Of a DNA stretch of 64,000 bases, positions 1 through 64,000 are shown in pieces (position 1 is the stretch's first letter; every line of letters begins with the position of its first letter). A program made the position numbers and the translations under genes. Under the pieces are notes generated by a model. It was given only the letters and a program-made list of their open reading frames with translations. It ran no database searches and was not told where the DNA came from. The DNA comes from an uncultured Prevotellaceae bacterium (lineage in GTDB: Bacteria > Bacteroidota > Bacteroidia > Bacteroidales > Bacteroidaceae): positions 1 to 64,000 of the forward strand of contig CAMZHV010000008.1 of NCBI GenBank assembly GCA_947307015.1. Direction: 5' to 3'.

Positions 1-165
1 ATACGGCGACTTTTCCATTCCTGCAAGCTTTTCGGCAAAAAAGTTGCAAAAAAAAATTCCGCAGCGCCTGCCTCGCGCGCGTACCTTATTATATATTTAA
101 TAGGAGAAATTCATCTTTTCAGATATTTTAGAGCTTCAAAAGCGTGAAAAGACAGAAATATGTTG

Positions 166-173
166 TACATTTG
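166..173 (+). promoter_or_regulatory. Bacteroidetes -7 box (TACATTTG) upstream of mnmA
   Basis: TAnnTTTG match 24 bp before the mnmA start. Confidence 0.6.
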
Positions 174-196
174 CACCGCAAAAATAACGATATGTC

Positions 197-1333
197 ATGA
201 GAGATTTACGAGGCAAGAAAGTGGCAGCTCTCCTCTCGGGAGGCGTGGATAGCTCTGTAGCCGTGGCTTTGCTCGTGGAGCACGGCATACGACCCGACTT
301 GTGGTACATACAGATCGGCCCAGACCGAGACACGACGGATTTTACCTGCTCCATCGAGGAGGATCTGGAGATGGCTCGTGCCGTGGCCTACAAATACCGG
401 CTGCCGCTCGAAGTCATCGACCTGCACAAAGATTATTGGGAGAAGGTTGTCGACTACACGATCTCGCAGGTGCGGCAGGGCTTGACGCCGAACCCTGATG
501 TGATGTGCAACCGCTTGATCAAGTTCGGCGTCTTCGACGAACGTGTGGGTAAGGACTACGACATCATCGCTACGGGTCACTACGCCACCACCGAGGAAGA
601 GGAAGTACAAGAAATGGTAAATGGTAAATGGTCAAGCCGTCAATTAACTTGGCTCTGCACCAGCCCCGACCCTGTGAAGGATCAGACGGACTTCCTGGCG
701 CAGCTGCAGCCGTGGCAGCTACAGAAAGCTTGCTTCCCCATCGGCCATCTGCCTAAGAATGAGGTACGTGCCATCGCAGAGCGTGAACACCTCAGCGCTG
801 CCCATCGTAAGGATAGCCAAGGCATCTGCTTCCTCGGCAAGATAGACTACAACGACTACATCCGCAAATACCTCGGCGAGAAGCCCGGACAGGTCATCGA
901 CCGCGCCACAGGCAAGGTGCTGGGTTTGCACCGTGGCCTTTGGTTCCACACCATAGGGCAGCGCAAGGGTCTCGGCTTCGGCGGCGGGCCGTGGTATGTC
1001 ATCGAGAAAGATATGGAGCGTAACATCCTATGGGTGGCCAATGGCTTCGATACCAAGGAGCAGTATTCGGACCATTTCCTCGTGGCGGCACCGCACTGGC
1101 TGACGAGGACACCCTTTGGTGAGGGGGATAGGGTAGGGGAGAGCCTGTCGATGAGTTTGAAGATACGGCATACGCCCGACTTCTGTGCTGCCACCGTCAC
1201 GCTTTTGCCCGACGGTCGCCTCGACATCCGCACTGCCCATCCCTTGCAGGGCGTAGCCCCCGGTCAGTTCTGCGTGCTCTATGACAATGAGCACCACCGC
1301 TGCTACGGCTCCGGCGAGATACGATTGGCCTGA
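197..1333 (+). CDS. mnmA: tRNA-specific 2-thiouridylase MnmA
   Basis: N-terminal ALLSGGVDSSVAVALL PP-loop; NPDVMCNRLIKFG; TGHYA; DPVKDQTDFL; DSQGICFLGKIDY. Confidence 0.93.
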   Translation: MRDLRGKKVAALLSGGVDSSVAVALLVEHGIRPDLWYIQIGPDRDTTDFTCSIEEDLEMARAVAYKYRLPLEVIDLHKDYWEKVVDYTISQVRQGLTPNPDVMCNRLIKFGVFDERVGKDYDIIATGHYATTEEEEVQEMVNGKWSSRQLTWLCTSPDPVKDQTDFLAQLQPWQLQKACFPIGHLPKNEVRAIAEREHLSAAHRKDSQGICFLGKIDYNDYIRKYLGEKPGQVIDRATGKVLGLHRGLWFHTIGQRKGLGFGGGPWYVIEKDMERNILWVANGFDTKEQYSDHFLVAAPHWLTRTPFGEGDRVGESLSMSLKIRHTPDFCAATVTLLPDGRLDIRTAHPLQGVAPGQFCVLYDNEHHRCYGSGEIRLA

Positions 1334-1381
1334 CACCCTTGGGTGTATCACCAAAAACGCCTAAGGGTTTCGGCAAAATGT

Positions 1382-1409
1382 CCTATGGGTTTTGGCCAAA
1401 ACCCATAGG
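1382..1409. repeat. Perfect 28-bp palindrome cctatgggttttggccaaaacccatagg
   Basis: Read directly; 3' of mnmA. Confidence 0.85.
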
Positions 1410-1446
1410 CGTGCAGACAGGGACCCTTCCCCCTGCAAAAAAATAT

Positions 1447-1509
1447 TTTTGTTCAAAACAGACTACAGACTACAGCCGCGCTGTAGTCTGTAGTCTGTTT
1501 TGAACAAAA
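1447..1509. terminator. Perfect 30-bp inverted repeat with 3-nt loop between convergent genes; probable bidirectional terminator
   Basis: ttttgttcaaaacagactacagactacagc-cgc-gctgtagtctgtagtctgttttgaacaaaa; lies between mnmA (+) and the 61-aa peptide gene (-). Confidence 0.75.
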
Positions 1510-1518
1510 TTTATTTTC

Positions 1519-1704
1519 TTATTCGAACAAGTCTCCGCCGAAGAGATCACCTTTGACATCAGCTTCGGTGGGTGTTTCGCCATCGCCAATTTCAATAACA
1601 TCATCGCTACCATTAACGTTAATGCTGGTGATGCTGGCGGCGAGCATTTGTGTCGCAACCATGTGCGTCACATCCATTGCGGGAGAAATATATACCTTTT
1701 TCAT
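1519..1704 (-). CDS. Small (61 aa) conserved-leader peptide MKKVYISPAMDVTHMVATQMLA..., paralogue of 7210-7389
   Basis: Same N-terminus and ETPTEADVKGD tail as the second small ORF; each lies directly downstream of a giant secreted protein. Confidence 0.75.
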   Translation of the reverse strand: MKKVYISPAMDVTHMVATQMLAASITSINVNGSDDVIEIGDGETPTEADVKGDLFGGDLFE

Positions 1705-1821
1705 AGTCTTTTGAAGAACATAAATTTTACTTAAATCTAAACTTAAATCTTTCCTCCCCCGCCCTCAACTCCCCTCGCCCACGGGAGAGGGGCTGGGGGT
1801 GAGGCTGGGCGGGGTGGGTCT

Positions 1822-4800
1822 TTACTTCACCAGGACTTTCTTGCCGTTGACGATATAGATGCCCTTCTGAGCCTTGTTCACACGCTGACCGGCGATGTTG
1901 TAGATCACCTCATTGTCCATTGTCATTTGTCCATTGTCAATGGCTTCGATGCCAGTCTCAAGACCGTCGATGTAGAGCTTGACTTCGCCTACACCATTGG
2001 TCTTATCCTTGATATATGCGCGGAAGGCCTTCATGCTGGTAGTACCTTTGCTCTTGTAAATAGCGCCATTGCCAATGAAGTAGTCATTCTCTGCAACGGT
2101 CATTGGAGCATACGTACCCACGAAGTCGAAGTTCGTGCCAGTAACCACAGCTTCGCTGCTATTGAACATCACGTCGCCGAAGGTCTTAGCGTCTGTAGAA
2201 GCAGTAGCCTCGCCAATCAGCACGGGCACGTTAGCCTCGATGGTGTTGTCATCCTTCGTGTTGAAGTTGATGGTTGCTTTGTCAGGATCTTCGCTATTCT
2301 CAGAGTAGGTATATACCTTAGCGTTCTCGCCGAAGACAACTGCTACCTGATCAGCAGTGAGGTCGAACGGCAGACAAACCGTGTTGAAGCCATCAACAAC
2401 CTTGCGGGTCAGGGCGATGGCTTCGTAGAAGGTGCGGTTGATGGGCTCGAAAGTCGCACCTTCATTCAGAGCAAGTGTAGCAGATTCGGCTTTAACGAGG
2501 CTGACATCAGTGAGATGAGCATTACCATTCTGCTCAATGCTCAGGGTGTAATTGCCGGCTTCGCTAGTGGTGAAATAAGCCTTGGCTGTAACGAAATAGG
2601 TGTTACCTTCAGCAGCTGCGAACTCTGTTACGGGCAGACCTTCATTATCGCCGTTGACTACGCTAGCCTTCATCCAGTTCTGCCAGTCGCCGCCGTTCCT
2701 ACGATATTTGAAAGTTAGTTCGTAGGACTGGTTCTTGGCAAGAGGCATTGTGTAAACACCTTCATTACCATACTGCCATGCACCATTAGTGTTGTAGTAC
2801 CAAGCCGTCGTCGTTCCATCAGCAACGCCATTAGCTTCGGCTGTGAGACCCGTAATCTGCTGGCCCCAGCCGTTGTTGCTGCGGCTCCATCCCTGCGGAT
2901 TAGTTCCATTCGCAATAGCAAAATCACCATTGTAGATGGCATCCATGTCACCGTCATTAGCGGTCCAAGTGGCATCATTAAGAGCTTCAGTTGCAGCTGC
3001 AACATCAGTCTTAAAGTTTGTCAGTTCAGCCGTCTGGTTGATGGCCTTGGCAGCAGCGAGAGCCTCAAGGGCTGCTACATTATTATACGGTGCATACTGA
3101 CTATTCTCGAAGCCGAGTGTTTTAGCCTCGGCTGCTTCAATGGCGCCGTTGAGGGCCGCGTATTCAGTAGCGCCTGCATAAACGTCGTTGTTCAGTTCAA
3201 GACGCACGAGGCGGAAACGGTTGAAGGAAATCCACTGCTGATATTCCGTTGAAGTGGCAGCAATGGTGAGCGTGACAGGATGTCCATCGCTTTCGAATTC
3301 CAAAGAAACGTCATCCCAGCCATGACCGAACACGCCCTGATCTACGCCACTGCCATTCTTGGGAAGATCTACAGCATTCTCTCCGACAGAGAGTGTATAG
3401 CTTGTCAAAGCCTCAGAACCACGAGCGGTCACCGTCAAGAGATACTTACCAGCAGGAATCTCTATGCTACGTGACATAGTGATATTAACGCCGGCACTAG
3501 TTGACCAGCCGCCGTCATAATATTTGCCAGAAAGATTGCCAGCAGCATCTGTATATTTCTCCCAATCTCTGCTGTCGGTACCGATACCGCCAGTCCAACC
3601 AGTATTCGTGTCAGGATCTGCACCAGCTATTGCGTCTGCGCAGTCAACAGCTCCTTCAACCTTCTCAGCCATTGCATGGCTCTCGTAGTAGGCACGGATG
3701 GCAATTTTCATGGCTGCTGTTCTTGCACTTGCGTCAGCAGCATTGACAACCTCACCCTCACCAAAATAAGCATCACCAATTGCGGTGTATTTTTCTGTCG
3801 TAGCATAAATCAACTCTGGCACACCAGCGTTCCAAAGGTTTGCAAGACCATCGTATGCATCCTTGGCAGCGGTGAAAGTTGCGGTGGCCTCTTGCAATGC
3901 AGTAGTAGCTTCCTCATAGCCAGCAGCTGTCGTGGGTTCTGTCTTTTCAATTTCGGTTTGTAGAGCGGTACGCTCTTCGCCTGTGACACTGGCATATTCA
4001 GTGTTATCAATAGCATCTTCGGCTGCAGCCTTGGCTTCCTCCCAAAGTTGCTTTACGCCATCAAGCAAGGAAGCCCAGGCCAACTTCACGTGGCTGACAT
4101 AAAGGGCGGGAGTGACATCTGCAGATGGGTTGTTGTCGCCAGTACCATAACCGAAACTGATAGTCAGGGGTGCGGGTTCTTCCAATGTTACGTTAATCGT
4201 GTGAGTTGTCCAGCCACTCTTTGCTTGCATCCACTCCGTAGTTGAAGAGTAATTCTTTGTCCCACCAACCTCTACAAAGTTGTAATCAGCGTAGGTTAAA
4301 TTGGAAGTGTTGCCGTTGACATTCTCAACATCGTAGGTCAAGGTATAGACACCAGCGGGCAGGGCTACTGTAGTCTGGTTGTAGGAAGCATAGTTACCAC
4401 TCCAACGAGCTTCAAAGCCAAGGCAGTACTCTGTGGCGAGGTGAGTATCATCAACTGTGGCAGCAGAGAAACGAACATTGTAAGTACCAATCAGACCGTT
4501 GCCCTTATCATTGAATCCACTTGTGCTTGCTACAGTCCAACCATCCAGAGAAGCCAGGTCGGCGTCAGCCAAGGCAAGGGTCGCGTCTCCACCATTGGTG
4601 ATATGGCTGGCCATAGCGGTCTCCACGGCTGTATTCAGCGTGGCAGCTGCAGCGTTCACTTCGTCCTGAGTGGCGTTCTCATCATTATAAACAGCTTGAG
4701 CTGTTGTGATAGCCGTAGTGAGATCAGTGTTGTTTATACGAGAGTTTACGCTCTGTGCAGCTGCGATGGCAGTTTCTAGCACATCCCTAACGACAACGGC

Positions 4801-5472
4801 GGTAAACTCAATCTTCACGCATTCAATAAAGAGCATAGGGTTGGCACCCGAACCACTTCCTGTAGACTGATAGCCAATGCGGATCTGACCTTCGGTATCA
4901 TCAGTCAAGGTGAAAGTTACGGTCTGGTTGGCCCATTGACCGACTGTGGGATTCACGGCAACTGTCTGGTTTGTTCCGCTTGTGGGAAAGAAACCTGTAT
5001 AAGTGGTATTAGACTGTGTACCGCTCTGATTGTACATCGGAACGGTGATGGTATATTTACCTGCAGCCAGCGTGACGGTCTGATAGTAGTAACCACCACA
5101 GCCCCATACGCCGAAGAAGCCAAAGCAATTGCCTGTTGCTTCGCCAGCGGGGTTGGTAGCGGGAGCAGCCTTGCTGTTACCCTTGAGCTGAGTAGAAGAG
5201 CCATAACTAAAGATGCCTCCAGCCATACCAGAATTGGGGTAAGAGGCGTTGCTGTTATCACCAGCCGTTACCACCGATGTCCAGCCAGTGACAGTCTGGA
5301 AACCATAGGGAGAACCATCCTTACCATAACCATATAGATAGGTGGACGTAAGTGGTTCATCCTGTGAGAAGTCGGCATTCGTCAGATACGTGCTCGTCAC
5401 GTCTGTCTGTGCCCATGCCCCAACACTGAAACAGGCCAGTGCAGCGGCCAAGAAGAGTTTGATTTTCTTCAT
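1822..5472 (-). CDS. Large secreted surface protein with signal peptide, FIVAR-like helical segments, carbohydrate-binding-like domains and C-terminal sorting-type tail
   Basis: Signal peptide MKKIKLFLAAALACFSVGAWAQ (start trimmed to 5472); C-terminus IYNIAGQRVNKAQKGIYIVNGKKVLVK; C-terminal region paralogous to the 7511-12058 protein. Confidence 0.8.
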   Translation of the reverse strand: MKKIKLFLAAALACFSVGAWAQTDVTSTYLTNADFSQDEPLTSTYLYGYGKDGSPYGFQTVTGWTSVVTAGDNSNASYPNSGMAGGIFSYGSSTQLKGNSKAAPATNPAGEATGNCFGFFGVWGCGGYYYQTVTLAAGKYTITVPMYNQSGTQSNTTYTGFFPTSGTNQTVAVNPTVGQWANQTVTFTLTDDTEGQIRIGYQSTGSGSGANPMLFIECVKIEFTAVVVRDVLETAIAAAQSVNSRINNTDLTTAITTAQAVYNDENATQDEVNAAAATLNTAVETAMASHITNGGDATLALADADLASLDGWTVASTSGFNDKGNGLIGTYNVRFSAATVDDTHLATEYCLGFEARWSGNYASYNQTTVALPAGVYTLTYDVENVNGNTSNLTYADYNFVEVGGTKNYSSTTEWMQAKSGWTTHTINVTLEEPAPLTISFGYGTGDNNPSADVTPALYVSHVKLAWASLLDGVKQLWEEAKAAAEDAIDNTEYASVTGEERTALQTEIEKTEPTTAAGYEEATTALQEATATFTAAKDAYDGLANLWNAGVPELIYATTEKYTAIGDAYFGEGEVVNAADASARTAAMKIAIRAYYESHAMAEKVEGAVDCADAIAGADPDTNTGWTGGIGTDSRDWEKYTDAAGNLSGKYYDGGWSTSAGVNITMSRSIEIPAGKYLLTVTARGSEALTSYTLSVGENAVDLPKNGSGVDQGVFGHGWDDVSLEFESDGHPVTLTIAATSTEYQQWISFNRFRLVRLELNNDVYAGATEYAALNGAIEAAEAKTLGFENSQYAPYNNVAALEALAAAKAINQTAELTNFKTDVAAATEALNDATWTANDGDMDAIYNGDFAIANGTNPQGWSRSNNGWGQQITGLTAEANGVADGTTTAWYYNTNGAWQYGNEGVYTMPLAKNQSYELTFKYRRNGGDWQNWMKASVVNGDNEGLPVTEFAAAEGNTYFVTAKAYFTTSEAGNYTLSIEQNGNAHLTDVSLVKAESATLALNEGATFEPINRTFYEAIALTRKVVDGFNTVCLPFDLTADQVAVVFGENAKVYTYSENSEDPDKATINFNTKDDNTIEANVPVLIGEATASTDAKTFGDVMFNSSEAVVTGTNFDFVGTYAPMTVAENDYFIGNGAIYKSKGTTSMKAFRAYIKDKTNGVGEVKLYIDGLETGIEAIDNGQMTMDNEVIYNIAGQRVNKAQKGIYIVNGKKVLVK

Positions 5473-5547
5473 TTTGTTTTGTTTGTTAGTTAATATTATA
5501 TGAACGATATATCTATGATTGAGTGTGATATGCACACTTTGCGAGGG

Positions 5548-5555
5548 CAAAGATA
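5548..5555 (-). promoter_or_regulatory. -7 box TATCTTTG upstream of the giant secreted protein
   Basis: caaagata on +, 76 bp before the trimmed start. Confidence 0.55.
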
Positions 5556-5639
5556 CGGATAATATCTTGGCTACTAAATTCTTTTGTTGTTAATTCTCGT
5601 TAAAGACCGTTCTTTTGTGAGGAATTGCTGTAAAAATCG

Positions 5640-5647
5640 TATCTTTG
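5640..5647 (+). promoter_or_regulatory. -7 box TATCTTTG upstream of the RAYT-like gene
   Basis: TAnnTTTG match; overlaps the first ATG of the ORF-track entry, favouring the ATG at 5672. Confidence 0.6.
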
Positions 5648-5671
5648 CACAACAAAACGAAAGAAAAAAAG

Positions 5672-7123
5672 ATGAACGACCAACACCAACGTGCCCTATG
5701 GCACGACTACCGCGAGCCCGGCATCTACATGATCACCCTCGTAGCAGAGCGGCGCGGAACGCCCTTCGGACATCTGGAGCAGACGGAAGGCGATGGGCGG
5801 ACGATAGTGAGGCTCACGACCTTAGGGCAGGCCGTGGAACGCCAGCTGCACGAGCTGCCGCAGCATGCCGAGGGGCTGGCAGTGCTGCGCGCCGTGGTCA
5901 TGCCCGACCACATCCATGTCGTCGTGCAGGTGCAGAAGCCCCTGAAGCGGCACCTCGGCGTGCTCGTGAAGGGCTTCAAGTACGGCACCACGGTAGCCTA
6001 CCTCCGCGAGCTCGATGCCCGCTACGGCGGCACGCACCGCGTTCAGGGCTCACGCCCCTCACAGCAGCAACGCCAGCAGGAGAGCTCGACGGACAAACCG
6101 TCGACCACACAACCCCCTGCCATCAAGGAACCCCTGCCCACCTCCTCCCCCTCATCACCCATCACCCCCACCCCGTCCTCATCACCCATCATCCCCTCTC
6201 CGTCCTCATCACCCATCAGCCCCTCCATGTCCTCATCACCCATCACCCCCGTCCCGTCCTCATCACCCATCACCCCCGTCCCGTCCTCATCACCCATCAT
6301 CCCCACCCCGTCCTCCGTGGGTCCTGTGGGTCACGGTTCGTCCGCGACCACCTCTGCGACCTCCTCTGCGGCCTCCCTCGCCCCGCGCCTTGTCCCGCCC
6401 CTTTGGGCTAATGGCTACAACGACCGGATCCTCATGGGCCGCGGCCAGCTCTCCCGCATGCTGCATTACGTCAGCGACAACCCGCGGCGCGGGTGGATCA
6501 AGCGCCAGCACCGCGACCTCTTCTATAACAAGCAGATGCTGCGCATCCCCCTGACCATCGATCAAGCCCGCTGGCTGCTGCGCGAGGCACGCCGTTTGGG
6601 CGCGATGCAAGAGCTGCGGGGCGTGCTCCTCGTGGAGCAGCATTGCAGCGGCGACGAGTGGCAGCCCTTCCCTTGGTGGCAGCCCGGCATCCACGCCGCA
6701 GCGCATGCCGAGCTCCGCGCCGCCCTATATATGAAGATGGTGGGCAACCCGTTCCTGCTCGACGAAGCCCCCTTGGTGCCCGTCCGCATCTCCCGCAGCA
6801 CCACGCCGGGAGCCCTGGCACAGGAGAAGGCATCGCTGCTGGAGCGCTGCGAACGCGAAGGCGCCGTCATCATCACCCCCGCCGTGAGCCTGGGTGAGGA
6901 GGCGGTGATGCAAGCCACCCTCGATGCCGGCTATCGCGTCATCCGCCCTCAGGCCTCAGCCATGAGCGACCTATGGGCACCGCCGGAAGCCCTGCTTCAG
7001 CCCACAAGCCGCGGCCAGCTCCTCTTCCTCGCACCGTGGCCAGACCGCCCGCAGGGAGAGCATCCCCACAAGGGCATCTTCGAACTGCTCAACACCCTCT
7101 GCCGCCTGCTGGCTGAGCGTTGA
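5672..7123 (+). CDS. REP-associated tyrosine transposase-like protein (RAYT / Y1_Tnp, HUH) with low-complexity SP-rich insert and C-terminal extension
   Basis: VVMPDHIHVVVQV (HUH), later LVKGFKYGTTVAYLREL, and WANGYNDRILMGRGQLSRMLHYVSDNPRR typical of RAYT-like proteins. Confidence 0.8.
   Translation: MNDQHQRALWHDYREPGIYMITLVAERRGTPFGHLEQTEGDGRTIVRLTTLGQAVERQLHELPQHAEGLAVLRAVVMPDHIHVVVQVQKPLKRHLGVLVKGFKYGTTVAYLRELDARYGGTHRVQGSRPSQQQRQQESSTDKPSTTQPPAIKEPLPTSSPSSPITPTPSSSPIIPSPSSSPISPSMSSSPITPVPSSSPITPVPSSSPIIPTPSSVGPVGHGSSATTSATSSAASLAPRLVPPLWANGYNDRILMGRGQLSRMLHYVSDNPRRGWIKRQHRDLFYNKQMLRIPLTIDQARWLLREARRLGAMQELRGVLLVEQHCSGDEWQPFPWWQPGIHAAAHAELRAALYMKMVGNPFLLDEAPLVPVRISRSTTPGALAQEKASLLERCEREGAVIITPAVSLGEEAVMQATLDAGYRVIRPQASAMSDLWAPPEALLQPTSRGQLLFLAPWPDRPQGEHPHKGIFELLNTLCRLLAER
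6152..6313 (+). repeat. Six tandem copies of a 27-bp unit (tcatcacccatcacccccaccccgtcc) encoding SSPITPTPS-type nonapeptides
   Basis: Units at 6152, 6179, 6206, 6233, 6260, 6287. Confidence 0.95.
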
Positions 7124-7137
7124 AGCCCTCACACACA

Positions 7138-7170
7138 GAGAGCCCCGTGCAAGTGATGCACGGGGCTCTC
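7138..7170 (+). terminator. Stem-loop gagagccccgtgc-aagtgat-gcacggggctctc after the RAYT-like gene
   Basis: 13-bp perfect stem 15 bp after the stop codon. Confidence 0.75.
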
Positions 7171-7209
7171 ATCGTATTGCTGTTTACTGTCGTTCAGACA
7201 GCGAATGGA

Positions 7210-7389
7210 TTATTCGTCGAAGATGCTTTCGCCATAGAAGTTGCCTTTGACGTCGGCTTCGGAGGGCGTATCGCCAACGCCCATTCCGATACCAGAGTCA
7301 CCACCAGTGGTGAGGATGCTATTGGCGAGCATTTGAGTTGCAACCATGTAGGTCACATCCATTGCAGGAGAAATATATGTCTTTTTCAT
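7210..7389 (-). CDS. Small (~59 aa) conserved-leader peptide MKKTYISPAMDVTYMVATQMLA...
   Basis: Paralogue of 1519-1704; start trimmed to the conserved MKK. Confidence 0.75.
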   Translation of the reverse strand: MKKTYISPAMDVTYMVATQMLANSILTTGGDSGIGMGVGDTPSEADVKGNFYGESIFDE

Positions 7390-7510
7390 TTTGTTATTGA
7401 AGAACATAAATTTTACTTAAATCTAAACTTAATTCTTTCCTCCCCCGCCCTCAACTCCCCTCGCCCACGGGAGAGGGGCTGGGGGTGAGGCTGGGCAGGG
7501 TGGGTCTTTT

Positions 7511-10500
7511 TTACTTCACGAGAACCTTCTTGCCGTTGACAATGTAGAGACCCTTCTGAGCCTTGTTCACACGCTGACCGGCGATGTTGTAGATCACACC
7601 GCTCTCCGTAGCGTCGGCGTTGATGGCGTCGATAGCTGTCTCAAGGCCGTCGATGTAGAGCTTGACTTCGCCTCCATTGGACTTATCCTTATTAAAGATG
7701 TAAGCACGGAAGGCCTTCATGCTTGTAGCACCTGCGCTCTTGTAGATAGCGCCATTGCCGATAAAGTAGTCAAGAGCTGCAACTGTCATAGGAGCATAGA
7801 CACCGACGAAGTCGAAGTATGTGCCTTCAACCTTAACATCTTCAGTGGGAGCAACAACCTGTACCCCCTCGAAGGTCTGTGACGTGCTTTCGGCGGTAGC
7901 CTTCACGAGAACAGGAACATTTGCGGAGATGTTTCCAGCGATGATTTTATTAAAGTTGATGGTCACACTTTGTGCATCATCACCACTGTCAGAGAAAGCA
8001 TAGACCTCAGTACCAGAACCAAATGCGGTCTGTACCTGACTGGATGTAAGGTCGAAGGGCAGAACAACAGTATTGAAGTTAGCCTTCACGGTGCGGTTCA
8101 AGGTGACATTAGCCACATCGACATCTTCGATGGTGTTGGTTGTAGTCTCGTCGTAAGCTACAGCTGTAGCGATGTTGGTCTTGGAGAGGAGCTCTCCGTC
8201 GCAAACGCTGAACCACTGCATCACACCATTAGCTTCAGCAACCACGGTCATCGTAACTTCGGTCTCTTCTGTGAGGGTGAAAGGCAGGTAGTTCCATACC
8301 CATCCGCGGCCAGAACCGCCATTTGCAAATTCGCCGTCGTCGAAGCTGGCCACGCCAGCGGTGGTGATACCCTTACCGTTGTCGCCGAGGTTGGGGATAG
8401 GACCATCCATAGTGGCTGCGGAACAGGTAATCTTTGCTGTTGTGTTGGTTCCAGAGGCTGCGCGGGCAGCAACTTTGATGACATACTCACCGGCAGGCAA
8501 CTTGCAAATCTTCTCATAGTTAGCAGTGAACGTGGCACCACTTGTACTCCAACCGCCCACAGGTTGTTCATAATAGGTCATGGCTGTTCCACTCCAGTGC
8601 TGGCTAGTCAGTTGTTCAAAACTAACGTTAGTGTTACCATTCACAGAACCTGAACGTGTCCAAGTGCTAAATTCTCCAATCTTAGAAGTTGCGGAGTATT
8701 TATAAGCATTAGCAACGAAAGTGTATTCAGCAACCTTCAAGGTCTTGAATGCAGCCAGAGCCTCATCTGCGGAGGTGGGGACTTCAACAGTGATTGTGCT
8801 GCTGATAGCCTGAGCGATAGCCAGTTCGGAAGCGTACAGGTTGTAGTTGTAAGCAGCAGCAGTGAAGGCGGTCACTGCACTGTTCAGTTCCGTTGTGGCA
8901 GATTGGTATTCATCTACAGTGATGGGTTCAGCAGCAATAGCGCTTGAAAGGGCTGTCTTCTCAGAGCCTGTCACGTTTTGATAAGCTTGAGCTGCAAAAG
9001 CTTCCTCTGCAGCTTCCTTTGCGGCAAGATAATTTGCGTATGGCTCAACATAAGCAGCGGCATTGGCTGCAGCTGTTTCAAGAGCAGCAATTGCATCTTC
9101 GTACTCTGCGGCAGAAGACCAAGTCTTGTTGTTGGCTGTCTTCACCCCTTGCAAGGTTTGATATGCATCAGCAGGAATTGTTGATGCATCGATTGCATCA
9201 ACCAGTGCCACAGCGGCAGCGAGGGCTGCCTCGTAAGTCTGGATGCGCACGTTCTTGAATGCAACCCAGTTGTAGTTGCGATCTGCTGCAATGACAACAC
9301 CCAATTCAAGACGACCATTTTCATCAACGGTGGCACCAGTAGCCAAGGTTGCGTATATACCAGACATGTTGTTGTAGGTGAACGTATTACCATCTGTGGA
9401 GAGGTCAGTAACTGCGTTGTTCACGTAGAAGTTCGGACCATTGGGTGCTGTTGCATCAGCTTCATTGTATGAACGTACAAGGGCGGAAGCGCGATAGACC
9501 TCACCGGGCTCCAGACCTTCAAGGCGGTAATAAACTTTACCTGCGCCGAGGTATTCGCCCCTTCCAACCCAGTTCTCAATAAACGGGGTCACCATATTTG
9601 ACGGGTCGTTTCCAGGATTTCCTTCTTCAGACCAAGTGTTGACGTGGAAAGTCTGCTCATTTTCGCATACCCATCCATCAATGGAGTTGTCAGGTATAAT
9701 ACCAGCAGCAATGATTGCATAGCTTGCAATAGAAGTTTCGCACTTAGCTTTGGCTGCATTAAGAGCGGCAGTTGCTGCTTCAAGAGCTGTTTTACTTGTA
9801 ACATCTACATTGTCTTCATAAGCTGAAATCGTTGAGCTCAATGCAGTACGCAAAGAAGCTGCCATCCGATCTTCTTTGGCCACAGTCGTCTTGGCAGCTT
9901 CGAGAGCTGTGTTATATGTAGCCACGACAGCATTTATAGCCTGCAAGTCAGCGGTTGCACCATGAACGGCATCAATTGCGGCCTGATATTCGGCAGAATT
10001 GTTCCAAGTTTTATTGTTCTCATCAACAATAGCCTTATAAATTGCATAATTTGCAGCTGCAGAGCTGGCTTCCAGGGCCTCGAACTCTGTAACGGCTTCA
10101 GCAAGAGCATCTGCAAATACGGAGAGGTCAATGCCACCTGCGAAATAGACCTTGAAGTTATCGGCAGAGAGCCAGTTGGCATTCGTGTTGTTAGCTTCGA
10201 GACCGAAAGTAACGGAACCTACGCCACCGTGTACAAATTCTACGGTATAGTGGTTGATGTATAGGCGTACATTGCTGATAGCTTTGGTTTCTTTCTTCAA
10301 GCTGGACTGCACATAGAGGTTTGCACCTGTGATGTCATCGGCACCGGCGGGGTCGTGGCAGACAGAAGCATCACACTCTAAAACGTAGGTACCTTCGGGC
10401 AGACTGCTGACGGTTTGTGCAATTACACCGCTGCCCAACTGACTGGGATGCCATGCTTCAATGAAGTTGGTGATAGCCAAACCTGATTCAGGGTTGGTGT

Positions 10501-12058
10501 CGGTACGATTCTGCTGACCGCAGTTTTGTCCTGTGATGGTGATAGTCCATCCGGGAGGCAGAACGCCACTAGCTGTGGGAACCTCAAAGTCAGGATTGGT
10601 CAGATAGATGTTGGTGATGTCAAAACGCTTCCCTTCATTAACGGTAACAGAAGAAAGGAATGTAGCAGCAGCAGCTTGAATTTGTGGTTTTGCAGTCTCA
10701 ATGGCAGCATTTAGGGCCTCAAGCGTAGTCGTGGCCTGTATCGTGGCATCGATAGCAGATAAGTCAATGGTGGCATCTCCTGTGAAAATCGAAGCATCAT
10801 CGTCAAGTGCATCCACGGATGACTTAAAGGCTAAATAACCAGCGTATGCACTTTGCAAAGCTTTGGCTGCATTAACACGATTAGCCAATTCTGTAGAGGC
10901 TTCGCTAATTGCATCTTCTGTGTTCAAACTTGCAACATCAATGCCATCGGCGTAGTTCTTAGCGGCATTGTAAGCTGCAGCGGTCGTTGTACCTTCAAGG
11001 TCAGGAACGGCATCAATCTGAGCCTGTAGGGCTTCCTTTAATGCAGAAAGGTCAACACCTTTATAAGTAAGCTTGAAGTTATCCCAAACACACCATGTGT
11101 CGGTGCGAGTACCGCGCACACCAATAGTCAGTGAACCATTGGTTACAACAACGCGGATTGGACCTACAACATACTTTCCAGCAGTGAAACTTGTGGAAAC
11201 CCCACTCATTGAGCTTTCACCCTCTGTCATGGCTGTGAAAGGAGTGCTCTGGTCACCAGCATAAACTACTGGAAGATTAGCACCAGTAACGGTATATTCA
11301 GTGACAGTAGCCTGTGCAGTCAACTCATAAATACCATTGGGAACAGTGATTGTCTGACTCAAAGTGAAAGCGGCACGCCAAGACTCAGCATTGGGATTGG
11401 TAACTTCACCACCGCAGGCATTGTAGTTATTGGATACCATTGTCCAGGAATCATTCTTTAAGATAGCGGGGAAACTGAAATTGGCATTCACGATAAGGGA
11501 TGTAGCATCCACGGGATTGGCCTCAGAAGCTGCATCCATACCAATGGGCTGTGCGGGAATAGCCATCAGCTTCCATTGAGCACCTGCGATTGTACCATCT
11601 GTGCCAGGAGTAACAATGGTGCCATCAACTCCAGCGGTGAGATAGACATTAGCGCCGCCGCCATGATTGTCTTTTGACATGATGGTATATACAGGGCCAT
11701 TGTCAGTACCTACCTGAGTGAATGTCCAGGTAGAGTTCTTGTTTGCAGACTGGTCAGTATAGATAGTTCCACCGTTCAGGTGTTCAAGACCTTTTGCATC
11801 ACCATTGATGTCGGTGCGAAGCTTGAAATCGGAGCCAACGGCCTCGATTTTAACTGCAATACCATTGCCTGCAGTAGTAGCAGTTGTGATACTGGCCTGG
11901 GTACCCCAGCCATTACCTCTTGTAAGATACTGGCCTGTACCGACGTTGTAGAGCATGTAGTTACCTGCTCCAACCTCGGAAGCTGTCCACGACTGAGCCT
12001 GTACGCCCATCGTGACCATTGCCGCGATAGCGGCCAAGAAGAGTTTGATTTTCTTCAT
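7511..12058 (-). CDS. Giant secreted surface protein (1515 aa), FIVAR-like/CBM-like segments, C-terminal sorting-type tail
   Basis: MKKIKLFLAAIAAMVTMGVQAQ signal peptide; repeated 'YxxAKxxAEEAFAAQAYQNVTGSEKTALSSAI' type helical segments; C-term IYNIAGQRVNKAQKGLYIVNGKKVLVK. Confidence 0.8.
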   Translation of the reverse strand: MKKIKLFLAAIAAMVTMGVQAQSWTASEVGAGNYMLYNVGTGQYLTRGNGWGTQASITTATTAGNGIAVKIEAVGSDFKLRTDINGDAKGLEHLNGGTIYTDQSANKNSTWTFTQVGTDNGPVYTIMSKDNHGGGANVYLTAGVDGTIVTPGTDGTIAGAQWKLMAIPAQPIGMDAASEANPVDATSLIVNANFSFPAILKNDSWTMVSNNYNACGGEVTNPNAESWRAAFTLSQTITVPNGIYELTAQATVTEYTVTGANLPVVYAGDQSTPFTAMTEGESSMSGVSTSFTAGKYVVGPIRVVVTNGSLTIGVRGTRTDTWCVWDNFKLTYKGVDLSALKEALQAQIDAVPDLEGTTTAAAYNAAKNYADGIDVASLNTEDAISEASTELANRVNAAKALQSAYAGYLAFKSSVDALDDDASIFTGDATIDLSAIDATIQATTTLEALNAAIETAKPQIQAAAATFLSSVTVNEGKRFDITNIYLTNPDFEVPTASGVLPPGWTITITGQNCGQQNRTDTNPESGLAITNFIEAWHPSQLGSGVIAQTVSSLPEGTYVLECDASVCHDPAGADDITGANLYVQSSLKKETKAISNVRLYINHYTVEFVHGGVGSVTFGLEANNTNANWLSADNFKVYFAGGIDLSVFADALAEAVTEFEALEASSAAANYAIYKAIVDENNKTWNNSAEYQAAIDAVHGATADLQAINAVVATYNTALEAAKTTVAKEDRMAASLRTALSSTISAYEDNVDVTSKTALEAATAALNAAKAKCETSIASYAIIAAGIIPDNSIDGWVCENEQTFHVNTWSEEGNPGNDPSNMVTPFIENWVGRGEYLGAGKVYYRLEGLEPGEVYRASALVRSYNEADATAPNGPNFYVNNAVTDLSTDGNTFTYNNMSGIYATLATGATVDENGRLELGVVIAADRNYNWVAFKNVRIQTYEAALAAAVALVDAIDASTIPADAYQTLQGVKTANNKTWSSAAEYEDAIAALETAAANAAAYVEPYANYLAAKEAAEEAFAAQAYQNVTGSEKTALSSAIAAEPITVDEYQSATTELNSAVTAFTAAAYNYNLYASELAIAQAISSTITVEVPTSADEALAAFKTLKVAEYTFVANAYKYSATSKIGEFSTWTRSGSVNGNTNVSFEQLTSQHWSGTAMTYYEQPVGGWSTSGATFTANYEKICKLPAGEYVIKVAARAASGTNTTAKITCSAATMDGPIPNLGDNGKGITTAGVASFDDGEFANGGSGRGWVWNYLPFTLTEETEVTMTVVAEANGVMQWFSVCDGELLSKTNIATAVAYDETTTNTIEDVDVANVTLNRTVKANFNTVVLPFDLTSSQVQTAFGSGTEVYAFSDSGDDAQSVTINFNKIIAGNISANVPVLVKATAESTSQTFEGVQVVAPTEDVKVEGTYFDFVGVYAPMTVAALDYFIGNGAIYKSAGATSMKAFRAYIFNKDKSNGGEVKLYIDGLETAIDAINADATESGVIYNIAGQRVNKAQKGLYIVNGKKVLVK

Positions 12059-12202
12059 TTTGTTTTTTGTTAGTTAATAAATGTGTGAATTAAAATGGGG
12101 ATTATATATAGTCTGGATTAATAATTGATAGTTAATGATTTAGTTTTAGTAATATGCGACACATTATGCGCTTATGCGCGTATACGTGTATGTAATTCGG
12201 GG

Positions 12203-12210
12203 CAAAGGTA
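12203..12210 (-). promoter_or_regulatory. -7 box TACCTTTG upstream of the 1515-aa protein
   Basis: caaaggta on +. Confidence 0.5.
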
Positions 12211-12253
12211 GTGAATAAGTGTTATATGGGCACGCTATTTAGAGTTAATAAAA

Positions 12254-12283
12254 GTTAAGAGGCTCGATGGTGAGCCTCTTAAC
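12254..12283 (-). terminator. 12-bp perfect stem gttaagaggctc/gagcctcttaac followed by T-rich tract on the minus strand
   Basis: Lies 28 bp past the 3' end of the PL11-like gene. Confidence 0.8.
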
Positions 12284-12310
12284 AATTAGAGATGATAAGG
12301 TGGTGAGGTG

Positions 12311-15300
12311 TTATTTCACAAGGACTTTGTGGCCGTTGATGATGTAGACACCCTTATGAGTTTGAAGATTGGACGATTTACCATTTGGCAATTGTCGGCC
12401 GCTGAGATCATAGATGTCATTGTCCATCGTCCGTTGTCCATTGTTTATTGCTTTGATGCCGACGGCGGGATCGTAGGCAACGCGGAGAATACCCATGGCG
12501 ATGTCGGTGGTGTCCCAGTAGAGACCCTTCTCAGCGTTGACGACCACGGACTCGGCGTCGAGGACGGGTGTGCCGACGACGGTGTTGACGTCTTTCCAGA
12601 GCTGGATATAGTCGCCGACGGCTGCCGCAGCGATGAAGTCATCGGAGAGGTGGAGGCGTACGGTGCCGTTCATGGTGAGCTTGTCGATGTTCTGGATCAT
12701 GGTGCATCCTGCGACGGTCTCGGTGGCGGCTTTCAGCACACCGATGTGGAGGACGGCGCCCCGATTGAGGGTGACGTTCTTGCCGCCAAAACGTTGGATA
12801 CCTGTCACGGAAGTAGGCGAGGAACCTACTTGCAGCGTGCCGCCGTTGCTAATAGTTACGGTGCTGTTGGTGAGGTCGTTGTTGGCACCTGTGACACCCG
12901 AGAGGGTAGCACCGTTGCTGACGGTGAGCGTGCCTACACCGAGCGTAGCGCCAGCCTTCATGCAGAGCTCGCCGCCCTGAATCTGCGTCGCACCGCTGTG
13001 GTCGCTCTTGCCGGAAACGGTCATCTTACACGTACCAATTTTGTTGAAGATGGTTTTGTTGGTGCCGCCGTTGTCGGTGAAAGTGCCGTCGAAGGTGAAA
13101 TTCTTGCCGTCGCTGTTGCCTACGTTCCAGGTGTTGTTGCCTGTGACACCATTTTGGCTCTTGAAGTCGGGGCCTGCCTGCACGAGGGAACCGCTGCCGG
13201 TGAGCTGACCGATGGTGAAAGCCTTGGCGGTGTTGCAGACACTACAGCCGGCATCGAGGAAGAGGGTGCCCTTGGGCATTCCTGACGACATATCCAAAGG
13301 AAGCCAAATGTTCTTGTTGGTGTGCTTGATGGTACCCTCGAACTGTGTCCAGTCGCCCGTGATGCGGACGCGCTGCACGGTGTTGCGTGGCACGATGGTG
13401 AGCTCGCCCTCGCCTGTAATCTTATTGGAATAAGCCGTGTAGTATTCGTAGGAGAGCTGCCATGTGCCTTTCTTGCCCTTGGGGACATATATCGGAACGT
13501 TTGTTGCCTGCACATCATCCCAGAAGGTGCCACCCTGGAACTCGATGGAGGAGGCTGGCTTGTTGTTTGAAGCAGATGCTGAGCCGGCGGTGATGACGAG
13601 CGTGCCAACGCTGTTTTCTTTCATCAGCTTAAGGTTGCCCGTGCCGCGCTTGGTGAGCTTCGTGCCGGTGAAAGCTGCGGCCTGAATGAACTCATCGTTG
13701 TTGTTGATGACACCGCCTTCGTCGCCGACGAACTGGATGGTTGAGGCGTTCTCGATGGCTGCCGTGGTCTGAAGGATAGCACCGTTCTCGATGGTGAACT
13801 TGCTGCCCGCCGTAGTGATGCCGCCGAGGTTGCCCGTGGCGCTGTACTGGTTGGCGAGGGCACTGACGCGTGTCGTGCCGCCACGGAGGTGGTTGCCGCC
13901 GGTGTAGCTGTTCTGACCGCTCATCGTGACCATGCCCGTACCTTCCTTGATGAACTGTGCGGAGCCGCCAATGGAGCCGTTGCCGTTGAAGGTGTAGGCC
14001 TGTGTGTTGTTAACGGTGATGGTGGCGGGCTGCACGTCGGCAGAGACGGTGACGGTGCGGCGTGCGGCTTCGTCGTTGAACGTGATGGCGTCGCCGGAGA
14101 CGAAAGTCGTGGCGTCGCTCTGTCCCTCGACCTGGAAGTTGGCTGTCTCGGCAAGATCCCATACGCTGCTGTTCTCTCCCGTCCAGATGATACTTCCGGC
14201 CTCGCGCATACCGACGAGTTCAACAATGAGTTTGCCGTCCTCAATATATAGCTTCTTCTTCGTGGTGTCAAGGCCTTCGAGAATGAGGTTTTCCACGCTG
14301 CCTGTGACGGCGCCACTGATCTCTGCGATGACATATTTTCCCGATTTCATCGAGGATTGTCCGGCAGCGGGATGCCCTACGATCTCGATGATGGGAGCGA
14401 GGTAGGGAGGTCCTGCATTGAGCCATGCCGAAGAGGTTTTCTTCTCAATGGACAGCGTGCCAAGAATCAGCTTGTCGGCTGTGATGTCGTCGGAGAAGAG
14501 GTCTACGATGATGCGTGAACCGAAGCCGAGGTTGAGCGCGTCGGCCGTGATGGTGCCGCGCTTGTCTTTGCCGCCGGGGCGGATGACGGAGGCATAGTCG
14601 GCCTTGATGCTGAGGAACTCGCCGCCGTCGGAGTTGAGCTCTGCGAAGCGGTTGAGCCACAGCGGCGACTGCTTCATCGTGCCATCGAAGTTGACGACAC
14701 CCGCCCAGATATTTGTCTCACCGGTGTGTGTGAAGTCAGCCTTCGGCAAGTTGAGGATGCCGTCGCCCTGCTTGACGAGACGTGCTTCGCCGGCAAGACC
14801 GCCACCCGAGACGTCGCAGGTGTAGGTGGTATAGCGTATGGTGGCGTTCTGGTTGGTGCTCTCGCTGGCGGCCGTACCCTGCACCCATGTCGGGACGTTG
14901 ATGGTGAGGACGTCAGGCTGTGCACCGTCGTCGATGCTGAAGGCGCCGTTGCCTGTTTCGCAGAAGATGACGTGCTGGCCGTCGTAGGAAGAGCCGACGG
15001 ATGAACCGTTGGTCACCTCCACGCGATCGGTCATCGTGAGTGGTGGCGGCGGCAGGGTGATGCCTTCCATATCCCCGAGAAAATAGCTGGTGTGGGGAGG
15101 CTGGTTGTAGCCGCACATCTGCCATACCATGGCGTTGCGGTACTGGTGATCATACCAGAGCGAATAGACACGGTACTTGGTCTGCGTGGGCGTGGAATAG
15201 ATGCGGATGTTGTTGTTGGCCGTGCGCATGATGATTTCCTCGCGCCAGTCGCCGAGGATGTCGCCCTGATAACAAGGTGTGCCCTTCGTGTCGTTGTTGG

Positions 15301-16900
15301 TGAGCGAACCTGCACAAGTGTAGATGGGACTCCACGAGCCATATTTGGCAACGCAGCCTTCTGTGTTCTTGCCATTCAGATAGTTGAAGGTCTCGGAGCA
15401 GAGGTCGCCGTCCCAATAGATCCGGAAATTGGTGTTGACGCCCGTGGCATCGAGACCGCTGACGGCTTCGCCTGTGATGGTGCTGATGGCACCTTCGCGT
15501 GCCGAGCAGCCTAAGCCGCCGGGGAAGTTGTTGGTGAAGTTTCCAGCCATGGCACGTCCGTCGTCATTGCCCGCTACGCAGCGATGATAGATCTTGCTGG
15601 TGGTGGCATCGCGGTAGTTGTTGCCAGGGTTATCCTCGAGACAGGCGTAAATCTCCTGTCCGTGGATGTAAGGGTTGAAATCGCTACAGTGCTGGGCGTC
15701 GCCGTGGCCGAGACCGGTGGTAGAGAGTCCCTTGCCGTTGTCGTCGATGACCATGGAACCAAAGACTATCTCGTCGCGGCCATCCCAGTCGACGTCAGCA
15801 ATGCCGAAGTTATGATAACCCTGTCCTTTCCACGGGCCGTTGGTGTTGTTAAACCAGCGCCAGCGCTCCACGAGGGCGTGGCTACCCGGGTCTACATCGT
15901 AGGCAATCATCTTATGACGGGTGTAAATGCCTCGTGCGAGGAAGATGCTGGGCTTGCGCCCGTCGAGGTAGGGCGCGCCGAAGAAATGCTTCGAGCAGCG
16001 ATGGCCGTAGCCGTCGCCCCAGGCGCGGTTGAGATCGCTCTCGCCCGATTCGAGTCGCTTCAAGGGATAGGGGATGCATTGGTAGGGTTCGCCGGTGAGT
16101 CCGTCCATATAAAGAAGGTATTCGCCGTCGGTGGTGACGAACCAGTTGGTGCCGCCGCCTGTGGCTGCTCGTACATTGGCGGAGGCGTTGCCCACCGTGT
16201 AGGTAGTGCCGTCGGCTTTGTGGATGACGGTGCCGTCAGCGGCGCGCATGACGACCTCAGCACGTCCGTCGCCATCCCAGTCGTAGGCAACCATGTTCTG
16301 CTCGTTATTTTGGAAGTCACCCATATTCGGCCCGAAATTGACCCACCATAGACGTGTGCCGTCGAGCTTGAGGACTTCGAAGATGCTGTATTCTTTCGTG
16401 GCGGTGCCGTTGATAGTGGGGCCGTTCTTGGGATAGGACTGCTCCATCTCGCTCAGGTTGTCGAACTTCAGCAGGATCTCCAGTTCGCCGTCGCCATCGA
16501 CATCGGCACAACAAGCATCGTTGGGCACCAACGTACTCTTGATGCCCTCGTGCGTCAGCTTGATCTCCGTGTAGCTGGTGCTCCATGGTGTTACGGCCTT
16601 GCACTGCTCTCCCTCCTGTCCCTTGACGACGGGTGCTACAGTATAGGTGCTGCTGGTGGTTCCGCCCGTATCGCGGAAGTTGGAGGTGGTTAGCGGCTCG
16701 TTGTTGACGAGCGTGCCGTCGCGATAGACGTTGTAAGTGACATCGTAGTACTCCTGTGCGAGGATGCGCCAGCTGAGGTAGACGCCACCGGACACCTTCT
16801 GTGCGACGAGTCCGCGGTCGAGGCGGTCGGTGATACGCTGTGCAAAGCCTGCCGATGCGACGAGCATCAGTAGACCGAAAGATAGGATTCGTTTATTCAT
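12311..16900 (-). CDS. Rhamnogalacturonan lyase (PL11-like) fused to autotransporter-associated beta-strand repeats and C-terminal sorting-type tail
   Basis: RITDRLDRGLVAQKVSGGVYLSWRILAQEYYDVTYNVYRDG, CCADVDGDGELEILLKF, AYDWDGDGRAEVVMRAADGT; later GTGMVTMSGQNSYTGGNHLRGGTTRV repeats; C-term GVYIINGHKVLVK. Confidence 0.88.
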   Translation of the reverse strand: MNKRILSFGLLMLVASAGFAQRITDRLDRGLVAQKVSGGVYLSWRILAQEYYDVTYNVYRDGTLVNNEPLTTSNFRDTGGTTSSTYTVAPVVKGQEGEQCKAVTPWSTSYTEIKLTHEGIKSTLVPNDACCADVDGDGELEILLKFDNLSEMEQSYPKNGPTINGTATKEYSIFEVLKLDGTRLWWVNFGPNMGDFQNNEQNMVAYDWDGDGRAEVVMRAADGTVIHKADGTTYTVGNASANVRAATGGGTNWFVTTDGEYLLYMDGLTGEPYQCIPYPLKRLESGESDLNRAWGDGYGHRCSKHFFGAPYLDGRKPSIFLARGIYTRHKMIAYDVDPGSHALVERWRWFNNTNGPWKGQGYHNFGIADVDWDGRDEIVFGSMVIDDNGKGLSTTGLGHGDAQHCSDFNPYIHGQEIYACLEDNPGNNYRDATTSKIYHRCVAGNDDGRAMAGNFTNNFPGGLGCSAREGAISTITGEAVSGLDATGVNTNFRIYWDGDLCSETFNYLNGKNTEGCVAKYGSWSPIYTCAGSLTNNDTKGTPCYQGDILGDWREEIIMRTANNNIRIYSTPTQTKYRVYSLWYDHQYRNAMVWQMCGYNQPPHTSYFLGDMEGITLPPPPLTMTDRVEVTNGSSVGSSYDGQHVIFCETGNGAFSIDDGAQPDVLTINVPTWVQGTAASESTNQNATIRYTTYTCDVSGGGLAGEARLVKQGDGILNLPKADFTHTGETNIWAGVVNFDGTMKQSPLWLNRFAELNSDGGEFLSIKADYASVIRPGGKDKRGTITADALNLGFGSRIIVDLFSDDITADKLILGTLSIEKKTSSAWLNAGPPYLAPIIEIVGHPAAGQSSMKSGKYVIAEISGAVTGSVENLILEGLDTTKKKLYIEDGKLIVELVGMREAGSIIWTGENSSVWDLAETANFQVEGQSDATTFVSGDAITFNDEAARRTVTVSADVQPATITVNNTQAYTFNGNGSIGGSAQFIKEGTGMVTMSGQNSYTGGNHLRGGTTRVSALANQYSATGNLGGITTAGSKFTIENGAILQTTAAIENASTIQFVGDEGGVINNNDEFIQAAAFTGTKLTKRGTGNLKLMKENSVGTLVITAGSASASNNKPASSIEFQGGTFWDDVQATNVPIYVPKGKKGTWQLSYEYYTAYSNKITGEGELTIVPRNTVQRVRITGDWTQFEGTIKHTNKNIWLPLDMSSGMPKGTLFLDAGCSVCNTAKAFTIGQLTGSGSLVQAGPDFKSQNGVTGNNTWNVGNSDGKNFTFDGTFTDNGGTNKTIFNKIGTCKMTVSGKSDHSGATQIQGGELCMKAGATLGVGTLTVSNGATLSGVTGANNDLTNSTVTISNGGTLQVGSSPTSVTGIQRFGGKNVTLNRGAVLHIGVLKAATETVAGCTMIQNIDKLTMNGTVRLHLSDDFIAAAAVGDYIQLWKDVNTVVGTPVLDAESVVVNAEKGLYWDTTDIAMGILRVAYDPAVGIKAINNGQRTMDNDIYDLSGRQLPNGKSSNLQTHKGVYIINGHKVLVK

Positions 16901-16952
16901 TTTTTGTGCTTAGTTAGTCAGCAAATATCAGTTAGGGGTGCTTTATTGAGTG

Positions 16953-16960
16953 CAAATGTA
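16953..16960 (-). promoter_or_regulatory. -7 box TACATTTG upstream of the PL11-like gene
   Basis: caaatgta on +. Confidence 0.55.
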
Positions 16961-17083
16961 ACACTTTTCCGTATTGTTTGTGTCATAAAAGGTGTTTTTT
17001 AACCTTTGTTTAGGTCTCTTTCTTGGTGTTCTCGCGAAAAAAGGCTTACTTTGCACGAACCAAATGATGAAATCTATACGCTT

Positions 17084-17692
17084 ATGACTTTTACGGATAA
17101 AGCCTGGCCCATCTTCGAGAAGGCCATCAGAGACTACCACGTGACGGATGATGTTGACGCGCCCATCCGTAACCCCTACGACGAGGGTTGTATCGAGCAC
17201 GACCTCTATCTGAAGAATTGGATTGACACGGTGCAATGGCACTTGGAAGATCTCATCCGCGACCCGGAAATCAATCCCGTGGCGGCGCTGGCGCTGAAAC
17301 GTCGCATCGACCGCAGCAATCAGGAACGCACGGATCTCGTCGAGACCATCGATAGCTATTTCTACACCCGATTCCACGATGTGGAGCCGCAGTTCCAGGC
17401 GACAATCAACACGGAGAGCCCGGCGTGGGCCATTGACCGCCTGAGCATTCTGGCGCTGAAGATTTACCACATGAAGGAGCAGACGCTTCGCACGGAGGCC
17501 AGTGAGGAACACCGCGAGAAGTGCCAGCAGAAGCTCGACGTGTTGCTCCAACAGCAACAGGATCTCTCGACGGCCATAGACCAGCTTCTCGACGACTTGG
17601 CCAAGGGACACAAATGGATGAAGGTGTACAAGCAGATGAAAATGTACAACGATCCGAGCACCAATCCAGTGCTGTACGGGAAGAATGGTTGA
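17084..17692 (+). CDS. DUF4254 family protein
   Basis: IEHDLYLKNWIDTVQWHLEDLIRDPEINPVAALALKRRIDRSNQERTDLVETID; start trimmed to MTFTDKAW. Confidence 0.8.
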   Translation: MTFTDKAWPIFEKAIRDYHVTDDVDAPIRNPYDEGCIEHDLYLKNWIDTVQWHLEDLIRDPEINPVAALALKRRIDRSNQERTDLVETIDSYFYTRFHDVEPQFQATINTESPAWAIDRLSILALKIYHMKEQTLRTEASEEHREKCQQKLDVLLQQQQDLSTAIDQLLDDLAKGHKWMKVYKQMKMYNDPSTNPVLYGKNG

Positions 17693-17723
17693 GAGTTTAG
17701 TGTTTAGAGTTTAGAGTGGGGGG

Positions 17724-18356
17724 CTATTCAGCGTTGAAAGTCCAGGAGCGCTTGCCGTCGTAAGTCTTGACGGTGAAGATAATGGAGTCCGCGGCAGAAC
17801 GCGTTGTGGCTACGGAGTCGAGGTCGAGGCTGAGAAAGAGGTCTGTGGTGTAGGCCTCCACATCGTTGAGCTGGTTGTGGCTCAGCGTAATGAAATAGTC
17901 GGTGCCTCCCATGCTATTCGTGGAAGTGGAGTCGCGGAAGAATCCCCATGCCTGCTGGCCGCCTTGTGTCAGCGGCAACAGGTGTAGATTGATATAGCCA
18001 CCTCCTTTCCAGATGCTTGCGATGTTTGTGGCATCGCGTCGCCGATTCTCCATGTCTGTGCAGTCGGGCAACAGGGGAATGCGTATGAAAGAATAGACGC
18101 GTGCTGTCGTCTCATCATCCTTGACATAACTGCAGAGGAAACGCCAACGGACATTGGGTGATGGCCCTTTGACTGCGTTGGACATCTGAAAAGTGCGGCC
18201 TTCGTCGGTTGTGAAGGAGGTAAATATGCTCTGAGCATCACTTGAGGACATCACCATTTCAGTGATGAGATTGGGATATGGCTCGTCGTCCTTAGCGCAT
18301 GAGACGAGGGCAAAGAGGGCTGCGAGGCACAGGCAAAGGGATACTTTATTTTTCAC
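17724..18356 (-). CDS. NigD-like lipoprotein (GTG start)
   Basis: Lipobox FALVSCAKDDE; TTRSAADSIIFTVKTYDGKRSWTFN. Confidence 0.55.
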   Translation of the reverse strand: MKNKVSLCLCLAALFALVSCAKDDEPYPNLITEMVMSSSDAQSIFTSFTTDEGRTFQMSNAVKGPSPNVRWRFLCSYVKDDETTARVYSFIRIPLLPDCTDMENRRRDATNIASIWKGGGYINLHLLPLTQGGQQAWGFFRDSTSTNSMGGTDYFITLSHNQLNDVEAYTTDLFLSLDLDSVATTRSAADSIIFTVKTYDGKRSWTFNAE

Positions 18357-19584
18357 TTTTTACTTTATTGAAGACGGGATTGGCGTACATCGTGACGATA
18401 CGGTCGCGCAAGAAGGTGATGTCGGGTGTTACGTTCTGGGCTTGCAGGCCCTGTGCAGCCATCTCCACACGTTGTTGGAGATAGGTCTCGAAAGCAGCAC
18501 GATCCTTGGCAGTATAATGGTCTGTAAAGCTGTCCTCGCTTGTCAGTATATGAGCGGCCACATAGTTTCCGGGGTAGAGGCGATAGGACTGGTGAATCTC
18601 ATTGTCAATGCGCTGAGCTACAGCTTGGAAGAACGCTTTCTCCGGCAGGTCAGACAAGCTCCCTATCCACTCATTTACCGGGCATCCGGTCTGATAGTGG
18701 ACATGACCCTTCTGTCCGAAGATGCCCGTCTTCATGTTCTGCAAGTCGTCCTGCTTGGACTTCTTCCAGATGGGATTGTCGCGCTTCAACTGAAATTCCT
18801 GTGCCTTCAGATAGTCGCACGGGTCGAACTCATAGCTGATGGCCAAAGGTACTACGTTCAAAGCCCGGATGCTCTCTATGGCACCAGCTGTGCCTTCGTC
18901 GCCAGCGATAGCCAGCATCTTGAGGAGCGATACCTGGGTCTGGTCGCTCGAATCCTTAGCACGCCCCTCGCGCTGTGCAATCCAGATGTTTTCGTGCTTC
19001 TCAGAGATGGCGTAGTGCATATAACGACTCATGGTCTGTGAGGCTCGCAACATCTCACGCATCGGCAATGAGCGCTGCACAATGAACGCTTTGTTCAGAC
19101 GCACCAACGTCCGTATCCACGGGTAGATGAGCAAGTTGTCGCCAATGGCTATCTCGCAGGTCGTGGGGAACTTATCGTCGTGGAGCATCACGTCGAGGAT
19201 TGCACTGTCGAGCACAATATCACGATGGTTGCTCAAAAACGTGTAGCGTTCAGGTCCGGGAGCTATGCCTGGATGGGCAAAGGAGTAGCCCGTAGAGCAG
19301 CGGCGCAGGATATGCTTCACTAATGGTTTCATGAAGCGCAACTGGAAGCCTAAAGTGGAATTGATGCCCGCCGTGGCCAGACGCAGTATGCCTCGACTCA
19401 CACCCAAGGGTAAGAAGGGTACAAAACCTTTCAGAATGTGCGAGAACTGGCGGTCGTGGAGCAGACTGTCGATGGCACCGCGAACCTCATCGTCGTTGTA
19501 GGGGCGAATAGCATCAAAAGACTCTTCCCCCGCACTATCTATAAGGGAAAGTTCTGTGTCTTTTGCTAAATGCATCTCTTCCAT
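18346..19584 (-). CDS. 1-acylglycerol-3-phosphate acyltransferase-like protein
   Basis: FLSNHRDIVLDSAILDV, FIVQRSLPMREMLRASQTMSRYMH, IWIAQREGRAKDSSDQTQVSLLKML. Confidence 0.75.
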   Translation of the reverse strand: MEEMHLAKDTELSLIDSAGEESFDAIRPYNDDEVRGAIDSLLHDRQFSHILKGFVPFLPLGVSRGILRLATAGINSTLGFQLRFMKPLVKHILRRCSTGYSFAHPGIAPGPERYTFLSNHRDIVLDSAILDVMLHDDKFPTTCEIAIGDNLLIYPWIRTLVRLNKAFIVQRSLPMREMLRASQTMSRYMHYAISEKHENIWIAQREGRAKDSSDQTQVSLLKMLAIAGDEGTAGAIESIRALNVVPLAISYEFDPCDYLKAQEFQLKRDNPIWKKSKQDDLQNMKTGIFGQKGHVHYQTGCPVNEWIGSLSDLPEKAFFQAVAQRIDNEIHQSYRLYPGNYVAAHILTSEDSFTDHYTAKDRAAFETYLQQRVEMAAQGLQAQNVTPDITFLRDRIVTMYANPVFNKVKSEK

Positions 19585-19654
19585 ATCAAATCATTATATA
19601 CTGTTCTTGAACGGTCATTACTCAACTCCCTATAGGGAAGGGCAGTGGGTGAGT

Positions 19655-20728
19655 CTATAGCTTATCCTCAATGATCTCCGTCAGAACATCCTTGATGTCG
19701 AGTCCTGCAGCGCGAACCTGCTGGGGGATGAAGCTGGTGGCAGTCATGCCAGGAGTAGTGTTGATTTCGAGCATATTGATGCGGTCGTGCTCACGTCCTT
19801 CGTCGTCCTTGACCTTCGTGACGATGTAGTCGATGCGGATGATGCCCGAACAGCCGAGGATGTCGTAGATAGCGGAAGTGAGATTCTGCACGCGTTCGCG
19901 CAGGTCCTCGGAGATGCGGGCGGGTGTAATCTCATCGACCGAGCCGTTGTATTTGGCATCGTAGTCGAAAAACTCGTTGTGCGTGACCACCTCGGTGACG
20001 GGGAATACATGGTCACCAGCCGCTGTCTTGTAGCATCCGCAGGTCAGTTCAGTGCCGGGCATGAAAGCCTCCACCATCACCTCGTCGCTCTCGTGCATGG
20101 CCAGGGCTATGGCGGGTCGCAACTGTTCGAGCGTCTTTACCTTGGTGACACCAAAGCTAGAACCGCCAGCATTGGGCTTGACAAAGCAGGGCAAGCCGAT
20201 GTGCTGGAGAATCTCGTCGTCGGTGACGAGGTCTTCGTTGCCCTTACGCACGACGAGGCTCTCGGAAACGCTCACGCCAAAACATTTCAAATACTGATTC
20301 AACGTGAACTTGTTGAATGTCATGGCTTCTACGAGTACGCCACTGGTGGAGTAGGGCATACGGATAAGGTCGAAGTAACCTTGTAGGATGCCGTCCTCGC
20401 CGGGTGTGCCGTGAATGGTGATATAAGCGAAATCGGGCTTCACGGTGCGGCGTCCGACTTTGAAAGAGAAGTCCTCGCGGCTCACTGTCGCGCGTTTGCC
20501 GTTGGAGAGGAGTGCTTCCCAGCGCGTGCCAGTCAGTTCGATGACAAAAGGTTCGAAGCGTTCTTTGTCGATGAAACTGTATATTCCTTCGGCACTGCGT
20601 AGGCTCACACCATGTTCTGAACTGTCGCCACCACAAACGATGGCTACTATAGGACGGCCAGACTCTCCCCCCGCCCTCCCTAAAAGGGAGGGAGCGATAT
20701 CTTTTGCTAATTGTTTCTCTTTTCTCAT
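19655..20728 (-). CDS. ddl: D-alanine--D-alanine ligase
   Basis: IVAIVCGGDSSEHGVSLRSAEGIYSFI, GTPGEDGILQGYFDL, PCFVKPNAGGSSFGVTKVKT, RIDYIV, MLEINTTPGMTATSFIPQQ. Confidence 0.93.
   Translation of the reverse strand: MRKEKQLAKDIAPSLLGRAGGESGRPIVAIVCGGDSSEHGVSLRSAEGIYSFIDKERFEPFVIELTGTRWEALLSNGKRATVSREDFSFKVGRRTVKPDFAYITIHGTPGEDGILQGYFDLIRMPYSTSGVLVEAMTFNKFTLNQYLKCFGVSVSESLVVRKGNEDLVTDDEILQHIGLPCFVKPNAGGSSFGVTKVKTLEQLRPAIALAMHESDEVMVEAFMPGTELTCGCYKTAAGDHVFPVTEVVTHNEFFDYDAKYNGSVDEITPARISEDLRERVQNLTSAIYDILGCSGIIRIDYIVTKVKDDEGREHDRINMLEINTTPGMTATSFIPQQVRAAGLDIKDVLTEIIEDKL
20661..20710. repeat. GC-rich palindromic repeat copy in the ddl 5' coding region (encodes LAKDIAPSLLGRAGGES)
   Basis: actctccccccgccctccctaaaagggagggagcgatatcttttgcta. 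Confidence 0.85.
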
Positions 20729-20793
20729 TATATAATTAAGGTATAGTTTGTAATCTTTACATAAAGGTAACCACCCTCACCCTAAAGGAAAGG

Positions 20794-21915
20794 CTACGGG
20801 TAGGCGAGCCCCGCTCGGGAATGCGGGGAGGGGGACAGCGTCTTCCATTTATTTAATAATGCTGTCAGGTCTTGGGGTAGCGGGCTCTCAAAAAACATCT
20901 CTTCTTTTGTGCGGGGATGCACGAAGCCAAGGGTGCGGGCATGGAGGGCCTGGCGCGGGCAGATCTCGAAAGCATTGCGGACGAAAGCTTTGTAGGAGGC
21001 TGTGGGCTGTCCGCGCAGGATCTCGAAGCCGCCGTAGCGTTCGTCGGCGAAGAGGGGATGTCCGATGTGCTTCATGTGCGCCCGGATCTGATGCGTACGT
21101 CCCGTCTCTAAAACACATTCTACCCATGTGACGGGTCCGAAGGCCTCGAGGATGCGCCAGTGTGTGACGGCGGGCTTGCCCATTTCACTCTCCGGTGGCA
21201 GTACTGTCATGCGCTGACGGTCGCGCGGGTCACGAGCGATATTGCCCTCTATGCGTCCCTCCGTTGTGTCGAAGCTGCCCCACACGAGGGCATTGTACTG
21301 GCGGCGTGTCGTCTTGACGAAGAACTGATGGCAGAGGTGTGTCTTTGCCTCAGGTGTTTTCGCAACAACAAGCAGTCCGCTGGTGTCCTTGTCGATGCGG
21401 TGAACGAGACCCACGCTTGGGTCGTTGGGGTTATAACGCGGGTTGTCGCGCAGGTGCCAGGCCAATGCGTTGACCAATGTCCCCGAGTAGTTGCCTACAC
21501 CTGGATGCACGACCATGCCTGCGTTTTTGTTTACGACGAGCAGGTCATCGTCCTCATAGACAATGTCGAGGGGTATGTCCTCGGCGGTGACCTCCGTCTC
21601 TAAACGCGGATGGTCGAGCATGAGCGTAACCACATCCAGTGGTTTTACGCGGTAGTTGCTCTTGACGGGTCGGTCGTTGACATGTATGCATCCCGCTTCA
21701 GCAGCGCGTTGGATGCGTGCGCGGCTGGTGTCGCGCAGGTGCTCCATGAGGAACTTGTCTACGCGCAGGAGTGTCTGCCCTTTGTCGGCTACAACACGAC
21801 GGTGTTCGTAGAGCGTGCCGTCAAGAGCTGCTTCCAGGCCTTCATCGTCGAGCTCCAGTGCCTCGTCGTCGCCTGCCAAGAACTCATCTTCGTTCTGCCG
21901 ACCGTTGTCCATCAT
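20794..21915 (-). CDS. RluA-family 23S rRNA pseudouridine synthase (RluD-like)
   Basis: GLVHRIDKDTSGLLVVAKT, ETGRTHQIRAHMKHIGHPLFADERYGG, S4-like N-terminus. Confidence 0.9.
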   Translation of the reverse strand: MMDNGRQNEDEFLAGDDEALELDDEGLEAALDGTLYEHRRVVADKGQTLLRVDKFLMEHLRDTSRARIQRAAEAGCIHVNDRPVKSNYRVKPLDVVTLMLDHPRLETEVTAEDIPLDIVYEDDDLLVVNKNAGMVVHPGVGNYSGTLVNALAWHLRDNPRYNPNDPSVGLVHRIDKDTSGLLVVAKTPEAKTHLCHQFFVKTTRRQYNALVWGSFDTTEGRIEGNIARDPRDRQRMTVLPPESEMGKPAVTHWRILEAFGPVTWVECVLETGRTHQIRAHMKHIGHPLFADERYGGFEILRGQPTASYKAFVRNAFEICPRQALHARTLGFVHPRTKEEMFFESPLPQDLTALLNKWKTLSPSPHSRAGLAYP

Positions 21916-22550
21916 TCTGTGAAGTACTCGTCAAGTCCGAGTGTCGTCTCTTCTTCTTCGGTCTTATCATCAAGGTCGTCGAGGAGCTCCTCTTCAGCTT
22001 CGGTGGACGACGTGTTACCGACTTGGAGAATCAAAGGAACATCGGTAGGCACCTGCTCTCCGGCATAGACATAATGTCCGTTACACTTGACGGCATAGAC
22101 CCAATCCTTGTCGCCTGAGATATGCTCCACTGGTCCGAGACGGAAGCCCATTGCTGTAAGCTTGGCTTGTGCTTCACGCAGCGAGCTGTTGTCGGCGATG
22201 TCAGGCAGTGCCCTTGTCGGCGAGTTCGCACTGTTGATGGTGAGGAATATCTGTCGCCCGACCTTAACTTTCGTACCGGCTTCGGGCTGTTGGACCAGGA
22301 TACATCCTGTGGGCTTGCTCTTGTCGTAGCTTGTTTCGGCCTTGACCATGACGAGCCCCAGCTTCTCAATCGTGTAGCGTGCATCGCTTTCTTGCATACC
22401 CACGATGCTGGGTACCTCGACAGCCTCGCCGTGATGTGTGTACATGCCGATGGCCTTAAGTGCCAGCAGGCATAGCACGAAAGCCACGACGACCATGGCC
22501 AGGAGGTTGCCCCATACGAGTGGGCTGAACAGTTTCTTGAAGAATCCCAT
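21912..22550 (-). CDS. PASTA-domain membrane protein
   Basis: N-terminal TM segment plus VEVPSIVGMQESDARYTIEKLGLVMVKAETSYDKSKPTGCILVQQPEAGTKVKVG and ALPDIADNSSLREAQAKLTAMGFRLG. Confidence 0.85.
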   Translation of the reverse strand: MGFFKKLFSPLVWGNLLAMVVVAFVLCLLALKAIGMYTHHGEAVEVPSIVGMQESDARYTIEKLGLVMVKAETSYDKSKPTGCILVQQPEAGTKVKVGRQIFLTINSANSPTRALPDIADNSSLREAQAKLTAMGFRLGPVEHISGDKDWVYAVKCNGHYVYAGEQVPTDVPLILQVGNTSSTEAEEELLDDLDDKTEEEETTLGLDEYFTE

Positions 22551-22691
22551 TGCTGCGGAGTTGCGGTATGACGTAAAAAAGGAACTATCTTAACGAATTA
22601 ACACGTTAACCGACTAACAAGTTAACAGGCCCCGAGGCACTCATCTTGTCAGTCTGTTAACGTGTTAACGTTGTAACGTGTTAACGTGAGC

Positions 22692-22847
22692 TTACTTCCC
22701 GTGACGCTCGTCCGAGACGGTGAGCTTCTTGCGTCCCTTGGCACGACGTGCAGCGAGCACGCGGCGGCCATTGGCTGTCAACATACGTTCACGGAAACCG
22801 TGCTTGTTTTTTCTCTTGCGATTGTGGGGTTGAAATGTTCTTTTCAT
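22692..22847 (-). CDS. rpmH: 50S ribosomal protein L34 (not in the supplied ORF track)
   Basis: Minus-strand translation [51 protein letters not shown]. Confidence 0.95.
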
Positions 22848-22894
22848 TGCTATATATCTTTATATATTTGTAGCGATAGTGGGCTAACGGGCTG

Positions 22895-22902
22895 CAAAAG
22901 TA
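22895..22902 (-). promoter_or_regulatory. -7 box TACTTTTG upstream of rpmH
   Basis: caaaagta on +. Confidence 0.55.
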
Positions 22903-22965
22903 GATACTTTTTTTCATTCTCGCAAGATTTTCCCGAAACTTTTGCTCATTTTCGCTTATTTTCAT

Positions 22966-22973
22966 TACCTTTG
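22966..22973 (+). promoter_or_regulatory. -7 box TACCTTTG upstream of efp
   Basis: TAnnTTTG match; the 222-aa ORF-track start lies upstream of it, favouring the ATG at 23044. Confidence 0.6.
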
Positions 22974-23043
22974 CACCCGATTTCGAGAGGAAACACTCTT
23001 TATTCAATGTCCAATATTCATTTTTCATTATAAAATAGAACCT

Positions 23044-23610
23044 ATGATTAACTCCCAAGACATCAAGAAGGGCACCTGCATCCGCATGGATGGCAAGCTC
23101 TATTTCTGCATCGATTTCCTGCATGTGAAACCCGGTAAGGGCAACACCATCATGCGTACCACACTGAAGGATGTGGTCAGCGGCAATGTGCTGGAGCGCC
23201 GCTTCAACATCGGCGAGAAGCTCGAGGACGTCCGCGTCGAGCGTCGCAGCTACCAGTTCCTCTATCTTGAGGGCGATGACTACATCTTCATGAACAACGA
23301 GACCTTCGAGCAGATTCCTATTGCCAAGGATCTCATCAACGGCGTCGCATTCATGAAGGAAGGCGAGAATGTCGAAGTTGTCACTGACGCCTCCACCGAG
23401 ACCGTCCTGTATGCTGACGTGCCTGTAAAGGTTAAGCTGGCCATCACTTGGACAGAGCCTGGCCTCAAGGGTGACACCGCCACTAACACGCTGAAGCCTG
23501 CCCGCGTGGAGACAGGCGCCGAGATCCGCGTGCCTCTCTTCATCAATGAGGGTGAAATCGTTGAAGTCGACACCCGCGATGGCAGCTATCTTGGCCGCGT
23601 CAAGGCATAA
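23044..23610 (+). CDS. efp: Elongation factor P
   Basis: 188 aa: MINSQDIKKGTCIRMDGKLYFCIDFLHVKPGKGNTIMRTTLKDV ... IRVPLFINEGEIVEVDTRDGSYLGRVKA. Confidence 0.93.
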   Translation: MINSQDIKKGTCIRMDGKLYFCIDFLHVKPGKGNTIMRTTLKDVVSGNVLERRFNIGEKLEDVRVERRSYQFLYLEGDDYIFMNNETFEQIPIAKDLINGVAFMKEGENVEVVTDASTETVLYADVPVKVKLAITWTEPGLKGDTATNTLKPARVETGAEIRVPLFINEGEIVEVDTRDGSYLGRVKA

Positions 23611-23629
23611 TTTTTGAACCCACCTATAT

Positions 23630-23670
23630 AAAATATATGGGAGATGTGATTCACATCTCCCATATATTTT
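23630..23670. terminator. 20-bp perfect inverted repeat, bidirectional terminator overlapping the 3' end of the UPF0102 gene
   Basis: aaaatatatgggagatgtga-t-tcacatctcccatatatttt between convergent efp and yraN-like gene. Confidence 0.85.
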
Positions 23671-24010
23671 CGTACCAGCGAATCTCTGGCGATTCGTTGG
23701 GGTCGTGAATGACGATGGCGATGGCAGAGTAGCAAACGGGCATGAGCGAGGGATGCTGTAGTTTCCACGCCATCATGGCACGCCACATCAGCGTGCGCTT
23801 CTTAGCTGTGATGGCACCTTCGGCGCTCCATTCTTCGCCATGTCGCGTCTTGACTTCCACAAAATAAAGTTTACCAGCCTGTTGGGCAATGATATCTATC
23901 TCCTTGTGCGCATGGCGCCAGTTGCGAGCCAGAATCTCAAAACCACGCTGGAGGAGAAAGTCCGTTGCCACCTCCTCACCCCATTTACCGAAGTCGTTAT
24001 GATGCGCCAT
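23651..24010 (-). CDS. YraN / UPF0102 family nuclease-like protein
   Basis: GKWGEEVATDFLLQRGFEILARNWRHAHKEIDIIAQQAGKLYFVEVKTRH. Confidence 0.88.
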   Translation of the reverse strand: MAHHNDFGKWGEEVATDFLLQRGFEILARNWRHAHKEIDIIAQQAGKLYFVEVKTRHGEEWSAEGAITAKKRTLMWRAMMAWKLQHPSLMPVCYSAIAIVIHDPNESPEIRWYENIWEM

Positions 24011-24031
24011 TCTTTAGGATCGCTCTGGGAC

Positions 24032-25459
24032 TTAACGTGTTGTGACCTTGCGGAATGTCTTGCCGCGACGGAAGACGTAAGTTCCGGGACGAAGGTTGTT
24101 GTGCGAGGGCAGACGAATACCGCTGAGGGTGTAGGCTTCAGTGATCTCAAGAGCGGCCTGTGTGGCCTGCATGTGGGCAGCGAGTGCTAAGATAGCTTCC
24201 GTGTCGAGGGGTAGCGTGTTGACGGGTTCCATCTCGCCGGTCTCGTAGATGGCGATGACGCGGATGACGAAAGGTAAGGTGACAACGGACATTGATGCCA
24301 TACTCCAGTTCGTGATGTTCTTAGCGGGGATGACGAAGCTGCGGAGTGTGCCATCCTCAACATCAACGTAATATGTGGAGTTGTAATAGATGCGATAGCC
24401 CTTGGGGTTGGCACCTGAGGGGAGTGACCATGCTACAGGGATGTTGTAGTAGGTGACCTCTTTGTCGTTGCCGTCGCGATCTTGTTCAATAGCAAAGGTG
24501 ATGCTGATGTCACCATCGAGGCGTACATCGCTGACGCCGACTTTGGTGTTGTCGGCTAAATCGAGGGGCTCGGCAGCGGTGGCATTGCCGTTGTTTGCGA
24601 CATAGACGGTATAGGTACCATCAGTGAGCACAGGTGTTGTGAAGGTGTTGCCCGTGACAGTGTAGATCTTACCATCGACAACGATGCTGTTGGCCGTGCC
24701 TTCCCAGGTGACGACGATTGTGTTGCCGTCGCCGGCCACAGCTTGAACATTATAGGGCGCAAAAGAGACGTCGATGTCGGCGTATGCGTAGGTCGTCGTG
24801 GAGGTCACTTCGCCTTCGGGATTCTCTTCTGTGGGGGCTGATATGGTGACTTCCTTTAGAAGCAAACCTGCCTCATTGTAGGTCAGCGTAGTGATGCTGA
24901 CGAGTTCATCGTAGCTGGAGTGCTCCTCCTTGATAACGCGGTCGTCCTCGTAGGTATAGACAGTGGACTGCATGGACTTTGTATAGTCCATAGGGTTGAG
25001 GACATCAACGCGGATGAGTCGTCCTTGGTCGTCGTATGTATTCTTCCAAGGTATGGGCAGTCCAGAGCGCGAGTTGGTGATGGAGGCTCGATTGCCATGT
25101 TCGTCGTAGGTATAGGTGGTCACGCCGTTGGAACGTTCGCCGAAGAACTCCTCTTCGGTGACGAGGAGGCCAGCTTCATTGTAGGTGTAGACGTAACTGA
25201 CATCGGAGCCAGAGCCGCTGAGGTCGGTGTAGTCCTGACGCACAATCTGATTAGCATCATTGTAGGTGTAGAACTGCTGCGAAAGATCCTCAGTAAGCAA
25301 CAGGAAAGGTCGTGCCTGAGCATCGTAAAGGTAATGGGTGACGTAGGTCTCATCGCCGGAGATGGTGGTCTGGGTGACGACCTGCTCTTGGGCAAAGGAG
25401 ATGGCTGCAATGATATTGCAGCATACGAAAACAAATAAAAAACGTCGCATGATATTCAT
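24032..25459 (-). CDS. Secreted protein with RHS/YD-like N-terminal half and C-terminal sorting-type tail
   Basis: Repeated 'xYTYNEAGLLVxEE' / 'TTYTYDEHGNRASI' motifs; signal peptide; C-term YTLSGIRLPSHNNLRPGTYVFRRGKTFRKVTTR. Confidence 0.65.
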   Translation of the reverse strand: MNIMRRFLFVFVCCNIIAAISFAQEQVVTQTTISGDETYVTHYLYDAQARPFLLLTEDLSQQFYTYNDANQIVRQDYTDLSGSGSDVSYVYTYNEAGLLVTEEEFFGERSNGVTTYTYDEHGNRASITNSRSGLPIPWKNTYDDQGRLIRVDVLNPMDYTKSMQSTVYTYEDDRVIKEEHSSYDELVSITTLTYNEAGLLLKEVTISAPTEENPEGEVTSTTTYAYADIDVSFAPYNVQAVAGDGNTIVVTWEGTANSIVVDGKIYTVTGNTFTTPVLTDGTYTVYVANNGNATAAEPLDLADNTKVGVSDVRLDGDISITFAIEQDRDGNDKEVTYYNIPVAWSLPSGANPKGYRIYYNSTYYVDVEDGTLRSFVIPAKNITNWSMASMSVVTLPFVIRVIAIYETGEMEPVNTLPLDTEAILALAAHMQATQAALEITEAYTLSGIRLPSHNNLRPGTYVFRRGKTFRKVTTR

Positions 25460-25491
25460 TTTAATATTCTTTACTTTTCATTATTCACTTC

Positions 25492-25522
25492 GTCCCCCTT
25501 GGGGGATCACAGGGGGCTACTG
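25492..25522. repeat. Repeat copy at the 3' edge of the thioredoxin-family gene
   Basis: gtcccccttgggggatcacagggggctactg. Confidence 0.75.
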
Positions 25523-26755
25523 TCCCGGCATCTTGCCGTCCATCGCATCAATGAGGACGCGGAGGAGGTCATCGGTGGGACGTGAGAGTTTCATGTTGCC
25601 TACCATGGTCATGGGCTGACGCTTGCCTGTTGCTATCTCATCGAGGCGCTGGCGGAGGAGAGCTTTCATCTCTTCCTTACCCTTAGCATCGGCATCGGGA
25701 CCTGAGAAGGGACGCACCCAGCGAGCCAACTGCATGTCGTCGGCATCGAGTGCTGGATTGGCGAGGTACTGCTTGACATAAGCGATGTAGGCTTTGAAGT
25801 CCTTCTGCTTTTCAGCTAACGTGATGAGTGTGGTGAGACGGTAGTGATCGGCATTGGCGATGTTGAGCTGATCGAGGAGTGCGCTAAAGCGGTCGTAAGA
25901 TTGTTGGTCGAGCGTAGCCGTACCGTCAGCCTCGTTGATGAGTTGTCGCTGGTAGCCGTTGAGGACGTTCTGAATTTTCATTTCTACAGGCATGGCACCA
26001 ATGGCTTCCTTGAGCGCCTCGGGATGCTGGGCAGTGTAGATGAAAGATTTGGCAAAGGGATTGGTTATGTTGCGGAAGAAGATCATGCGGAGTGTGGAGT
26101 CGGCAGCGAAAGATTCCTCTTTGCCGTCGAGGATTGCCTCGGCGACGGTGTTGGCCTCATCGCCTTTGTATGCTGCTGTGAGTGAGGCGAGATAATCCTG
26201 CAAGAACTTGGGGTTGCGTTCGCCGTTGTCAAAGCGTGCCTTGAAAGCCGCAGAAGCGTCATCCTTGCCCTTCTCCTCGAGCACTTTGAGGAAGTCGCCA
26301 GCAGCATGATAGCCGAGGAAACGGCTGATCTCCTGTGCGTCGGCGTTGAAGATAACGAAGGTGGGGTAGGCCTGAATCTGTAGCTTCTTGGCTAAGGGAG
26401 CTCCGTAGGCACTTTCCATGTCAATCTTGATATTGACAAACTTGGGGTTCATGACCGCACCGACCTCAGCCAGTGGGAACACCTCCTTGGACATCTTCTT
26501 GCAGGGGCCGCACCACTGGGTATAGCAGTCGAGGAAGATGAGCTTGTTCTCAGCCTTCGCCTTGACAGAAGCTTGTTCGAGGGTCGTGCCATCGGGCTCG
26601 AAGACAACCTGTGAATAGGCAAAGAGCGGGAGCATAAAGAGCAACAGAACCACCCCCCTGCTCATTCCAAGCCTCACCCCTAACCCCTCTCCAAAGGGCG
26701 AGGGGAACTTTTGGGAGGGAGTAAAATGTTTTGCAAATAGTTTTCTCATAATCAA
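25517..26755 (-). CDS. Thioredoxin-family secreted protein
   Basis: KLIFLDCYTQWCGPCKKMSKEVF (CxxC active site). Confidence 0.8.
   Translation of the reverse strand: MIMRKLFAKHFTPSQKFPSPFGEGLGVRLGMSRGVVLLLFMLPLFAYSQVVFEPDGTTLEQASVKAKAENKLIFLDCYTQWCGPCKKMSKEVFPLAEVGAVMNPKFVNIKIDMESAYGAPLAKKLQIQAYPTFVIFNADAQEISRFLGYHAAGDFLKVLEEKGKDDASAAFKARFDNGERNPKFLQDYLASLTAAYKGDEANTVAEAILDGKEESFAADSTLRMIFFRNITNPFAKSFIYTAQHPEALKEAIGAMPVEMKIQNVLNGYQRQLINEADGTATLDQQSYDRFSALLDQLNIANADHYRLTTLITLAEKQKDFKAYIAYVKQYLANPALDADDMQLARWVRPFSGPDADAKGKEEMKALLRQRLDEIATGKRQPMTMVGNMKLSRPTDDLLRVLIDAMDGKMPGQ
26669..26707. repeat. GC-rich repeat in the thioredoxin-family gene 5' region (KFPSPFGEGLGVRLG)
   Basis: aagcctcacccctaacccctctccaaagggcgagggga. 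Confidence 0.75.
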
Positions 26756-26820
26756 AATGTATTATTATTGGATTCTTCTTATTAATTATGATGGAATAAT
26801 ATTGATTTGGTTTAATACTT

Positions 26821-28443
26821 CTATTTCATTGAGAACTTCCAAGCCATATCCTTGACACGTCCAGGGATGACATAGTCATAAGATGAGGTGCGGTCGAGGT
26901 CGCCACTCGCGGTGTTGATGCGGTATTCATAGAGATGTCCTTCGTGGCGCAGTTCGCTCCATGTGGCGATGTGAACGAGTTCGTCGCACGAAGGCATCAT
27001 GGCCGTGGAATAGACCGTGTTGTAATACTTTTGAATCCGCACGCTGGTGACCTCCTCATCAGCCGATGGAGCTTCCCAAGCAACGGTGGCCGGGAGTCCG
27101 CTGTCGTAGGCATAGAGATAAACTTTGGAGCCAGCACCGTAGTAAACGAAGCTTCCGACATTGCTGGCTGCTAACGTTGTGGCCTCGGCGACTGCGGGAC
27201 AAAGCGTGGTCATGTCGTAGAGGGCGACACCAATATGGCTGTCCTCGGGCGTGGTGGTAGAGAAGTTGGCCACGGCGAGCTTACGCTCTGTTCCACGGCT
27301 CATTAGCAGATAATCGTAAGGCTGTAGACGTTGTTGTCCAACGCCCCAATCACCCATGAGCAGCTGCATACCCGTGTTGTTTACGTCGAAGGCGGCAGTA
27401 CTGGACTGTATGCCAAACGCCTCCAGTTGAGCACGTTCGTATGCGGCATAACGGAAACATTGATGCGTTTGATCGTAGACGACGATACCATAGTTCAACT
27501 GGTTGGGTAGCTCGGCATTCCAAGGTGCCAGTTCGCCTACACCATCGTCGAACTTAGCGATGCCAAAGCGTGATTCGCGTTCGCCCGAAGCGCTATTGAA
27601 ATAGGTGTTGGTGTATATTTTATTGTCATTGATAAGCACCTCAGAGCACTGGCCTGACACGCCGCCATTGCCATGGTGGCTGTACCACGTAGGTGCCATG
27701 CGCTCAGGCGCTTCGTTGAAGAAGTTGTTGAAAGCCATAGCTTGCTCAATGGCGATATCGGTGACGCCGACAAGGGTGTAGTCCGTGCATAGGCCGACAT
27801 AGTTGTTGGCTCCCAACGACATGGCGATGTCGAAGCAGCGGATGGGGCGTCCTTGCAGTGGCGCGCCGTTGGTGAGCTCGTAGAGGTTCGTGTATGCACG
27901 GTCGACGGTGACATTGCTCTTTGTCCAAGGATTGAAGATAAGTGCCAGATCAGAGAAACCTGGGCGGTCGGCACGCTCGTAGAAAACCATCCATCCGCCG
28001 TCGAAGGCTTCACTGACTGTCACGCCAACGCGAAAGAATTGACGTATGCCGTCACGCTGGTTGGTGACGACGAGTTGCACGAGGTAGTTGCCGCCAGTGC
28101 GCATGATGGGTGTCTTGAGGTGGCGCTCGTGGCCAAGGGTGTCAATGATGGTGCTCATGCCGGCAGCTGTGGCTGCGCTGTAGATAGTCCACTGGTAGGA
28201 CAGGGGTGCCGCAGCGTCGTTGTCCACCTGCTGTCCGTTGAAATAGATGTGGGGCGAGAGCTCGAGGGTGTCGAAGCGCTGGATGGCATAGTTGGCCTGC
28301 ATTCCCGTCCCCGTTGTGTCAATCACCACTTCGTCGAGGTCGTGGTAGGTGTAGTTGCCGAGGTCGGAATAACATGAACCCATCGCCATCGCGATGACGA
28401 TGGCTATTGGATAAAAAATAATATATAATGTATAATTGCGCAT
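26821..28443 (-). CDS. PKD-like-domain lipoprotein of a SusC/D locus
   Basis: Lipobox MGSCYSDLGNYTYHDLDEVVID; position after SusC/SusD/DUF4843. Confidence 0.6.
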   Translation of the reverse strand: MRNYTLYIIFYPIAIVIAMAMGSCYSDLGNYTYHDLDEVVIDTTGTGMQANYAIQRFDTLELSPHIYFNGQQVDNDAAAPLSYQWTIYSAATAAGMSTIIDTLGHERHLKTPIMRTGGNYLVQLVVTNQRDGIRQFFRVGVTVSEAFDGGWMVFYERADRPGFSDLALIFNPWTKSNVTVDRAYTNLYELTNGAPLQGRPIRCFDIAMSLGANNYVGLCTDYTLVGVTDIAIEQAMAFNNFFNEAPERMAPTWYSHHGNGGVSGQCSEVLINDNKIYTNTYFNSASGERESRFGIAKFDDGVGELAPWNAELPNQLNYGIVVYDQTHQCFRYAAYERAQLEAFGIQSSTAAFDVNNTGMQLLMGDWGVGQQRLQPYDYLLMSRGTERKLAVANFSTTTPEDSHIGVALYDMTTLCPAVAEATTLAASNVGSFVYYGAGSKVYLYAYDSGLPATVAWEAPSADEEVTSVRIQKYYNTVYSTAMMPSCDELVHIATWSELRHEGHLYEYRINTASGDLDRTSSYDYVIPGRVKDMAWKFSMK

Positions 28444-28456
28444 GGCTGTCTGAAAA

Positions 28457-29290
28457 TTAGAATGTCACCAACTCTCCATATTCATCGGTGAGCGGTGTGT
28501 CGTGGCTCTCGTTGTATTCCCTGAGTGCCTGCTGCATGACTTGCTGGAGTTGTACGGCATAAGCAGCAGAGATCGTATTTGTCTCTTTGTCGTAAGCGGG
28601 TATTGCTCCCATGCTCGAACGAATCTGGAAGTCGATGAGGCCGAGGTGCTCTATCATGAACTGGTACTTCACGCGGCTGTAGGTACCGAAATACTTGGAG
28701 ATGGGGAAGTAGATGAGCATGTCGTTGCGTGTGGGCACCGTGTCCCAGTTGTCGGGTTTGGCGAGATAGTTCTTGACGATAACGGTAAAGGCTTGATGAT
28801 CCTCTGTGCCAAGATCGAACTGCTCGCCTGACACCACGCGGAACTGCACTGAGCCGTCGCTCTCGGAGAAGAGGTTGGCATCGGGCAGCAGTTGCGTGTT
28901 GAGATGCAGGGCGTAGGTGCCGCCGATGGCTCCTGCCGGGATGACGAAATCCTCGTAACGCACGGTGGGTGCTACCACGCTGGCATCGTCGCCGAAGGCC
29001 TCGAGATGGAAAGTGCGGTCGTAGTCGACGGGCATACCCGTGATCTGTGCATAGAACGTCACGCTCCCTTCTTCGTAGGCGTAGGAGTAGTTGTAAGTTG
29101 TTGACTCATAAACCACGCCTGCCGTTGTTCCCACCCAGATGTTCAGACGCGTTTCGGTTGTGTCATAGGTTGGGACGTCGACGTGAGAGCAGGAAGTCAG
29201 CAATAACAGACCCACCCCCCAGCCCCTCCCTTGTAGGGAGGGGAGTATATACTTTTGCAGGTAATGAGCGATTCTTATTAAATGATTCAT
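28457..29290 (-). CDS. DUF4843-like lipoprotein
   Basis: Lipobox LLTSCSHVDVPTYDTTETRLNIWVG; YEDFVIPAGAIGGTYALHL; locus position. Confidence 0.6.
   Translation of the reverse strand: MNHLIRIAHYLQKYILPSLQGRGWGVGLLLLTSCSHVDVPTYDTTETRLNIWVGTTAGVVYESTTYNYSYAYEEGSVTFYAQITGMPVDYDRTFHLEAFGDDASVVAPTVRYEDFVIPAGAIGGTYALHLNTQLLPDANLFSESDGSVQFRVVSGEQFDLGTEDHQAFTVIVKNYLAKPDNWDTVPTRNDMLIYFPISKYFGTYSRVKYQFMIEHLGLIDFQIRSSMGAIPAYDKETNTISAAYAVQLQQVMQQALREYNESHDTPLTDEYGELVTF
29209..29260. repeat. GC-rich repeat in the DUF4843-like gene signal peptide region (YILPSLQGRGWGVGL)
   Basis: gacccaccccccagcccctcccttgtagggaggggagtatatac. Confidence 0.8.
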
Positions 29291-29346
29291 TATAATATAA
29301 ATAACTAATGAATGTATTCTTATTATATTATGTTCGGTAATTACTA

Positions 29347-29380
29347 CCCTCCCTCACAGGGAGGGCGGGGGTGGGTCTTT
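29347..29380. repeat. Intergenic GC-rich palindromic repeat 3' of the susD-like gene
   Basis: ccctccctcacagggagggcgggggtgggtcttt. Confidence 0.8.
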
Positions 29381-30897
29381 TACATATTACTTTCCCTTTG
29401 TGCTGCCTCAGTCTCTGTGATCGGCAGCGGGAAAGTGTAGAGCTTTTCCTCAACCATGTTCACCTCGGGATTAGTGAGGATGGTCTCGCGGTTGAGACGT
29501 TTGTATAGGAAGAAGAGCTGACCTTCGCCTAAAAACTCGCGACGATACTCGTGGATGAGTTCGAGCATAAAATCAGCAGGCATAGCTGTGAGCGCTGTCA
29601 AGTTACGTGCCACGCGCAGCTCGTTCAGCGTTGCCAAAGCGCCCTCGTTGTCGCCCTGGCGGAACTGCACCTCGCTGCGAATGAGATACATCTCCGCTAC
29701 GCGAAGCATCGGCATCTTGTAGCGATAATAGGAGGCGCTTGAACTCGGTTCATCGTACTTGCGCAGATAGCGGTTGCTGGCGTTGGCTCCTGAACCATTC
29801 TTGAAAAGGAAGGTGTAGCGATAGTCGCGCGTAGCACGGTCGAAATAGTCGAGCAGACGGTCGCGTGTCACAGCAAAGCTGTTCGTAGTACCGTCCGTAA
29901 AATAGATGTCCGCGATGTCAGCCGTCATTGTCAGGTTGTTGAGGGCAAACAGCTGCTCCGTGACCAGCGAACGATCCACGCCGTTCTGGAGATTAGTCAC
30001 CGTAGCCCACGGGAAGAGATCAGCGTTGATGACCTCAACAGCTGCCGCCAATGCCTTGTCATACTGCCCTGCCCACATATACACGCGGGCTTGTAAGCCT
30101 TTCACGGCGTAGTAGTTGAGGTGTAGCTGTCGGTTGAGAAGATAGCCGTTGTCCACGCTCTCAGAAATCTCACGACCTGTGACGATGGGGTCAGCTTCCT
30201 TGAGCAACGCTTCAGCTGCTTGTAAGTCGGCGAGCACAGCATCCGTCACCTCACGTACCGTCAACTGTGGGAAAACACGGTAGGAGAGGGCGGTGCTATA
30301 GGGAATAGATGGCTGATCAGGGTTTACGGCATAGCTGACACCGAAGCAGCGCAAAAGGTCGAAATGGAGGAAGGCGCGTAGTGCCAGGGCTTCGCCCTTG
30401 ATGACGCCATAGTTGTCACGCGAGAAAATCGTCTTGTCTTCGTCGATGTGCGCCAGCAGGTTGTTCACATTAGCAATACCGCTGTAGCTGTTCGCCCAAA
30501 TCTCGCGCAGGTAGTTGGGTGGGAGCGTGGCTTCATAATCGTACTTGGCCACATCTTCATACTGGCTCTGGCTGTAATAGTCCCACTCGCGTGCCAACAC
30601 GCCCATAAAGCCGAAGGTCAGCTCCTTGGCGTAGGTCTTCGTGGTAACCATCGAGGAATAGACGCCCGCCAACGCTTCCTTGAACCCATTTTCCTTGGCA
30701 AACAGCTCGGTGTCTTCAACTTGCGAGCGGGGCTGTACGTCGAGCCAGGAGTTACAGCTTGTCAGCGCACTAACAAGCAGAAGGAGAACAACGGACTCTC
30801 CCCCCGCCCTCCCTGTTAGGGAGGGAGCGATTACCCTTGAGTAAAAGTTTCGTATATTATGGAAGAAGTGAAATCTCATTATATTATATAATCTCAT
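29380..30897 (-). CDS. SusD/RagB family outer-membrane lipoprotein
   Basis: LTSCNSWLDVQPRSQVEDTELFAKENGFKEALAGVYSSM; LRVAEMYLIRSEVQFRQGDNEGALATLNELR. Confidence 0.92.
   Translation of the reverse strand: MRLYNIMRFHFFHNIRNFYSRVIAPSLTGRAGGESVVLLLLVSALTSCNSWLDVQPRSQVEDTELFAKENGFKEALAGVYSSMVTTKTYAKELTFGFMGVLAREWDYYSQSQYEDVAKYDYEATLPPNYLREIWANSYSGIANVNNLLAHIDEDKTIFSRDNYGVIKGEALALRAFLHFDLLRCFGVSYAVNPDQPSIPYSTALSYRVFPQLTVREVTDAVLADLQAAEALLKEADPIVTGREISESVDNGYLLNRQLHLNYYAVKGLQARVYMWAGQYDKALAAAVEVINADLFPWATVTNLQNGVDRSLVTEQLFALNNLTMTADIADIYFTDGTTNSFAVTRDRLLDYFDRATRDYRYTFLFKNGSGANASNRYLRKYDEPSSSASYYRYKMPMLRVAEMYLIRSEVQFRQGDNEGALATLNELRVARNLTALTAMPADFMLELIHEYRREFLGEGQLFFLYKRLNRETILTNPEVNMVEEKLYTFPLPITETEAAQRESNM
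30794..30840. repeat. GC-rich palindromic repeat copy in the susD-like signal peptide region (VIAPSLTGRAGGESV)
   Basis: actctccccccgccctccctgttagggagggagcgattaccc. Confidence 0.85.
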
Positions 30898-30947
30898 TAA
30901 TATGAATAATTGTCCATGAATAAATGTCCATTCTTGTTCAGTATCTG

Positions 30948-30984
30948 CTCCCTCCCTAACAGGGAGGGCGGGGGGAGAGTCTTC
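30948..30984. repeat. Intergenic GC-rich palindromic repeat 3' of the susC-like gene
   Basis: ctccctccctaacagggagggcggggggagagtcttc. Confidence 0.8.
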
Positions 30985-30990
30985 TTTTTT

Positions 30991-33900
30991 TTAGAACGTA
31001 GCCGTCACTGACAGCGAGAAGGTGTGGGCATAGGGGTAGTTGAGACCGCGCTCGGCATGAATCGTGGAGAGGTGGAAAACATCGTTCATATACCCCGTCA
31101 CACGCAGGCGCTCCAGCTTGGCACGCCGCAGCCATGAGCAGTACTTGAAGTCGTAGTAGGCTGAGAGGCTCGTCATGTCGAGCATGTTGTTGCGCTGCAC
31201 GAAGCGTGTAGAGGCGTAGGTCGTCGTCGGCGTAGCAGAGATGTGCTTGTAAAGCGCCACATCACCTGGCGTATTCCATGTGTCGCTGAACACGCGACGG
31301 TCAACGTTGTACGCCACATTGACGTTCTCGACACGATCCACGAGCGTCTGATTGTAGTAGTCACCGCCCATCTGATAGCTCATCAACAGACTTAGACCGA
31401 ACCCCTTGTATTCGCCATTGAATCCGAAGCTGCCATGCACTTTGGGGTTGGAGTCGCCAGCGATGATATAATCGTCAGTAGTGTAACTGTAAGTTGTCGT
31501 ACCATCCTTCTTGAGGAACAGCTCTCGTCCTGTGGCGGGGTCAATGCCGAGCGACTGCACCGCCCAAATAACACTCATCGATTGCCCTTCCTCGTAGCGT
31601 ATGATGGGCGATGTGGTGTTTTCGGCATCTTGTTCGCGGTTGAAACTACTGAGGGCGTCACTGATTTTCGTCACCTTGTTCACATTATGGGCAATGCTAC
31701 CAGTGAGGCTCATGTACGACTGTCCCTTCTGGAAGAAACGCCAGTTGGCTGTAGCTTCTATGCCTCGGTTTTGCACGTTGCCTAAGTTTTCCATGTATGA
31801 GGTGAACCCCGTTGAAGTGGGGATGGTCATGGCGATCAGGGCGTCGCGTGTACGGCTGTCGTAGTAGTCGAAGCGCACGTTTAGGCGTTTCCACAGCCCC
31901 AAATCAAGACCTACCGTGAAGTCACCTGTCTGCTGCCATTTCAAATTGGTGTTGGGCATTCCCATGAGATAGGCACCCGAGATATTGTCATAAATGATAC
32001 TATCGTAGAACTTATACGTTGCTTTGGCCTGATAGGGCGAGAAGTTCTGGTTACCAGTGAGGCCATAAGTGACGCGGATTTTGCATAGCGTCAGCCATTT
32101 TGCAGACTCCATGAAATGTTCCTTGTGAAGGTTCCAGCCGAGACCGGCACTCCAGAAGGTGCCCCAGCGGTTGTCACTGCCGAAGACCGAAGAGCCGTTG
32201 AAACGCAGGCTGGCGTCGAAGAGATAGCGCTCGTCGTAGCTGTAGTTGGCTGCGCCCGTGAAACCCAAAGAGCGTGTCGTGGTCTCAGAACCTGACGGCT
32301 TGCCGCCTTCAGCATATTGCTTGGCGAAAGTGATGTAGTCGACGTGGTTGTTGAGGAATCCCCAGGCAGTCATGCCTTCCGTGCTACCGTTGGCGGTCTG
32401 TAGCGAGTAAGCGGCATTAGCCAGCAAGAGGTGCTTATCCCATGTATGAGAGTAATTTCCTGTTATGTCCACGCTGAGGCTGTTGTTCTCGCCGTTGCTG
32501 ATGGCATAGCTGCCGCGCTGGAAGTAGCGATCGCCCGTCCATTCGGTGAAGCGGGTGTGGTCGCCGGGATAGAAGTCCTCTCGCTTGTCGTTCTTGTGGA
32601 TATAACCCAGACGTGCCGTGAAGCGCAGGTCATCGATGGGGCGGTATTCGAGATAGAAGTTCTCCACCACCTCAGTGTACTTCGAGAAATTCTTCGTGCC
32701 AATGGTGGCGTTATAGAGCGGGTTGTAGTAGGTTAATGTGCTGCCGCTGTAGCCTGGCGATGTGAAGGTGCCTAACACTTTTTGCATATTCCCATTCTCG
32801 TCCGTGGGTGTGAAATAGGGATTTATCTTCACGTAGTCGCTGAATGTTCCATAGGGACTGTCATCGGCGCGGTTTCCGTTGACGCTGAGCGAATTGCGGA
32901 ACATCCATTGCTTGTAGCGGTAACTCAAGTTGATATTGCCAGAAAGCGTGGTGCGGTCGGACTTCTTCATCACGCCCGCCACGTTATTGTACATCAGACT
33001 GGCGGCATAGCGCATCTCTTCCGTTCCGCCTTCGATGTAGGCGGTGTGTTTGTGGCCGACGCCTGAGCGAAGGGGCTGCGAGAGCCAATAGGTGTCGACA
33101 CCACGGGCAATGTCGGCAGCTGTGCGGTTGTATTCCTCATCGAGCAACGCCTGATAATATGGTGACGTGGCCTCATAGCGCCCGGCATTGAGCTCTACCT
33201 GTAGTTTCTCTGCGGCGTTGCAGAGATCGTAAGTCGTCAGGTCAGGCACTTCAACGTTGATGTCGCCAGTGTAGGTGATGCGCAGGCGTCCAGCTTCAGG
33301 CAGGATAGTCTCGACAACGATGACGCCGTTGCTGGCCTTGGAGCCATAGATGGCTTTAGCCGCGCCGTCCTTGAGGATGGTGACGCTTTTAATGCGGTTC
33401 ATGTCGAGGTCGAATATCTGCTGTTGAGTGGCTTCGAAGCCGTCGAGGATGAATAGCGGGGCGTTGGGGTTGCCGCTGTATTCGCCCTGTAAGCCGCTGA
33501 ATGATGCCTTACCGCGAATGGTGATGTCCGACATGTAATTGGGATTGGAACCATTAATGCTGTTCATGTCTACTACGAACGATGGGTCGAGCGACTGTAT
33601 AATTTTAAGCACGTTGGAGTTGCCAACCATCTTCAGCTCTTCCTGCGAATAGGATACAGCGGAACCTGTAAAGGTAGAGGATTTATAGTCAAACAAACCT
33701 GTCACGACGACTTCTTCCATGTCGCCGCTTTCGCTGAGCACGATGACTTGATTTGTGTAGTTCTTTTTGCCGTCAAACTGTTTGGAGAAGGGCTTCATAC
33801 CCACATAAGAAAAGTCCAGCGTTACCACCTGACCTCGAGGAACACCAATGGCGAATTTACCGTCGGCATCAGCCACGGCTCCTGCCTTGGTCTCGCGGAT

Positions 33901-34152
33901 ACGGATGCTGGCACCAGGAAGCGTCTCGCCGTGCGCGTCCTGGATGACACCTGTGATAAGAAGCTCATCGACAGCTTGTCCGTTGGGGTGCTGCGGTGTA
34001 ACGCTTTGCATGGGCACGGATGTAGGTTTGTCTTGAGCATACAAAACTGAAGACCCAACAGACCCACCCCCTGCCCTCCCTATAAGGGAGGGAGCTGTTA
34101 CTTGGGCTAATGTGAGACCTATTGATAATAAAACTTTATATGTTGTCCTCAT
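30991..34152 (-). CDS. SusC/RagA family TonB-dependent receptor
   Basis: TonB plug motifs, VIQDAHGETLPGASIRIRETKAGAVADADGKFAI carboxypeptidase-D-like repeat, ILKDGAAKAIYGSKASNGVIVVET. Confidence 0.95.
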   Translation of the reverse strand: MRTTYKVLLSIGLTLAQVTAPSLIGRAGGGSVGSSVLYAQDKPTSVPMQSVTPQHPNGQAVDELLITGVIQDAHGETLPGASIRIRETKAGAVADADGKFAIGVPRGQVVTLDFSYVGMKPFSKQFDGKKNYTNQVIVLSESGDMEEVVVTGLFDYKSSTFTGSAVSYSQEELKMVGNSNVLKIIQSLDPSFVVDMNSINGSNPNYMSDITIRGKASFSGLQGEYSGNPNAPLFILDGFEATQQQIFDLDMNRIKSVTILKDGAAKAIYGSKASNGVIVVETILPEAGRLRITYTGDINVEVPDLTTYDLCNAAEKLQVELNAGRYEATSPYYQALLDEEYNRTAADIARGVDTYWLSQPLRSGVGHKHTAYIEGGTEEMRYAASLMYNNVAGVMKKSDRTTLSGNINLSYRYKQWMFRNSLSVNGNRADDSPYGTFSDYVKINPYFTPTDENGNMQKVLGTFTSPGYSGSTLTYYNPLYNATIGTKNFSKYTEVVENFYLEYRPIDDLRFTARLGYIHKNDKREDFYPGDHTRFTEWTGDRYFQRGSYAISNGENNSLSVDITGNYSHTWDKHLLLANAAYSLQTANGSTEGMTAWGFLNNHVDYITFAKQYAEGGKPSGSETTTRSLGFTGAANYSYDERYLFDASLRFNGSSVFGSDNRWGTFWSAGLGWNLHKEHFMESAKWLTLCKIRVTYGLTGNQNFSPYQAKATYKFYDSIIYDNISGAYLMGMPNTNLKWQQTGDFTVGLDLGLWKRLNVRFDYYDSRTRDALIAMTIPTSTGFTSYMENLGNVQNRGIEATANWRFFQKGQSYMSLTGSIAHNVNKVTKISDALSSFNREQDAENTTSPIIRYEEGQSMSVIWAVQSLGIDPATGRELFLKKDGTTTYSYTTDDYIIAGDSNPKVHGSFGFNGEYKGFGLSLLMSYQMGGDYYNQTLVDRVENVNVAYNVDRRVFSDTWNTPGDVALYKHISATPTTTYASTRFVQRNNMLDMTSLSAYYDFKYCSWLRRAKLERLRVTGYMNDVFHLSTIHAERGLNYPYAHTFSLSVTATF
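34061..34110. repeat. GC-rich palindromic repeat copy in the susC-like signal peptide region (VTAPSLIGRAGGGSVGSS)
   Basis: gacccaccccctgccctccctataagggagggagctgttacttgggcta. Confidence 0.85.
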
Positions 34153-34164
34153 TATATAAATCGT

Positions 34165-34929
34165 TTACGGTTCCGTTTCCCCTTCAATGTAATTTTCCAT
34201 CCAGAGCTGCTCGCCATCGAATACGGCGTAGGTGAACTGCGTGATCCAATCGCCGAGGATGAGGACGCGTGAGGTGCGGGACAGCATCAGGTCAAGCTCA
34301 ATGTGGCGATGGCCGAAAATGAAATAGTTGACATCGGGATGGCTGCGGAGGTAGTCCTTGGCGAAGAGCACCAACTGCTCCTTGTCCTCGCCAAGGTAGG
34401 CTGGGGGGGCGGCGTTCTCTTGCATCTTGCGGCTGTGTGCTGCCCACCGCAAGCCAAAATCTATGGCCCAACGGGGATGTATGGTGGAGAAGAGTATCTG
34501 AGCGACGCGATTGTGGAACAGCCAGCGCAAGAATTTGAACTTGCGGTCGGGATCACCAAGACCATCGCCGTGCGCCACGAAGAAGAGCTTGTCGGCTAAC
34601 TCTATGGTCATGGGCTTGCGATGCATTACGATGCCGCACTCTTTCTCGAGATAATCGTACGCCCAAATATCGTGGTTACCTGTGAAGAAATGCACCTCTA
34701 CGCCGAGATCGGTCAACTCGCTAATCTTGCCTAACAGGCGCGTGAAGCCCTTGGGAACGACAAACTTATATTCATACCAAAAATCAAACATATCTCCCAG
34801 CATATAGACAGCTCCAGCTTTTTCCTTAATGGTGTCGAGGAAACGGACCAAACGGCGTTCCTGAGTGCGACCGTGTTTGATGGCACGACTGCCGAGGTGA
34901 GCATCAGAGATGAAATAAATAGGCTTCAC
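34165..34929 (-). CDS. lpxH: UDP-2,3-diacylglucosamine diphosphatase
   Basis: YFISDAHLGSRAIKHGRTQERRLVRFLDTI, MLGDMFDFWYEYKFVVPKGFTRLLGKI, FTGNHDIW, HRHIELDL. Confidence 0.88.
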   Translation of the reverse strand: MKPIYFISDAHLGSRAIKHGRTQERRLVRFLDTIKEKAGAVYMLGDMFDFWYEYKFVVPKGFTRLLGKISELTDLGVEVHFFTGNHDIWAYDYLEKECGIVMHRKPMTIELADKLFFVAHGDGLGDPDRKFKFLRWLFHNRVAQILFSTIHPRWAIDFGLRWAAHSRKMQENAAPPAYLGEDKEQLVLFAKDYLRSHPDVNYFIFGHRHIELDLMLSRTSRVLILGDWITQFTYAVFDGEQLWMENYIEGETEP

Positions 34930-34990
34930 GATTTGACAATTTTACGATTTGACAATTTTACTTGCCCCACCGGGGGGGGCATAGGGGGCC

Positions 34991-35305
34991 TTACAGCAGC
35001 CCAAGTTCGAGTTTTGCTTCCTCAGTCATCATGTCCTGCGTCCATTCGGGTTCGAAGACAAGGTTGACGTTGACGGTTGTAAGACCCTCTATGGTCTCCA
35101 GTTTCTGTCGCACGTCCTCGACGATGAAATCAGCCATAGGGCATGAGGGGGCTGTCATGGTCATATCCACATCCAACTGCTTGAGGTCGTCGCTCAACTC
35201 AATGCGGTATATCAGCCCTAAGTCAAACACATTCACTGGTATCTCAGGGTCATACACCGTCTTGAGCATCTCAACTATTTTATCTTCTAATTTTATCTTG
35301 TCCAT
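34991..35305 (-). CDS. MIP18/DUF59-family metal-sulfur cluster assembly protein (SufT-like)
   Basis: LKTVYDPEIPVNVFDLGLIYRIEL...MTMTAPSCPMADFIVEDVRQKL. Confidence 0.9.
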   Translation of the reverse strand: MDKIKLEDKIVEMLKTVYDPEIPVNVFDLGLIYRIELSDDLKQLDVDMTMTAPSCPMADFIVEDVRQKLETIEGLTTVNVNLVFEPEWTQDMMTEEAKLELGLL

Positions 35306-35358
35306 TGTACATTATTCATTGTTCATTATTCATTATCAATTTTTCATTTTTCATTAAC

Positions 35359-36042
35359 TTATACCTTCCCCTCCTCATGATAGCTATAGTAGTTGCCGTC
35401 GGTGACGATGACGTGATCCAGCAGGCGGATGTTCATGACCTGACAAGCGCGTTGTAGGCCTTCGGTGAGCTTATCGTCGTCGCGCGACGGCTTCGTATTT
35501 CCCGAGGGGTGGTTGTGAACGAGCACGACGGTCGGCGTCTGACGGATCAGCGCCTCACGTAGCACGAGCCGTATGTCCACCTGTGTGCCAGCTATGCCTC
35601 CTTTGCTAATGAGGAAAGGCTGTCCCTCCAGGCTGCGGTCGGTGCGAAGGTACAACGCATAGCTCTCTTCGTGCGACAGGTCACGCATCCGGGGATACAT
35701 GATATTGTAGATATCCGTGGAGTTCTCCACTTTGCGTTTCTCGGCAGCAGCTTCCATCGTGCGGCGCTTGCCTAGTTCGCAAGCCGCCATGATGGTGACG
35801 GCCTTGGCAGGTCCTAAGCCCTTGTAATTCTTTGTCAGGTCGCTCAACGACAAGCGTCCCAACGTTTTCAGGCTCCCCCCACAGTCGCCCAGCAGCCGCT
35901 GCATCAACTGTACCGCCGTCTCCTCGGTGTTTCCGCTACCGATGAGTATGGCTAACAACTCGGCAGGAGAGAGTGCCGCAGCGCCCTGCTCCATCAGCCG
36001 TTCACGTGGACGTTCTTCTATGGGGAGTTCCTTGATATTCAT
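35359..36042 (-). CDS. radC: RadC family (JAB/MPN) protein
   Basis: ALSPAELLAILIGSGNTEETAVQLMQRLL; VVLVHNHPSGNTKPSRDD. Confidence 0.92.
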   Translation of the reverse strand: MNIKELPIEERPRERLMEQGAAALSPAELLAILIGSGNTEETAVQLMQRLLGDCGGSLKTLGRLSLSDLTKNYKGLGPAKAVTIMAACELGKRRTMEAAAEKRKVENSTDIYNIMYPRMRDLSHEESYALYLRTDRSLEGQPFLISKGGIAGTQVDIRLVLREALIRQTPTVVLVHNHPSGNTKPSRDDDKLTEGLQRACQVMNIRLLDHVIVTDGNYYSYHEEGKV

Positions 36043-37115
36043 TTATACAATTGTTCATTATCATCAAACCCCTCGCCTTTCTTCTTCAAAACCAACCGTT
36101 GCCAGAATGCTGTGAGGAAACCGGTGCCATAGCCGATGAGCTGAATGAAAGCGGCAGGGATGCTGAGCAGGCCGACCCACAGGCTGCGGTTGCGGATGGA
36201 CGAATCGATGAAGATGAGGAGGGCAAACAACAACGGCAAGAGGATGGTGACCTCGCACAGGGCGAAACCAAAGGCCTTGTTCATGTGATCGGGCCCCCAG
36301 AAGTAGAGGAAGAGACCATAGAGGAAGAGGGTGAGCAGTGATACACAGCCCAATGTGAACAACGCCGGTAGTTTATGTACGAACTTCATTGAACCTGGAT
36401 GCAACAGGTGTAGGTTGATGCGTGCGGCACCCGAGTTGCGCACTTGACGGAAGAACTTGCGAAAGTCTGTGCGGCGTTTGTGCCACACCCACGCATCGGG
36501 GAACAGCCGACAACGTGCACCAGCCTTGAAGATACGGATACTAAAATCAATGTCCTCACCGAAGCGCATGGCACGGAAACCACTCAATTGCAGCCATAAC
36601 TCGCGGCTCACGCCCATATTGAAAGAGCGTGGATAAAACTTGTCGAGGGCCCTTTTTTGTTTCCCTCCAAGGGGGGAAGAACCGCCACGAATACCACCTG
36701 TGGTGAAGAACGATGTCATTGAGTAGCTGATAGCTTTTTGCACGGGTGTGAAGTCAGGATGTGCGCGGTCTGGGCCGCCAAAAGCATCACAAGGATTCTC
36801 CGTCAGTTCCTCATCGATAGCGGCCAAGTAGCCCGGCGGCAGCACCACGTCAGAGTCCAGCACGATGAAGAAGTCGCCCGCGGCTCGATCGGCACCGAAA
36901 TTGCGCGCAGCCCCGGGTCCGCCGTTCTCCTTCATATAGTAATGAATGTCCAAACGGTTGGCGAAATGGTCACACACCGCTTGGCACGTTACCTCGCTGC
37001 CGTCCTCGACAATGTGGACGTCAAAATCTTTGAACGTTTGCTTCGACAAGCTGAGCAGCAATTCCGCTACCTCGTCGGGGCGGTTGTAGACGGGTACGAT
37101 GACACTATACTTCAT
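36039..37115 (-). CDS. Glycosyltransferase family 2
   Basis: MKYSVIVPVYNRPDEVAELLLSLSKQTFKDFDVHIVEDGS; VLDSDVVLPPGYL; start trimmed to 37115, just inside the -7 box TATCTTTG at 37136-37143. Confidence 0.88.
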   Translation of the reverse strand: MKYSVIVPVYNRPDEVAELLLSLSKQTFKDFDVHIVEDGSEVTCQAVCDHFANRLDIHYYMKENGGPGAARNFGADRAAGDFFIVLDSDVVLPPGYLAAIDEELTENPCDAFGGPDRAHPDFTPVQKAISYSMTSFFTTGGIRGGSSPLGGKQKRALDKFYPRSFNMGVSRELWLQLSGFRAMRFGEDIDFSIRIFKAGARCRLFPDAWVWHKRRTDFRKFFRQVRNSGAARINLHLLHPGSMKFVHKLPALFTLGCVSLLTLFLYGLFLYFWGPDHMNKAFGFALCEVTILLPLLFALLIFIDSSIRNRSLWVGLLSIPAAFIQLIGYGTGFLTAFWQRLVLKKKGEGFDDNEQLYK

Positions 37116-37191
37116 ATTTATTCCCTTTTCGGGGACAAAGATACATACTCGTCGCCAACCCACCAAATTTTAAGACAAAAAAAGCATTTTC

Positions 37192-38118
37192 TCAGTTCTC
37201 ACAATTACGGAGGGAGGTGACGGTGGCGAGGATCTCGCCGTCAATGGCATCGGCAGTAGTGATGCTGACTTCACGTTGCCCTGTGACGAACTTACCTGTG
37301 AGAGGATTGCGGATATGGCACCGCTCGGCTGTGGCGTTGCCTGAGGTGGTGAGGCAGTGATTAGGGGGAATGTCGGAAGGGTTGTGGCCGAGTGAGAGGA
37401 TGGAACTGTTGCCGAGGTTGATGAGGGCGTCTGTAATACCAAGGGTGTGGAGAAGTGTGCGAAGGCGTTCGAGGGCATAGCCTTTTAATATGCCAGATAG
37501 ATCCAAAATTATGGAAGAAAACTCTCCCCCCGCCCTCCCAAGCCTCACCCCCGCCCCCTCTCCCATGGGAGAGGGAAGTGGCTGCGCATAGTTCTCAAGC
37601 TGAAATGCAAGTCTCCCCTGATCGGGAGATTTAGAGGGGTCTTCTAATAGCGTTATGCTGTTGATGAGGCCTGGGTAGAAGTCGGGGGAGTTGACTGTGA
37701 TGTCAAAGAGGCCATCGGTGTCGCGGTTGGCTTGCAGGCAGCGGGCGAGGAGGGAGTAGAGGGCAGGACTAATTGGCACGGGAGCGAAGTCGGCAGGTGA
37801 ACCGCCGACAACAGAACCTGGAGCGGGTGAATTATTGAGAGAAAAACTCAGGGAGGCGTTAGCGGCACGGACGGCACGGGAGAGTTCGCTGTCGGGATCG
37901 AAGCGGTTGCCTAACTTTTCCACGGCGCTAAGCTCAGCGCGCATGGCCGCTTCTACCGTCTCGAACTCGGCTTCGGAGTGAGAGCCAAGGAGGAGGAGAT
38001 CGACGCGGGTGTGTAGGGCTTCAAACCAGGCGTAGTAGCGGTTTTGATGCGGGGCAGAATGGAAGAGGTGAGGCATGAAGGAAAAGCCTCGCGGAGATGC
38101 GCGAGGCACGGTTGGCAT
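37192..38118 (-). CDS. ApbE-like FAD:protein FMN transferase
   Basis: MRAELSAVEKLGNRFDPDSELSR; LDLSGILKGYALERLR; ALINLGNSSILSLGH. Confidence 0.78.
   Translation of the reverse strand: MPTVPRASPRGFSFMPHLFHSAPHQNRYYAWFEALHTRVDLLLLGSHSEAEFETVEAAMRAELSAVEKLGNRFDPDSELSRAVRAANASLSFSLNNSPAPGSVVGGSPADFAPVPISPALYSLLARCLQANRDTDGLFDITVNSPDFYPGLINSITLLEDPSKSPDQGRLAFQLENYAQPLPSPMGEGAGVRLGRAGGEFSSIILDLSGILKGYALERLRTLLHTLGITDALINLGNSSILSLGHNPSDIPPNHCLTTSGNATAERCHIRNPLTGKFVTGQREVSITTADAIDGEILATVTSLRNCEN
37521..37643. repeat. GC-rich palindromic repeats inside the apbE-like gene
   Basis: actctccccccgccctcccaagcctcacccccgccccctctcccatgggagaggg at 37521-37578 and gtctcccctgatcgggagatttagaggggtcttc at 37609-37643. 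Confidence 0.8.
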
Positions 38119-39635
38119 CAGCGGCGGCGCTGGCCGTTGCCGTGTCCTTCGCGCTGGCGGCGTGGGCCACGGTCTGGACGGTCGGGCAATTCGCGGATCT
38201 TAATGTTCTTAAAATGCACTTCGTCGCCATGATCCTGTAGGAGGATATGACCTTCGGCGGCGTTTCCGAAATTAGGCCAGTCCTTGTATTTACTGTACGC
38301 TACGAGGGCGTTCCATTCCTGGTCATTACGGTTGTATTCGAGCAGTTTGGTGCCGTTGAGCCAGTGTTCGACGTGACGGCCGCGCACGATGATGAGGGCC
38401 GTGTTCCATACACCGATGTGGAACGGCTTTTGGTCGGGAGCTGGGATGAGGTCGTAGAGTGATCCGAGCTTGCGGTTGCCTTTCACGCCGAGTTTGGCGT
38501 CGGGGTGGCGTTCGTCGTCGAGAATCTGGAACTCGCATCCGATGGCCGAGCCTGCGCCCTGATTCATGTCTGGGTCAACGAAATATTTGATGCCGCTGTT
38601 GGCGCCGTTGGTAATCTTGAAGTCCACGGAAAGCATGAAGTTGCGGTACTTGCGCGTGGTGACGATGTCTCCGCCGTTGGTGCTTTCTCCGCCATCAGCC
38701 TTGTGTACGATAAGCTCTCCGTCCTTGATACTCCAACCCTTCTCGGGGAAGCGGTCGAGGCGAGCTCCGCGCCAGCCGTCGGTGGTCTTGCCATCCCAGA
38801 GGAGTTGCCAGCCATCGGCTTGCTCGCTGGGCGAGAGGGCGTTATCCTTGGCGAAGACCTGGGGAGTGGGGGAACCCGACGGTGACCCGTCGGGCACGGT
38901 GGCTGTGTAGGGAGTGTGGGTGGGGTTATCTGGGGTGGCGAAGCGTGCGGCCTCTTGTGTGCAGATGCGGATGTTGCGCCAGGAGATGGTCTTGCCTTCC
39001 TTGGAGGTGTCGTTGCCGATGGCGTGGACTTGCAGGGCGATAAAGCCGGTAGCGTCCGCGTCGTCGATGAGGTCGGCACATGGGATGTCGTTGACCCATG
39101 TGCGGATACGATTGCCTATGGCCTCAATGCGTGCCTTGTTCCATTCGTTGTTCTTGAAGGCGTGCTGTGCGGGGGCGTTCTTGATCATCGGGTAGAGCCA
39201 TCCGCGGCGGGCTTCGTCATAGATGCCTCCCGTCCAAGCACGCGCACTGGGATCTATCTCGAACTGATAGCCGTGAACGCGACCGTTCTGATAGTCCTTC
39301 GAGCTGTGGCTGCGGAGCTGTACGCCAGAGTTCAGAGCGTCGTCAACGAGGAACTCGAATTCGAGGATGAAGTCGGCGTAGTCCCGCTTGGTGCAGAGGA
39401 AGGAATTGTCTGTGTTGGTCTTGGAGTAGCCGACAATGGCGCCGTCAACGACTTTGTAGGTCGCCTTGCCTCCGCGTTGTGTCCAGCCGTTGAGGTTCTT
39501 ACCGTTGAAGAGGGGGGTAAAAGCCCCACCCTCCAGCCCCTCCCTATAGAGGGGAGTGGTTACCTGTGCAGATAGGGAGAATACTTGTAGCAATGCAAGG
39601 CCTATCATTAATAAGAATTTATGTGTAGTTTTCAT
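38118..39635 (-). CDS. Two-domain DUF1080 (3-keto-disaccharide hydrolase-like) protein, secreted
   Basis: [31 protein letters not shown] and [53 protein letters not shown]. Confidence 0.85.
39521..39570. repeat. GC-rich repeat just after the DUF1080 signal peptide ([18 protein letters not shown])
   Basis: aagccccaccctccagcccctccctatagaggggagtggttacctgtgc. Confidence 0.75.
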
Positions 39636-39697
39636 TTGTAGTGTTTGTTAAATCAGTGAATACAATTCTTGAAAGTTGAAAGGTGACCACCCTCCCC

Positions 39698-41155
39698 CTA
39701 AAGGAGGAGTGAGGAGGGGGTCCTATAGAACACTTCCCATCCCTTACGCGGTGGCAGTCCTCCGGCGAGGAGTGCGTTGGCGAAGGCGTTGTTGGTGAAT
39801 TGCTTGGTGCGTGGGTCGAAGAAGAGTTGGGTATTCAGTCGCTGTGCGATGACTCCGAGGCAGAAGACCTGTGAAAGAACGCCGTTAATTTCGAAGGGTG
39901 ATCGCGTTTTCTCGCGTCCCATGCAGGCGAGGAGGAAGTTCTCCTGATGGTTACTGGGGCTCTTGGGCACCTCGGGCAGTCTACTAGCCATCTCGCGGGC
40001 GCGCTCTTCTGGTATGATGCTGAGGGTGCTGCCGTGGCTACCACCCTTAAAGATGAGGTCGCGCGAGTAAATGATTTTGCCTGGGTTGAGCTGTGCACGT
40101 GGTGTCTCGCCCTGATTCGTGGAGGGAATGTTGGCGTTATACTCCGATCCGCCATAGCCATCGGGCAGGGGCGGCAGGTTGTCCAGACCGTCATACCAAG
40201 TGATATCGACAGGTGGCATCCCTGCACGGGGGCCGAAGCGGAAGAGAATGGTGGATGAATAGGGGAAGAAAAAGTCGTTGTGTGCTTTCTGGTTCAGAAG
40301 CGTTACTTCGTAGGGTAGGCCGAGGTTGAGGAACTCGTGGACCGTGTCGAGAATGTGAGCTCCCCAGTCGCCGAGGGCTCCCATGCCAAAGTCGTACCAT
40401 GAGCGCCATTCGCCCTGATGGTACTTGGCGGAGTAGTCATGCCACTGAGCTGCGCCGAGCCAGGTCTCCCAGTTCATGCCTGCGGGAAGCGGTTCGGCTT
40501 CGGGCAAATGCTTGATATTCGGGTCGAAGCGGTGCCAGCGGCGGCTGTTGTTCATGTGGGCGGTGACGGCGGTGACATCTTTGATGATGCCCGCCTCTTG
40601 CCACGCTTTGAACTGGAAATAGTTAGCCTCGGAGTGTCCCTGATTACCAACCTGTGTGGCCAGCTCAGGATGGCGGCGTGCCATTTCCATGAGTAACTCA
40701 GCTTCGAGGAACGTACGCGTCATGGGTTTCTCCAAATAGATGTGCTTGCCGTGGGCGAGGGCCATCATGGCGATGGGGAAGTGGATGTGGTCGGGTACGG
40801 CGGCGACGACGGCTTCGAAGAGGTTCGCACCTTTCTCGAAGAGCTCGCGGAAGTCTCGGTAGCGTTTGACGTTAGGGTATTGTTTGAGTACCTTCTGGCA
40901 CTGCTTACCATCGAGGTCTACGTCGCATAGGGCTGTGACTTCGACCATTCCCGTGCGTAGGAAGTCGTCGAAGTCCTGTTCACCACGGTTGCCGATGCCG
41001 ATGAAGGCTACTTTCACCTTGTCGCGCTTGGTCTCGGCAGTCTCGCGGGAGGTCATGAGGTGGGGAGCGGCAGAGGCTATGCCCGGCACGCTGCTGAGGG
41101 CGAGGCCAGCAACGCCTGCGCTCATTGTCTTAAGGAAATTTCTGCGGGAAGTCAT
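39698..41155 (-). CDS. Gfo/Idh/MocA family oxidoreductase with Tat-type signal
   Basis: MTSRRNFLKTMSAGVAGLALSS; VAFIGIGNRGEQDFDDFL; HIYLEKPMTRTFLEAELL; start trimmed from the ORF-track M. Confidence 0.88.
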   Translation of the reverse strand: MTSRRNFLKTMSAGVAGLALSSVPGIASAAPHLMTSRETAETKRDKVKVAFIGIGNRGEQDFDDFLRTGMVEVTALCDVDLDGKQCQKVLKQYPNVKRYRDFRELFEKGANLFEAVVAAVPDHIHFPIAMMALAHGKHIYLEKPMTRTFLEAELLMEMARRHPELATQVGNQGHSEANYFQFKAWQEAGIIKDVTAVTAHMNNSRRWHRFDPNIKHLPEAEPLPAGMNWETWLGAAQWHDYSAKYHQGEWRSWYDFGMGALGDWGAHILDTVHEFLNLGLPYEVTLLNQKAHNDFFFPYSSTILFRFGPRAGMPPVDITWYDGLDNLPPLPDGYGGSEYNANIPSTNQGETPRAQLNPGKIIYSRDLIFKGGSHGSTLSIIPEERAREMASRLPEVPKSPSNHQENFLLACMGREKTRSPFEINGVLSQVFCLGVIAQRLNTQLFFDPRTKQFTNNAFANALLAGGLPPRKGWEVFYRTPSSLLL

Positions 41156-41484
41156 GGTTCTATTTGACGATTTGACGGATTGGAATGAGAATGATGGTGA
41201 TGATGGTGGGAACTGCGGAACCGGTGGGCATGGCGATGTTTGTGCTTGGGCTTGTAACCGAAGAGACGGGCGATGCCGAAAACGAGTAGACGAAGGATGA
41301 TCCATACAGCATAAAGCACGGCACTGGCTTCGAGAACGTAGAGTAGAGATGTCCACAACTCGGAAAGCGGGGCATTGTAATGGATGATGGCGTAGACGTT
41401 CAAGCCTACGGCGACGAGGAAGCAGACGAGCAGGGAGATAAGCTCGGTGCGAATGCGGCGGGAAGGGATATAGTAGTAGGGCAT
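41152..41484 (-). CDS. Small two-TM membrane protein with natural poly-His tail
   Basis: Two hydrophobic segments then KHKHRHAHRFRSSHHHHHHSHSNPS; overlaps the start of the downstream Gfo/Idh/MocA gene. Confidence 0.6.
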   Translation of the reverse strand: MPYYYIPSRRIRTELISLLVCFLVAVGLNVYAIIHYNAPLSELWTSLLYVLEASAVLYAVWIILRLLVFGIARLFGYKPKHKHRHAHRFRSSHHHHHHSHSNPSNRQIEP

Positions 41485-41546
41485 TATTATTTAATGTAAA
41501 TGGACAATGAACAGTGAAAAATGAAAAATGGGCACACCTGTCGGCG

Positions 41547-42812
41547 TTAAGTACCGTACGGCTTGTAGGGGATTTTCATCTTTTCGGGGAAGGGTAGGGG
41601 TTGGCCTTGTACGATGGCTTCGTGGCCGATGAGGCAGAGCTGCGTGGCATAGTAGCCTTCTTCGGCGATACGCGGAGGCTGATGGCCAGTGATGACGGCT
41701 TCGACGAAAGCTTCGGTGAGGAGCGATGTGCCGTCAGTTTCGGGTGCCTTACCCAGGATATATTCGCCTGGGTTGATGGCGGCCACTTCGGGATCCCAGC
41801 TACTGCCAGCGAAGGTGTTGGCGCCCCAGACCTTATCCTCCCATTCCATGAGCATCTGCACGAAAGCGGGCGCAGGGGCAGGACCGTAGCTCTCGAAGTA
41901 GAATTTGCCGCGCTCAGGTTCCACTGTACCCGTCGTGCCGAGAATCTGCTCTTCGAGACCGTAGAACTTGTTGCTGATGACAGAGCCGTAGGTCATCTGG
42001 CGTCCGTCGTCGAATTCATAAATGCAATGGACATTGTCGTACACATCGCGACCGTCCTTCCAATGCGTGATGGCTCCGGTGCCCATGACGCGCACAGGCA
42101 GTTTGCCGATGGCCCATGTGCCGACCTGTAACTGATGGCAGGCCAGCTCGGTCATCAGTCCCTTCGATGATTCCTTGTAGAGGCGCCAATTGATGAGGCG
42201 TTCCAAATCAGGTGATGGCACTTCACGACGCCAGTCGCCGTTGCGGTTCCAGAAGGCGTGGACGGCATTGATGTCGCCAAAAACATCATCGTGTACCATC
42301 TCCATGACCTTAATGTAACGCGGGTCGAAGAGGCGCTGTTGTCCGGTGAAGAACACGCGCCCGGTCTCCTTATGCTTGCGATAGATGTCAAGCGTCTGCT
42401 CCATGGTGTAGGCTATGGCTTTCTCGCAGTAGACGTGCTTGCCGGCATCGAAGGCGTCCAGGGCTATTTGGTAATGGGTGTTGAGTGGTGTGGCGATGAT
42501 GACACCATCAATGCTTTTGTCTTCGAGCAGGAGCCGATAGTCCTTATACGTCTTAGCGGTAGGTACGACTTTCAATGCTTCATCGAGCGAAGGCTGGTAG
42601 ATGTCGGCGAAGGCGACGACCTCGCATTTGGGATTCTGTGCGAGGAAGCTAAGCAGGAACCGTCCGCGCGAGCCGGGGCCAATCATACCTATCCTACATC
42701 GTTCGCGTGCGGTCTCCTCTGCTGTGGCAAAGGTTCTCAGCCAGGGACTTGTGGCGGCAAGCGTCGTAGCGCCCATCATGCCGAGACTTTTCAGGAAGTT
42801 TCTTCTGTCCAT
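41547..42812 (-). CDS. Gfo/Idh/MocA family oxidoreductase with Tat-type signal
   Basis: MDRRNFLKSLGMMGATTLAATS; IGMIGPGSRGRFLLSFL; KHVYCEKAIAYTMEQTLDIYRK. Confidence 0.88.
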   Translation of the reverse strand: MDRRNFLKSLGMMGATTLAATSPWLRTFATAEETARERCRIGMIGPGSRGRFLLSFLAQNPKCEVVAFADIYQPSLDEALKVVPTAKTYKDYRLLLEDKSIDGVIIATPLNTHYQIALDAFDAGKHVYCEKAIAYTMEQTLDIYRKHKETGRVFFTGQQRLFDPRYIKVMEMVHDDVFGDINAVHAFWNRNGDWRREVPSPDLERLINWRLYKESSKGLMTELACHQLQVGTWAIGKLPVRVMGTGAITHWKDGRDVYDNVHCIYEFDDGRQMTYGSVISNKFYGLEEQILGTTGTVEPERGKFYFESYGPAPAPAFVQMLMEWEDKVWGANTFAGSSWDPEVAAINPGEYILGKAPETDGTSLLTEAFVEAVITGHQPPRIAEEGYYATQLCLIGHEAIVQGQPLPFPEKMKIPYKPYGT

Positions 42813-42837
42813 AAGGTAATAAACGTATTTGCGGTGG

Positions 42838-42845
42838 CAAAAATA
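42838..42845 (-). promoter_or_regulatory. -7 box TATTTTTG upstream of the Gfo/Idh/MocA gene
   Basis: caaaaata on +. Confidence 0.5.
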
Positions 42846-42937
42846 GCTAATATTTTAATAATGGAGGTAAAAAAATCTATCAAAAGAGAACGTTTCTGTG
42901 TCAATTCTTCTGTGGGAGCATACTCAGGGGGTCGCTG

Positions 42938-45088
<2,151 letters not shown>

Positions 45089-45190
45089 AAGCGTCCTTTT
45101 TGCCTGCGAAGATACGTAAAAGAACGTCTCGAACCAAATAATAGGACTGTTTTTCGTAGGATAATGTATTTTTTGTCATTGACGCAGGTT

Positions 45191-45234
45191 TGTCGCATAA
45201 GTGGACAATTTGTCGCATAAGTGGACAATCTGTC
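45191..45234 (+). promoter_or_regulatory. Tandem 20-bp direct repeat tgtcgcataagtggacaat(t/c) carrying GACAA-n-TTGTC palindromes; candidate enhancer-binding-protein sites
   Basis: Copies at 45191-45210 and 45211-45230; palindromes at 45204-45214 and (one mismatch) 45224-45234; upstream of a sigma-54-like promoter. Confidence 0.65.
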
Positions 45235-45270
45235 TTGGTAATGAAGGAGTTATGCGCAAAAGAAAAGCTT

Positions 45271-45286
45271 TGGCACGCCTCTTGCC
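45271..45286 (+). promoter_or_regulatory. Sigma-54 (-24/-12) promoter tggcacgcctcttgcc
   Basis: Matches TGGCACG-N4-TTGC; ~85 bp upstream of the hsp20 start. Confidence 0.8.
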
Positions 45287-45371
45287 CAAGAACAGGTGAA
45301 CGCCGATGCGAAAGCTGAGACGCTTCAAAAAGTAAACATGTCTAACCTTTAATCAATAGGAGATTAAAACT

Positions 45372-45791
45372 ATGTTACCAGTAATGTTTAAGAACAGTTG
45401 GTTCCCCACCGTCTTCGACGACTTCTTCGACAGTGAAATCACAACCCATTGCACGGCACCTGCCGTCAACGTGAAAGTTAACGAGAACGCCTATATCATG
45501 GAGGTGGCAGCTCCAGGCCTCAAGAAAGACTTCTGCCGCATCAGCATCAACGACGAAGGCAACCTCACCGTCGCCATTGAGAACAAGTTCGAGCACAAGG
45601 AAGAGGACAAGAAGGAGCACTACCTGCGCCGCGAGTTCTCCTACACCAACTACCAGCAGGCATACGCGCTGCCGAAGGATGTCGACCGCAACGCCATCGC
45701 AGCCAAGGTCGAGGATGGCGTACTCACCATCACCCTGCCCAAGGTGAAGAAAGAGGAAGTCAAGGTGTCCCGCAGCATCGACATTGCATAA
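45372..45791 (+). CDS. Hsp20/alpha-crystallin small heat shock protein
   Basis: YIMEVAAPGLKKDFCRISINDEGNLTVAIE; YTNYQQAYALPKDVDRNAIAAKVEDGVLTITLPK. Confidence 0.92.
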   Translation: MLPVMFKNSWFPTVFDDFFDSEITTHCTAPAVNVKVNENAYIMEVAAPGLKKDFCRISINDEGNLTVAIENKFEHKEEDKKEHYLRREFSYTNYQQAYALPKDVDRNAIAAKVEDGVLTITLPKVKKEEVKVSRSIDIA

Positions 45792-45834
45792 CGCATAACG
45801 CTTTTATACATTAACCAGGGTCTTTCAGACCTTT

Positions 45835-45871
45835 AGAGACATTGACCACCTAATAGCTGGTCAATGTCTCT
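45835..45871 (+). terminator. Intrinsic terminator of hsp20
   Basis: agagacattgacca-cctaatagc-tggtcaatgtctct followed by tttt. Confidence 0.88.
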
Positions 45872-46077
45872 TTTTCTTCATTTTTATTGTCTCTTTGCGG
45901 CGTGAAAACGGGAGATAAGGTTATTTAGAGACATGATCAGAGGTAATAACTCAGGATTTGCGATAAAAAGTGTGAAAACATTGCAAAAACTCGGATTTTA
46001 TAAAGTTTGTTTTATAGAAAACACATAGATTTGTAAACAAAACTTAATAAAATCGTATGATTCTTATTAATAATTTG

Positions 46078-46124
46078 GGCTCAGTCCGAAAAGCCTGCTT
46101 GTAACAAGCTTTTCGGACTGAGCC
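46078..46124. terminator. Inverted repeat ggctcagtccgaaaag / cttttcggactgagcc; probable terminator
   Basis: 16-bp perfect arms, between convergent hsp20 and the LRR gene. Confidence 0.65.
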
Positions 46125-46238
46125 AATTTAACACCTACAAAGAGGGACTGGATCTGGATGTCCTGCGGCGGTAGTGCATGGAGAGGAGAGGACGTTTCTG
46201 CGCGGATGCTTCAAGTACATGGCGCACATCACCAGCCG

Positions 46239-47768
46239 TCACCTCCTCACCTTCACACTCCGCTCGCCCACCTTCACGATGACCACCTTCTCTGCCGCCG
46301 CTGCCACGTTCACCCTCGTCGCGCCCTCAGCCGCTGTGGTGTTGCCGATGAGCTTGCCGCTGAGGTCATAGACCCTGATGGGCGTGCCAGCCTCGGCTCC
46401 TTCAATCGTCAGCCCGCTGCCCTCGCTCTGTATCAGCACCGGCATCGCCTTCACCTCCGTCACCGCATCCTCATCGCCCGTGATCCCCTCCTTCTGCGGC
46501 TCTACGTCAATCCAGCAGAGGGTTGCCGTGGCTGTTTCGGAGTTGGTGTAACCCTCGCGCGTGGCATAGACGCTGATGTGATAGGTGACATTCAGGTTAA
46601 CCGTGCTGCCACTGCCGTACGTCACGTCGCTGTCCTTAATATCATATTTAAACTCAGCCCCCTCCGTCGCACATTTGAACGACAACTGCCCGTTCTGATA
46701 ATGTATCGTCGGCTTCGCACACACCTTCGTTTCTGGCGTTGGTCCAGGATCAGGTGTTATTCCGCCTCCATCACCTTCCTCGATGAAGAAGAAATCTTTC
46801 CAGCCTGCTGTCGCCTTGTATTTATCTATGGTGCCCACAGGCACGTAGAGAGTGGCATTATTGAAGGTGTTTAGGCTGAAGGTTCTACTGTCAGGTGCTT
46901 TTCCTGTAATCGCAAACGGCTCTTCAATCAACGAAATGACAGATTCGAGGTTACATCCTTCGAACGCCTCCCGTCCAATGCTCGTCACGCTGTTGGGGAT
47001 GGTCACGGAGGTCAGGCCGCGGCAACCGGCGAACGCACCGCCTCCAATGCTCGTCACGCTATTGGGGATGGTCACGGAGGTCAGGCCGCTGCAATAATAG
47101 AACGCACTCTCTCCAATGCTCGTAACGCTGTTGCCGATGGTCACGGAAGTCAGGCCGATGCAATAATAGAACGCACCGCCTCCAATGCTCGTCACGCTAT
47201 TGGGGATGGTCACGGAGGTCAGGCCGATGCAACCATAGAACGCCCATGCTCCAATGCTCGTCACGCTATTGGGGATGGTCACGGATGTCAGGCCGCTGCA
47301 CCAAGCGAACGCATAATTTCCAATGCTCGTCACGCTGTTGGGGATGGTCACGGATGTCAGGCCGCGGCAACCATAGAACGCCTCGTATCCAATGCTCGTC
47401 ACGCTGCTGGGGATGGTCACGGAGGTCAGGCCGCTGCAATTATAGAACGCCCAATCTCCAATGCTCGTCACGCTATTGGGGATGGTCACGGAGGTCAGGC
47501 CGTTGCAATAAGAGAACGCACGCTCTCCAATGCTCGTCACCCTTCGCGTCCTGTTCCTGAAGGTCACTTCCTCGGGAATCACAACGGTGCCTGAATAGGT
47601 GTCAGAACCATTACCCGTCACCTCCAACTCCCTTCCCTCATTGATATAGTTATAATAAATCGTCACGCCATCAGCATTCTCCACTTTGATGTCGTATGCG
47701 TAAGCCTCGTTGCAGACGAAGCACATGATCAGCGCCATCAGCGCTACAAATAATCCTTTCGTTTTCAT
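46239..47768 (-). CDS. BspA-like leucine-rich-repeat (LRR_5) secreted surface protein
   Basis: Repeated 'GLTSVTIPNSVTSIGxxAFxxC'; signal peptide; C-term IRVYDLSGKLIGNTTAAEG...VVIVKVGERSVKVRR. Confidence 0.92.
   Translation of the reverse strand: MKTKGLFVALMALIMCFVCNEAYAYDIKVENADGVTIYYNYINEGRELEVTGNGSDTYSGTVVIPEEVTFRNRTRRVTSIGERAFSYCNGLTSVTIPNSVTSIGDWAFYNCSGLTSVTIPSSVTSIGYEAFYGCRGLTSVTIPNSVTSIGNYAFAWCSGLTSVTIPNSVTSIGAWAFYGCIGLTSVTIPNSVTSIGGGAFYYCIGLTSVTIGNSVTSIGESAFYYCSGLTSVTIPNSVTSIGGGAFAGCRGLTSVTIPNSVTSIGREAFEGCNLESVISLIEEPFAITGKAPDSRTFSLNTFNNATLYVPVGTIDKYKATAGWKDFFFIEEGDGGGITPDPGPTPETKVCAKPTIHYQNGQLSFKCATEGAEFKYDIKDSDVTYGSGSTVNLNVTYHISVYATREGYTNSETATATLCWIDVEPQKEGITGDEDAVTEVKAMPVLIQSEGSGLTIEGAEAGTPIRVYDLSGKLIGNTTAAEGATRVNVAAAAEKVVIVKVGERSVKVRR
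46975..47541 (-). repeat. 69-bp (23-codon) tandem repeat, 8 full units plus a partial one
   Basis: 'ccaatgctcg' recurs at 46975, 47044, 47113, 47182, 47251, 47320, 47389, 47458, 47527. Confidence 0.93.
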
Positions 47769-48156
47769 ATTAATATCAATTTTAATATGTCATCAAATTC
47801 TTTGTTTTCTTTTTTTACACGAATGTCCATAAATGGGTACATTAATCTGTCATAAATAATTCATGGACAATTATATGGAACCATTCGTGGCTATTAGTGT
47901 GAAAAAGGGAATACTTGGATGTTCAATATTGTTTCTTGTTTTCGCCCGCAAAGTTACACATTATTTCAATACGCCCGCATAAAAATCCCCGATTTGTTGA
48001 TGCCTATAGAAACGAATTGCCATAATTCACATAATTTCATCCGGAAAGGGCAGGAGTTGGGCTGAAAGGGGTGATTTGTACGGATTATCATGATTATTTT
48101 CTGACTTTATTTGGTCAGGTCAAGAAATTGCTGTATCTTCGCGGCCGAATTTCAGC

Positions 48157-48228
48157 GGCCCTGTAGTTCAACGGATAGAATAGAGGTTTCCTAAACCTTA
48201 GATAGGGGTTCGATTCCCCTCGGGGCTA
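48157..48228 (+). tRNA. tRNA-Arg (anticodon CCT)
   Basis: GGCCCTG...CGGGGCT acceptor pairing, anticodon stem GAGGT/ACCTT with loop TTCCTAA, T-arm AGGGGTTCGATTCCCCT. Confidence 0.92.
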
Positions 48229-48354
48229 CTTCGCTGTGTCCCTGCAAAGCCTTTTTGTGAGTGCGTTGCAGGGATTTTGTGTGCAATAGGCAGATTTTTC
48301 GAGGTTAAGGATGAAAAAAGTGGTGAAAATTTTGCATATATCGTTATTTTGCAG

Positions 48355-48362
48355 TACTTTTG
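48355..48362 (+). promoter_or_regulatory. -7 box TACTTTTG upstream of rimP-nusA-infB
   Basis: TAnnTTTG match ~100 bp before rimP. Confidence 0.55.
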
Positions 48363-48462
48363 CAGCGCAAAACAGATGAAGCGAGGGGCCGCAGGGTTCT
48401 TCGCTTCACTCTTAAAACTGATGGCCTAACAAAAAACATATAGAAAAAGACAATCAACGACA

Positions 48463-48930
48463 ATGATTGACGCAAGCAAAGTGAAAGCATTGGTTGAGCA
48501 ATGGCTCGACGGTAAAGAGTATTTTCTGACAGACCTCACGGTGACACCCGATGACTGCATCACCGTGGAGATAGACCAGGCAGACGGCGTATGGATTGAG
48601 GACTGCGTGCAGCTCTCGCGCTACATCGAGGATCACCTCTCGCGTGACGAGGAGGACTACGAGCTCGAAGTGGGCAGCGCCGGCCTTGGACAGCCCTTCA
48701 AGGTGCTGCGACAGTGGCAGAACCACATCGACAAGCCCGTGGAGATTATCACCACCGACAGCCGAAAGCTCAAGGGCACGCTCCGTGCAGCAGATGCAGA
48801 CAGCGTCACGCTCGCTGTCCGTCAGAAGGTGCAGGTCGAAGGCAAGAAACGCCCCGTCATGCAGGATGTAGACATCACCCTGCCGATGAGCGAGGTGAAG
48901 AGCGGCCGCTACATCATAGACTTCAAATAA
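48463..48930 (+). CDS. rimP: Ribosome maturation factor RimP
   Basis: DCVQLSRYIEDHLSRDEEDYELEVGSAGLGQPFKVLRQWQNHIDKPVEI; upstream of nusA. Confidence 0.9.
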   Translation: MIDASKVKALVEQWLDGKEYFLTDLTVTPDDCITVEIDQADGVWIEDCVQLSRYIEDHLSRDEEDYELEVGSAGLGQPFKVLRQWQNHIDKPVEIITTDSRKLKGTLRAADADSVTLAVRQKVQVEGKKRPVMQDVDITLPMSEVKSGRYIIDFK

Positions 48931-48945
48931 CAAAAACATACATAC

Positions 48946-50235
48946 ATGGCAAAGAAACAAAACAACGCACTCATTGACACTTTCCAAGAGTTCAAAGAGA
49001 CCAAAAACATTGATCGCGCCACACTTGTGAGCGTGCTCGAAGAGAGCTTCCGTAACGTCATCGCCAAGATGAAAGGTACTGACGAAAACTATGACGTCAT
49101 CGTGAATCCCGATAAGGGCGATTTCGAGATTTACCAAAATCGTACCGTGGTGCCTGATGACGAAGTCACTGACCCTAATATGCAGATCGGTTTGAGCGAA
49201 GCTCGCCAGATTGCTGACGACTACGAGATTGGTGAGGACGTGTCGGAACCTGTGGATTTCTCGAAATTCGGTCGCCGTGCTATCTTGACGCTGCGCCAGA
49301 CCCTTGCCTCGCGTATCTTGGAGCTGGAGCATGACGCATTATACAATAAATATAAGGAGATGGTGGGTGATGTTATCTCGGCTGAGGTTTATCAGGTGTG
49401 GCACAAAGAAGTGCTGTTGCTGGACGAGGAGGGCAACGAGCTGTTGCTTCCCAAGAATGAGCAGATTCCTGGTGACTTCTTCCGCAAGGGCGAGCCTGCC
49501 CGTGCTGTCGTAGCTCGCGTGGACAATTCCACGGGCAACCCGAAAATCATCCTCTCGCGCACCAGCCCTGTCTTCTTGCAGCGACTCCTCGAGGCCGAGG
49601 TACCTGAGATTGCTGAAGGCATCATCTCCATCCGTAAAATTGCCCGTGTGCCGGGCGAACGTGCCAAGATTGCCGTTGAGAGCTTCGATGACCGCGTGGA
49701 TCCCGTGGGAGCCTGCGTCGGCGTACGCGGCAGCCGTGTTCATGGCATCGTTCGTGAGTTGAAGGGTGAGAACTTGGACGTGATCCAGTGGACTAACAAT
49801 CCGCAGCTGCTTATCGCACGTGCTTTGGGTCCCGCTGAGATCAATAGCATTAATCTCGATCAGGAGTCCAAGCACTGTGAGGTTTACCTCGATCCCGATC
49901 AGGTCAGTTTGGCTATCGGTAAGGGCGGTTTGAACATCCGTCTGGCTTCGATGCTTACCGACACCGTCATTGATGTCTATCGCGAATTGCCAGAAGGTGA
50001 AGAGGAGGATCTCGAGGATGATATCCACCTTGACGACTTCAAGGACGAAATCGACGAGTGGGTCATCGAAGAGTTGAAGAAGAACGGCTGGACTACAGCG
50101 CGCTCCGTACTCGAAGCTCCCCGCGAGATGCTTATCAAGAATGCCGACCTTGAAGAAGAAACCGTTGACGAAGTGCTCAATATCCTACGACAGGAATTCC
50201 CCGAAGATGAGGAAGATCAGGAAAGTGAAAAATGA
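48946..50235 (+). CDS. nusA: Transcription termination/antitermination factor NusA
   Basis: S1/KH signatures: GACVGVRGSRVHGIVRELKGENLDVIQWTNNPQLLIARALGPAEI; LAIGKGGLNIRLASMLT. Confidence 0.95.
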   Translation: MAKKQNNALIDTFQEFKETKNIDRATLVSVLEESFRNVIAKMKGTDENYDVIVNPDKGDFEIYQNRTVVPDDEVTDPNMQIGLSEARQIADDYEIGEDVSEPVDFSKFGRRAILTLRQTLASRILELEHDALYNKYKEMVGDVISAEVYQVWHKEVLLLDEEGNELLLPKNEQIPGDFFRKGEPARAVVARVDNSTGNPKIILSRTSPVFLQRLLEAEVPEIAEGIISIRKIARVPGERAKIAVESFDDRVDPVGACVGVRGSRVHGIVRELKGENLDVIQWTNNPQLLIARALGPAEINSINLDQESKHCEVYLDPDQVSLAIGKGGLNIRLASMLTDTVIDVYRELPEGEEEDLEDDIHLDDFKDEIDEWVIEELKKNGWTTARSVLEAPREMLIKNADLEEETVDEVLNILRQEFPEDEEDQESEK

Positions 50236-50263
50236 AAGAACGAAAAGTGAAAAATAAATATTT

Positions 50264-53158
50264 ATGCCCATAAGAATCAATAAAGTCACAAAAGAATGTA
50301 GCATTGGCTTGCAGACACTTGTTGCCTTCCTGAACAAGAAAGGTTATACTGACGTGGAGGCCAACCCCAATGCGACGATCACAGACGAACAATACGCGCT
50401 TGTGCAGGCGGAATTCAATAAGGATAAAGGCCTGCTGGCTCAGGCGCAGAAGATTTCTACGGCACGCAAAACAAAGGAGAAGAAGGAGACTATTGTGCTT
50501 ACCGAGGATGATGAGGCGCTGCCGCTGACCGAGGTTAAGAAGCCCAAGTTCGTGGGACATATCAACTTGGACAGCAAAGGCAACCCTGTCACGATGCCCG
50601 CAACAAAGCCTTCAACATCCTCATCATCACAGTCCGCAGAGAAGCCTGCCGAGAAAAAGCAAGAAGCAGCACCGGCGAAGAAAGAGCAACCCGTGGCAAC
50701 GGAGGTTAAGGAGGAAAAAACGACTCCAGCTGAACCTTCGTCCGTTAAGCAGCCAGCCGAGACACAACCAGCCGAACAGCCAGTGGCACAACAAGCTGCT
50801 GAGCCGACACCTGCTGAGGCACAGCCTGCAGATCAGAATTCTAAGTCTTCGTCAACGCCTTCCAAGAAGAAAAAAGGCGTAGAATTAGAGGAAGTAGATG
50901 GTGTCTATCGTGTCAAGGGTCCCACAGAGCCTCCTCTCACGCTGAACATCAAAGGTCATATTGATCTTGACTCGCTCAACCAGAGCACACGCCCCCCTCG
51001 TTCCAAGAAGCGCAAGAAGGGTGGTAGTGCTACGGGAACAGCCCAGGGCACAAGTGAGGGCCGTCGTGGCAAGAAGAAGGAACGCGTGGACATCAATGCC
51101 GAAGCAGCCAAGCAGCAGAATCAGGGTGGTGGTCAGCCCAAGAAGAACAAGGGCGGCAACCAGCAGCCGCAGCAGAACCAGCAGAACAAAGGCGAAGGCA
51201 AGCGCCGCAAGAAAAACCAGCCTAAGGAGCCTATCATCACGCCCGAGCAGAGCGATGAAGAGGTCGCCAAGCAGGTTCGTGAGACGCTGGCGCGCCTTAC
51301 CGCTGGCAAGAATAAGGCGCTCGGTAAGGGTGCCAAGTACCGCCGCGAGAAGCGCGAGAATATCCGCGCCGGCATGGAGGCTGAGTTGGAGCAGCTGGAA
51401 CAGGAGTCTAAGATTCTGAAGCTCACGGAGTTTGTGACGGCCAACGAGCTGGCCTCGATGATGAACGTCCCCGTGACGCAGGTCATCGGCACTTGCATGA
51501 GCCTCGGCGTTATGGTCAGCATCAATCAGCGCATGGACAAGGAAACCATCGATCTCGTAGCCGACGAATTTGGTTTCCAGACCGAATATGTCAGTGCCGA
51601 CGTCAGCGAAGCCGTGCATGAGGAAGCCGACGACGAAGCAGATCTCGTGCCCCGCGCACCTATCGTTACCGTCATGGGTCATGTCGACCACGGTAAAACC
51701 TCACTCCTCGACTATATTCGCAAGACTAACGTCATTGCTGGTGAGGCGGGCGGTATCACGCAGCACATCGGTGCCTACAACGTGAAGCTCGACGACGGTC
51801 GCCACATCACCTTCCTTGACACCCCTGGTCACGAGGCCTTTACCGCCATGCGTGCCCGTGGTGCCCAGGTGACGGACATCGCTATCATCATCATCGCTGC
51901 AGACGACGATATCATGCCGCAGACGAAGGAAGCCATCAACCACGCTGTGGCTGCTGGTGTACCCATCGTCTTTGCCATCAACAAGATAGACAAACCTGCC
52001 GCCAACCCCGAGAAGATCAAGGAACATCTCGCACAGATGAACTTCCTCGTCGAGGACTGGGGAGGCAAGTACCAGAGTCAGGACATCAGTGCCAAGAAAG
52101 GAATGGGTGTGCCCGAGCTCATGGAAAAGGTGCTGCTCGAAGCCGAGATGCTTGACCTCAAGGCCAATCCCAACCGCAAGGCTACGGGTTCCATCATCGA
52201 GTCGTCGCTGGACAAGGGCCGTGGCTACGTAGCCACCGTGCTCTGTTCTAACGGTACGCTGAAGATGGGTGATATTCTGCTGGCTGGCACCAACTACGGC
52301 CGCATCAAGGCTATGTTCAACGAACGTGGACAGCGCATCAAGGAGATTGGTCCTTCTGAGGCTGCCACCGTGCTCGGCTTGAACGGTGCTCCGCAGGCTG
52401 GCGACACATTCCATGTCATGGACAGCGACCAGGAAGCCCGCGAGATTGCCTCCAAGCGCGAGCAGTTACAGCGCGAACAGGGCATCCGCACTCAGCACCA
52501 CCTCACGCTCGATGAGATTGGTCGCCGCATTGAACAGGGCGGTTTCCAGGAGTTGAACGTTATCGTCAAGGGCGACGTGGACGGCTCCATCGAAGCCCTC
52601 AGCGACTCGCTCATCAAGCTCTCTACCGAGAAGATTGCCGTCAATGTCATCCACAAGGCAGTGGGACAGATTTCCGAGAATGATGTCTCGCTGGCCGCAG
52701 CTTCCGATGCCATCATCGTGGCCTTCCAGGTTCGCCCCTCCGCGCAGGCTCGCAAGGCTGCCGACCAGCAGGGCGTCGAGATCCGCACGTACAGCATCAT
52801 CTACGATGCTATCGAGGAGGTCAAGGAAGCCATGGAAGGTATGCTCGCACCCGAAGTCAAGGAAGAGGTCACGGCACAGCTCGAAGTGCGTCAGGTATTC
52901 CACATCTCCAAGGTCGGTACGGTGGCTGGTGCATACGTTATGGATGGCAAAGTCAGCCGCAGCAACAAGGCTCGCATCATCCGTGACGGTATCGTCATCC
53001 ATACGGGTGCCATTGATGCCCTCAAACGTTTCAAAGATGACGTGAAGGAAGTCTCGACTAATTTTGAGTGTGGTATCTCGCTCGTCAACTACAGTGACAT
53101 CCGCGAAGGCGACACCATCGAAACCTTCCAAGAGATTGAAGTTAAGGCTAAACTGTAA
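50264..53158 (+). CDS. infB: Translation initiation factor IF-2
   Basis: [54 protein letters not shown]. Confidence 0.97.
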
Positions 53159-53661
53159 TGAACGGTTTCGACATTCTCTTCCTTATCGTGCTTGCCTTGG
53201 GTGCGTGGAAAGGGTGGAGTGGGGGCTTCCTCAGGGAAGTCCTCGCGCTCATTGGGGTCTTCCTGGGCCTCTTTGTGGCCTACAAGCTTTATGAGCAAGT
53301 GGGTTTCCACATCGCACCTTATATCAATGTTAAGCCCACCTATGCCAACATCATCGCCTTCGCCCTCATTTTCATCGGTGTGCCGGTGCTGCTGGGTTGG
53401 TTGGCTTCTTTGTTGACGAAGTTCATGGAGTGGGCGGGGCTGGAGAGTGTCAACCGTCTTGGCGGTGTTATTGTCTGTGTCGTCAAATACGCAGTCATTC
53501 TTGGAGCGGTTTGCAATGTTCTTTCTATCACTCATTTGGTCACGGAAGAAGCGGAGAACAACTCCATCCTATTCAAGCCCTTGAAGCAGACAACGTCCGT
53601 GGCCTTTGAACTTGCCAAGAAACAGTGGAAAGGAGCCACAGAAATGAAATGCGATGACTGA
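53158..53661 (+). CDS. CvpA family membrane protein
   Basis: [44 protein letters not shown]. Confidence 0.85.
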
Positions 53662-55108
53662 ACAGAAGAATGCCTTTGTCCGTTCCGTGGCTGATAAAGC
53701 CTATGAGTACGGCTTCACGACCGATGTGGAGACGGAGGTCATCGAGCGCGGACTCAACGAGGACACCGTGCGGCTCATCTCTGAGAAGAAAGGCGAGCCG
53801 GACTGGCTTCTGGACTTCCGCCTCAAAGCCTTCCGCTACTGGCAGACGCAGCAGCAACCCTCGTGGGGTCACCTCACGATGCCCGACATCGACTATCAGG
53901 CTATCTCCTACTATGCCGACCCGACAAAGAGAAAAGCCCCCCTTGGGGGGCCACAGGGGGCTATTGATCCTGAGCTCATGAAGACCTTTGACAAGCTTGG
54001 CATACCCCTCGAAGAGCGCCTCGCTCTCAGCGGCACAGCTGTCGATGCCGTCATGGATTCCGTCTCCGTGAAGACCACCTTTCGCGAGCGTTTGGCCCAG
54101 CAGGGCATCATTTTCTGTTCCATCAGCGAGGCCGTGAAGACGCATCCCGACCTTGTCCGCAAATATCTCGGCACCGTAGTACCTTATCGCGACAACTTTT
54201 TTGCTGCCCTGAACAGCGCTGTGTTCTCCGACGGCTCCTTTGTCTATATTCCCAAGGGCGTGCGCTGTCCCATGGAGCTCAGCACCTATTTCCGCATCAA
54301 CGCCCAAGGCACGGGGCAGTTTGAGCGTACGCTCATCGTAGCCGACGAGGACGCATACGTCAGCTACCTTGAAGGCTGCACGGCGCCCATGCGCGACGAG
54401 AACCAACTTCATGCTGCCATCGTGGAGATCGTGGTTGAGAACCGCGCCGAGGTCAAGTATTCTACCGTGCAGAACTGGTATCCTGGCGACAAGGACGGCA
54501 AGGGTGGTGTGTTGAACCTCGTCACCAAGCGCGGACTCTTGCGTGGCGTCAACTCCAAGCTCTCGTGGACTCAGGTGGAGACCGGTTCTGCCATCACCTG
54601 GAAATATCCCTCCTGTGTGCTGGCGGGCGAAGGGTCGCAGGCCGAATTCTACAGCGTTGCCGTGACCAACAACTTTCAGCAGGCTGACACAGGCACCAAG
54701 ATGGTGCATCTCGCACCTCGCACCAGTTCCACCATCATCTCCAAGGGCATCAGCGCCGGACGTTCGCAGAACTCCTATCGCGGTCTTGTGCGCATCGCCA
54801 AGCGAGCCGAGAAAGCCCGCAACTACAGCTCGTGCGACAGCCTTCTTCTCTCTTCGACCTGTGGTGCCCACACTTTCCCCTACATGGATGTGCAGAACCC
54901 CTCTGCCGTCGTGGAGCACGAAGCCACGACCTCCAAGATCTCCGAGGACCAGCTTTTCTATTGCCAGCAGCGCGGCATACCTCAAGAAGAAGCCGTTGGC
55001 TTGATCGTCAACGGCTATGCAAAGGATGTCCTCAATAAGCTCCCCATGGAGTTCGCCGTTGAGGCACAGAAGCTCCTCAGCGTCTCTCTCGAAGGGACGG
55101 TGGGATAG
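53654..55108 (+). CDS. sufB: Fe-S cluster assembly protein SufB
   Basis: [87 protein letters not shown]. Confidence 0.95.
53935..53966. repeat. GC-rich palindromic repeat inside sufB ([11 protein letters not shown])
   Basis: gccccccttggggggccacagggggctattg; 27/31 identical to 25492-25522. Confidence 0.8.
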
Positions 55109-55110
55109 AC

Positions 55111-55295
55111 AAGTAGGTGTTCATAATTAGTTTACATGATCATTCGTTGGTGCGTTTCAAGTCTTTTAGCTTCTCTTTGGTGCATATTTTCCTCTTATCC
55201 TCAGTCACATAGCCCGCTATGCTCCTTCGGCTAAAAGAAAAATCTGCATCCAAATAGAAACTAAAATACATAAAACTAATTATAAATACCTACTT
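55111..55295. mobile_element. 185-bp MITE-like long imperfect palindrome with 23-bp terminal inverted repeats
   Basis: Left AAGTAGGTGTTCATAATTAGTTT vs reverse complement of right AAGTAGGTATTTATAATTAGTTT (21/23); internal arms also pair around catag-cccg-ctatg. Confidence 0.65.
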
Positions 55296-55296
55296 A

Positions 55297-57129
55297 TTAC
55301 AGTTGCTGCATCTCATGTAGATGCTTGTAGTAGCCACCGAGCTGGATGAGCTCTTCGTGTGTGCCGCGTTCAACAATGCGCCCCTCATGTAGCACGCAGA
55401 TCTCGTCGGCGTTCTTGATGGTGGAGAGGCGGTGAGCGATGGCGATGGTGGTGCGCTTCTTCATAAGTCGTTCCAACGCTTCTTGTACAAGGCGCTCGCT
55501 CTCGGTGTCGAGAGCACTTGTGGCTTCGTCAAGGATGAGAATGGGCGGGTTCTTGAGTATGGCACGGGCAATAGAGATGCGCTGACGCTGACCGCCGCTC
55601 AGACGGCAGCCGCGGTCGCCGACGTATGTGTCGTAGCCGTGCTCGCTCTGTAGTATGAACTCATGGGCATTGGCAATTTTTGCTGCCTCGACGACCTGTT
55701 CCATCGTAGCGTTCTCAACACCGAAAGCAATGTTGTTGAAGAAAGTATCGTTGAAGAGAATGGCTTCCTGATTGACATTCCCAATGAGGGCGCGCAAATC
55801 ATGCAAACGGAAATCCTTAACATTGACATCATCAATGAGGATCTCGCCGCCGGTGACATCATGATAGCGCGGTATGAGGTCTACGAGCGTGCTTTTTCCT
55901 GAGCCCGACTGGCCTACGAGGGCAATGGTCTTGCCCTTGGGCACTGTGAGATTGATGCCATGGATAACCTCCTGCGGATTGTTGGGGTAGGAGAAGTGTA
56001 CATCTTTGAATGTGATGCCCTTCTCAATACCAGTGATGGGTGCGGGATGTTCGGGATCACGGATGGGATTCTCTATATTCAAGATCTTATCGATGCGCTC
56101 CATAGATGCCAAGCCTTTGGGAATCAGATAGGTTGTCTTCGCAAACTCCTTCAGCGGGTCAAGGGTGCTGTATAGGATGATCATGTAGAAGATGAACGTT
56201 GGTGCGTCAATAGGTGAATTGTCACCAAAGATGAGCGTGCCACCGAACCACAATACTAACACGATGACACATGTACCGAGGAACTCGCTTACGGGGTGAG
56301 CCAAGGCCTGACGGATGGCCACGCGGTTGCTGGCATCGCGAAACTCATTGTTGACGCGGCGGAAGCGGGAAAGCATTTTGTGCTCGGCAATGAAAGCCTT
56401 GATGATACGCAGCCCACTGAGCATCTCATCGAGCTGACTCATTGTCTCGCTCCACTTCGACTGTGCATAGAGACTCTTAGCTTTGAGCTTACGACCTATG
56501 GCTCCCATGAGCCAGATGAGGCCTGGCATGACGAGCACCGTGAACAGCGTCAGTTCCCACGATACGAAGATAAGGGTGGAGAAGTAAAAGACGATGAGAA
56601 TGGGATCCTTGATCAGCATATTCAACGACGACGTGATAGAGGTCTCCACCTCGGTAACATCGCCACTCATGCGAGCGATGATATCACCGCGCCGCTCGTA
56701 GTTCACGAATGCCAAAGGTAAGTGCAACACTTTGTCGAAGACCATAATGCGAATGTCACGAACGATGCCAGTGCGCAGAGGTACCATCACCGCTGTTGCG
56801 ATGAAATAGCTGGCGGTCTTGAAGAAAGTGGCGACACACAGTGCAACGCCAATGAGCAGTAGGGTGTCACGATGACCGTATTGCTCAATGAGCACTGATG
56901 TGTAGTAGTACAGGTTGTTGACAGTGATATCTTTGATGCCGTCTAACTGCCACGGACGAAATGTATAGGCGTTTGTGTCCATGCCAAAGAGCATCTGTAG
57001 CATGGGAATGACGCTCATGAACGAAAAGACGTTGAGCACCGCCGACAGTAAGTTGGCGAACACGGAGCCAATCATATAGCCTTTGTAGGGCAAGGCGAAA
57101 CGGCGCAGTACTTTCAGGAATTCTTTCAT
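55297..57129 (-). CDS. MsbA-like ABC transporter (fused permease/ATPase)
   Basis: ALVGQSGSGKSTLVDLIPRYHD; RGCRLSGGQRQRISIARAILKNPPILILDEATSALDTESE. Confidence 0.93.
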   Translation of the reverse strand: MKEFLKVLRRFALPYKGYMIGSVFANLLSAVLNVFSFMSVIPMLQMLFGMDTNAYTFRPWQLDGIKDITVNNLYYYTSVLIEQYGHRDTLLLIGVALCVATFFKTASYFIATAVMVPLRTGIVRDIRIMVFDKVLHLPLAFVNYERRGDIIARMSGDVTEVETSITSSLNMLIKDPILIVFYFSTLIFVSWELTLFTVLVMPGLIWLMGAIGRKLKAKSLYAQSKWSETMSQLDEMLSGLRIIKAFIAEHKMLSRFRRVNNEFRDASNRVAIRQALAHPVSEFLGTCVIVLVLWFGGTLIFGDNSPIDAPTFIFYMIILYSTLDPLKEFAKTTYLIPKGLASMERIDKILNIENPIRDPEHPAPITGIEKGITFKDVHFSYPNNPQEVIHGINLTVPKGKTIALVGQSGSGKSTLVDLIPRYHDVTGGEILIDDVNVKDFRLHDLRALIGNVNQEAILFNDTFFNNIAFGVENATMEQVVEAAKIANAHEFILQSEHGYDTYVGDRGCRLSGGQRQRISIARAILKNPPILILDEATSALDTESERLVQEALERLMKKRTTIAIAHRLSTIKNADEICVLHEGRIVERGTHEELIQLGGYYKHLHEMQQL

Positions 57130-57138
57130 TATATCTCG

Positions 57139-57612
57139 TTATTTACGTCCGAAATCAGCAGGAATCTCGCCCCAGTTGTCCGTGTCCCACTTGATAAGTG
57201 GATAGGGTGTGCCGTTCTGTTGCAGCCATCGCTCGGCGCGTGCCACAAGTTCGAGCAGGGGCTGATTCTCTGGCGTTGGTGCCAGCGTAGTCTTAGCCTT
57301 ACGTTTCTGCACCCAGATGATGGCTGTGCGCGAGTCGCTATAGACGGGCATCGACAACCCTTTCTGCTTCAGCAGCGCCATGGCGTGTACGATGGCCAGA
57401 AATTCACCGATGTTATTGGTGCCGTGCACAGGACCGTAGTGGAAGATCTGTTTGCCCGAGGGTAGATGCACGCCTCGGTATTCCATAGGACCAGGGTTAC
57501 CGGAGCAGGCCGCATCAACACATAGGGCCTGAGCCGAAGACCCTACAGACTCTCCCCCCGCCCTTCCTGTTAGGGAGGGAGCAATTACTTGTGCTATTGG
57601 TTGATCAGCCAT
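57139..57612 (-). CDS. RNase HI-like protein
   Basis: LCVDAACSGNPGPMEYRGV; NNIGEFLAIVHAMALLKQKG; YSDSRTAIIWVQKRKAKT. Confidence 0.85.
   Translation of the reverse strand: MADQPIAQVIAPSLTGRAGGESVGSSAQALCVDAACSGNPGPMEYRGVHLPSGKQIFHYGPVHGTNNIGEFLAIVHAMALLKQKGLSMPVYSDSRTAIIWVQKRKAKTTLAPTPENQPLLELVARAERWLQQNGTPYPLIKWDTDNWGEIPADFGRK
57547..57597. repeat. GC-rich palindromic repeat copy in the RNase HI-like N-terminus (AQVIAPSLTGRAGGESVGSS)
   Basis: agactctccccccgcccttcctgttagggagggagcaattacttgtgcta. Confidence 0.85.
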
Positions 57613-57736
57613 AAATTACTCACAATTCTTTAAATCTTGAAAGTGACCGCTCCCTCCCTCTCGCCAAGCGAGGCCCTCTCCCCAACAGGGAGAGCGGGGA
57701 GAGAGTCCCGGGCGGGGGGAGAGTCTGGGAGCCTTT

Positions 57737-59608
57737 TTACATTCTCTCTGGCACCTCTATGCCCAACAGTCCCATGCCAGTTTTGATGACTTTAGCGACG
57801 GCTTCGCAGAGGGTGAGGCGCACGGAGCGTTTCTGCTCGTCGGGTTCCTTCAGGATTTGATAGTCGTGGTAGAAACCATTGAACTCCTTGGCCAAATCGT
57901 AGCAGTAGTTGGCGATGACGCTGACATTATAGTCCGAGCCTGCCTGTGCCACAGTAGCACCGAAGGCGGCGAGCTGCTGGATGAGCGCAATTTCCTTGTC
58001 GGAAAGAGCGGCTCCCCCTACGGCTCCCGAGGGGGCTTCTATTGTCTTTCTAAGTATGCTGCGGATTCTTGCGTAGGTGTATTGAATGAAGGGACCTGTG
58101 TTTCCGTTGAAATCGATACTTTCTTCGGGGTTGAAGAGCATATTCTTGCGGGCATCAACTTTGAGGATGAAATACTTCAGGGCGCCCATGCCGACGATGC
58201 GGGCAACAGACCCCTCTAAATCTCCCCGTAAGGGGAGACTTTCGCTGCTACTTGAATCCTCAGAGGATAAGGACTCCCCTCCCTGACGGGAGGGGTCGGG
58301 GGTGGGTCTTTTATCATTCCATCTTTCCCTCGCATCCTCAATCATTTTGGCAATGAGCTCGTCGGCATCAACCACGGTACCTTCGCGTGACTTCATCTTG
58401 CCGTTGGGTAGTTCCACCATGCCGTAGGAGAAGTGGACGAGGTCTTTTCCCCACTTAAAGCCGAGCTTGTCTAAAAGGATGGAGAGCACCTGGAAGTGGT
58501 AGTTCTGTTCGTTGCCGACGACATAAATCATCTTGTCAATCGGGTAATCCTGGAAACGCAGCTTGGCAGTGCCGATATCTTGCGTCATGTAAACACTGGT
58601 ACCATCGGCGCGCAGCAGCAACTTTTCGTCGAGACCTTCCTTGGTGAGGTCAGCCCATACGCTCCCGTCGTCGCGGCGGTAGAAGAAACCTTTTTCGAGA
58701 CCTTCCATGACCTTCTCCTTGCCTTCGAGATAGGTTTGGCTCTCGTAGTAAATCTTGTCAAAACTTACGCCCAATGCCTTGTATGTCTGATCGAAGCCTG
58801 CATAGACCCAGTCGTTCATCTTCTTCCAAAGGGCTCGTACCTCGGGATCGTTCTGTTCCCACTTGACAAGCATGGCGCGTGCCTCTTGCATCAGGGGGCT
58901 CTCCTTCTCAGCACGTTCCTTGGCGGCTTCCTCGTCCATGCCCTCAGCGATGAATTTGTCCATGAGCTCCTGACGTTCGGCGCGGAAATGCTTGTCGAAA
59001 GCCACATAGTAGTCGCCGATGAGGTGGTCGCCCTTCTTGCCTGTTGATTCGGGTGTGGCGCCGTTGCCCCATTTGAGCCAGGCCAGCATGGATTTGCAGA
59101 TGTGTATGCCACGATCGTTGACGATGTTGGTTTTCACGACGCGGTTGCCGTTGGCTTCCATCACTTGTGCCAGTGCCCAGCCAAGGAGATTGTTGCGCAC
59201 GTGGCCGAGGTGCAGGGGCTTGTTGGTGTTGGGTGAGGAGTACTCGATCATCACCAGCGGCGACTCGTCTGTGACGGGTTTCAGACCGTAGTTCGCATCC
59301 TGTTGGATCTCGCTGAGCAGGCTCACCCAGCACGCATCGGCGATGACCAAGTTGAGGAAACCTTTGATGACGTTATAGCGTGCCACCACATCCGGCAGGT
59401 TATTGACGAGGTACTCGCCGATCTCCTGCGCTGTAGCTTCAGGACCCTTGCGGCTGGTGCGTAGCAACGGGAAAACGACGAGTGTCAGATGACCTTCAAA
59501 CTCTTTCTTCGTAGTATTCAACTGCACCATTGATGTAGGCACCTCCTGAGCATATAATTCCTTGACGGCAGTGATGACTGCAGCAGTCAGTTTTTGTTCT
59601 ATTACCAT
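57737..59608 (-). CDS. argS: Arginyl-tRNA synthetase
   Basis: MIEYSSPNTNKPLHLGHVRNNLLGWAL; VGNEQNYHFQVLSILLDKLGF; GALKYFILKVDARKNMLFNPEESIDFNGNTGPFIQYTYARI. Confidence 0.96.
   Translation of the reverse strand: MVIEQKLTAAVITAVKELYAQEVPTSMVQLNTTKKEFEGHLTLVVFPLLRTSRKGPEATAQEIGEYLVNNLPDVVARYNVIKGFLNLVIADACWVSLLSEIQQDANYGLKPVTDESPLVMIEYSSPNTNKPLHLGHVRNNLLGWALAQVMEANGNRVVKTNIVNDRGIHICKSMLAWLKWGNGATPESTGKKGDHLIGDYYVAFDKHFRAERQELMDKFIAEGMDEEAAKERAEKESPLMQEARAMLVKWEQNDPEVRALWKKMNDWVYAGFDQTYKALGVSFDKIYYESQTYLEGKEKVMEGLEKGFFYRRDDGSVWADLTKEGLDEKLLLRADGTSVYMTQDIGTAKLRFQDYPIDKMIYVVGNEQNYHFQVLSILLDKLGFKWGKDLVHFSYGMVELPNGKMKSREGTVVDADELIAKMIEDARERWNDKRPTPDPSRQGGESLSSEDSSSSESLPLRGDLEGSVARIVGMGALKYFILKVDARKNMLFNPEESIDFNGNTGPFIQYTYARIRSILRKTIEAPSGAVGGAALSDKEIALIQQLAAFGATVAQAGSDYNVSVIANYCYDLAKEFNGFYHDYQILKEPDEQKRSVRLTLCEAVAKVIKTGMGLLGIEVPERM
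58208..58310. repeat. Two adjacent GC-rich palindromic repeats inside argS (TPDPSRQGGESLSSEDSSSSESLPLRGDLEG)
   Basis: gacccctctaaatctccccgtaaggggagacttt plus ggactcccctccctgacgggaggggtcgggggtgggtctt. Confidence 0.8.
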
Positions 59609-59640
59609 ACCTTAATAATATATATATACGAATGTGGCTG

Positions 59641-59648
59641 CAAAGGTA
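59641..59648 (-). promoter_or_regulatory. -7 box TACCTTTG upstream of argS
   Basis: caaaggta on +. Confidence 0.55.
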
Positions 59649-59718
59649 ATGATTATTTACGACTTTGAGCCGACGATTTACAAACTTTTTATACAAATTC
59701 TCCATTTAGCGCAAAAAA

Positions 59719-59742
59719 GAAGCCACCTGATGAGGTGACTTC
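59719..59742 (-). terminator. Intrinsic terminator of the HU gene
   Basis: gaagtcacctcatcaggtggcttc followed by tttttt on the minus strand. Confidence 0.85.
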
Positions 59743-59773
59743 CTTGAAAAAGACAGAAAGAGAGAGTCTGTTT

Positions 59774-60046
59774 TTACTGGATAGCAGCTTCGAGTTCAGC
59801 GCCAGCTTTGAACTTGGCCTGCTTCTTGGCGGCAATCTCGATGACAGCCTTTGTCTGCGGGTTGATACCCTGACGTGCGTCACGTTTCGAAACAGCGAAT
59901 GTGCCGAAGCCGATGAGAGCAACCTTGTCACCTGCCTTGAGTGCTTCGGTGATGGCTTCGAGTGTTGCATCAAGTGCCTTCTTGGCATCAACTTTGGTCA
60001 GGCCGGCTTTTGCGGCGATGGCGCTTGTCAAATCAGTTTTGTTCAT
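59774..60046 (-). CDS. HU family DNA-binding protein
   Basis: MNKTDLTSAIAAKAGLTKVDAKKALDATLEAITEALKAGDKVALIGFGTFAVSKRDARQGINPQT; start trimmed. Confidence 0.95.
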   Translation of the reverse strand: MNKTDLTSAIAAKAGLTKVDAKKALDATLEAITEALKAGDKVALIGFGTFAVSKRDARQGINPQTKAVIEIAAKKQAKFKAGAELEAAIQ

Positions 60047-60120
60047 GTGTTTCTTTATTAAAGTGGTTAAAAAACGATGTTTTCTGTTTAAAAAGCTCTT
60101 GTTTAGGGTATTTCTTGTGG

Positions 60121-60128
60121 CAAATGTA
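60121..60128 (-). promoter_or_regulatory. -7 box TACATTTG upstream of the HU gene
   Basis: caaatgta on +. Confidence 0.55.
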
Positions 60129-60260
60129 ACGAAAGATTGCTTTCCAACAAAGTTTTTGAGCAAAAAAGCGCCTTTTTAAGTGAATTTAATGCGTTTTAGG
60201 GGCTTTATCATCGCAAAAATGCCTACTTTTGCGCCCTAAAACTTAAGAAACAACGTTTTT

Positions 60261-61256
60261 ATGAACTTTTATACACCTCCCGTCACCAAGAACCTCATCA
60301 TCATCAATATCTTGATGCTTCTTGCCAAGTACGTTGCCAGCCGTTACGGCATAGATTTTGATGACCTGTTGGGCTTGCATTTTTTCATGGCAGCCGACTT
60401 CCGGCTCTATCAGTTCTTCACTTATATGTTCGTCCATGGCGGCTTCGAACACTTGTTCTTTAACATGTTTGCCGTGTGGATGTTCGGTCGTATCATGGAG
60501 CAGACGATGGGTTCGCAGCGCTTCCTCTTCTACTATGTGGTCTGCGGCCTCGGCGCAGGGTTCGTTCAGGAAGGCGTGCAGTACATTGAATACCTCTACA
60601 GCGGTTTGCAGGCCTACGACAGCGTCAACGCCGACGGCATGATCATTCCCATGAATGCCTATCTCAACCGTTGGACAACTGTGGGGGCTTCGGGTGCCGT
60701 TTATGGTATTCTGCTCAGCTTTGGTATGACGTTCCCAAATGAGCGCCTGTTCATTATCCCCATCCCCTTCCCCATCAAGGCCAAGTGGCTCGTCATGGGT
60801 TATGCTGTCATCGAGTTGCTCAGCGCTATGGCCAACCGTGGCGACGGCGTGGCTCACATGGCTCACTTGGGCGGTATGTTTTTCGGCCTCGCTTTGATTC
60901 TCTACTGGCGCAAGCACGGCGGCGGTAACAACAACCGTTTCTTTGGCGGTGGCAATTTCCGTGGTTTCGGCGGTGGTGACAGCTATTTCACACGCTATGA
61001 GGATGTCAGCGACAGCTCTGTCAGCCGCCGTCCGAACCTCTGGCAGCGCATCAAGCAGTGGTATGCCGACATGCGCAAGCCCAAGATGCGCGTACATCCT
61101 GGCGGCACCAAACACGCCGACGACATGGCTTGGCGCCAGCAGAAGAAGGAGCGGGAGGAAGAGATTGATCGCATCCTTGCCAAGGTGAAGCAGGGAGGCT
61201 ACGAAAGCCTCACCACGGAGGAGAAGAAGAAGTTGTTCGACGCCAGCAATTCATGA
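60261..61256 (+). CDS. Rhomboid family intramembrane serine protease
   Basis: TYMFVHGGFEHLFFNMFAVWMFG; TTVGASGAVYGILLSF (GxSG); GDGVAHMAHLGGMFFGLAL. Confidence 0.92.
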   Translation: MNFYTPPVTKNLIIINILMLLAKYVASRYGIDFDDLLGLHFFMAADFRLYQFFTYMFVHGGFEHLFFNMFAVWMFGRIMEQTMGSQRFLFYYVVCGLGAGFVQEGVQYIEYLYSGLQAYDSVNADGMIIPMNAYLNRWTTVGASGAVYGILLSFGMTFPNERLFIIPIPFPIKAKWLVMGYAVIELLSAMANRGDGVAHMAHLGGMFFGLALILYWRKHGGGNNNRFFGGGNFRGFGGGDSYFTRYEDVSDSSVSRRPNLWQRIKQWYADMRKPKMRVHPGGTKHADDMAWRQQKKEREEEIDRILAKVKQGGYESLTTEEKKKLFDASNS

Positions 61257-62311
61257 AATACATCAAAACCGTATTTGTGCAGCTGTTCATGGGAGCTAAC
61301 ATAGCTACCATCCTATTGCTGTGGGCATCGTGTGGCGTCACTTATCTCTCACCTGCCTGGCATCCTCATGTCAGCATTCTTGCCTTGGCCTTCCCCGCCT
61401 TCTTGTTTGTTGATATTCTCTTTATCTTCTTCTGGCTCATCTTCAAGGCTAAACGTGTCTGGCTCCCGTTGCTTGGCATTGCCTGCTGCTTCAGCTTCGT
61501 GCGCGACTATATCCCAGTCAACTGGCCAGCCGAGGCTCCCGCCGAAGCCATCACTGTCGTTACGTACAACACGCTCAACTTCGGCAACAGTGAGGGCAAG
61601 CTCGAGGACGGAAGCAACCGTGCCGTCAACTTTCTCATTGCTACGGATGCCGACATCATCTGCTTGCAGGAAAGTGGCAGTCAAGCTGCGTACTATGAAC
61701 AGTTCACACAGGCTGGCTATGAATGTGCCAATATCAAGGAGTTCACCATCTGTTCACGCCTGCCCGTTCTCTCTTATGACACCTTGGCTCTCGAAGGGGG
61801 TAGGGCGCACTGCATGAGAGCCTATGTCCAGGCAGATGAGGACACAATCATGCTCATCAATACTCATCTCCTGAGCAATCATATCTCAGGTGATGTTAAA
61901 GACGCTTACATCGAAGCCATTAGGCAGCATGAGAGCGATTCGCTGCGCAAAGGTGTGCGACCCGTGGTCGAGCTGCTTGCCAACGCCCAGCCCTTGCGTG
62001 CCATGCAGGTTGACGCTATCAAGGCGGTCATCGACGAATGGCTGCCGCGTCCCGTCATCCTCTGCGGCGATTTCAACGACACCCCCATTTCTTACGCCCA
62101 CCGTGTGCTCACCACCGACCTCTCCAGTGCCTTCCCCGAGAGTGGCAACGGACTTGGGTTCACCTTCCACACGAAGGGCTTCCCTGTCCGCATCGATCAC
62201 ATTCTTTACAGCGGCGAGCGATGGAAGAGTTACGAAAGCACCGTTTGTGACACCATAATTTGCTCAGATCACTTCCCAATGAGGACAAAACTGGCAAAAA
62301 AAGGGCCTTAG
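61253..62311 (+). CDS. Endonuclease/exonuclease/phosphatase family protein with N-terminal TM segments
   Basis: VVTYNTLNFG, IICLQESG, LINTHLLS, VILCGDFNDTPISYAHRV, IDHILYS. Confidence 0.88.
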   Translation: MKYIKTVFVQLFMGANIATILLLWASCGVTYLSPAWHPHVSILALAFPAFLFVDILFIFFWLIFKAKRVWLPLLGIACCFSFVRDYIPVNWPAEAPAEAITVVTYNTLNFGNSEGKLEDGSNRAVNFLIATDADIICLQESGSQAAYYEQFTQAGYECANIKEFTICSRLPVLSYDTLALEGGRAHCMRAYVQADEDTIMLINTHLLSNHISGDVKDAYIEAIRQHESDSLRKGVRPVVELLANAQPLRAMQVDAIKAVIDEWLPRPVILCGDFNDTPISYAHRVLTTDLSSAFPESGNGLGFTFHTKGFPVRIDHILYSGERWKSYESTVCDTIICSDHFPMRTKLAKKGP

Positions 62312-62454
62312 AGCATCAAAATGCGATGAAAATGCCAAATATTTGTCCCTTTAGCGTCGTTCTTCCACAAAAATTGCGTATATTTGCGCGCTATTTTGCG
62401 AAGAAAGGCACCTAACAAGCAAAAAAATCATATTTAAATAACAAATTTATCACA

Positions 62455-64000
62455 ATGCAAAACAAAGGAATTGTAAAATTTTTTGCTGTCCTGCTTGCGC
62501 TGGTTTGCATCTTCTACCTGAGCTTCTCAGGGGTAGTCCGCTACCACGAGAACAAGGCTGAGAAGATTGCAGCCGTTCAGGGCGAAACCGCAGGTCAGCA
62601 TTACTTAGACTCATTGCTCAATGAGCCGGTGTATTTAAACGTCTGGACACTCAAGGAGTGCCGCGAGATGGGTATTGGACTTGGACTTGACCTCAAGGGA
62701 GGTATGAACGTCATTCTTGAGGTGTCGGTTCCCGATGTCATCAAGGCGCTCGCCGACCACAAGGACGATGCCAACTTCAATCAGGCTGTTGCTCAGGCTA
62801 CCAAGGAAGCCGAGCAGAGCCAGGGTGATTTCATCTCATTCTTTGTCAAGGACTATAAGGCCCTCGCACCCAATAGCAATCTGGCTGAGCTCTTCGCTAC
62901 CCAGCAGTTGCGCGGCAAGGTGAACACCAAGAGCACCGATAGCGAGGTAGAACGCGTGCTGCGTGACGAGGTGAAGGCCGCTATCGACAACTCTTTCAAC
63001 GTCATTCGTACACGTATCGACCGCTTCGGTGTCGTTCAGCCCAACATTCAGGCACTCGAAGGTCAGGAAGGTCGCATCATGGTGGAACTTCCTGGTATCA
63101 AGGAGCCCGAGCGCGTTCGCAAACTCCTTCAAGGTTCCGCTAACCTCGAATTCTGGGAGACCTACACCACCACAGAGGCTGTGCCTTTCCTCGTTCAGCT
63201 CGACAGTCGCCTTGCTGCCGCAGGCGTTGAAGCTGGCGTTGAAGCTGGTGGCGAGGTTGATTCCCTCGAATTGGCTATCGAAGAGGCCAAGAAGGCCATT
63301 CAGGTTGACCTCCCCGAAGGTTATGTAGCTGACGTGGCTGCCACCATCGTCAATGCTGGCGACTCGGCTGCCGACGACTCCGAACTGGCCAACATCGCCA
63401 AGAAGGCCGACGGCGACAACGCACAGAGCGAGGCTCAAAGTGCTGCTGAGCTGGAGAAGGCCCTCAAGGCTCACCCCGTGCTCGCTCGTCTGCAGGTTCT
63501 CAATCAGGACAACGGCGCTGTCGTGGGTTATGCCAACAAGCGTGATATTGAAGCTCTTGAAGAGCTCTTCCAGACACCTGAGGCCAAGGCTGTGCTGCCT
63601 GCTGACCTGAAGCTTCTCTGGGGCGTCAAGGGTATCGACAAGAATGAAGAGGTCTTTGAACTCTATGCTATCAAGGTCACTGAGCGCAATGGTCGTGCTC
63701 CGCTCGAAGGTGATGTCGTCACCGATGCCAAGGACGAATACGACCAGGCTGGCCGTCCCTGCGTCTCCATGCAGATGAACGTCGAAGGTGCCCGCCGCTG
63801 GGCTGCCTTGACGAAGGCCAACGTTCACCGTCCCATCGCCATCGTGCTTGACAACTATGTCTACAGCGCACCTAACGTGCAGAACGAAATCACTGGTGGT
63901 AACTCACAGATCACCGGTCACTTCACGCCCGAAGATACCCGCGACCTGGCCAACGTGCTCAAGTCCGGTAAGATGCCCGCTCCCGCCAACATCGTCAGCG
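62455..64000 (+). CDS. secD: Protein translocase SecD / SecDF fusion, 5' part (runs off the window)
   Basis: MQNKGIVKFFAVLLALVCIFYLSF...GLGLDLKGGMNVILEVSVPD; NVIRTRIDRFGVVQPNIQ; IMVELPGIKEPERVRKLLQGSANLEFWE; partial at the window edge. Confidence 0.9.
   Translation, partial: MQNKGIVKFFAVLLALVCIFYLSFSGVVRYHENKAEKIAAVQGETAGQHYLDSLLNEPVYLNVWTLKECREMGIGLGLDLKGGMNVILEVSVPDVIKALADHKDDANFNQAVAQATKEAEQSQGDFISFFVKDYKALAPNSNLAELFATQQLRGKVNTKSTDSEVERVLRDEVKAAIDNSFNVIRTRIDRFGVVQPNIQALEGQEGRIMVELPGIKEPERVRKLLQGSANLEFWETYTTTEAVPFLVQLDSRLAAAGVEAGVEAGGEVDSLELAIEEAKKAIQVDLPEGYVADVAATIVNAGDSAADDSELANIAKKADGDNAQSEAQSAAELEKALKAHPVLARLQVLNQDNGAVVGYANKRDIEALEELFQTPEAKAVLPADLKLLWGVKGIDKNEEVFELYAIKVTERNGRAPLEGDVVTDAKDEYDQAGRPCVSMQMNVEGARRWAALTKANVHRPIAIVLDNYVYSAPNVQNEITGGNSQITGHFTPEDTRDLANVLKSGKMPAPANIVS

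Follow-up and report, generated by a model that had tools for sequence, protein, structure and literature searches.

The small genes that follow two giant genes in the window (the whole 64,000-nucleotide stretch that was analyzed, from an uncultured Prevotellaceae bacterium) belong to an unnamed, widespread family of peptides in gut and rumen bacteria, whose members nearly always stand directly behind a gene with a short type IX secretion system (T9SS) tail. We consider it probable that these ~60-aa peptides are dispersed precursors, matured in trans by an unlinked set of genes for an RRE (RiPP recognition element), a kinase and a peptidase. A fuller picture is quite possible, although we hold it more tentatively: a trans-matured family with up to dozens of members per genome, each paired with a large surface protein gene, where one RRE/HprK-like/S24-S26-like set would yield phosphorylated acidic peptides acting on or with the cell surface.

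Paired cargo and peptide genes

Two units, each with a giant gene and a gene for a peptide of about 60 residues, were found on the same strand (5472-1519 and 12058-7210), as originally predicted. The features of this region are as follows:

1519..1704, minus strand: peptide gene 2, 61 aa, MKKVYISPAMDVTHMVATQMLAAS... (from sequence; profile match)
1750..1806, minus strand: REP-like hairpin in spacer 2 (unit with protein 2), a dispersed repeat, boundaries approximate
1822..5472, minus strand: large secreted protein 2, 1216 aa (ORF; predicted T9SS cargo with short C-terminal signal)
1825..1959, minus strand: final 45 aa of protein 2, approximately delimited, forming the short C-terminal signal of T9SS type (shares motifs B, D and E with the signal described in PMC11969387)
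5645..7123, plus strand: RAYT-like (REP-associated Y1 transposase-like) ORF between the units (HIH motif visible in the sequence)
7210..7389, minus strand: peptide gene 1, 59 aa, MKKTYISPAMDVTYMVATQMLANS... (from sequence; MKK start at 7389)
7436..7492, minus strand: REP-like hairpin in spacer 1 (unit with protein 1), identical to the spacer 2 hairpin over 57 bp
7511..12058, minus strand: large secreted protein 1, 1515 aa (ORF; predicted T9SS cargo with short C-terminal signal)
7514..7648, minus strand: final 45 aa of protein 1, approximately delimited, forming the short C-terminal signal of T9SS type (alignment)

Both giants carry a signal-like N-terminal stretch and a near-identical C-terminal tail, in line with the claim that they are secreted and share an ending. 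Protein 1 gives a partial DUF5013 match above the cut-off, and protein 2 a weak one below it. The original prediction had called the arrangement a duplicated cassette, which holds insofar as there are two units, but not as a merely local duplication, as the peptide profile, for which peptide gene 1 is the best match in the genome, finds 10 copies there (E up to 0.01) at dispersed loci. Cargo and peptide units also recur in relatives.

For the pairing count, loci were selected by peptide and not by tail, and the tail model was built on loci L033-L061 and then applied to the other loci, with some genomes in both sets. Of 74 peptides, 71 are immediately preceded by a same-strand gene that bears the tail, as compared to 27 of 719 other genes. 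A link to large surface proteins had been set beforehand as a test of the prediction, and it was found even though the peptides are scattered. The three exceptions comprise one spurious ORF, a locus where the peptide follows a protein without the tail (L075) and a locus where the tail is replaced (L081). In the latter (14593-10829, in the relative G083), the type IX tail of the cargo has given way to SPLTPPLCGRGKGD, which looks like a translated REP repeat, and the downstream peptide gene is retained. The proteins upstream of peptides in the source genome are diverse, ranging from 396 to 1572 aa. As the peptide gene directly follows the cargo gene, co-transcription of the two is probable, and the peptide, once processed, probably acts together with or on its paired T9SS cargo surface protein.

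The assignment of both giants as predicted T9SS cargo is based on sequence and considers three features, namely a Sec signal, a short C-terminal domain (CTD) and the translocon. A hydrophobic N-terminal stretch is present in 88 of 106 tail genes, short-CTD motifs are found in both giants, and SprA, the T9SS component that was searched, has a match above the cut-off in the source genome. In a model of the C-terminal 225 aa of protein 2, a linker modeled at low confidence separates a globular domain from a small tail of three strands; a Foldseek search with this model gave no significant match. The model of the standard long T9SS tail (TIGR04183) was considered and rejected, with 19 matches in the source genome and, among those listed, none at peptide loci. 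It does not detect the two giants of the window, a discrepancy that is resolved by the short type IX CTD published for Prevotella intermedia (PMC11969387). The available text of that paper deals with cargo proteins and their C-terminal glycosylation and, in that part, does not mention downstream peptides. The present tails are similar to this CTD in motifs B, D (GxY or GxN, then I) and E and in being three-stranded, with SprA likewise encoded in the source genome, whereas the peptide genes downstream of the cargo are, as far as that text extends, a feature of the present units.

A similar C-terminal tail, in this case without a downstream peptide, is also seen in a 1529-aa rhamnogalacturonan lyase with PATR repeats (RGL11_C, RGI_lyase; 16900-12311, minus strand). 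Elsewhere in the window, a leucine-rich-repeat-like protein (47768-46239, minus strand) is made of near-identical tandem units LTSVTIPNSVTSIGxxAFxxC.

The peptide family and its candidate maturation set

The window peptides gave no significant Pfam or NCBIfam match. The peptide profile, on the other hand, has hits in 136 of 139 congeners (at most 34 in any one genome) and, across an even sample of the family, in 128 of 199 genomes, which represent 17 of 22 genera. In an order-level sample, only 11 of 295 genomes have a match, those outside the genus being few and mostly weak. Among 43 diverse peptides, M1, K2, Y5 and P8 are invariant and Ser24 is found in more than 90%. The leader pattern MKKxYxxP...MLAxS carries YxxP, and the five most conserved positions all lie in the leader. 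Across 17 disjoint pairs, pN/pS is 0.35 and, as synonymous changes thus outnumber nonsynonymous ones, the peptide genes are taken to be truly coding. The core was predicted to be variable; strictly speaking it is not, as ADVKGNxxGExIF is kept in the C-terminal half among close relatives and pN/pS is 0.39 for this part, as compared to 0.30 for residues 1-24. Acidic in character (median net charge -7), the core is rich in Gly, Asp and Glu and nearly free of Cys. The peptide is predicted to be unstructured, and most members lack the Sec-like hydrophobic stretch that is present in most cargo proteins.

YxxP is a characterized RRE-binding motif (PMC12710340). Two of the features expected of an RRE-dependent precursor, namely a leader with this motif and an RRE in the same genome, are seen at the sequence level. 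A PqqD-family RRE is found in 12 of 12 congeners tested and, in most, adjoins genes for an HprK-like kinase and a peptidase. In the source genome, the RRE (C5:79133-79399) comes directly after the S24/S26-like peptidase and the HprK-like kinase, unlinked to the window peptides; no maturation enzyme is adjacent to the window units, as had been noted. Within the genus, G097 is an exception: here a cargo and peptide pair is located upstream of the kinase gene, at a distance of ~1.6 kb that includes other genes. Because of this general lack of linkage, searches for precursors beside the enzymes would miss these peptides.

The closest PDB match of the PqqD-type RRE is the lasso B1 protein TfuB1. 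For the kinase, the nearest curated families are HprK-related kinase A (TIGR04352) and SynChlorMet ScmC (TIGR04249), with scores that nonetheless fall far below both curated cut-offs (TIGR04352 matches 9 of 9 members at this level); in the alignment, the P-loop can be seen, along with further invariant residues. Peptidase_S24 matches 8 of 8 peptidase members and an archaeal-type signal peptidase model 7 of 8, all weakly. Ser52, His90 and Asp105 are invariant and resemble a Ser-His-Asp arrangement, which we take to be comparable to that of SipW-type enzymes, and the AxS at the leader end fits a signal-peptidase-like -3/-1 pattern. These assignments of kinase and peptidase should be considered weak. 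PDB sequence searches with both profiles gave nothing useful, and literature searches found no paper on HPr-rel-A (TIGR04352) or SynChlorMet (TIGR04249), nothing on lasso, kinase or signal peptidase in Bacteroidota and no lead on small proteins.

Outside this genus, homologs of the RRE/HprK-like set were found in the vicinity of same-leader peptides, most of which abut a large surface protein (L205, L207, L210, L211, L213, L216, L217, L220 and L151). A nucleotidyltransferase is a frequent companion of these sets, and an ABC transporter or exopolysaccharide locus an occasional one; at L208, the peptide terminates an HprK/S24-like/RRE/nucleotidyltransferase/ABC set. When 1516 small ORFs from such neighborhoods were ranked by a 25-position leader profile, the peptides of L205, L210, L217 and L151 fell within the top five, while those of L208, L213 and L207 scored poorly and were recognized by motif.

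Two further arrangements were observed. At L205, L207, L213, L217 and L220, the RRE, nucleotidyltransferase and HprK-like genes lie inside apparent exopolysaccharide loci, with the same-leader peptide and the large protein downstream. L140 and L144 (genomes G043 and G055) represent a second type of RRE locus, with an ABC transporter, HprK-like kinase, S24-like protein and C1-type peptidase.

Peptide and kinase also co-occur. Among the 199 family genomes, 126 have both, 2 only the peptide, 34 only the kinase and 37 neither, although the Fisher value for these counts ignores phylogeny; by genus, the numbers are 17, 0, 2 and 3, respectively (p 0.0065). In three genomes of the genus (G013, G043 and G055), which may be one clade, no peptide was detected; these, the only such cases, are also without the type-1 kinase and have the second type only. 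One of them, G043, has at L140 a same-leader small ORF below profile detection, just upstream of a 680-aa protein. One other genus (g192) presents a strong kinase match and no detected peptide, a case that our model leaves unexplained.

These observations should be weighed against another explanation, according to which the peptide stays unmodified and serves the T9SS cargo as a small partner, for example as an assembly factor, secretion chaperone or regulator, with YxxP and the RRE set being unrelated to it. The tight pairing with cargo genes agrees with such a role, as do the unlinked position of the RRE-set enzymes in this genus and the conservation of the C-terminal half. Nonetheless, we regard it as rather unlikely, given the same-leader peptides near RRE/HprK-like sets in other genera, the co-occurrence of peptide and kinase, the predicted lack of structure and the confinement of the five most conserved positions to the leader.

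According to the trans-maturation model that we prefer, one chromosomal set would serve the ~10 precursor loci of the genome (up to 34 matches in relatives). The stand-alone PqqD-family RRE would bind the YxxP leader, the HprK-like kinase probably phosphorylates the precursor, with the near-invariant Ser24 as candidate site, and the small S24/S26-like peptidase probably cuts the leader off near MLAxS, leaving an acidic core of ~35 residues that would then be exported; for this genus, no exporter was identified. The original idea of RiPP-like precursors is partly supported: the YxxP leader, the RRE/HprK-like/S24-S26-like set and the homologous sets near same-leader peptides speak for it independently, but the hairpin as part of the unit (see below) and a strictly variable core are not supported. 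If true, the peptides would represent a substrate family for a set of enzymes found in most Bacteroidaceae genera sampled and would tie RiPP-style processing to surface protein display, and the function of a common, unnamed small-gene family becomes directly testable.

Comparison with lasso and other RiPP systems

In the bsf lasso system of Bradymonas sediminis, an HprK-like kinase, assisted by the RRE, phosphorylates Ser3 of the BsfA core (PMC10368454). From the leader positions stated there, we calculated a distance of 19 residues from the YxxP tyrosine to this serine. In the present peptides, Tyr5 and Ser24 are the same distance apart, and 68 of 77 members have a serine at +19 from the leader tyrosine (the second-type peptide of L151 has a threonine there); this argument should be read as the coincidence of one number. 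The present system is similar to bsf in its YxxP leader, its discrete RRE, the presence of an HprK-like kinase, which in bsf acts on the precursor with the help of the RRE, the nucleotidyltransferase in the cluster and the candidate serine at the same calculated distance. It differs in that an S24/S26-like peptidase is found near the RRE, where no lasso cyclase or transglutaminase-type B2 protease was recognized, and in that the precursors are dispersed, paired with surface protein genes and without a lasso ring acceptor.

That we are dealing with genuine lasso peptides, or with some other secreted RiPP of the bacteriocin type whose remaining enzymes were missed, nonetheless had to be considered, given the YxxP leader, an RRE nearest to TfuB1 in the PDB, an HprK-like kinase and a nucleotidyltransferase, both of which also occur in lasso clusters, and weak lasso_cyano matches in 7 of 31 peptides. 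We find this very improbable. In the RRE neighborhoods inspected, neither an Asn synthetase-like cyclase nor a B2 protease was recognized by eye; in the alignments, no Asp or Glu is conserved at core positions 7-9, whether the core starts at residue 22 or 25; and the constant pairing with surface proteins also argues against it. As this core feature fails, the peptides are not filed as lasso peptides, even though leader, RRE and kinase are lasso-like. The RiPP clusters described in Bacteroidales (PMC10352776) share the bacterial order and the leader-core logic of the precursor but have GG leaders and an in-cluster peptidase-containing transporter (PCAT), whereas here the leader is of the YxxP type and, in this genus, the enzyme genes lie apart from the precursors.

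Spacer hairpins and the RAYT-like ORF

The two spacers were said to be nearly identical and to contain a hairpin as part of the unit. The former is correct (98% identity over 111 bp), while the latter has to be abandoned, as 47 genomic matches to the spacer DNA were found, most limited to the GC-rich hairpin part, and a REP-type repeat is present in only 7 of 74 homologous spacers. The hairpin is therefore ruled out as a cassette element and considered a dispersed REP-like repeat. Beyond the hairpin part, only the two window copies match each other in the genome, which points to their recent duplication or conversion. The stable GC-rich hairpin in both window spacers could also be read as a non-coding or regulatory 3' element controlling the mRNA of the large gene, with the small ORF as a by-product. 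This is extremely improbable, considering that the hairpin is such a repeat, carried by few homologous spacers, and that purifying selection acts on the peptide, which is conserved across genera.

The RAYT-like ORF between the units gave no Pfam match; a similar ORF at L080 matches Y1_Tnp at 2.1e-4, just below the cut-off. Similar ORFs adjoin a cargo and peptide pair in L080, L081 and L086. We consider this ORF a neighbor, outside the peptide system. It contains a proline/serine-rich tandem repeat, SSPITPxPS.

REP-like repeats are also found within two other ORFs of the window: at 26670-26706, around residue 14 of ORF 26749-25517 and beside a signal-like stretch, and at 37541-37579, around residue 180 of ORF 38118-37192. 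Several further ORFs of the window have related strings (PSLxGRxGGES and similar) near their N-termini, which suggests in-frame insertions of the repeat.
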